35,648 bases of DNA from Rhodospirillaceae bacterium (GTDB taxonomy: Bacteria > Pseudomonadota > Alphaproteobacteria > CACIAM-22H2). Below the pieces are notes generated by a model, which did not search any database, was not told the DNA's origin, and saw only the letters and a program-made list of their open reading frames with translations. This document shows, one piece after another, positions 1 through 35,648 of this stretch; positions within the stretch are counted from its first letter, which is position 1, and every line of letters starts with the position of its first letter. The stretch lies in assembly GCA_009694125.1 (NCBI GenBank), contig SHVT01000011.1:1-35648 (forward strand). The letters are read 5' to 3'. A program made the position numbers and the translations under genes.

Positions 1-34
1 CAATCGGCCGCGTGACCCGCTTCGACGCGCCCGA

Positions 35-82
35 CCTGTGGATTTGTGGACGAGGCTCACGCCTCGCCCACAACCCCACAGG
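35..82. repeat. Long bipartite inverted repeat (hairpin) upstream of mutS
   Basis: Bases 35-41 are complementary to 76-82 (7 bp). Bases 44-56 are complementary to 61-73 (13 bp with one mismatch). The loop is TCAC at 57-60, and a 2-by-2 internal loop separates the two stems. No T-run follows, so it is not a classical intrinsic terminator, though it could end transcription of an upstream gene or shape the 5' leader of mutS. No gene is recognisable in positions 1-187. Confidence 0.6.
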
Positions 83-187
83 CCCAACACCAACAGAAGC
101 GGACAAACGACGTGCTACAAAACACGGACATCTTCACGCGCTACCGACAAGCGCGCGACACTTGGATGCCGCAGGGAGAGCCCGGAC

Positions 188-2853
188 GTGCCCGCACCCA
201 GCGCCCGTAACGCCGCCCAGGAAACGCCCGCCGCCGAGGCGACGCCGATGATGGCCCAGTATTTGGAAATCAAGCGGGCCCATCCCGGCTCTCTGCTTTT
301 CTACCGCCTCGGCGATTTCTACGAGCTGTTTTTCGACGACGCGTTGGCGGCGTCCAGGGCGCTCGACCTCACTTTGACCCATCGCGGCCGCCATGACGGC
401 GCCGAAGTGCCGATGTGCGGCGTTCCCGCCCACAGCGCCGAAACCTATCTCGCCCGGCTGATCCGCCGCGGCTTCCGCGTCGCGGTGTGCGAGCAGATCG
501 AAGACCCGACTGAAGCAAAGAAGAGGGGCGGCAAGACCGTGGTGCGGCGCGAGGTCGTGCGCCTCATCACGCCCGGCACGTTGACCGAGGATAGTTTGCT
601 CGACGCCCGGCGCCACAATTTCCTGGCCGCGCTCACCGACATCGGCGGCGAACTTGGCCTGGCCTGGCTCGATCTGTCGACCGGCACCGTGCAAACTCAG
701 GCGCTCGCCGCGGCCGAACTTGCCGCCGCGCTCGCCCGCATCGAACCCGGCGAATTGCTGCTGCCCGACCGACTTCTGGAAAGGCCGGATCTGTTCGAGC
801 CCTTCGCCGATTGGAAGGATCGGCTGTCGCCGCTGCCGGCCGCTCGCTTCGACAGTGAATCGGCGCGCCGCCGCCTCGAATCCACCTATGGGGTCAAGGC
901 GCTGGAGGCGTTCGGCCAGTTCAGCCGCGCCGAAATCGCCGCCTGCGGAACTCTGGTCGACTACGTCGAGCTGACCCAGAAGGGCAAGGTACCGAGGCTG
1001 GAACCGCCGCACCGGCTGCGCGCGGGCGCGGTGATGGAAATCGACGCGGCGACCCGGCGCAATCTCGAATTGCACCAAAGCCTGGCCGGCGAACGGCGCC
1101 AAAGCCTGCTCGGGGTCATCGATTTTACGTTGACGGCCGCCGGCGCCCGCTTGCTTTCGGCGCGTCTGGCCGCTCCCCTGACCGACGCCCACGCCATCGG
1201 CGAACGTCTCGACGGCGTGACCTATTTTGTCGAAGCGCCGGGAAAACGCGACGGGCTACGCGGCCACCTGCGCCATTGCCCCGATATCGAACGTTCCTTG
1301 TCGCGTCTGGGTCTTGCCCGCGGCGGCCCGCGCGACCTCGCCGCCATTCGCGACGGATTGGCGGCGACCGCGACGCTTCGGGAATTGTTGAACGGCGACG
1401 GCTTGGTCCGGCCCCCGGCCGCACTGACCGACGTCCTGCGCGATTTGGGCGAACATGAGGTGCTGGTGGAGCGGCTGGGCCGCGCGCTGGGCCCATCATT
1501 GCCGCTCGCCGCCCGCGACGGCGGCTTCATTGCCGCCGGTTATGCCGCGCCGCTCGACGAATTGCGGGCGCTGCGCGACGAAAGCCGCCAGCTCATCGCC
1601 GGGCTCCAGTCGCGTTATGCCGAGGAATGCGGCGTGGCCTCGCTCAAGATTCGCCACAACAATGTCATCGGTTATTACGTCGAAATCTCCGCCGCCCATG
1701 CCGGCAAACTCACGGGAAAATTCATCCACCGCCAGACCATGGCGGGGGCGATGCGGTTCACCACGATGGAATTGGCGGAACTCGCCGACCGCATCACCGG
1801 CGCCGCCGATAAGGCTTTGGCGCTGGAACTGACGTTGTTCGCCGATTTGACCGGCGAGGTCATGGCGCGCGCCGAACCCATCGCCCTGGCGGCGCGGGCG
1901 ATCGCCGCGCTCGATGTCGCCTCCGCGCTGGCCGAGGTCGCGGTCGAACGGCGTTACGCGCGGCCGTTGGTCGATGACAGCGTGGCGTTTTCCATCAAGG
2001 GTGGCCGCCATCCCTTGGTCGAAGCTGCCCTCGGCGCTTCCGCAAACGGCACCCTTGTTCCCAATGATTGCGATCTGCCGCCGGAGAGCCGGCTGTGGCT
2101 CGTCACCGGCCCAACATGGCTGGCAAAAGCACCTTTCTTAGGCAGAACGCGATCATCGCCGTCCTCGCGCAGGCCGGCTCCTACGTGCCGGCGGAATCCG
2201 CGCATATCGGCATCGTCGATCGCCTGTTCAGCCGCGTGGGCGCGGCCGACGATCTCGCCCGCGGGCGTTCGACCTTCATGGTCGAAATGGTCGAAACCGC
2301 CGCTATTCTCAATCAAGCGGGGCCACGGGCGTTGGTCATCCTCGATGAAATCGGCCGCAGCACGGCGACCTTCGATGGCCTGTCCATCGCCTGGGCCACG
2401 GTGGAACATCTTCACGACCGCAACGCTTGCCGCGCTTTATTCGCCACGCATTATCACGAACTCACCGCGCTCGCGGCCCGGCTGCGCGGCCTCGCCTGCC
2501 ACACCATGCGCGTGAAGGAATGGCAAGGCAGCGTCGTGTTCCTGCACGAAGTCGCTTCCGGAGTCGCCGATCGTTCCTACGGTATTCATGTCGGCCGCCT
2601 CGCCGGGCTGCCGCCGGCGGTCGTGGCCCGCGCCGAGGAAATATTGGCGGTGCTCGAAAAAGGCGAACAGGCGGGTGCGCTCGCCCGGCTTGCCGACGAT
2701 TTGCCCCTGTTCCGGACGGCGCCCGCCGCTCCGCCGAAAATCTCCCCCCTGACCGACACGCTGGCCGCGATCAATCCCGACGAGTTGTCGCCGAAGGAGG
2801 CGTTGGAGGCGCTTTATCGTCTCAAGGCCCTCGGCGGCGACACGCCGGCCTAG
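188..2853 (+). pseudogene. mutS: DNA mismatch repair protein MutS, frameshifted at the P-loop
   Basis: MutS binds mismatched or looped-out bases and, as an ATP-driven clamp, recruits MutL. The N-terminal mismatch-binding domain is clear from 248 (MMAQYLEIK, then [12 protein letters not shown] with the Phe-x-Glu mismatch-reading motif). The connector, lever and clamp domains follow in the same frame to about 2110. There the Walker A motif should read GPNMAGKST, but the frame is lost: only three C's are present at 2110-2112 where four would keep frame. The rest of the ATPase domain, including STFMVEM and the Walker B region, continues in the next frame to the TAG at 2853. GTG 188 was chosen as start because it adds about 20 residues before MMAQY and has a purine-rich GGGAGAG about 10 bases upstream; ATG 248 is the alternative. 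The Walker B region reads [12 protein letters not shown] where the family has GRGT. glnD follows 20 bases downstream. The family call is certain. Whether the break is biological or a sequencing error is open. Confidence 0.9.
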
Positions 2854-2873
2854 ATTTGAGCCGCTCGGATATA

Positions 2874-5666
2874 ATGCCCGCCATGGACGGAGTCCCCAGC
2901 CAGCGCGAAATCATCGACCGCCGTGTCCTCAACGACCGGCTGACGGAGATCGGGCGAGACGATTCGCTGAATGTGGAACAGCGCCGCGCCCGCTTTCTCG
3001 ATTTGACGAAAACAACGCTGGCGGCCGGGCGAGACGAAGTGCGCGGCCGTTTCGATGCCGACGGTGACGGCGCCGCGGCCGGGCGCGCCAACTCCTTCCT
3101 GTTCGACCAGATCATCCGTGTCATCTACGATTTCGCCGATTGGTACGCCTATCCGGTGTCGAATTTGTCGTCGGCGGAAAAGATGAGCGTCGTGGCCGTC
3201 GGCGGCTATGGCCGGGGTGAGCTGGCGCCGCATTCCGACATCGACCTTCTGTTCCTGCTGCCCTACAAACTGACGCCGCGGGCCGAGCAGATCGTCGAAT
3301 TCATCCTCTACATGCTGTGGGACCTTGGGCTGAAGGTCGGCCATGCCACGCGTTCGTCCGATGAATGTATCCGGCTCTCGAAATCCGACATCACCATCCG
3401 TACCGCGCTGCTCGAAGCGCGGTGGATTTGGGGCGATGACAAACTTCATGCCGAATTCAAGCGCCACTTCCGGGCAGATGTCGTTGCCGGCACCGGCCCG
3501 GCGTTCATCGAAGCCAAGCTGGCGGAGCGCAATCTTCGCCACCAGAAGCTCGGCGATTCGCGCTATGTCGTGGAACCCAACATCAAGGAAGGCAAGGGCG
3601 GCCTACGCGATCTTCATACGTTGTTTTGGATCGCGAAATATCTCTATGGCGTCGATGACGTGGGCGAGCTTGTCCCGCGCGGCGTGTTCGCCAAGGACGA
3701 GGCCGCGAAATTCGCCAAGGCCCAATCCTTTTTGTGGACGCTCCGCTGCCACCTTCACTATCTCACCGGACGCGCAGAAGACCGGCTGACCTTCGACGTG
3801 CAGCAGGAAATCGGCCGCCGCATGGGTTACACCGAACATCGCGGCAGCCGCGGCGTCGAACGTTTCATGAAGCATTACTTTCTCGTGGCCAAGGATGTCG
3901 GCGATCTGACCCGCATCTTCTGCGCGGCGATCGAAGCCGAACAGACGCGTAAACCCCGCTGGCGCACGCCCTTTTTGCGGCGGCGCTCGGTCGAGGATTT
4001 TTCCGTCGAGGGCGATTGGCTGGCGGCGTCCGCCGCCGACGCATTTGTCACCGACCCGGTGCGGTTTGTCCGCATCTTTCACGTCGCCCACCGTCAAGGG
4101 CTTGAAGTGCATCCGGGCACCTTGCGCATGATCCGCCAGAATCTGCGGCTGGTCGACGCCACGCTGCGCGCCAATCCCGAGGCCAACCGGCTGTTCATGG
4201 AAATCTTGGCGGCGGAAACCGATTCCGAGGTGACGCTGCGGCGGATGAGCGAGGCCGGTGTTCTTGGGCGATTCGTGCCCGATTTCGGCCGGGTCGTCGC
4301 CCAGACCCAACACGACATGTATCACGTGTATACGGTCGACGAGCACACGATATTCGCGCTGGGTATCGTGCACCGCATCGAAATGGGGTCGCTGAAGGAC
4401 GATCATCCGCTGGCGAGCGATGTGATCCACAAAATCCAATCCCGGCGCGTTCTCTATTTGGCCGTCATGCTTCACGACATCGCCAAGGGCCGCGGCGGCG
4501 ACCATTCGGTTCTGGGCGCCGACATCGCCTTGAAGCTCGGACCGCGACTGGGCCTGAGCGCCGAGGAAACCGAAACCGTGTCATGGCTCGTGCGCCACCA
4601 TCTGGCGATGAGCAACACGGCCTTCAAACGCGACATCCAGGACGCCCAGACGATCCGCACTTTTGTCGACCTGGTGCAGTCGCTGGAGCGGCTGCGGCTG
4701 CTGTTGGTGTTGACCGTCGCCGATATCCGCGCCGTCGGGCCGGCGGTGTGGAACAACTGGAAGGCGGCGTTGCTGCGCGACCTCTATTACGCGGCCGAAG
4801 ACGAAATGTCGGGCAATTATGCCGCCGGCAAGGAGCGCATCAAGGCCGCGCAGGACGCCTTGCGCGCCGAAGTCGCCGATTGGGGAGACGAGGAATTCAC
4901 CAACCATCTGGCGCTCGGCTACCCGGCCTATTGGCTGTCGACCGATACCGCGACGCTTGGCCGCCATGCGCGTTTGGTGCGCGAAGCCAACCGGGAGCGG
5001 CGGCCGCTGTCGATCGTCACCCGTGTTGATGGGGCGCGCGCCGTCACCGAAGTGATGATCTACACCGCCGACCACCCAGGCCTATTTTCGCGCATCGCGG
5101 GGGCGTTGGCGGTGGCGGGCGCCAATATCGTGGACGCGAAGATTCACACCCTCAGCAACGGCATGGCCCTCGATACCTTTTGGGTCCAGGACGAGGATCG
5201 CGGCGCCTTCGACCGCGCCGACCGGCTCGCGAAGCTGTCAACCTTCATCGAACAGGCCTTGTCGGGGCGGCTGCGCCTGATCGAAACCTTGAAGAATCGC
5301 CGTCTGACGCAAAGTGTGACCAGGGTGTTCGCAGTGCCGCCGCGGGTCTTCATCGACAACGCCGCGTCGGCGACGCTCACCCTGATCGAAGTCAGCGGGC
5401 GCGACCGCTCCGGCCTCCTATTTGACGTGACGCGGGCGTTGACCGAGTTGGGCCTGCAAATCATGACCGCGAAAATATCGACCTATGGCGAACGTGCGGT
5501 CGATGTCTTCTACGTCAAAGACGTCTTCGGGCTGAAGGTGGAGCAGGAAACCAAACTTAAGCAGATTCGCGACGGCCTGCTCAAGGCGCTGGCCGATCCG
5601 GAGGGTGAGCCGGTCGTGCCGACGGCGGCGCCGGTGCGCCGTCGCGGCACCGCCGTCGGGGCATGA
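2874..5666 (+). CDS. glnD: Bifunctional uridylyltransferase/uridylyl-removing enzyme GlnD
   Basis: GlnD is the cytoplasmic glutamine sensor of the nitrogen-control cascade. It uridylylates PII proteins when glutamine is low and removes UMP when it is high. The 930-residue product has the full family layout. A nucleotidyltransferase domain near residue 108 carries GGYGRGELAPHSDIDLL with the metal-binding SDID. An HD phosphohydrolase domain near residue 530 carries LHDIAKGRGGDH. Two C-terminal ACT domains begin near residues 726 (YTADHPGLFSRIAGAL) and 836 (EVSGRDRSGLLFDVTRAL). The frame stays open upstream into mutS, but the homologous protein begins at ATG 2874 (or ATG 2883), just after the mutS stop. 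Its own stop overlaps the next gene as ATGA, implying translational coupling. Adjacency to mutS is common in alphaproteobacteria. Confidence 0.97.
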   Translation: MPAMDGVPSQREIIDRRVLNDRLTEIGRDDSLNVEQRRARFLDLTKTTLAAGRDEVRGRFDADGDGAAAGRANSFLFDQIIRVIYDFADWYAYPVSNLSSAEKMSVVAVGGYGRGELAPHSDIDLLFLLPYKLTPRAEQIVEFILYMLWDLGLKVGHATRSSDECIRLSKSDITIRTALLEARWIWGDDKLHAEFKRHFRADVVAGTGPAFIEAKLAERNLRHQKLGDSRYVVEPNIKEGKGGLRDLHTLFWIAKYLYGVDDVGELVPRGVFAKDEAAKFAKAQSFLWTLRCHLHYLTGRAEDRLTFDVQQEIGRRMGYTEHRGSRGVERFMKHYFLVAKDVGDLTRIFCAAIEAEQTRKPRWRTPFLRRRSVEDFSVEGDWLAASAADAFVTDPVRFVRIFHVAHRQGLEVHPGTLRMIRQNLRLVDATLRANPEANRLFMEILAAETDSEVTLRRMSEAGVLGRFVPDFGRVVAQTQHDMYHVYTVDEHTIFALGIVHRIEMGSLKDDHPLASDVIHKIQSRRVLYLAVMLHDIAKGRGGDHSVLGADIALKLGPRLGLSAEETETVSWLVRHHLAMSNTAFKRDIQDAQTIRTFVDLVQSLERLRLLLVLTVADIRAVGPAVWNNWKAALLRDLYYAAEDEMSGNYAAGKERIKAAQDALRAEVADWGDEEFTNHLALGYPAYWLSTDTATLGRHARLVREANRERRPLSIVTRVDGARAVTEVMIYTADHPGLFSRIAGALAVAGANIVDAKIHTLSNGMALDTFWVQDEDRGAFDRADRLAKLSTFIEQALSGRLRLIETLKNRRLTQSVTRVFAVPPRVFIDNAASATLTLIEVSGRDRSGLLFDVTRALTELGLQIMTAKISTYGERAVDVFYVKDVFGLKVEQETKLKQIRDGLLKALADPEGEPVVPTAAPVRRRGTAVGA

Positions 5667-6325
5667 GTCCGGCTTGGCGCCGCCGCGTGGCGGCGATCGG
5701 CTTGATCAGTCTGTGCCTGGTCGCGCCGCCCGCCGAAGCCGGGCCGCCCGCCGATGTCCTCGGTTGGCGGGCCGCGCGCTGGGGCATGACGCAGGCGGAG
5801 CTGCACGTAGCGTTTGGGTCGGCGCTCGCCGCGCTTCCGGGCCGCTGGCACTATGGCGGGGCGTATGCCGAGCGGGCGATCCTCAACCTTTCCTTCGCCG
5901 ACCAAAGGTTCATCGCCTTCTTTCAGATGGGTGAAACGACGGGGCGGCTGCAGCAGGTCGTGCTGGAGCGCCAGCCGCGCCAGACCGGGCCTTCCGCCTA
6001 CGAGGCGGTGCTCGCCGCCCTTCAACAGGAATACGGGCCGCCATTCGCCCAATGCCCGCCGGATCGACCCGGTGCCACCGTGAAGGTGAGGGAGGCGCGC
6101 TGGGTGTTCCCGACGACGACAGTGCATGTCGTTTTCCTCGACTTCCTCAACCGCGACTTGCTGTTCGAGGACCCCAACCGTGACCGCGATATCCGGGAAC
6201 CCTCGACCGAACGCCAACGCATCAACCCCGCCACGTTACCCCGCCGCGTTGTCATCCGCTTTCATCCAACCGCCCGCACGGATTTACTCGGCGACGGCGA
6301 TTGCATGTCCGGCCTGTCGCGTTAG
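5663..6325 (+). CDS. Hypothetical exported protein downstream of glnD
   Basis: I do not recognise a named family with confidence. The 220-residue product starts with Arg residues, then a short hydrophobic core and an AEA-GPP boundary near residues 24-27, which looks like a Sec signal peptide. The mature part opens with GWRAARWGMTQAEL, resembling the start of small periplasmic proteins in which 'WGMT' precedes a calculation-like alpha/beta domain. The rest is a soluble mixed alpha/beta sequence with one cysteine in the middle and one near the C-terminus. The ATG overlaps the glnD stop (ATGA), so expression is probably coupled to glnD. murJ begins 11 bases after its stop. A periplasmic or lipid-envelope role is inference only. 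Confidence 0.75.
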   Translation: MSPAWRRRVAAIGLISLCLVAPPAEAGPPADVLGWRAARWGMTQAELHVAFGSALAALPGRWHYGGAYAERAILNLSFADQRFIAFFQMGETTGRLQQVVLERQPRQTGPSAYEAVLAALQQEYGPPFAQCPPDRPGATVKVREARWVFPTTTVHVVFLDFLNRDLLFEDPNRDRDIREPSTERQRINPATLPRRVVIRFHPTARTDLLGDGDCMSGLSR

Positions 6326-6336
6326 GTTGCGCCGGC

Positions 6337-7899
6337 ATGAGTTTGTTTCGTTCTGTCGCCACGGTTGGCGGCTTGACCTTGGTCAGCCGGGTCTTCGGCT
6401 TCGTTCGCGACATATTGATTGCGGCGGCCTTGGGCGCCGGTCCCGTCGCCGACGCGTTTTTCGTCGCCTTCAAGTTGCCAAACGTCTTTCGGAGCCTCTT
6501 TGCCGAAGGCGCGTTCAACGCCGCCTTCATTCCCTTTTATGCTCGGCGCCTGGCCGGGGAAGGGCACGACGCGGCCATTCGCCTTGCCGAGCAAGTCTTG
6601 GCCGCGCTCCTGTTCATTTTGTTTGTTGTGCTGGTGCTCGCCGAAATCGCCATGCCCTGGGTGATCGCCGTCCTGGCGCCGGGATTCGATGGGGCGATCG
6701 AGGAATTGGCCATCGAACTGACGCGCCTGACCTTCCCCTATCTTCTCTTCGTGTCGCTGGCGACGTTGTTCAGCGCCACATTGAACGCCTCCGGACGTTT
6801 CGCCGCCGCGGCGGGCACGCCGATCCTGCTCAATATCGCGATGATCGGGGCGTTGCTGGGGCTGGGGAAAATCCTCGAGACACCGGCGCACGCGCTGGCC
6901 TGGGGCGTCACCGTGGCCGGCGGTCTGCAATTCTCCTGGCTCGCTTTGTCCTGCCACAACGCCGGGCTGCGCTTGCGGCTGACGGTGCCGCTTCCATCCC
7001 AGGACGTGCGGCGTCTGCTGGGTTTGATGGTGCCCGTGGCGCTGGGCGCCGGCGCCACGCAGATCGGCGTGGTGGTCAACGTCATGCTCGCCTCGCTGCT
7101 GCCGACGGGTTCGATTTCGTTTCTGTATTACGCCGACCGCGTGAACCAGTTGCCGCTCGGCGTGGTTGGCATCGCCGTGGGCACGGCGCTGCTGCCCTTG
7201 TTGTCGCGCCAATTGCGCAACGGCGAGATCGACGCCGCGGCCAACAGCCAGAATCGCGCCATCGAAATCGCCCTGGTTTTGGCCCTGCCAGCGGCCGTGG
7301 CGCTGATCATGCTTGCCGGGCCGATCATGTCGACCCTGTTCCAACGGGGGGCGTTCGGCACCGATGCCGCCGCGGCCACGGCCGCGGCGCTCGCCGCTTA
7401 TGCCTGCGGGTTGCCGGCGTATGTCCTGATCCGGGCGCTAACGCCGGGCTTCTTCGCGCGCGAAAACACCGCCACCCCGGTCAAGATCGGAGTCCTCTGC
7501 CTAACCGCCAATATCGCGATTTCGGTAGCCCTGATGACACCCTTCGCCCATGTCGGCATCGCCGCGGCCACGGCGGCCTCCGCCTGGCTGAATGTCGCAC
7601 TGCTTTTCCTCGGCCTTCGCCGCCGCGGCCATCTGGCCCTCGACGCCCGGTTGTTGCGTCGCCTGCCGCGCATGGCTCTGGCGACCGCCGCGATGGCCAG
7701 CGGCCTGGTGATCGGTTTGGCCGTGCTGGCGCCCTTGCTGGCGGGATCGCTGCCCGCGCGCGCCTCTGGCCTGGCCCTGCTCGTCTTGGGGGGCGGGGCG
7801 ATTTTTGCCGGGGCGGCGCAGCTTGCCGGCGCCGCGGATTGGCGCGAGTTACGCCGGCAGCTCGGCCGCGCGCGCGAGACTTCGGACCAAGCCGATTGA
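6337..7899 (+). CDS. murJ: Lipid II flippase MurJ (MviN family)
   Basis: MurJ moves the peptidoglycan precursor lipid II across the inner membrane and is essential in most Gram-negative bacteria. The 520-residue product has the multi-helix membrane layout expected of the MOP/MviN family. The conserved N-terminal signature is present: TLVSRVFGFVRD near residues 14-25, then FKLPNVFRSLFAEGAFNAAF. A central GATQIGVVVN and YYADRVNQLPLG match the family's helix 7-8 region. The open frame starts earlier at 6301, but ATG 6337 begins MSLFRSVATVGG, which aligns with the start of homologues and lies just after the upstream stop. trpS follows after 60 bases on the same strand, an order seen in many alphaproteobacteria. 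Confidence 0.96.
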   Translation: MSLFRSVATVGGLTLVSRVFGFVRDILIAAALGAGPVADAFFVAFKLPNVFRSLFAEGAFNAAFIPFYARRLAGEGHDAAIRLAEQVLAALLFILFVVLVLAEIAMPWVIAVLAPGFDGAIEELAIELTRLTFPYLLFVSLATLFSATLNASGRFAAAAGTPILLNIAMIGALLGLGKILETPAHALAWGVTVAGGLQFSWLALSCHNAGLRLRLTVPLPSQDVRRLLGLMVPVALGAGATQIGVVVNVMLASLLPTGSISFLYYADRVNQLPLGVVGIAVGTALLPLLSRQLRNGEIDAAANSQNRAIEIALVLALPAAVALIMLAGPIMSTLFQRGAFGTDAAAATAAALAAYACGLPAYVLIRALTPGFFARENTATPVKIGVLCLTANIAISVALMTPFAHVGIAAATAASAWLNVALLFLGLRRRGHLALDARLLRRLPRMALATAAMASGLVIGLAVLAPLLAGSLPARASGLALLVLGGGAIFAGAAQLAGAADWRELRRQLGRARETSDQAD

Positions 7900-7959
7900 C
7901 CGCCCCGCCGCCAGCGGCGATAAATCGCGGGCTGTCGCGGAACGATCGGCGGACGGGCG

Positions 7960-8958
7960 ATGAAGCGTATCTTCTCGGGTGTGCAGCCCACCGGCAATCT
8001 GCACCTCGGCAACTATCTCGGCGCGATCCGCAACTGGGTGCAGTTGCAAGCGGATTTCGACTGCATCTTCTGCATCGTCGATCTACACGCGCTGACCATG
8101 CCCCAGGATCCGGCGACCTTGCGCGCGCAGACCCGCGAGGTGACTGCCGCCTACATCGCCGCCGGGATCGACGCCGAACGCTGCATCATCTTTAACCAAA
8201 GCATGGTCGCCGGCCACAGCGAGCTGGCCTGGCTGCTCGGCTGTTTGACGCCGCTCGGGTGGCTCAACCGCATGACCCAATTCAAGGAAAAGGCCGGCAA
8301 ACAAAAGGACAATGCCGGGCTTGGCCTCTATGCCTATCCGGTGCTGATGGCGGCGGACATCCTTCTTTATAAGGCGACCCACGTGCCCGTGGGCGATGAC
8401 CAGAAACAACATCTGGAGCTGGCGCGGGACATCGCCGGTGGGTTCAATCGGCAATTCAACGTCGATTATTTCCCGCTGCCGGAGCCGCAAATCTTTGGAG
8501 CGGCCACACGTGTGATGAGCCTTCGCGACGGCACCAAGAAGATGAGCAAATCCGACCTCTCGGACTATTCGCGCATCAACATGACCGACGATGCCGACAC
8601 GGTCGCGCAAAAGATCAAGAAGGCCAAGACCGACACCGAGCCGCTGCCGGAATCGTTGGCGGGTCTTGAGGCGCGTCCCGATGCGGCGAACCTGCTCGGC
8701 ATTTACGCGGCGCTGGCCGGCATCGCAACCGAGGCCGCCGTGATTCGATTCGCGGGGGCCGCGTTCTCCGCCTTCAAGGCCGAGCTCGTCGACCTCGCGG
8801 CTTCGGTGCTTGGCCCGATCGGCGCGGAAATGAAGCGCCTGATGCGGGAGCCGGCCTATGTCGATGCCGTCTTGCGGCGTGGCGCCGAACGCGCAAACGA
8901 GATTTCGCGTCATCATCTGTCGGAAATCCACACTATCCTCGGGTTGCTTCACCCTTAG
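7960..8958 (+). CDS. trpS: Tryptophanyl-tRNA synthetase
   Basis: This class I aminoacyl-tRNA synthetase charges tRNA-Trp in the cytoplasm. The 332-residue length is normal for the bacterial enzyme. The N-terminus reads [19 protein letters not shown], containing the HIGH-equivalent motif (HLGN, residues 15-18). The KMSKS loop is intact at residues 194-198. The Rossmann-fold sequence between them includes a typical [13 protein letters not shown] stretch, which contacts tryptophan and ATP in homologues. No leader peptide or T-box-like structure is evident in the 60 bases before ATG 7960. Transcription probably continues from murJ. The 144 bases after the stop hold no recognisable gene, only short GC-rich inverted repeats. 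Confidence 0.97.
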
Positions 8959-9102
8959 CCGGGCAAGTTCCTGGCCGGGCATCGAAATTTCGGGCAGGAG
9001 CCGCCGCATTTTCCTTGCCGAGGCCCAGCGCGCGGCGCATAAGGAAAACGATCGAACCAAAACAAGCGCCGTGGCGCTATTGGCCGGCTCATCCCCGCTT
9101 CG

Positions 9103-10026
9103 ATGCAAATCTATCTGCCCATCGCGGAGCTTTCCCTCGACCTGTTTGTGGTCACGGGGCTGGGTGGCGCGGTCGGTCTGCTTTCGGGTGCCTTCGGCAT
9201 CGGCGGCGGGTTTCTGCTGACCCCGCTCCTGATTTTCCTGGGCGTGCCGGCCCCGGTTGCCGTCGCCACCGGTGCCAATCAGATTCTCGCCACGTCCGTC
9301 TCCGGGACATTGGCGCATTGGCGGCGGGGCAACGTCGATTTCGCGATGGGCGGTGTTCTGCTCGGCGGCGGCTTGGTGGGCTCCACGTTGGGCGTCTGGG
9401 CGTTTTCGGTGCTCAAGGGGATCGGGCAGGTCGACCCGCTCGTCTCGCTTGCCTATGTCGTCCTGCTTTCGGTCATCGGCGGGTTGATGCTCCTCGAAAG
9501 CCTGCGGGCCATGCGCAAACGCAGCCGGGCCGCGACCGGCAATCGCGCCAAGCGGCACCAACATTTCTGGCTGCACGCGCTGCCCCTGAAGCTCCGCTTT
9601 CGCCAATCGAAGCTTTATATCAGCGTGATCGCGCCGGTGGTGATCGGCCTGGTCGTGGGCTTGTTGGCGGCTCTGCTCGGCGTCGGCGGCGGGTTCATCC
9701 TGGTGCCGGCCATGATCTATCTGCTTGGCATGCCGACATCGGTGACGGTCGGAACCTCGCTCCTCTACATCTTGGTCGTGGCCGCGAACGTGACCTTCCT
9801 CCAGGCCTACCAGAACCAATCCGTCGATGTGGTCTTGGCCGGCCTTCTGGTGATCGGCGGGGTCGCGGGCACGGAGATCGGCGCCTGGATCGGCGCGCGG
9901 CTGCGCGGCGAGCAGATTCGCGGGCTGCTGGCGCTGCTGGCGCTGGGTGTGTCGGCGAAACTTTTCCTCGATCTCGTGGAAACGCCGATCGATCCGTATT
10001 CCCTGGCCGTTCTGTGGAAGGAATGA
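9103..10026 (+). CDS. TauE/SafE family permease (probable sulfur-anion or organosulfonate exporter)
   Basis: TauE/SafE proteins (PF01925) are inner-membrane permeases linked mostly to export or import of sulfite, sulfoacetate, thiosulfate and related compounds. The 307-residue product shows the internal duplication typical of the family: GLLSGAFGIGGGFLLTPLL near residues 24-45 and GLLAALLGVGGGFILVPAMI near residues 185-205. Each glycine-rich repeat precedes a short hydrophobic loop ending in GVP or GMP. A basic, non-membrane linker (RAMRKRSRAATGNRAKR) joins the halves. The substrate cannot be read from sequence. The gene overlaps the next by ATGA, and together with the TIGR02186 and UspA genes it forms a three-gene cassette. 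The name is secure at family level only. Confidence 0.9.
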   Translation: MQIYLPIAELSLDLFVVTGLGGAVGLLSGAFGIGGGFLLTPLLIFLGVPAPVAVATGANQILATSVSGTLAHWRRGNVDFAMGGVLLGGGLVGSTLGVWAFSVLKGIGQVDPLVSLAYVVLLSVIGGLMLLESLRAMRKRSRAATGNRAKRHQHFWLHALPLKLRFRQSKLYISVIAPVVIGLVVGLLAALLGVGGGFILVPAMIYLLGMPTSVTVGTSLLYILVVAANVTFLQAYQNQSVDVVLAGLLVIGGVAGTEIGAWIGARLRGEQIRGLLALLALGVSAKLFLDLVETPIDPYSLAVLWKE

Positions 10027-10775
10027 TGACACGCCGTTCCTTCTCGTTGTCGGTGGCGCTGGCGACATTGGTCCACACGGCGACGGGACCGGCCGCGGGC
10101 CAACCGCTGGTGGCGGATTTGTCGAGCCATCTGGTGGCGATCACCACGGGCTTTGCCGGCACGCAAGTCTTGTTGTTCGGCGCCATCGAGGAAGAGGGCG
10201 ACGTGGTCGTGCTCGTGCGGGGTCCGGGGACGGACACCGTCGTCAGGCGCAAAGGACGGTTTTGGGGCCTGTGGGTCAACCGCGCGGATGTGGCGTTCGC
10301 CGGGGTGCCGGCGTTCTACGCCGTGGCGAGCAGCCGGCCGCTCGATCAGGTCGCGCCGCCGACGGTGCGCGCGCGGTATCAGCTCGGCGTCGACCGCCTT
10401 CGTCTGTCGCCGGTGGACCCGGCCGCGGCGGGTGACATCGGCGCCTTCCGCGACGCCCTGATCCGGCAGAAACAGGAGAGCCGATTATTCGTGGCCGAAG
10501 TGGGCAAAGTCTCGTTCCTCGGCCAAAGGCTGTTCCGCACGCCGCTCGATTTCCCCAGCAACTTGCCCACCGGAGCCTATTCGGTCGAGGTTCTGCTTCT
10601 GCGTGGCGGGGAGGTTGTCGCGGCCCAGACGACCCCGTTGATCGTCAGCAAGGACGGGTTCAGCGCCGAGGTTTATGACTTCGCCCACGACCACGCCGCT
10701 TTTTATGGTTTGCTCGCCGTCGTTCTGGGTACGGTCGCGGGTTGGCTGGGCGGCGTTCTCTTCCGGCGGGCATGA
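10023..10775 (+). CDS. TIGR02186 / Alph_Pro_TM family membrane protein
   Basis: This is a 250-residue envelope protein of an alphaproteobacterial family of unknown function (TIGR02186, Pfam Alph_Pro_TM). An N-terminal signal peptide (MMTRRSFSLSVALATLV, cleavage near AAG-QP) precedes a beta-rich periplasmic domain. Family-like landmarks are LFGAIEEEGDVVVLVRGP, GLWVNRADVAFAGVPAFYAV and the late FPSNLPTGAYSVEVLLLRGG. A single C-terminal membrane helix (GLLAVVLGTVAGWLGGVLF) ends in RRA, giving a periplasmic domain anchored to the inner membrane. ATG 10023 overlaps the stop of the TauE gene, and its own stop overlaps a possible ATG for UspA. A role as periplasmic partner of the TauE permease is inference from this coupling and from their recurring association in the class. 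Confidence 0.85.
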   Translation: MMTRRSFSLSVALATLVHTATGPAAGQPLVADLSSHLVAITTGFAGTQVLLFGAIEEEGDVVVLVRGPGTDTVVRRKGRFWGLWVNRADVAFAGVPAFYAVASSRPLDQVAPPTVRARYQLGVDRLRLSPVDPAAAGDIGAFRDALIRQKQESRLFVAEVGKVSFLGQRLFRTPLDFPSNLPTGAYSVEVLLLRGGEVVAAQTTPLIVSKDGFSAEVYDFAHDHAAFYGLLAVVLGTVAGWLGGVLFRRA

Positions 10776-10786
10776 TCGGAGGCGGC

Positions 10787-11269
10787 ATGGTCGATCGTCC
10801 GAAACAAGCGCAGCGTGTGTTCCTGCTGGTCGTCGACGACAGTGAGGAGATGCGTATCGCGCTGCGTTATGCCTGCCGCCGCGCGAAATCGACGGGCGGG
10901 CGCATCGCGTTGCTGGATGTGACCGAGCCGGCCGACGACCAGCATTGGGCCGCGGTCGGCGATTTGATGCGCCAAGAGCGCCGGGCCGACGCCGAACGGC
11001 GCCTGCAGGACCTGTCGACAATCGTCCAGGAAATGACCGGCACGACGCCGGTCCTTTACGTTTGCGAGGGCTCGCTGCGCGATGAATTGCTCAAACTTCT
11101 GGACGAAGAACCGAGCATTTCGATTCTCGTGCTGGGCGCCGGAACCGGGCCGGCGGGACCGGGGCCGCTGGTCTCCGCTCTGGCCGGCAAGATGTCGGGC
11201 CGGCTGCGGGTGCCGCTGATGATCGTGCCGGGCTTGCTTTCGGCCGAGGACATCGAAATCTTCGCCTAA
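10787..11269 (+). CDS. Universal stress protein UspA family
   Basis: A single UspA domain of about 160 residues, cytoplasmic. It opens with RVFLLVVDDSEEMRIALRYA, the usual first strand and helix with the DxS motif. It ends with ILVLGAGTGPAGPGPLVSAL and VPLMIVPG, which corresponds to the last nucleotide-binding loop and strand of the fold. The spacing departs from the classical G-2x-G-9x-G(S/T) ATP motif, so ATP binding is uncertain. ATG 10787 was chosen because GGAGG lies at 10778-10782. ATG 10772 overlaps the preceding stop and would add five residues. The gene is the third of a coupled cassette with TIGR02186 and TauE genes and converges, with a 1-base gap, on the minus-strand gene that follows. 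Confidence 0.85.
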   Translation: MVDRPKQAQRVFLLVVDDSEEMRIALRYACRRAKSTGGRIALLDVTEPADDQHWAAVGDLMRQERRADAERRLQDLSTIVQEMTGTTPVLYVCEGSLRDELLKLLDEEPSISILVLGAGTGPAGPGPLVSALAGKMSGRLRVPLMIVPGLLSAEDIEIFA

Positions 11270-11270
11270 G

Positions 11271-11567
11271 TTATTGGTCGTTGGCGGTACGGCCGGGCCG
11301 CCCGAATCTTCTGGTCGGGGTCTGCGGTTTGGCCGCGGTTTGGGGAGCCGGCTTGGCCTGGGGCGTGGCGGCTTTCTTGGCCGCCGGCGGCTTTTGGGTT
11401 GCCGCCGGTGCCGCCGGTGCCGCCTTTGCGGGCGCCCGGGGGGCGCTCTGAACGGCCCACATCAATTCGTTCTTGGCTGGCTTGACCGGGGCCGCGGCAT
11501 CGGCCGAAAACACAATCGCCCCGGCTCCGGCGAAAGCGCAGATCAGCGCCTTGGTTACCTTACGCAT
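11271..11567 (-). CDS. Small exported Ala/Pro/Lys-rich protein, unknown function
   Basis: A 98-residue product with an N-terminal Sec signal (MRKVTKALICAFAGAGAIVF, cleavage probably after SADA or AAA). A low-complexity tail rich in Ala, Pro, Lys, Thr and Gln follows and ends in TPTRRFGRPGRTANDQ. There are no cysteines after the signal and no folded domain that I can name. The tail resembles histone-H1-like or TonB-linker composition, suggesting an extended periplasmic or cell-wall-associated segment; that is inference. The gene lies 29 bases downstream of tldD on the same strand, so it is probably co-transcribed with it. It ends tail-to-tail against the UspA gene. The real signal peptide argues against a chance frame. 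Confidence 0.65.
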   Translation of the reverse strand: MRKVTKALICAFAGAGAIVFSADAAAPVKPAKNELMWAVQSAPRAPAKAAPAAPAATQKPPAAKKAATPQAKPAPQTAAKPQTPTRRFGRPGRTANDQ

Positions 11568-11596
11568 CGTCGTTACCCCTTTTGTGCCCGAGATGG

Positions 11597-13030
11597 TCAG
11601 GCGCGCGTGCCGCCGACGGTCAGGCTTTCGAGCAGCATCGTGGGTTGCCCCACGCCGACGGGCACACCCTGTCCTTCCTTGCCGCAGGTACCCACGCCGA
11701 GGTCGAGCTTGAGATCGTTGCCCACCATCGTCACCTTGGTCAGGGCATCGGGGCCGTTGCCGATCAAAGTCGCGCCCTTCACCGCCTGCCCGACGCGGCC
11801 ATCCTCGATGAGATAAGCCTCGGAGGCCGAGAACACGAATTTCCCGGACGTGATGTCGACCTGCCCGCCCCCGAAATTAACCGCGTACAGCCCGCGTTTG
11901 ACCGAGCGGATGATTTCCTCAGGCTCGTGTTTACCGGGCAGCATATAGGTGTTGCGCATGCGCGGCAGCGGATGGTGGGCGAAGCTTTGGCGCCGACCGT
12001 TGCCGGTCGGCCGCACGCCCATCAGGCGGGCGTTCTGACGGTCCTGCATGAAACCGACGAGAATGCCGTCCTCGATCAGGGTCGTGCATTCGGTCGGCGT
12101 GCCCTCATCGTCGATGGACAACGAGCCGCGGCGGTCCTGCATGAGACCGTCATCAACGACGGTGACGCCGGGCGCAGCGATGCGTTTGCCCATAAGGCCG
12201 GCGAACGCCGAGGTTTTCTTGCGATTGAAATCGCCTTCCAGCCCGTGACCGATCGCTTCATGCAGCATGACGCCGGGCCAGCCGGGTCCCAGAACCACCG
12301 GCATTTCACCGGCTGGCGCCGGCACCGAGGACAGATTGACAAGCGCCTGGCGGAGCGCCGCATCCACCTGCCCCCGCCAATAGTCGGGCGCGAACATGCG
12401 TTCATAAGTGACGCGGCCGCCGGTGCCTTCGCTGCCCTGCTCCTGCCGGTCGCCTTCACCCGCGATAATCGATACGTTCAGCCGCACCAGCGGTCGCAGA
12501 TCGGCCGCGCGGTGCCCGTCGCCGCGCACGATCTGCACGGCCTGCCACTCGCCGGAAAGCGATGCCATCACTTGGCGCACGCGCGGATCCTTGCCGCGGG
12601 CATAGGCGTCGATGTCGGCCAGCAACTTGACCTTGGTCGCGAAATCGACGAGGCCGAGGGGGTTGGCATCGGTATACAACACGCGGTTGGTCCCGATGGG
12701 CGGGGCCGCCAGTTTGCCGCCCTTGCCCGTGCGCACCGCCTGCACGGTGGCGCTGGCGCGGCGTATCGCGGCTTCGGACAGGTCGGAGGCATGGGCGAAC
12801 CCAACGGTTTCGCCGGCAACGGCGCGCAATCCGAAACCCTGAGTCGTGTCGAAGCTGGCGCTTTTCAGGCGGCCGTCGTCAAAGGCGAAACTTTCGGACT
12901 GCCGATATTCCAGGAACAGCTCGCCGTCGTCGGTTCCGCGCAGGCTTTCGCCGACCAGGCCCTCGATGCGGCCACGGTCAAGCCCGGCCTGGGTAAAAAA
13001 CAGATCGTCGGTCGTTCTGAGGGCGCTCAT
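11597..13030 (-). CDS. tldD: Metalloprotease TldD
   Basis: TldD forms a heterodimeric zinc protease with TldE/PmbA that degrades unstructured peptides and matures some modified peptides. The 477-residue product has the TldD-type active site HEAIGHGLEGD, with zinc-binding His257 and His262 and catalytic Glu258. A late GTCGKEGQGVPVG supplies the Cys near residue 454 that serves as third ligand in the family. The N-terminus (TTDDLFFTQAGLD) and C-terminus (LLESLTVGGTRA) match complete homologues, so the gene is full length. An AAGGA ribosome site precedes ATG 13030. No tldE/pmbA is present in this window. The gene is divergent from the DUF3422 gene across about 126 bases, where I see no convincing promoter hexamers. 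Confidence 0.95.
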   Translation of the reverse strand: MSALRTTDDLFFTQAGLDRGRIEGLVGESLRGTDDGELFLEYRQSESFAFDDGRLKSASFDTTQGFGLRAVAGETVGFAHASDLSEAAIRRASATVQAVRTGKGGKLAAPPIGTNRVLYTDANPLGLVDFATKVKLLADIDAYARGKDPRVRQVMASLSGEWQAVQIVRGDGHRAADLRPLVRLNVSIIAGEGDRQEQGSEGTGGRVTYERMFAPDYWRGQVDAALRQALVNLSSVPAPAGEMPVVLGPGWPGVMLHEAIGHGLEGDFNRKKTSAFAGLMGKRIAAPGVTVVDDGLMQDRRGSLSIDDEGTPTECTTLIEDGILVGFMQDRQNARLMGVRPTGNGRRQSFAHHPLPRMRNTYMLPGKHEPEEIIRSVKRGLYAVNFGGGQVDITSGKFVFSASEAYLIEDGRVGQAVKGATLIGNGPDALTKVTMVGNDLKLDLGVGTCGKEGQGVPVGVGQPTMLLESLTVGGTRA

Positions 13031-13156
13031 GGTCGAATCCTTTCCCGCTCGCGGGTTCCGCTTGGTGGGGTGGCGGTTGATTACGCTTTAGGATAATCCT
13101 TCGGCGGCCGGAATGCAGCCGGCTATCGTTCAACTTCCTCTTACCCGGCGCATCCC

Positions 13157-14380
13157 TTGACCCATTGGCGGGATCATCCCCTTCGGCAGTCCTTGACCGA
13201 CGAGGTCCATGCCCGGCCGGCCTCCGCACTGGCACCGCCCGAGCGGGTTTCGCACATCGCCATGGTTTCCGGCGAGGAGGGTGCCGCCGCCGACCGGACC
13301 CATCTCGCCGTCTTGTGCCGGCGTTTCGGCGTTGCCGAGCCGCCCGTGGGCGCCAACCACTTTTTTCAGGATTTCGGCGATTTTCGGATGAAATGGGAAC
13401 GCCATGCCGAATTCTGCACTTATACGTTCTTTCGGCGCGGTCCGTTTTCCGATCCGTTCGCCGAACCGGCCATTGCCTGCGCGCCCGCCGATTGGTTGGA
13501 AGCTCTGCCCGGCAGCCGGCTGGTGGCGATAAACGCCGCCTTCATGAAGGGCCAATCCAGCGTCCCTGCCCCCGACGAAGTCGGAATCTGGTTCGAACCC
13601 GAATTTTTGGCCGGCAGCCAGCCAGCCGATGGCCTGGCCGAGGTTTGGACCGATTTCCGGATTCATCAGGATGGCTTCGGCCATGTCCTGGTCCGCGACC
13701 GCGGTTTGCGTCCACGCCAGGCGGGACGGCTGGCGCAGCGGCTGTTGGAGATCGAAACTTACCGGATGATGGCGTTGCTTGCGCTGCCCTTGGCGCGGGA
13801 AGCCGGTCCGAGAGTTACCGCGGTCGAGCAGGCGCTGGCGGACATCACGGAATCTCTGGCTCGAATCCAGAGCCTTGCCGACGAGCAGTCGTTGCTGGTT
13901 CGGTTGGCGACGCTGGCCGCCGAACTCGAGCGCTTTGTCGCCGCCAACGGTTATCGTTTCGATGCCGCCCAAGCCTATTTTGGCCTGGTCGAGCGGCGCA
14001 TCGTGGAATTGCGCGAGCGGCGCACCGAGGGCGTACAGACAATCGGCGAATTCATGGAACGCCGGCTGGTGCCCGCGATGCGCACCTGCAAGGCCGTCGC
14101 CGAACGGCAGGAGGCCGCGGCCGACCGCTTGGCGCGCGCGTTGACCTTGTTGCGTACGCGCGTCGAGATCGGCGTCGAGGCGCAGAGCCGCGATCTGCTT
14201 CAATCCATGGATCGCCGGGCGCGGCAACAATTGCGGCTGCAGCAGACGGTTGAGGGGCTATCGGCGGCGGCAATCAGCTACTATGTGGTCGGACTTGTTG
14301 CTCACGCAATCAACGGCATGGCCTCCTTTGGCGTTCACATCGACCCCGAATTCGGAACCGCTATCGCGATCCGTTCGTGA
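13157..14380 (+). CDS. DUF3422 family membrane-anchored protein (C-terminal frameshift likely)
   Basis: The 407-residue product matches the DUF3422 family: an N-terminal RDHPLRQSLTDEVHARP, a central FVRD-less soluble domain with EFCTYTFFRRGPF, a coiled-coil-like middle (about residues 215-370) and a C-terminal membrane region starting QTVEGLSAAAISYY. Family members usually end with two membrane segments and a basic tail. Here the frame stops early after GTAIAIRS. If one C is restored at 14371-14372, the next frame continues FVIAGVWIGLRRRRLDLD to a TGA at 14442, which is exactly the missing second helix and basic tail. The true gene therefore probably spans 13157-14442. The start is TTG 13157, chosen because MTHWRDHPLR aligns with the family start; no strong ribosome site is visible. 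Function is unknown. Confidence 0.85.
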   Translation: MTHWRDHPLRQSLTDEVHARPASALAPPERVSHIAMVSGEEGAAADRTHLAVLCRRFGVAEPPVGANHFFQDFGDFRMKWERHAEFCTYTFFRRGPFSDPFAEPAIACAPADWLEALPGSRLVAINAAFMKGQSSVPAPDEVGIWFEPEFLAGSQPADGLAEVWTDFRIHQDGFGHVLVRDRGLRPRQAGRLAQRLLEIETYRMMALLALPLAREAGPRVTAVEQALADITESLARIQSLADEQSLLVRLATLAAELERFVAANGYRFDAAQAYFGLVERRIVELRERRTEGVQTIGEFMERRLVPAMRTCKAVAERQEAAADRLARALTLLRTRVEIGVEAQSRDLLQSMDRRARQQLRLQQTVEGLSAAAISYYVVGLVAHAINGMASFGVHIDPEFGTAIAIRS

Positions 14381-14507
14381 TTGCGGGTGTATGGATTGGC
14401 CTCAGGCGGCGCCGGCTCGATCTTGATCGGCAGCCCACCTGACGCCGGCGCACGGCAGCTCGCGACGATTCGCCGCAGCCGGCCGCAAGTCGGGATCGTC
14501 AACATGG

Positions 14508-14588
14508 TTGAGCCACACCCAACAGGTAGTGTATTTTCACAAGGGGCTGTTGCGCTGCGGGGGAAAGTCGAAGCGATTACGGCCGTAA
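14508..14588 (+). promoter_or_regulatory. Candidate promoter and palindrome upstream of coxB
   Basis: A weak sigma70-like pair lies in the longest intergenic region: TTGAGC at 14508-14513, an 18-base spacer and TATTTT at 14532-14537. This would start transcription near 14544. Downstream, TTACGGCCGTAA at 14577-14588 is a perfect 12-base palindrome, positioned as an operator or leader element about 73 bases before the coxB start. Each hexamer matches consensus at four of six positions. This is a prediction from pattern only. Confidence 0.35.
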
Positions 14589-14661
14589 CGGCCGCGGGGC
14601 GCTTCCCGACCCGCCGCGGAACATTCGGGATTTCAACGACAACCAGGGACGGACGAGAGAC

Positions 14662-17130
<2,469 letters not shown>

Positions 17131-17131
<1 letters not shown>

Positions 17132-17146
17132 CCCGGCGCGCCGGGT
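17131..17146 (+). repeat. Perfect 16-base palindrome between coxA and ctaB
   Basis: ACCCGGCGCGCCGGGT begins at the last base of the coxA stop codon and ends 17 bases before the ctaB start. In RNA it folds as a 6-bp GC stem with a CGCG loop. There is no T-run after it, so an intercistronic mRNA-stabilising or attenuating hairpin that lowers ctaB relative to coxA is more likely than a full terminator. Confidence 0.5.
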
Positions 17147-17163
17147 CTTAGGACGGCACGGCG

Positions 17164-18090
17164 ATGGCGGTGCTCAAATCCTCGGTTGAGGCAGGCACCG
17201 CCGACGCGGAGGCCGGGGAAGCCAGCGTCGGCGATTATGTCGCCCTGCTCAAGCCGCGGGTGATGTCGCTGGTGGTGTTCACGGGTGTGGCCGGTATGAT
17301 CGCCGCGCCCGGCGCCATTCATCCGCTGCTGGCCGTCGTCGCCATTCTGTGCATCGCCGTGGCCGCGGGCGCTTCCGGCGCAATCAACATGTGGTACGAC
17401 CGGGATATTGACGCGTTGATGCAACGAACCCGCGAACGCCCGATTCCGGCGGGGCGCATGCAGCCCGGCGACGCGCTCGGTTTTGGCATCGTGCTGGCGG
17501 TCGCCGCGGTTGCGGTCATGGGCTTGGCGGTCAACCACGTTGCCGCGGCGCTGCTGGCCCTGTCGGTGCTGTTCTATGTTTTCGTCTACACGATGTGGCT
17601 GAAGCGGCGCACGCCGCAGAACATCGTGATCGGCGGCGCCGCGGGCGCCTTTCCGCCGGTTATCGGTTGGGCGGCGGTTTCCGGCGATGTTACTTTGGTG
17701 CCGCTGGCGCTGTTCGCCATCATCTTCATGTGGACGCCGCCGCATTTCTGGGCGTTGGCGCTCTACCGGGCCGACGACTACAGCCGGGCCGGAATCCCGA
17801 TGCTGCCGGTCGTCGCCGGCGTCAAGGAGACCAAGCGTCAGATCGTCCTTTATACGCTGCTGCTGCTGCCCCTTTCCCTGACGCCGGCTTTCCTTGGCGC
17901 GGCCGGATGGGTCTACGCAAGCGGCGCCGTCGTCCTCGGGACCTTTTTCCTGATCGGCGCTTGGCGCGTTTGGTGGGATGAAACCGATGCGTCGGCCCGC
18001 CGGTTGTTCGGGTATTCAATCCTCTATTTGTTCGTATTGTTCGCTCTTCTGATGGTCGATCACGCTCCGGCGTCCGGCTTGCTCGGGTAG
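17164..18090 (+). CDS. ctaB: Protoheme IX farnesyltransferase (heme O synthase)
   Basis: CtaB/CyoE adds a farnesyl group to heme b to make heme O, the precursor of the heme A used by the neighbouring oxidase. The 308-residue UbiA-family membrane enzyme has the first Asp-rich motif N-x3-D-x3-D at Asn75, Asp79 and Asp83 (NMWYDRDID). The family-specific YTMWLKRRTPQNIVIGG follows around residues 141-157. The second acidic motif appears as YRADDYSRAGIPML. About nine hydrophobic helices are visible. The position between coxA and ctaG is the standard alphaproteobacterial arrangement. No heme A synthase (ctaA) is in the window. Confidence 0.97.
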   Translation: MAVLKSSVEAGTADAEAGEASVGDYVALLKPRVMSLVVFTGVAGMIAAPGAIHPLLAVVAILCIAVAAGASGAINMWYDRDIDALMQRTRERPIPAGRMQPGDALGFGIVLAVAAVAVMGLAVNHVAAALLALSVLFYVFVYTMWLKRRTPQNIVIGGAAGAFPPVIGWAAVSGDVTLVPLALFAIIFMWTPPHFWALALYRADDYSRAGIPMLPVVAGVKETKRQIVLYTLLLLPLSLTPAFLGAAGWVYASGAVVLGTFFLIGAWRVWWDETDASARRLFGYSILYLFVLFALLMVDHAPASGLLG

Positions 18091-18100
18091 ACGGTCGCAG

Positions 18101-18238
18101 ATGACAGTCGAGACCGATTTAATGAACCTGAAACAACAAAAACGGCTGCGCGCGAAAAACACGGCGCTGGCCCTTGTCCTGGCCGGGTTGGTTTTTCTGT
18201 TCTATGCGATCACGGTCGTGCGGATGGGCGGACAATGA
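18101..18238 (+). CDS. coxF: Small single-helix CoxF-like oxidase assembly protein
   Basis: A 45-residue gene between ctaB and ctaG. It starts MTVETDLMNLKQQKRLRAKN, a charged amphipathic segment, and continues with one hydrophobic helix (TALALVLAGLVFLFYAITVV) ending RMGGQ. The topology is inside basic N-terminus, one inner-membrane helix. Its stop overlaps the ctaG start as ATGA, so it is translationally coupled to the copper chaperone. Position, size and sequence style agree with the small CoxF proteins annotated at this spot in rhizobial and related cox loci. The precise role is not established. ATG 18122 is an alternative start. Confidence 0.7.
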   Translation: MTVETDLMNLKQQKRLRAKNTALALVLAGLVFLFYAITVVRMGGQ

Positions 18239-18891
18239 CCAAGAACGTGGCCCGCGGCGGCTCATCCCTCGGCCGCCGCAAGGCGGTGACGGCGTGGTCG
18301 TCGGCCGCGCTGGTTGCCGGCATGATCGGCCTAAGTTTTGCCGCGGTTCCGCTTTATCGGTGGTTCTGCCTGGCGACCGGTTGGGACGGCACGCCGGGAC
18401 GCGCGGTCGCCGCGCCCGGAGCCGTCGGCGACCGTGTTTTCACCGTCCGGTTCGACGGCGACGTGTTCCCCGGCCTGCCCTGGACATTCGGGCCCGAAAA
18501 ACGCCAGATCCGCGTGCAGGTCGGCCAGGAGACTCTCGCCTTCTTTCGCGCCCAAAACGATGCCGCAATCGCGATCACGGGTTCGGCTACCTTTAACGTG
18601 ACGCCCGAACAGGCCGGCCGTTACGTCAGCAAGATCGCATGTTTCTGTTTCAGCGAACAAAGGCTGGAGCCGGGTCAGGTTGTGGACATGCCGGTATCGT
18701 TCTTCATCGATCCCGACATTGCCGCCGACAAGGATTTGAAGAACCTCGACGCCGTGACGTTGCACTACACGTTTTTCCGCGCCAAAAGTGACAGCGGCAC
18801 GGCGACGGGCGCGCTCGATTTGTCGCGTTATGCACTATCTTCGACAGCTAGCGAAACGACGTCAGGGCCGCTGACGGCCGCAAGGGAATAA
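18235..18891 (+). CDS. ctaG: Cytochrome c oxidase copper-insertion protein CtaG/Cox11
   Basis: Cox11/CtaG delivers copper to the CuB site of subunit I from the periplasmic face of the membrane. The 218-residue protein has one N-terminal helix (about residues 20-40), the conserved VPLYRWFCLATGW with Cys45, and the copper-binding CFCF pair at Cys136 and Cys138. The Ig-like domain includes NVTPEQAGRYVSKIACFCF and PVSFFIDPDI, both family hallmarks. Translation is coupled to the upstream small gene through ATGA. coxC begins 14 bases after its stop. All metal residues are intact, so it should be functional. Confidence 0.97.
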   Translation: MTKNVARGGSSLGRRKAVTAWSSAALVAGMIGLSFAAVPLYRWFCLATGWDGTPGRAVAAPGAVGDRVFTVRFDGDVFPGLPWTFGPEKRQIRVQVGQETLAFFRAQNDAAIAITGSATFNVTPEQAGRYVSKIACFCFSEQRLEPGQVVDMPVSFFIDPDIAADKDLKNLDAVTLHYTFFRAKSDSGTATGALDLSRYALSSTASETTSGPLTAARE

Positions 18892-18905
18892 GGGGAGATT
18901 TCGAC

Positions 18906-19727
18906 ATGGCCGACGCACACGCCACCGCACGCAAACATCCCTATCATCTGGTCGACCCCAGCCCGTGGCCAATCATCGGTGCTATCGCGGCCCTGATTTT
19001 GGCCGTGGGCGCCATCATGTACATGCACGACAGCGGCGGCTGGGTGATGACCATCGGCTTCATCGGCGTCGGGTACACGATGTGGGGCTGGTGGCGCGAT
19101 GTGGTCAAGGAGGCCGCGTTTGAAGGGCATCACACACCGGTGGTGCAGCTCGGCCTCCGTTATGGCATGGCCTTGTTCATCGCCTCGGAGGTGATGTTCT
19201 TTGCCGCCTTCTTCTGGGCCTTTTTTAATGCGTCCCTGTTCCCGACCGAGGCGACGGGCAATCAATGGCCGCCGCAGGGCGTCTCCGTCTTCAACGCATG
19301 GGACATCCCTTTTCTCAATACCCTTATCCTTCTGACCTCGGGCGCGACCGTCACCGCCGCGCATCATTACATCTTAGAGGGTGACCGCGAACGCACCGTG
19401 TTGTGGCTTGGCCTGACCATTCTTCTCGGCCTCTCCTTCACGGGTTTTCAGGCCTATGAGTACATCCATGCGCCGTTCAACTTCAAAGACGGGATCTATC
19501 CCACGACCTTCTTCATGGCGACCGGCTTCCATGGATTCCACGTCATCGTCGGGACAACTTTCCTGATCGTCTGTTTCTTCCGCGCCCAAGCCGGGCATTT
19601 CAAGCCGGACCATCATTTCGGTTTCGAGGCGGCGGCCTGGTATTGGCACTTCGTCGACGTAGTGTGGGTGTTCCTGTTTAGCTGCGTTTATTGGTGGGGT
19701 GCCGGCAACGCCCCGGTGCATCAATAA
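18906..19727 (+). CDS. coxC: Cytochrome c oxidase subunit III
   Basis: Subunit III is a seven-helix, cofactor-free subunit that stabilises the aa3 oxidase and protects its proton uptake. The 273-residue product opens with KHPYHLVDPSPWPI, the family start. It contains GMALFIASEVMFFAAFFWAF with the conserved Glu in helix 3, then GFHGFHVIVGT and HFGFEAAAWYWHFVDVVW near the end. Length and motifs are complete. An AGGGGAG ribosome site precedes ATG 18906. It closes the structural part of the operon and is followed after 21 bases by the DUF983 gene, as in many alphaproteobacteria. Confidence 0.97.
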   Translation: MADAHATARKHPYHLVDPSPWPIIGAIAALILAVGAIMYMHDSGGWVMTIGFIGVGYTMWGWWRDVVKEAAFEGHHTPVVQLGLRYGMALFIASEVMFFAAFFWAFFNASLFPTEATGNQWPPQGVSVFNAWDIPFLNTLILLTSGATVTAAHHYILEGDRERTVLWLGLTILLGLSFTGFQAYEYIHAPFNFKDGIYPTTFFMATGFHGFHVIVGTTFLIVCFFRAQAGHFKPDHHFGFEAAAWYWHFVDVVWVFLFSCVYWWGAGNAPVHQ

Positions 19728-19748
19728 GGTGGTCGGCATCATTCGCGC

Positions 19749-20118
19749 GTGATCGAGCCACCCTTTCCGCATATCGGGGCACTGAATGCAGGGTTCCTGT
19801 GTCGGTGCCCCCGCTGCGGGAAGCGGCGGCTGTTTGCCGGCTTTGACCGTCGTGGAGCATTGTGATGCCTGCGGCCTCGATTTGAAGGCCGCCGATAGCG
19901 GCGACGGGCCGGCGGTTTTCATTATCCTGATTCTTGGTTTCATCATCGTCGGAATGGCGCTGGTCATCGAAGTCCGCTATCAGCCGGCGATGTGGATTCA
20001 CGCAATGATCTGGCCGCCGCTCATCATCGGCGGGGCGCTTGGGATGTTGCGGCCGTTCAAGGCAACGATGATCGCGCTGCAGTACAAACATCGACGAGAC
20101 GACTACACCCCGCGGTGA
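19749..20118 (+). CDS. DUF983 family zinc-ribbon membrane protein, frameshifted near its N-terminus
   Basis: DUF983 proteins are small membrane proteins found beside cox genes in alphaproteobacteria; function unknown. The intact part, from about 19843, reads LTVVEHCDACGLDL followed by GDGPAVFIILILGFIIVG and a second hydrophobic segment near residues 68-86 of the 110-residue frame. In that frame the N-terminus (start 19786) lacks the first half of the family's zinc ribbon. In the +2 frame, from GTG 19749, the expected sequence is present: PPFPHIGALNAGF then CRCPRCGKRRLFAGF. The two frames meet at TTTG, 19842-19845, where two extra bases (or one fewer) restore GF-LT. The true gene therefore spans 19749-20118 with a frameshift. 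The joined protein would carry both CxxC pairs. Confidence 0.75.
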
Positions 20119-20173
20119 TCGCGTCATGCAGCCTCGCGCCCATGGCGCCGTTCGTCACTGATATGATGCGAAA

Positions 20174-20896
20174 ATGACAAAACACGACGGACAGACCACG
20201 ACCCAGCCTTCAATGCTGTGGCTAACGGTCGCGGCATTGACTGGCTTTGCGATCCTGGCCGGCCTGGGGACCTGGCAGGTCAATCGGCTTGCCTGGAAAC
20301 AGAGCGTGATCGCGAACATCCAAACCCGGATCGCGATGCCGGCCGTGCCGCTTCCCGCGGGCGACGCGTTGGACCCGGACGCGTGGCAATATCGGCGGGT
20401 CTGGGTGCGAGGACGTTTTCTCCACGAACACGAGATGCATGTCCTGGCCCACACCCAGCGCGGCAATGTCGGATATGACCTGATCACGCCCCTGCTGCGC
20501 GAGGATGGCGGGTATGTCTTGGTCAACCGTGGCTGGGTACCCCAGGCGAAGAAGCAGCAATCCTCGCGCCCGCAAAGCCTCGATTCCGGGGTCGTTGTTA
20601 TCGAAGGCATCGCGCAAAAAGGGTGGGCCCAGGCGTTTTTCGTTCCCGACAACAATCCCGTCCAAAATCTGTGGTTTTTTGGGGACACCCCGGCGATGGC
20701 GGCCAATGCCGGTATCACGGCGCCGCGGATTTTCGTGGAAGCCGCACCCTATCCCGACCCAACCAAGTTGCCGCTGGGCGGGCAGACCAGGCTCGACATC
20801 CCCAACAATCACCTGCAATACGCCATCACTTGGTACAGTTTGGCGGCGATCCTGGTCGTATTCTATATTTTGATTTACCGTCGGCGCGCCGGTTAA
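20174..20896 (+). CDS. SURF1 family cytochrome oxidase biogenesis protein
   Basis: SURF1 proteins assist heme a insertion into subunit I of aa3-type oxidases. The 240-residue product has the two-helix topology of the family: an N-terminal helix (LTVAALTGFAILAGLGTWQV, with the GLGTWQ motif and RL downstream) and a C-terminal helix (YAITWYSLAAILVVFYILIY). A periplasmic domain lies between them. Family landmarks are VRGRFLHEHE, GYDLITPLLREDGGYVLVNRGWVP and NNHLQYAITW. It lies after the DUF983 gene and ends the oxidase cluster. Its presence supports an active aa3 oxidase. ATG 20174 was chosen; no better start is visible. Confidence 0.95.
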   Translation: MTKHDGQTTTQPSMLWLTVAALTGFAILAGLGTWQVNRLAWKQSVIANIQTRIAMPAVPLPAGDALDPDAWQYRRVWVRGRFLHEHEMHVLAHTQRGNVGYDLITPLLREDGGYVLVNRGWVPQAKKQQSSRPQSLDSGVVVIEGIAQKGWAQAFFVPDNNPVQNLWFFGDTPAMAANAGITAPRIFVEAAPYPDPTKLPLGGQTRLDIPNNHLQYAITWYSLAAILVVFYILIYRRRAG

Positions 20897-20933
20897 AGCT
20901 CCGCCGGCGGCAACCTCAGCCCAGCGGTTCAGA

Positions 20934-22442
20934 ATGTTGTCCCCTTCCTCGTATAAAGCTCTGGAAGGCCGGTTTGCCCGGCTAACCGTCTTGCGTGACG
21001 CCGCCGCAGTCCTGCAATGGGATATGGCGACGATGATGCCCGAAGGCGGGTCGGAGGCGCGCGGGGAGCAGCTCGCCACGCTCAAGGTAATGAGCCATGA
21101 AATCCTGACCGATCCGGCGTTGGCCGACGATTTGGGCCGCGCGGAATCGGAGACCGGGCTCGATGCCTGGCAGCAAGCCAATCTGCGCGAGATGCGCCGA
21201 GCCTGGCTTCACGCGGCCTCGGTTCCCGGCGATCTGGTCGAGGCCGTGTCAAAGGCCGTCTCGCGCTGTGAAGTCCAATGGCGGCGGGCGCGGGCGGAAA
21301 ATGATTTCGCGGGGTTGCGCCCGGCTTTGGACGAGGTGCTCAACCTGGTGCGGCAGCAGGCGACCATCAAGGCCGAACGCCTCGGGCTGTCGACTTATGA
21401 CGCGCTGCTCGACGAATACGAACCGGGGCTGCGCACGCCCGCCATCGATCGCATCTTCGACGACTATGCGGCCTTCCTTCCCAGTTTCCTGGCGAAAGTG
21501 GTCGAACGTCAGGCCAGGAACCCGCCCTTGGCACCCGTAAAAGGCCCCTTTCCGGCTGCCGATCAGCACAAGCTCGCCCTGCGCCTGATGACCGCGCTTG
21601 GTTTCGATTTCGATCATGGCCGGCTGGACACGAGCCATCACCCGTTTTGTGGCGGTGTCCCCGACGATGTTCGCATCACGACGCGTTGGAACGAATCGGA
21701 TGTGACGCAAGGGATGATGGGTGTGGTGCATGAAACCGGCCACGCCCTTTACGAACGCGGGTTGCCACGGCGCGGACAATATCAGCCGGTCGGCCAGGCA
21801 CGAGGGATGGCGGTTCACGAGAGCCAGTCACTGTTGGTCGAGATGCAGGTCTGCCGCAGCCCGGAATTCATTCGATACCTGGCGCCCCTGCTGGCCGAGG
21901 CCTTCGGCGCCTCGCCGGCCTGGGAGGGCGACGATCTGACGCGCCGCCTTTCGCGGGTCAAGCCCGGTTTGATTCGTGTCGATGCCGACGAGGTCACCTA
22001 TCCCGCTCATGTGATCTTGCGCTATCGCCTCGAGCGCGCCCTGCTCGGCGGTTCGCTGGCGCTGGGCGATCTGCCGGGGGCCTGGAACGACGGCATGCGC
22101 GCCCTGCTCGGCATCGTTCCGCCCGACGATAGCGATGGCTGTTTGCAGGACATCCACTGGCCGGGCGGCGCCTGGGGATATTTCCCGTGTTACACGCTGG
22201 GCGCGATGATGGCCGCTCAGCTCTATGCGGCGGCCGCGCGCGCGATCCCCGATTTGCCCAGGCTGATCGAACGGGGCGACTTCGCGCCGCTGTTCGCCTG
22301 GCTGCGCCGCCACGTGCATGAGAAGGGTTCGGCGCTGTCGGCGGAAGAGATTCTTGCGGAAGCCACCGGACGACCTCTCGACCCCGAGATATTCAAGAAC
22401 CACCTCGCGCGCCGTTATCTGGGCGAAGTTCTCGTCGCCTGA
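20934..22442 (+). CDS. M32 family metallocarboxypeptidase (Taq/Pfu type)
   Basis: M32 enzymes are cytoplasmic zinc or cobalt carboxypeptidases that remove C-terminal residues from peptides. The 502-residue length is standard. The metal site is complete: HETGH at residues 266-270 gives two His ligands and the catalytic Glu. HES at 295-297 supplies the third ligand Glu296, at the spacing seen in the family. Other family signatures are DVRITTRWNESD, VDADEVTYPAHVILRYRLE and WPGGAWGYFPCYTLGAMMAAQL. The start MLSPSSYKALEGRFARL matches homologues. It follows SURF1 by 37 bases and precedes the DUF2125 gene by 26. No functional link to the oxidase genes is evident. Confidence 0.95.
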   Translation: MLSPSSYKALEGRFARLTVLRDAAAVLQWDMATMMPEGGSEARGEQLATLKVMSHEILTDPALADDLGRAESETGLDAWQQANLREMRRAWLHAASVPGDLVEAVSKAVSRCEVQWRRARAENDFAGLRPALDEVLNLVRQQATIKAERLGLSTYDALLDEYEPGLRTPAIDRIFDDYAAFLPSFLAKVVERQARNPPLAPVKGPFPAADQHKLALRLMTALGFDFDHGRLDTSHHPFCGGVPDDVRITTRWNESDVTQGMMGVVHETGHALYERGLPRRGQYQPVGQARGMAVHESQSLLVEMQVCRSPEFIRYLAPLLAEAFGASPAWEGDDLTRRLSRVKPGLIRVDADEVTYPAHVILRYRLERALLGGSLALGDLPGAWNDGMRALLGIVPPDDSDGCLQDIHWPGGAWGYFPCYTLGAMMAAQLYAAAARAIPDLPRLIERGDFAPLFAWLRRHVHEKGSALSAEEILAEATGRPLDPEIFKNHLARRYLGEVLVA

Positions 22443-22468
22443 CCGCCGGGAAGGACTGATCGCCTTCG

Positions 22469-23518
22469 ATGCGCCGGCCGCTGTTCATCGTTCTTGCGAT
22501 CCTGGCCGTCGTTGTGGCGGCGTGGAGCGGCGCATGGTTCTACGTTGCCGGCCGGATCCAAGGCGGGTTCGAAACCTGGGTCGAGACGCAGCGTGAAAAT
22601 GGCACCGCGGTCGAATACGGCGTGGCCGCGGTCTCCGGGTATCCCTGGCGCTGGCAGATGCGGATCGATGGTCCGGTCGCGCGGAGCGCGGCGCCGGTGG
22701 CCTGGGAATGGCAGGGTGAGTCGATCCTCGCGGAGCTTCTTCCCTGGCGGCCCGATCGGATAGCGCTCACCTTTCCTGGACTTCATCGCCTGTCGATTAC
22801 GCGGGACGGAGCCATTCTACCGGTGGCTGGGCGCGCTGACTCACCGCGTGGCGAACTGCGGTTGGGTGCCAACGGCCTGATCACGGCATTGGAGTTGGAC
22901 CTTGGCGGCCTTGAGGTGGCGCTCGCCCGCGGCGTCGATGTTCCGGAGCGCATTCGGGCCGACCGGGCCGGGATGACGGTGTTGTTGCCGCCGCCTTCTC
23001 CAGACCGGCCGCCGCACCTCTCGCCGAGCCTTGAGGTCGTTCTTGCCGCGGAGAAGGTGACCTTCCCGGACGGGTCCGGCGTCGCCCTCGGCGCCGCGAT
23101 CGGTGTGGTGGGCGTCGAGGCGAGCCTTATGGGTGTGATCCCGCCTGGACCGGGCGATCAAGGGCTACGGGCGTGGCGGGACGACGGCGGCACGGTCGAA
23201 CTCAAATCGCTTCGCCTGGTGTGGGGAAAGCTCGACCTCGCCATGAATGGCACGCTCGCCCTCGATGGTGAAATGCGGCCGCTGGGCGCGCTTACCGCCG
23301 TCATTCGCGGTTATGCCGAAACGGTCGATGTGCTGGTCGCGCGCGGCCTGCTCCGCGCCAATCAGGCGGCGGCGGCAAAATTAGTGTTTGGCCTCATGGC
23401 GCGCACCCCGCCGGAGGGCGGCCCGCCTCAGATCAACGTGCCGGTCGCCGCCCAAGACGGGACGTTGTCACTTGCCGGTTTTCCGATCGCGGCCTTGCCC
23501 CGGCTTGTCCTGGAATAG
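22469..23518 (+). CDS. DUF2125 family exported protein
   Basis: The 349-residue product fits the alphaproteobacterial DUF2125 family of unknown function. A basic start and one hydrophobic segment (residues 5-25, IVLAILAVVVAAWSGAWFYVA) form a signal anchor. The periplasmic region begins with GFETWVETQRENG and the family-typical VSGYPWRWQMRIDGP. Repetitive beta-rich segments follow, such as LGANGLITALELDLGGLEVAL and NGTLALDGEMRPLGALTAVI, resembling AsmA-like periplasmic repeats. It ends LSLAGFPIAALPRLVLE. The gene converges with tyrA with 10 bases between stops. A role in envelope lipid handling is speculation. Confidence 0.88.
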   Translation: MRRPLFIVLAILAVVVAAWSGAWFYVAGRIQGGFETWVETQRENGTAVEYGVAAVSGYPWRWQMRIDGPVARSAAPVAWEWQGESILAELLPWRPDRIALTFPGLHRLSITRDGAILPVAGRADSPRGELRLGANGLITALELDLGGLEVALARGVDVPERIRADRAGMTVLLPPPSPDRPPHLSPSLEVVLAAEKVTFPDGSGVALGAAIGVVGVEASLMGVIPPGPGDQGLRAWRDDGGTVELKSLRLVWGKLDLAMNGTLALDGEMRPLGALTAVIRGYAETVDVLVARGLLRANQAAAAKLVFGLMARTPPEGGPPQINVPVAAQDGTLSLAGFPIAALPRLVLE

Positions 23519-23528
23519 CGGGTTTCGA

Positions 23529-24410
23529 TCAAGCCTGTTTGGCCTCGATCAGGCTGCGCCGGATGGCGCGGGTGCGCGTGAAAAGTTCCTGCAGCTTTTC
23601 GCCTTCGCCCCAACGAATCGCGCGCTGCAAGGCGGCCAAGTCCTCGGTCAGGCGACCCAGCATTTCGAGGACCGCCTCGCGGTTGTTTAGGAAAATATCG
23701 CGCCACATGACCGGGTCGGAAGCGGCGATGCGGGTGAAATCGCGGAACCCGCCTGCCGCGAATTTGATGACATCGGCGTCGATATGGCCTTCGAGGTCGG
23801 TGGCCGTGCCGACGATGGTGTAGGCGATCAGATGGGGAAGGTGGGAGGTCATGGCCATGACCTGGTCGTGGTGTCGGGCTTCCATGATCTCGACATTCAT
23901 CCCGCACCGGCGCCACATATCCGCGACGCGGTTCACGGCCGTTTCATCGGTTCCGGGCGGCGGCGTCAGGATGCACCAACGATCACGGAACAGATCGGCA
24001 AAACCGGCTTCGGGGCCGGAATGTTCGGTCCCAGCCACCGGGTGCCCCGGCACCAGATGTACACCCGCCGGAACCAATGGCCCGACATCGCGAATCACCG
24101 ATTGTTTGACCGATCCGACATCGGTGAGGATGGATCCGGCCTTCAGATGGGGCGCGATGGCCGCGGCGATGTCGCCATAGGCTGACAACGGGGTGCAGAT
24201 CACAACGAGATCGGCGCCGGCGACCGCCGCTTCGGGTGTACCGTGCAGGCTGTCGGCGAGGTTCAGGTCGCGCACTTTTGTCCGGGTTGACTCGCTGCGC
24301 GAGTGGACGGCGATGTGCCCGACAAGCCCCTCGCGGCGCAGGACACGCGCCAACGACGAGCCGATCAGCCCGATGCCAATCAGGGCGACGCGGTCGAAAA
24401 GCGGGCTCAT
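23529..24410 (-). CDS. tyrA: Prephenate/arogenate dehydrogenase
   Basis: This enzyme oxidatively decarboxylates prephenate or arogenate in tyrosine synthesis. The 293-residue product has the NAD(P)-binding Rossmann start VALIGIGLIGSSLARVL, with glycines at residues 12-17. The catalytic-region motif HPVAGTEHSGPEAG falls at about 123-136. A helical dimerisation domain includes SHLPHLIAYTIVG and GFRDFTRIAASDP. There is no fused chorismate mutase or ACT domain. It is the last gene of a minus-strand operon and overlaps hisC by 4 bases. Prephenate versus arogenate preference, and NAD versus NADP, cannot be fixed from this reading. Confidence 0.95.
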   Translation of the reverse strand: MSPLFDRVALIGIGLIGSSLARVLRREGLVGHIAVHSRSESTRTKVRDLNLADSLHGTPEAAVAGADLVVICTPLSAYGDIAAAIAPHLKAGSILTDVGSVKQSVIRDVGPLVPAGVHLVPGHPVAGTEHSGPEAGFADLFRDRWCILTPPPGTDETAVNRVADMWRRCGMNVEIMEARHHDQVMAMTSHLPHLIAYTIVGTATDLEGHIDADVIKFAAGGFRDFTRIAASDPVMWRDIFLNNREAVLEMLGRLTEDLAALQRAIRWGEGEKLQELFTRTRAIRRSLIEAKQA

Positions 24411-25498
24411 CGTGCCCGGAACGCGGCGAGCGCGGTGGCGACGGCTTGCATTTCGTCCTCGCGGCCGATGGTGATGCGCAGGGCGTCGAGCAGGCCATAG
24501 GGTTCCAGCGCCCGGACGATGATGCCGCGCTCGTTGAGGAACCGGTTGGCCGCGGCTGCCGTATGGCGGCCTTCGCGGTCGAAATGGACGAGCACGAAAT
24601 TGCCGACGCTGGGCGACACGACAAAGCCGTTGTCCCTGAGCCGGCCCGTGAGCCAGTCTCGCCAGGTGTCATTATGGACCCGCGCCCGGTCGGTGAATGC
24701 CACATCATCCAGCGCCGCGATGGCCGCCGCCTGAGCCGCCGAATTGACGTTGAACGGCGGGCGGACGCGGTTGAGAACATCGGCGATCGCCGGCGGGCAA
24801 TAGACCCAACCCAGTCGCAGCCCACCCATGGCATAGATCTTCGAGAAGGTCCGCGTCATGACAACATTGGCGGCGGTGGACACCAGTTGAATGCCGGGTT
24901 CGTAGTCATTGCGCCTGACGAACTCGGCATAGGCGGCGTCGATGACGAGCAGCACGTTTTCCGGCAATTTGGCGTGGAGCCTGCGGACCTCCTCGTCGGT
25001 CAGGTAGCTTCCCGTCGGATTGTTCGGGTTGGCGAGAAAGACGATTTTCGTCTTTGGCCCGACCTTCGCCAGCAGCGCGTCGACATCGGTGCAGTAGTGG
25101 GTCTCCGGCGCCGTCACCGGGCGAGCGCCCGCCGCCAAGGCCGCCACCGGGTACATGACGAAGCCATATTGGCTGTAAAGCACCTCGTCTCCGGGACCGG
25201 CGTAGGCTTTGGCCAGCATCGCGAGCAGTTCGTCGGAGCCGTTGCCGCAGACGATGGCCTTGGCGTCCAGGCCGTGGTGGCGGGCGAGCGCCTGCCGCAG
25301 GTCTGCGGCGGCGCCGTCGGGGTAGCGATACATCCGCTCGGCCATGGCCGTATAGGCGGCCACGGCCCGAGGGCTGGGGCCCAGAGCGCTCTCGTTGGAC
25401 GCGAGTTTGATGACTTGCTTTATGCCGGGCAGCGACGACTTGCCGCCGACGTAAGGCTCAAGCTCCATGATCCCGGGGCGCGGCGTCGGCGGTGTCAT
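24407..25498 (-). CDS. hisC: Histidinol-phosphate/aromatic aminotransferase
   Basis: A class I/II PLP aminotransferase of the HisC branch, 363 residues. The PLP lysine is Lys220 in RTFSKIYAMGGLRLGW. The family motifs KLASNESALGPSP (residues 31-43), NPNNPTG (158-164) and IDAAYAEF (186-193) are all present. HisC enzymes convert imidazole-acetol phosphate to histidinol phosphate, and many also transaminate prephenate or phenylpyruvate. Being sandwiched between chorismate mutase and tyrA, with no his genes nearby, suggests the aromatic role here, possibly in addition to histidine synthesis. It overlaps tyrA by 4 bases and starts 3 bases after the chorismate mutase stop, so the three genes form a tight operon. 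Confidence 0.93.
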   Translation of the reverse strand: MTPPTPRPGIMELEPYVGGKSSLPGIKQVIKLASNESALGPSPRAVAAYTAMAERMYRYPDGAAADLRQALARHHGLDAKAIVCGNGSDELLAMLAKAYAGPGDEVLYSQYGFVMYPVAALAAGARPVTAPETHYCTDVDALLAKVGPKTKIVFLANPNNPTGSYLTDEEVRRLHAKLPENVLLVIDAAYAEFVRRNDYEPGIQLVSTAANVVMTRTFSKIYAMGGLRLGWVYCPPAIADVLNRVRPPFNVNSAAQAAAIAALDDVAFTDRARVHNDTWRDWLTGRLRDNGFVVSPSVGNFVLVHFDREGRHTAAAANRFLNERGIIVRALEPYGLLDALRITIGREDEMQAVATALAAFRAR

Positions 25499-25501
25499 GA
25501 T

Positions 25502-26383
25502 TCAGACCGTGTCGGGGCCGAGCAACTCGGCGGCGCTCAAAGGCGCCGCGCAGGCGCCGAGCGGGATGATGCGTTTGATCGCCGAGCCGGGTTGTTTGAC
25601 CAGGGCGGCCAGCCGCGAATCGCTCGGGGCGACATAGGCGGTCACTTCAACCCAATTCTGCCACAGCAGCGGATCCTCGCTGACGCGCAGGGCGGCGAAG
25701 ACCCTCGGGGCAAGACCGGCCTCGGTCAGCGCCGTGTGTAGGCGCGCCCGGCTGATCTCGCCTTCGGTCTCGATCACCAAGAACGCATGGTCGCGGCCGG
25801 TCGGCTCCGGCCAATGCGCGGCGATGACCAGGGCGGATTTGTCTTCGCGTCCGTTGGCGGTGCCGGCGAAGGGCAGACGGGCGACGATTCGCGGCGCCTT
25901 CTTTTCCTCGGCCAGAAGCGTCCTCCACCAAGGATCGGCCTCGCCATCCTCGGGCTCGGGCAGCACGCCGACCGCGGCGGCGCCCTCCATCACTGCACGC
26001 ACGACCTGGCGCACGGAACGGTACTGAACGATCGGCGTGCGCCCGCCGAAATGATCGCGCGCTAAATCGCGATACCCATCGGCGGCGTCCGCTTCATAGA
26101 CGGCCACCGAAAATGGCCCCTGCAGCCCAACCAGCGCCGACATCAATTGCCGCCAGATGTTAACCAATACGGGACGGGGGAGCGGACCTCGATGCCGCTT
26201 CACCAGGCGGCGCAGCACGGAGGCCTCGCGGCCGGGCCGAAAACGGCTCCCGCCATCGGCTTCCTTAAGAGCGGCGATTCGCTGGACGACCTCGGTCCGA
26301 CGCATCAGCAGGTCGTGCATGGCGTCGTCGATGTCGTCGATCTGCCGCCGCAGGTCTTCAAGCGATGTCTGGATGACCGTCAT
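25502..26383 (-). CDS. Chorismate mutase with degenerate prephenate-dehydratase-like domain
   Basis: Residues 8-90 form an AroQ chorismate mutase domain: LRRQIDDIDDAMHDLLMRR, a conserved Lys in AALKEADG, and PGREASVLRRL matching the Arg/Glu motif. The remaining 200 residues follow the order of a prephenate dehydratase and ACT region but without its catalytic signature. GPEGTFSH is replaced by YEADAADGYRDLAR, and the TRF motif is replaced by KSALVIAA. Only the SVRQVVRAVMEGAAAVGVLPEPED segment is clearly dehydratase-like. It is therefore probably a chorismate mutase with a regulatory or vestigial domain, 293 residues. The frame is open to 26590, but ATG 26383 starts MTVIQTSLEDLRRQID, where homology begins. 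It leads the hisC-tyrA operon and is divergent from metX. Confidence 0.85.
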   Translation of the reverse strand: MTVIQTSLEDLRRQIDDIDDAMHDLLMRRTEVVQRIAALKEADGGSRFRPGREASVLRRLVKRHRGPLPRPVLVNIWRQLMSALVGLQGPFSVAVYEADAADGYRDLARDHFGGRTPIVQYRSVRQVVRAVMEGAAAVGVLPEPEDGEADPWWRTLLAEEKKAPRIVARLPFAGTANGREDKSALVIAAHWPEPTGRDHAFLVIETEGEISRARLHTALTEAGLAPRVFAALRVSEDPLLWQNWVEVTAYVAPSDSRLAALVKQPGSAIKRIIPLGACAAPLSAAELLGPDTV

Positions 26384-26554
26384 TAAGCGTTTTCGCACAA
26401 TGCGACGGGTGATGAATAGTACTCCGCGGTGCCGCCAAAAGCAAAGTAAAAGCCGCGCCGAGTTGGCTGTCGACGACCTTGCCCTAGACCCCCGCCTATG
26501 CCAGCTTGCCGGCCTTAGCCCGCTGCACAAGCGATCCTTTCGGAAGCCAGAAAG

Positions 26555-27727
26555 ATGGCCCAACTGCAACCGCGCCATCACAATCTTCACCTGCCCGGCG
26601 TGACTTTACCGGGGCATCGGTTCGCGATCGGCCCCGAAACGCCGCTGCGCCTCGATTGCGGCGTGAGTTTGTCGCGGCTGGACATTGCCTACCAGACCTA
26701 CGGGCAGCTCAATGCCGACCGCAGCAACGCCATTCTCGTTTGCCATGCCTTGAGCGGCGATCAGTTTGTCATGGAGCGGCACCCGGTGACGGGCCGCGAG
26801 GGCTGGTGGGAAAATATGGTCGGCCCCGGGCTGACGCTCGACACCGACCGGTATTTCGTGATCTGTGCCAACGTCGTGGGCGGCTGCATGGGCACCACCG
26901 GCCCCAGCGACATCGACCCGGCGACGGGCAAACCCTATGGCCTGACTTTTCCCCTGATCACGATCGCCGACATGGTGCGCGCGCAAAAGCTTCTGATCGA
27001 TCATCTGGGCATCGAATCGCTCTTTTGCGTCACCGGGGGCTCGATGGGCGGCATGCAGGCGTTGCAATGGGCGGTCAGTTATCCCGAACGGGTTTTCACT
27101 TGCGTGCCGATCGCGACCGCGGCCCGGCATTCCGCCCAAAACATTGCGTTCCACGAAGTCGGCCGCCAGGCGATCATGGCCGATCCCGATTGGTGCGGCG
27201 GCGATTACCTCGCTCATGACAAGCGGCCGCGGCGGGGGCTGGCCGTAGCCAGGATGGCCGCGCACATCACCTATTTGTCCGAGGCCACGCTGCACAGGAA
27301 ATTCGGCCGCAACCTTCAGGATCGCCGCGAGGTCGCTTATGGCTTCGACGCCGATTTCCAGGTCGAAAGTTACCTTCGCCATCAGGGCAGCGCCTTTGTG
27401 GAGCGTTTCGACGCCAACTCCTATCTCTACATCACCCGCGCCATGGATTATTTCGACCTCGCCTCGGAACATGGCGGGATGCTCGCCAATGCCTTCCGCG
27501 GCACGAAATCGCGGTTCTGCGTGATCTCCTTTACTAGCGACTGGCTCTTTCCGACGACTCAGAGCCGGGAGGTCGTGCATGCCCTCAACGCCGTGGCCGC
27601 CAATGTCAGCTTCGTCGAAATCGCCACCGACAAAGGCCATGACGCCTTTCTCCTCGACGTGCCGGAATTCTTCGCCACATTCTCTGGTTTCCTCAACGGC
27701 GCTGCGGAACATCGCGGCGTGAAATAG
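26555..27727 (+). CDS. metX: Homoserine O-acyltransferase MetX
   Basis: MetX activates homoserine by O-acylation (acetyl or succinyl), the first committed step to methionine. The 390-residue alpha/beta hydrolase has the nucleophile elbow GGSMGG with Ser163. The triad Asp lies in [10 protein letters not shown] and the His in [10 protein letters not shown]. MetX hallmarks [15 protein letters not shown] and [14 protein letters not shown] are present. Acetyl versus succinyl specificity is not decided here. The stop is followed directly by the metW start, so the pair is an operon. The 171 bases before ATG 26555, shared with the divergent chorismate mutase gene, show no SAM-II riboswitch core and no convincing promoter. 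Confidence 0.95.
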
Positions 27728-28360
27728 ATGGACGGAAACGCAGTGACGCGGCCCTCGACCATCCGCGTCGATCTTCAACTCGTTGCGGATATGGTGACGG
27801 CGCGCAGCCGCGTGCTCGATGTCGGCTGCGGCGACGGAGCGCTTTTGGACTATCTCGTGCATTTCAAGCAGGTGGATGGCCGCGGCGTGGAACTCAGCCA
27901 GGCCGGCGTCAATGCCTGTGTTCGCCACGGGCTGCCGGTCATCCAGGGGGATGCCGATACCGATCTCAAGGACTACCCCTCGGACGCCTTCGACTACGTC
28001 ATCCTTAGCCAGACGCTGCAAGCGACACGCGACCCGCGAATCGTGCTGCGGCATCTTGTCCGCATCGGGCAGCGCGCGATCGTGTCTTTCTCCAATTTCG
28101 GGTTTTGGAGGGTGCGCTGGCATCTCGCCTGGCATGGGCGCATGCCGGTGGCGGAGGCGCCCGGACTGTATTGGTACGACACGCCCAACATCCATCCCTG
28201 CACGATCACCGATTTCGTCGATCTGTGCCGGGAGCTGGACATCGCCATCGAAAGCGGTCTGGCGCTGGATCGCCGCGGCCGCACGCGCCGGCTCAACTCG
28301 CCCGGCTTCTTCGCCAATCTGTTCGGCGAGCAGGCGGTGTTTTTGCTGCGCCGGCCTTAG
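27728..28360 (+). CDS. metW: MetW, methionine-biosynthesis partner of MetX
   Basis: MetW is a class I SAM-methyltransferase-like protein encoded next to metX in many proteobacteria and reported to be needed for, or to stimulate, MetX activity. The 210-residue product has motif I VLDVGCGDGALL near residues 29-40. The MetW-specific DYVILSQTLQATRDP and SFSNFGFWRVRWHLAWHGRMP follow. PGLYWYDTPNIHPCTITDF near the C-terminus is diagnostic. ATG 27728 immediately follows the metX stop. The stop overlaps by 3-4 bases the end of a minus-strand gene, so the two transcripts converge. Confidence 0.95.
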   Translation: MDGNAVTRPSTIRVDLQLVADMVTARSRVLDVGCGDGALLDYLVHFKQVDGRGVELSQAGVNACVRHGLPVIQGDADTDLKDYPSDAFDYVILSQTLQATRDPRIVLRHLVRIGQRAIVSFSNFGFWRVRWHLAWHGRMPVAEAPGLYWYDTPNIHPCTITDFVDLCRELDIAIESGLALDRRGRTRRLNSPGFFANLFGEQAVFLLRRP

Positions 28361-29343
28361 CGAAATTTCAGACCGGCGCGCTGCGGCAAGATCGGACAGG
28401 GCTGCCCTCTGTCCTGCAGGGCCGCGACGATGGTCGGTGAAAACCAGGTCTCGACCACGTTCAGGGATTCCCTGAGAAATTCTGCGTCCGAAGGCGGCTG
28501 CGTTGGGATAAGGCTCCGCGCCTTGGCCAGCAGCTCCTCGTGTCGAGCGCGAGCTTCCTCGAAGCGGCCCGATTGAATGAGGTCGAAAACGATCTGAATG
28601 GGATACGCAAAGGGAATGTAGGTCTCGGATGTTTCCTCCCGGATACTCCTGTCATAGTACTCGGCGTCGGTTTCGTAGATCTTGGGAAAGGAACGGCAGG
28701 CCGGCCGATAAGTGCCGCCGCTCCAGGAATAGATGATTATTGGGGCAGGGTGGAAGGGACCTCCAAACCAATTTTACCAGTGGGTATCGTAGGCAAAGAG
28801 TTCGGGCCTACCGTCGCCGTCCAGATCTGAAAAGTTGTAGACCAATGCGATAGGGGTGATGTCGATTGAGGCGCGGTCGAGGCGATAAATGCGTATCCCG
28901 TGCGAAGACCCAGATCCGCCCGACCAATATAAGAGGAAAAGGACAGGCACGCCGTCGTGATTGATGTCGTGCCCCGTGGGCTCAACGATACTCAGGAAAC
29001 GGTCCTCGTAACGCCTTCGAAACGTCAGCGTCACCCTGTCGGGGGATTCGACCCCGACTTGGTGCAATTCGAACTTCCGCCCGCTTTCGGTCTCCCAAAT
29101 GAGGGCAAGGAAGGACGGCGTGCCATTCCGTCGAAACAAAACGTATTGTTCAAGTCTGTGTCCAGAGCCGCGCGTCTTTTCCAATTGCGCCAAGATGCCG
29201 GGTAGCCAGGACGGATTCTCATTCAACGCGTAGGTCAGAGCCCGCGGACCCGATCTTGCAAAATCGATGGACTCGGCACTGGGTTGCGCCAGCGCGGTAG
29301 TCGCGCACGGCACCTTGCCCACAACCGCATGGACTACCCCCAA
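28357..29343 (-). pseudogene. FG-GAP/VCBS-like protein interrupted by an in-frame TAA
   Basis: I do not recognise a named family. The open part from TTG 29343 encodes 189 residues with two calcium-loop motifs typical of FG-GAP/VCBS repeats: DINHDG (126-131) and DLDGDG (173-178). It ends AYDTHW at a TAA (28774-28776). In the same frame, 138 further codons stay open to a TAA at 28357, and they continue the same protein style at once: NWFGGPFHPAPIIIYSWSGG, then a charged helical tail with ESGRFEEAR-like character (GRFEEARARHEELLAKA). This suggests one original 328-codon gene split by a nonsense change such as TAC to TAA. The N-terminal segment (cleavage ALA-QP) is signal-like but weakly hydrophobic. 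GTG 29322 is an alternative start. Base composition looks less GC-rich than the neighbours. The apparent larger frame running up to 30138 is an artefact over the methyltransferase gene. Confidence 0.6.
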
Positions 29344-29399
29344 AGAACTGTTCCCTTTGCGATTACGGACACGACTTTGCGGCAGAATTTTGGCGGGCG

Positions 29400-30140
29400 T
29401 TAGGTGAAATCGCGAGATCGGCCGACGCCCTGGATTGCCGGGGCTTGTTCGGCACGGCGGCGGCGTGGCGAGCGCACCGCCGAGGCGGCGTAAAGCTGCT
29501 TGCCGGCCTCCACCAAAACCACACCGGCGAAACCTGGGAACCAGCGCTGGCCGATCTGCTCCCAGGCCGACGCGGAGCCGAGCAGCACCCGCCGGCGGCT
29601 GGGCGGCACGAACAATGCCCCGGCATTTTCCAGGGGAGCGAACATCGTGTCGCGCAGCAGCCGCGACAGCTGGCCCGAGGAATAGGGTAGGCCGTGGCCG
29701 AAGGGCGTGCGGTCGGTGCGGGCCCAAATGCCGCGGCGGTTGGGCACAACCGCGATCAAGCGGCCGTCGCCCGACAACACGCGCCATATCTCGCGCAGCA
29801 TCGGGCGTAGCTGTTCGCTGCATTCCACGGCATGGACCAACAACACGCGGTCGAAGGACAGGTCGGGAAAAGGCAGCTCCGTCTCGTCGGACAGCGCCAC
29901 GATGTTGGGCGCGTCGGGCGGCCACCGCAGGACGCCTTGCCCCGCCGGCATCACCGAAACAACACGTTCGGCCTCCTCGCGAAACGGCAGGATGAAGGGA
30001 ACCGGATAACCCAGGCCAAGTACGCGCATCCCCCGCACATCCGGCCACAATGCCCGCAATTGGCGACGGATCATGCGCCGCGCCACCTGCCCGAGGCTGG
30101 AGGCGTAGAAATCGCGAAGGTCGATAACATCGGTCCACAT
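29400..30140 (-). CDS. Class I SAM-dependent methyltransferase (Methyltransf_11-like)
   Basis: The 246-residue product has the methyltransferase fold order. Motif I is written VLGLGYPVPFILPF rather than the common DxGxGxG. Then come an acidic-strand region (ALSDETELPFPDLSFDRVLLVHAVE), motif-post-I ECSEQLRPMLREIWRVL, and DGRLIAVVPNRRGIWARTDRTPFGHG. The start MWTDVIDLRDFYASSLGQVARRMIRRQLR is typical of a conserved alphaproteobacterial family whose substrate is unknown; some genomes place it beside glyoxalase genes. The variant motif I is shared by this family, as far as I know. It is on the same strand as pyk, 72 bases downstream of it, and precedes the broken FG-GAP-like gene. Confidence 0.82.
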   Translation of the reverse strand: MWTDVIDLRDFYASSLGQVARRMIRRQLRALWPDVRGMRVLGLGYPVPFILPFREEAERVVSVMPAGQGVLRWPPDAPNIVALSDETELPFPDLSFDRVLLVHAVECSEQLRPMLREIWRVLSGDGRLIAVVPNRRGIWARTDRTPFGHGLPYSSGQLSRLLRDTMFAPLENAGALFVPPSRRRVLLGSASAWEQIGQRWFPGFAGVVLVEAGKQLYAASAVRSPRRRRAEQAPAIQGVGRSRDFT

Positions 30141-30193
30141 CGAGGTCAGTCTAGACCATCGAATGCCGCACGTGGTTCCCCTTACTGACGGGT

Positions 30194-30210
30194 CAAGGGC
30201 GAAGCCCTTG
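30194..30210 (-). terminator. Hairpin just after the pyruvate kinase stop
   Basis: A 7-bp perfect stem (CAAGGGC/GCCCTTG) with a 3-base loop starts two bases beyond the pyruvate kinase stop on the minus strand. No U-tract follows, so termination would be weak or Rho-assisted, or the hairpin may only protect the 3' end of the mRNA. Confidence 0.45.
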
Positions 30211-30212
30211 GG

Positions 30213-31628
30213 TTATTCGATCCAGGCGATACGCAGCAAATTGGTGGCGCCGGGTGTGCCGAAGGGCACGCCTGCGGTGATCGCCAGGGAATCGCCGCGT
30301 TTGGCAAAGCCTTCGCGCAGCGCGACGCGGCAAGCCTTTTGCACCATTTCGTCGATGCTATGCACGTCTTCGGTCTGGGCGTTGTGGATGCCCCAGGCGA
30401 GCGTCAGCCGCCGCGCCGTCGCAGGATTGGGGGTCAGCGACAGGATGGGGACCTCGGGCCTTTCGCGCGAGGCGCGGAGCGCGGTCGAGCCCGAGCTGGT
30501 GAAGGTCACGATGGCCGCCGTCGAAATCGTGTGCGCGACCTGCCGGGCGGCGGCGGTGATCGCGTCGGCCGCCGTGGCTTCGGGGTCGGCGCGGTCGGCG
30601 TTGAGGATGCGCCGGTGCAGCGGATCGGCTTCGACGCGGTGGATGATCCGGCTCATCACGGCCACCGCTTCGATGGGATATTGGCCGGCCGCGGTCTCCG
30701 CCGACAGCATCACCGCGTCGCCGCCATCGTAAACGGCGGTGGCGACGTCGGACGCCTCCGCACGGGTCGGCGATGGCGCATGCACCATCGAATCTAGCAT
30801 TTGAGTGGCGACGACCACCGGTTTGCCGGCCCGGCGACAGGCCCGCACGATGCGTTTTTGCAGGATGGGAACGTCTTCGGTCAGCATCTCGACGCCCAGA
30901 TCGCCACGGGCGACCATGACCGCGTCCGACAATTCGAGGATGGCGTCGAGATGCTCGATCGCCTGGGGTTTTTCCAGCTTCGCCAGGATCGACGCCCGGT
31001 TGCCGACCAGCTTGCGGGCCTCGGTGATGTCTTCGGGCCGCTGCACGAAGGACAACGCCACCCAGTCGATCCCCAGCGTGAGCGCATGGGCGAGGTCCTT
31101 GTGGTCCTTTGCCGTCAACGGGGAGACCGGCAACACAACATTGGGGACGTTAACCCCTTTGCGGTCGGATAAATCGCCACCCACGATGATTTCGGTTTCC
31201 GCGAAATCGATGCCGCACCGCGCCACGGTTAGGCGAACGCGCCCGTCATCGAGGAGCAGCTCCGTACCCGGCGTCAGGGCGGCGAATACCTCGGGGTGAG
31301 GTAGCGGCGCCCGACGTATGTCGCCGGGCTCGCGGTCGAGGTCGAGGCGGAAAGCCTGGCCGGCGGTCAGATGGACGAGACCCTCCCGAAACCGGCCGAG
31401 CCGCAGTTTCGGACCCTGCAGGTCCGCGAGGATGCCGATTGGCCGGCCGGTGCGTTTCTCCAGGTTTCGGATCGCCGCGAATCGCGCGGCATGGTCTTCG
31501 GCTGTGCCGTGGCTGAAATTAAGCCGAAAGACGTCCGCGCCTGCCTCGAAGAGATCCGCGATACGCCCCGGCGTTGAGCTGGCGGGGCCGAGCGTGGCGA
31601 CGATCTTGGTATTGCGGAGGCGACGCAT
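30213..31628 (-). CDS. pyk: Pyruvate kinase
   Basis: Pyruvate kinase makes pyruvate and ATP from phosphoenolpyruvate and ADP, the last step of glycolysis. The 471-residue product opens with RRLRNTKIVATLGPAS. It carries the substrate and potassium-site motif RLNFSHG (Arg35, Asn37, Ser39), DLQGPKLRLG, and the catalytic and metal-binding segments SILAKLEKPQAIEHLD and VMVARGDLGVE. KPVVVATQMLDSMVHAPSPTRAE is the usual substrate-binding stretch. The C-terminal domain is present, ending in a region that binds allosteric effectors in some homologues. It is divergent from the N-formylglutamate amidohydrolase gene across 88 bases. Confidence 0.96.
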   Translation of the reverse strand: MRRLRNTKIVATLGPASSTPGRIADLFEAGADVFRLNFSHGTAEDHAARFAAIRNLEKRTGRPIGILADLQGPKLRLGRFREGLVHLTAGQAFRLDLDREPGDIRRAPLPHPEVFAALTPGTELLLDDGRVRLTVARCGIDFAETEIIVGGDLSDRKGVNVPNVVLPVSPLTAKDHKDLAHALTLGIDWVALSFVQRPEDITEARKLVGNRASILAKLEKPQAIEHLDAILELSDAVMVARGDLGVEMLTEDVPILQKRIVRACRRAGKPVVVATQMLDSMVHAPSPTRAEASDVATAVYDGGDAVMLSAETAAGQYPIEAVAVMSRIIHRVEADPLHRRILNADRADPEATAADAITAAARQVAHTISTAAIVTFTSSGSTALRASRERPEVPILSLTPNPATARRLTLAWGIHNAQTEDVHSIDEMVQKACRVALREGFAKRGDSLAITAGVPFGTPGATNLLRIAWIE

Positions 31629-31716
31629 CCTTGGAGGACTCTAATCCTGCTGGCATGATGACGCATTGGATTTCGCGGCCCGGCAAATTCGAGGGCGCTG
31701 AGTTATAGTCGCGATA

Positions 31717-32559
31717 ATGACCTCAGTTGCCGCATCGCCTTGGATGGAGGCCGCGCGGGAGCCTGTCGCCGTGCCGCCTCTGCTGGACGCGGATGAATCC
31801 CCCGCCGTCGAATGGGTGGCCGCCACCGGCACACTTCCCCTGGTGCTGGTCTGTGATCATGCCAGCCGGCGCCTACCCCGCGCCCTCGGCAATCTGGGCG
31901 TGATTGAATCCGAGCTGCGCCGGCACATCGCCTGGGATATCGGGGCGGCCGATGTCGCGCGATGTCTCGCCCGGCGCTTCGGCGCTGGGCTAGTCCTGAC
32001 CGGCTATTCCCGCCTGGTCGTGGACTGCAATCGCTACTTGGACGATCCCGGCGCCTTCCCGGAAATCAGCGACGATGTGACGATCCGCGCCAATCAAAAC
32101 CTGTCCGACGCGGCGAGACGGCAGCGGATCGATACTCTTTTCCACCCTTATCACGAGGCCATCTCGGCCCTTCTCTCCGGCTTTTCCCGGCAAGGGATCG
32201 TTCCCGCCCTGGTCTCGATCCACAGCTTCACGCCTGTGTTCAAGGGGTTCGAGCGGCCATGGCATGTCGGCGTGTTGTGGGATCGCGATCCGCGCATCGC
32301 CGTGCCCTTGATGCGACGCCTCGGCGATCGGGGTGATATGGCGGTGGGCGACAACCTGCCCTATTCGGCGCGCGAGCCACGCGGTTACACGATCCGCGAA
32401 CATGCAGCGATTCGGGGGTGGCCACACGTCGCCGTCGAAATCCGCCAGGATTTGATCGACACCGGCGAGGGCGCCGCGCATTGGGCACAGTTGGTCGCGA
32501 CCGCGTTGGCGCCGGTCCTCGACGACCCCACCCTATTTCGCGTGGAGCGGTATGGTTAA
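31717..32559 (+). CDS. N-formylglutamate amidohydrolase family protein
   Basis: The FGase family (PF05013) includes HutG-type N-formylglutamate amidohydrolases and many paralogues of unknown substrate. The 280-residue product has the family segments LVCDHASRRLPRALGNLG, the strongly conserved HIAWDIGA, LVLTGYSRLVVDCNR, and ALVSIHSFTPVFKGFERPWHVGVLWDRD. The last supplies the conserved His region. YTIREHAAIRGWPHVAVEIRQDLI closes the domain. No other hut genes are nearby, so a role in histidine degradation is not supported. The true substrate is unknown. It is followed after 84 bases by the DUF1244 gene. Confidence 0.88.
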   Translation: MTSVAASPWMEAAREPVAVPPLLDADESPAVEWVAATGTLPLVLVCDHASRRLPRALGNLGVIESELRRHIAWDIGAADVARCLARRFGAGLVLTGYSRLVVDCNRYLDDPGAFPEISDDVTIRANQNLSDAARRQRIDTLFHPYHEAISALLSGFSRQGIVPALVSIHSFTPVFKGFERPWHVGVLWDRDPRIAVPLMRRLGDRGDMAVGDNLPYSAREPRGYTIREHAAIRGWPHVAVEIRQDLIDTGEGAAHWAQLVATALAPVLDDPTLFRVERYG

Positions 32560-32613
32560 CACCGCTGCCCCTCCCGCCCCGACGCGGTTTTGTGGTAAAG
32601 AAGGTGTATCAAG

Positions 32614-32628
32614 GCCCGTCCCACGGGC
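32614..32628 (+). repeat. Small hairpin just upstream of the DUF1244 ribosome site
   Basis: GCCCGT and ACGGGC form a 6-bp perfect stem with a CCC loop, ending four bases before the AGGAGG ribosome site at 32633-32638. It could be a weak terminator for the upstream gene or a leader structure affecting translation. No T-run follows. Confidence 0.35.
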
Positions 32629-32643
32629 AATCAGGAGGATTCG

Positions 32644-32955
32644 ATGAACGAACAGACCCGCATTGAGTTAGAAGCGGCGGCTTTTCGCAGCCTGGTCCAA
32701 CACCTGCGTCAGCGCAGCGACGTGCAAAACATAGATCTCATGAATACGGCGGGGTTTTGTCGGAACTGCCTCGCCCGCTGGTATCGCGAGGCGGCGGCCA
32801 CGCGCGGTCTGTCGGTTCCCGATCCGGAAGCGCGGGAAATGGTCTATGGCATGCCCTATGACGAGTGGAAGACCAAATACAACACGGAAGCCACGCCGAA
32901 GCAGAAGGAAGGCTTCGCCAAGGCGCCGAAGCACGATCACGACCACAAGCACTGA
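32644..32955 (+). CDS. DUF1244 family protein with His-rich tail
   Basis: A 103-residue cytoplasmic protein of the DUF1244 family (PF06844). The family core is clear: FRSLVQHLRQRSDVQNIDLM, then NTAGFCRNCLARWY with a CxxC pair, and EMVYGMPYDEWKTKYN. It ends KHDHDHKH, a His/Asp-rich tail that could bind metal. A strong AGGAGG at 32633-32638, five bases from the ATG, supports the start. The function is not established. It stands between the FGase-family gene and gapR on the same strand, separated from gapR by 100 bases that contain a good promoter candidate. Confidence 0.92.
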   Translation: MNEQTRIELEAAAFRSLVQHLRQRSDVQNIDLMNTAGFCRNCLARWYREAAATRGLSVPDPEAREMVYGMPYDEWKTKYNTEATPKQKEGFAKAPKHDHDHKH

Positions 32956-32995
32956 GGGCGCTTTATCCGGCGACGGGCCGGCGGCGTTCGCGGGG

Positions 32996-33027
32996 ATGAC
33001 AGAGCCGGTGTCGCCGGCTATATAGCC
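32996..33027 (+). promoter_or_regulatory. Sigma70-type promoter candidate for gapR with palindromic -10
   Basis: ATGACA at 32996-33001 matches five of six bases of the -35 consensus. A 17-base spacer leads to TATATA at 33019-33024, placing the start site near 33031. The -10 lies inside a perfect 12-base palindrome, GGCTATATAGCC (33016-33027), a possible operator. This is the best promoter in the window, though unverified. Confidence 0.55.
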
Positions 33028-33055
33028 CCCTCACTCCCGACCCGAGGGCGGCATC

Positions 33056-33298
33056 ATGGCGGACACCGGCAATATCTCTTCGCAGCGGCTCAAGTCTTTC
33101 GTGGATCGCATCGAGCGTCTGGAGGGGGAGCGTTCGGCCCTATCCGCCGATATCCGCGAGGTCTATTCGGAGGCGAAAGGGACCGGTTTCGATTCGAAAG
33201 TCCTGCGCCAGATCCTGCGCCTCAGAAAATTGGACAGCGCCGATCTCAAGGAGCAGGACGAACTCCTCGACCTCTACCGCCGCGCGCTTGGCCTATGA
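33056..33298 (+). CDS. gapR: GapR nucleoid-associated protein (DUF2312)
   Basis: GapR, first characterised in Caulobacter, is a small essential DNA-binding protein of alphaproteobacteria. It encircles overtwisted, AT-rich DNA ahead of replication and transcription and aids topoisomerases. The 80-residue product matches the family end to end: ISSQRLKSFVDRIERLEGER, then ALSADIREVYSEAKGTGFD and SKVLRQILRLRKLD, with an acidic, Leu-rich end (QDELLDLYRRALGL). Long coiled-coil helices and basic patches are evident. A GAGGG element precedes ATG 33056. It is 39 bases upstream of glnS on the same strand. Confidence 0.95.
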   Translation: MADTGNISSQRLKSFVDRIERLEGERSALSADIREVYSEAKGTGFDSKVLRQILRLRKLDSADLKEQDELLDLYRRALGL

Positions 33299-33337
33299 TT
33301 GCGGCAAAGGCCGGCTGATCGAAGAGCCTCGGACGAC

Positions 33338-35035
33338 ATGACCGCAACCGAAACAGCTTCGCTCGAACCGGCCGGCGATTTCGTCCGCGACATCATACGA
33401 ACAGACCTCGACGCCAAACGCCACACTAGAGTCGTGACGCGGTTTCCGCCGGAGCCGAACGGCTATCTCCATATCGGACATGCCAAATCCATCTGCCTGA
33501 ATTTCGGCGTGGCGCGGGAATTCGGCGGCCAATGCCATCTACGCTTCGACGACACCAACCCCACGAAGGAAGACCAGGAATTCATTGACGCCATCGAGCG
33601 CGACGTGCGCTGGCTCGGTTTCGATTGGGGGCCTCATCTCCATCATGCCTCGGACTATTTCGAGCGGCTCTATGGCTGGGCCGAGACGCTGATCCAGGAC
33701 GGCAAGGCCTATGTCGACGATTCATCGGCCGACGATATCCGCGCGCTGCGCGGCACGTTGACGGAAGCGGGGAAAAACAGCCCGTATCGCGACCGCGGCG
33801 TCGCTGAAAATCTCGATCTTTTCCGCCGCATGAGGGCTGGGGAATTTCCCGACGGGGCGCGGGTCTTGCGCGCGAAAATCGACATGACGTCGGGCAATAT
33901 CAATCTGCGCGATCCGGTGATCTACCGCATCCTCCACGCCGCGCATCCACGCACCGGCAAGGCCTGGTGCATTTACCCGACCTACGACTTCGCCCACGGC
34001 CAGTCCGACGCGATCGAGGGGATCACGCATTCGCTGTGCACCTTGGAATTCGCCGACCATCGGCCGCTCTATGAATGGTTCCTCGACAATCTGCCGGTTC
34101 CGTCGCGGCCGAAGCAGCATGAATTCGCCCGGCTCAATCTCGGGTTCACGGTGCTGTCCAAGCGCTTCCTCACCGACCTGGTGCGACGGGGCGCGGTGAA
34201 GGGCTGGGACGATCCACGGATGCCGACGCTTGCCGGGCATCGCCGCCGCGGCGTGCCGCCCGCGGCCATTCGAGAATTCGTGAGGCGAATCGGCGTCGCC
34301 AAGGCCAACAGCGTGGTCGATGTCGGGATGTTCGAGCACGCCATCCGCGAGCTTCTGAACAAGACCGCGCCGCGCCGCATGGCCATTTTGCGTCCGCTCA
34401 AGGTGGTCATCGAGAACTATCCCGCGGACATCGTCGAGACGCTTGAAGCCCACAACAATCCGGAGGACCCGGGCGCCGGGAAGCGTCCCGTGCGCTTCGG
34501 GCGCGAAATCTATGTCGAGCGCGACGATTTCATGGAAAACCCACCGAAGAAATTCTATCGCCTGTCGCCAGGGCGCGAAGTCCGGCTGCGCTATGCCTAT
34601 TTCCTGACCTGCCGTGAGGCGGTCAAGAATCCAGCGGGCGAGGTCGTTGAGCTGCGCTGCACTTATGATCCCACGACGCGCGGCGGCGATTCCCCCGATG
34701 GGCGAAAGGTGCAGGCAACGCTGCATTGGGTCGCGGCCGCGGACGCCATCCCGGCGGAGATTCGGCTTTATGGTCATCTGTTCATGCGGCCGGACCCGGG
34801 GGCCGACGGCGATTTCTTTGCCGACCTCAACCCCGAATCCCTGGAAATCCTGCGGGACAGCCTGATCGAGCCGGCCCTCGCCTCCGGCAAGATCGGTGAA
34901 CCGGTGCAATTCGAGCGGCAGGGCTATTTCTGCGCGGACAACGATTCCACGCCGGAACGGCCGGTGTTCAACCGCACTGTCGGCCTTCGCGATAGCTGGG
35001 CGAAGGCCAAGGCCAGCTCAGGCGGTCCGACCTAA
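33338..35035 (+). CDS. glnS: Glutaminyl-tRNA synthetase
   Basis: GlnRS charges tRNA-Gln directly in the cytoplasm. The 565-residue product has the class I HIGH motif at residues 45-48 ([12 protein letters not shown]) and the KMSKS-equivalent VLSKR at 272-276. [22 protein letters not shown] recognises the acceptor end in homologues, and the C-terminal beta-barrel domain includes [18 protein letters not shown]. The open frame extends to 33299, but ATG 33338 begins [19 protein letters not shown], the usual start. Having glnS implies direct glutaminylation, which in some alphaproteobacteria coexists with the GatCAB route. About 209 bases of non-coding sequence follow, with no clear terminator. 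Confidence 0.96.
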
Positions 35036-35244
35036 TGGATTGTCAGCCGCCGGTCGTCGAAAGAGCGGGAAAGCCATCAAATTTTGCGTGATTATCTCAA
35101 GAATCCGATTGTCCCAGACAACGAACCGGGGCAGACTTCGATCAGTGCGAAACGCGAGTGTCTATTTTCGCGACGGATCGTACGGGAAGCGCCGGATTTC
35201 TGGGCGCTTGGAGGCATCCAACCACCGCATAGGGAGACCGCTTT

Positions 35245-35648
35245 ATGATTACGCTCAATGTGAACGGGAAGAACTATAACGTCGACGTTACGCCCGACAC
35301 GCCATTGTTGTGGACGTTGCGCGACAATATGGGCATGACCGGCACGAAATATGGCTGCGGCATTTCCGAATGCGGCGCCTGCACCGTGCACGTCAATGGC
35401 CAAGCCAAGCGTTCTTGCGTCACCCCGGCCGGCTCGGTCGTCGGCGCGCAGATCACCACCATCGAAGGCCTGTCGGCCGATAGCAGCCACCCGGTCCAAA
35501 AGGCGTGGATCGAGCTGGACGTGCCGCAATGCGGCTATTGCCAATCGGGCATGATCATGGCGACCGCGGCGCTGTTGGCCCGGAAGCCCAAGCCAACCGA
35601 TGCCGACATCGACAAGACGATCACCAACATCTGCCGCTGCGGGACGTA
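35245..35648 (+). CDS. (2Fe-2S)-binding small subunit of a molybdenum hydroxylase (partial, runs off the window)
   Basis: The first 134 residues of a xanthine-oxidase-family iron-sulfur subunit, similar to isoquinoline 1-oxidoreductase alpha and aldehyde dehydrogenase small subunits. All eight cluster cysteines are in place. The plant-type ferredoxin cluster uses Cys38, Cys43, Cys46 and Cys58 ([13 protein letters not shown]). The second cluster uses Cys96, Cys99, Cys130 and Cys132 (CGYCQSG and CRCGT). AGGGAG precedes ATG 35245. The subunit passes electrons from a molybdopterin large subunit, which would be expected immediately downstream, outside the window. The substrate cannot be assigned from this part. 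Confidence 0.9.

Follow-up and report, generated by a model that had tools for sequence, protein, structure and literature searches.

One in-frame stop codon interrupts a gene for a probably secreted protein, a probable horizontal acquisition next to metW

The window analyzed here, the whole stretch of 35,648 nt from Rhodospirillaceae bacterium contig SHVT01000011.1, carries metW (PF07021; 27728–28360, plus strand) and a methyltransferase gene (Methyltransf_11; 29400–30140, minus strand) with a third gene between them. metW is conserved in place. Sharing the minus strand with the methyltransferase gene and lying 56 bp beyond its end, the intervening gene (28357–29343) is read from 29343 to 28357. 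Its probable start is a TTG at 29343, the sole standard start between the stop of the upstream gene and the coding part, and an AAAGGGA stretch precedes this codon. The proximal 189 codons (28777–29343), the product expected by standard translation, begin with a weakly signal-peptide-like N-terminus and end with AYDTHW, where a TAA follows (28776–28774). After this stop come 138 open codons (28360–28773), opening NWFGGPFHPAP, in the same frame and with no frameshift. The terminal TAA (28359–28357) overlaps the metW stop TAG (28358–28360) on the opposite strand. The first-pass annotation had given the coordinates, the TAA at 28774–28776, the 138 codons that follow, the second TAA at the metW stop and the lack of a frameshift correctly, but had not specified the minus strand. 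The region of the gene showed no sigma-70-type promoter, and Rfam gave no RNA element. The distal part has no usable start until a GTG at its codon 106, and reinitiation of this part was rejected because no start codon lies near its beginning.

To compare the two parts with relatives of the protein, we used a family profile made from six relatives, with the window protein left out. The proximal part scored 134 bits. The distal 138 codons alone scored 54.3 bits, whereas 200 shuffles of them reached at most 2.5 bits; the other frames shown scored among those shuffles. GC content at the three codon positions was 59/47/68% upstream of the stop and 57/48/69% downstream, and for both halves the codon-usage score was highest in the same frame. 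From composition alone, the chance of 138 codons staying open is ∼1.3%; openness by itself would be weak evidence for coding, and it is homology that argues strongly for the distal half. In a ten-member alignment, an amino acid occupies the TAA column in all nine homologues, which come from other genomes of the class, and the in-frame stop is private to this genome among the aligned sequences. All full-length homologues have both parts in one frame, and the short form would lack conserved C-terminal columns of the family. As judged from these comparisons, both parts belong to one protein, interrupted by a single in-frame stop. The first-pass annotation had likewise seen a single gene broken by one stop. 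It had proposed a search for a full-length homologue in which an amino acid replaces the TAA, and nine were found; rather than ending at AYDTHW with the distal part absent or unrelated, homologues continue past the stop. Its example of an ancestral tyrosine (TAC to TAA) finds no match, as homologues with the DTRW-type motif show Ser, Gly or Ala at this column.

That the distal part keeps its coding character and family similarity would also be expected if the TAA were read through, in a programmed or leaky manner, to give a short and a long form. Yet the column is free of stops in every full-length homologue, and RNA folding after the stop matched the shuffled expectation (z 0.01). Moreover, TAA terminates the methyltransferase, pyk and FGase genes in the window, and a TTA anticodon was present in 0 of the 28 tRNA genes found in this 75%-complete genome. 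Readthrough is thus unlikely, and we rate it the least probable of the explanations weighed here. A change of genetic code was rejected as well, because TAA ends neighboring genes and no tRNA with a TTA anticodon was found.

The main alternative to a nonsense mutation is a base-call error, in which case the organism would carry an intact gene and a one-base mistake in the contig would account for the TAA. The lesion is one codon in one assembled contig of a draft genome (65 contigs, 75% complete), and the remaining frame is clean and coding-like, consistent with such an error. But the flanking genes are intact, and since the frame is unchanged, a miscall here would imply a substitution, a less common error than the homopolymer indel. 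We regard this explanation as improbable, while granting it more weight than readthrough. Of the options offered in the first-pass annotation, then, nonsense mutation is favored, base-call error keeps a minor share, and programmed readthrough is unsupported.

Comparison of the locus across genomes suggested how the gene came to be there. In two congeneric genomes, metW and the methyltransferase gene converge, their stops separated by only 26 and 30 bp, versus a gap of 1,039 bp in the window. The gap is 20–83 bp in four more genomes of the same family; in a fifth it is 518 bp, with no coding sequence of this kind. A segment of ∼1.0 kb (28363–29395) is thus absent from both congeners. It has a GC content of ∼58% versus 64% for the window, and includes the lowest-GC 500-bp bin of the window. 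Absence from the same locus in close relatives, together with atypical composition, is the pattern of a recent gain. With two congeners to polarize the change, gain in this lineage rather than repeated loss would be the simplest reading. This genome holds no second copy of the gene. At the ends of the segment, neither target-site repeats nor inverted transposon ends were clear, with short matches at chance level only.

The protein, probably secreted and ∼328 residues long if intact, belongs to an unnamed, patchily distributed family. Of 385 genomes of the class searched with a profile, nine had a match, this one included; that count refers to the class profile search, and additional searches brought more relatives. 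The closest homologues, in genomes G326 and G404, are 36–38% identical to the window protein, and a relative in a genome of the same family (G004) is 28–30% identical. Conserved motifs are GHD..GDGVP, PAC and a C-terminal CP. No relatives came from a single-protein scan of genome contigs, from protein and pattern scans of viral contigs, or from tblastn against plasmid and phage sequences. A PDB sequence search returned no credible match, NCBIfam did not classify the protein, and PHROGs gave nothing useful for the family members tested. An AlphaFold model of an intact relative, based on three sequences and too weak (mean pLDDT 53.5) for fold searches or domain borders, suggests that the front is beta-rich and the back helical. 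In a distant relative from G357 (L041:1348–2226), an in-frame TGA lies ∼15 codons from the equivalent of the window stop.

A gene with a GH108 or GH108-like lysozyme domain immediately precedes the family gene in genomes G136, G301, G402, G326 and G404. Of these lysozyme genes, that of G136 alone passes the Pfam cut-off for GH108; the rest are weak Pfam matches, connected to it through a profile made for this analysis. In G550, what may be the remnant of a GH108-like gene is present. In the 385-genome sample, the family occurs in nine genomes and the GH-like profile in eight, with four shared versus ∼0.2 expected by chance. From this recurrent place downstream of GH108-like genes and this co-occurrence, we infer that proteins of the family act in the periplasm as partners of GH108-like lysozymes, possibly as inhibitors or immunity proteins. 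The pairing is a candidate effector–immunity or lysin–inhibitor pair; our searches of the literature on GH108 and immunity found nothing relevant. The window copy is an orphan: its protein is of the same family as the lysozyme partners, and neither a GH108 nor a GH-like gene was found in the window or elsewhere in this genome (75% complete). The first-pass annotation had missed both the absence of the segment from congeners and this lysozyme link. Through this stop-interrupted gene, an unnamed secreted family came to light that accompanies GH108-like lysozyme genes in a few genomes of the class.

Several further features of these loci were seen. The pairing of a GH108-like gene and a downstream family gene recurs at L054:4839–7252, L055:4034–6709, L053:6971–9025, L062:8716–10869 and L061:7246–9180, and several of the GH108-like and family proteins of these pairs have a similar ...FRF/FRx ending. 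Two of the GH108-like genes themselves appear damaged, by an in-frame stop in G402 (L053:9119–9121) and by a frameshift in G404 (L061:7246–7304). The family gene of G136 has phage-type neighbors too. Elsewhere, GH-like genes are followed by other genes, including one for an ankyrin-repeat protein in G281, which suggests that the partner gene of the GH108-like lysozyme is exchangeable. The G281 protein (L068:2197–3297), encoded after the GH108-like gene, is signal-peptide-like.

The position of the stop deserves comment. The congeneric orthologues of G326 and G404 (L036:1390–2496 and L045:1501–2580) share ∼94% nucleotide identity up to codon 195 and ∼40–80% thereafter; the drop falls at the DTRW motif, one or two codons from the TAA column. 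Synonymous divergence jumps there from dS 0.22 to 1.5, which suggests that C-termini have been exchanged by recombination at this motif in the relatives. Two copies from G363 also have a common frame change at the same D-RW motif. The TAA thus sits almost exactly at the divergence jump of the G326/G404 pair, which could hint at a module border instead of a random hit. If so, the proximal part might work as a short protein in its own right, with the distal part forming a C-terminal module that is silent or open to exchange. However, both parts share one frame in all full-length homologues, no start codon lies near the front of the distal part, and conserved C-terminal columns are missing from the short form. 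The structural model, in turn, is too weak to define domains. We see only a slim chance that the stop marks such a border. Slimmer still is the chance of a broader version, in which the family would be a modular, immunity-type partner of GH108-like lysozymes with C-terminal modules swapped at DTRW, and the stop in the orphan would free a working N-terminal module. The G363 copies (L040:1880–2003 and L050) lie at contig ends that open with the same sequence, and that in L050 has an additional in-frame TAG near the C-terminus.

We favor, with a probability of about 0.74, the view that this is a horizontally acquired orphan gene that later gained a nonsense codon and is now an early-stage pseudogene. 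One gene, encoding a probably secreted ∼328-residue protein, would have arrived by horizontal transfer without its partner gene, landing in the tail-to-tail spacer between metW and the methyltransferase gene. One nonsense codon would have been gained afterwards, so that translation ends after 189 residues. The last 138 residues, which in the weak model of a relative cover the last of the beta-rich region plus the helical C-terminal region, would then go unmade, and function would presumably be lost. Ancestrally, the protein may have partnered a GH108-like lysozyme in the periplasm, perhaps as its inhibitor or immunity protein. As expected of a nonsense pseudogene, nine homologues run on in frame with a sense codon at the site of the stop. 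Because the 327 codons contain a single stop and no frameshift while the nearest homologue is ∼37% identical, the lesion appears young relative to that divergence. A stop-interrupted gene is as such ordinary, and standard ORF calling would truncate or miss this one.

Comparison with known systems places the gene as follows. The first-pass annotation had called the protein FG-GAP/VCBS-like, and it does resemble FG-GAP/VCBS proteins (PF13517, PF01839) in one short acidic D-x-D-x-D-G stretch (DLDGDGRPEL) just upstream of the stop. But Pfam scores are below the cut-offs for both FG-GAP_3 (16.7 versus 26.9 bits) and FG-GAP (13.9 versus 22.1 bits), the stretch is not repeated, and FG-GAP matches were absent from the seven other family members scanned. 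This classification is therefore unsupported. With the unnamed secreted family (L036, L037, L038, L039, L043, L045), the window copy shares the sequence family, the signal-peptide-like start and the GHD..GDGVP, PAC and CP motifs. It differs from those members in carrying the stop and in having no nearby lysozyme gene, and it is missing a C-terminal stretch as well as the C-x-x-C pair that follows DTRW. Finally, the window gene is consistent, in general terms, with what has been reported for bacterial pseudogenes from failed horizontal transfer (Liu et al. 2004, PMC522871). Like the failed-transfer pseudogenes of that study, it combines atypical composition, absence from close relatives, a premature stop and a missing usual neighbor. 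Whereas more than one disablement per candidate was required there, the window gene has one and no frameshift; a single disablement of this kind is a very early stage of decay.
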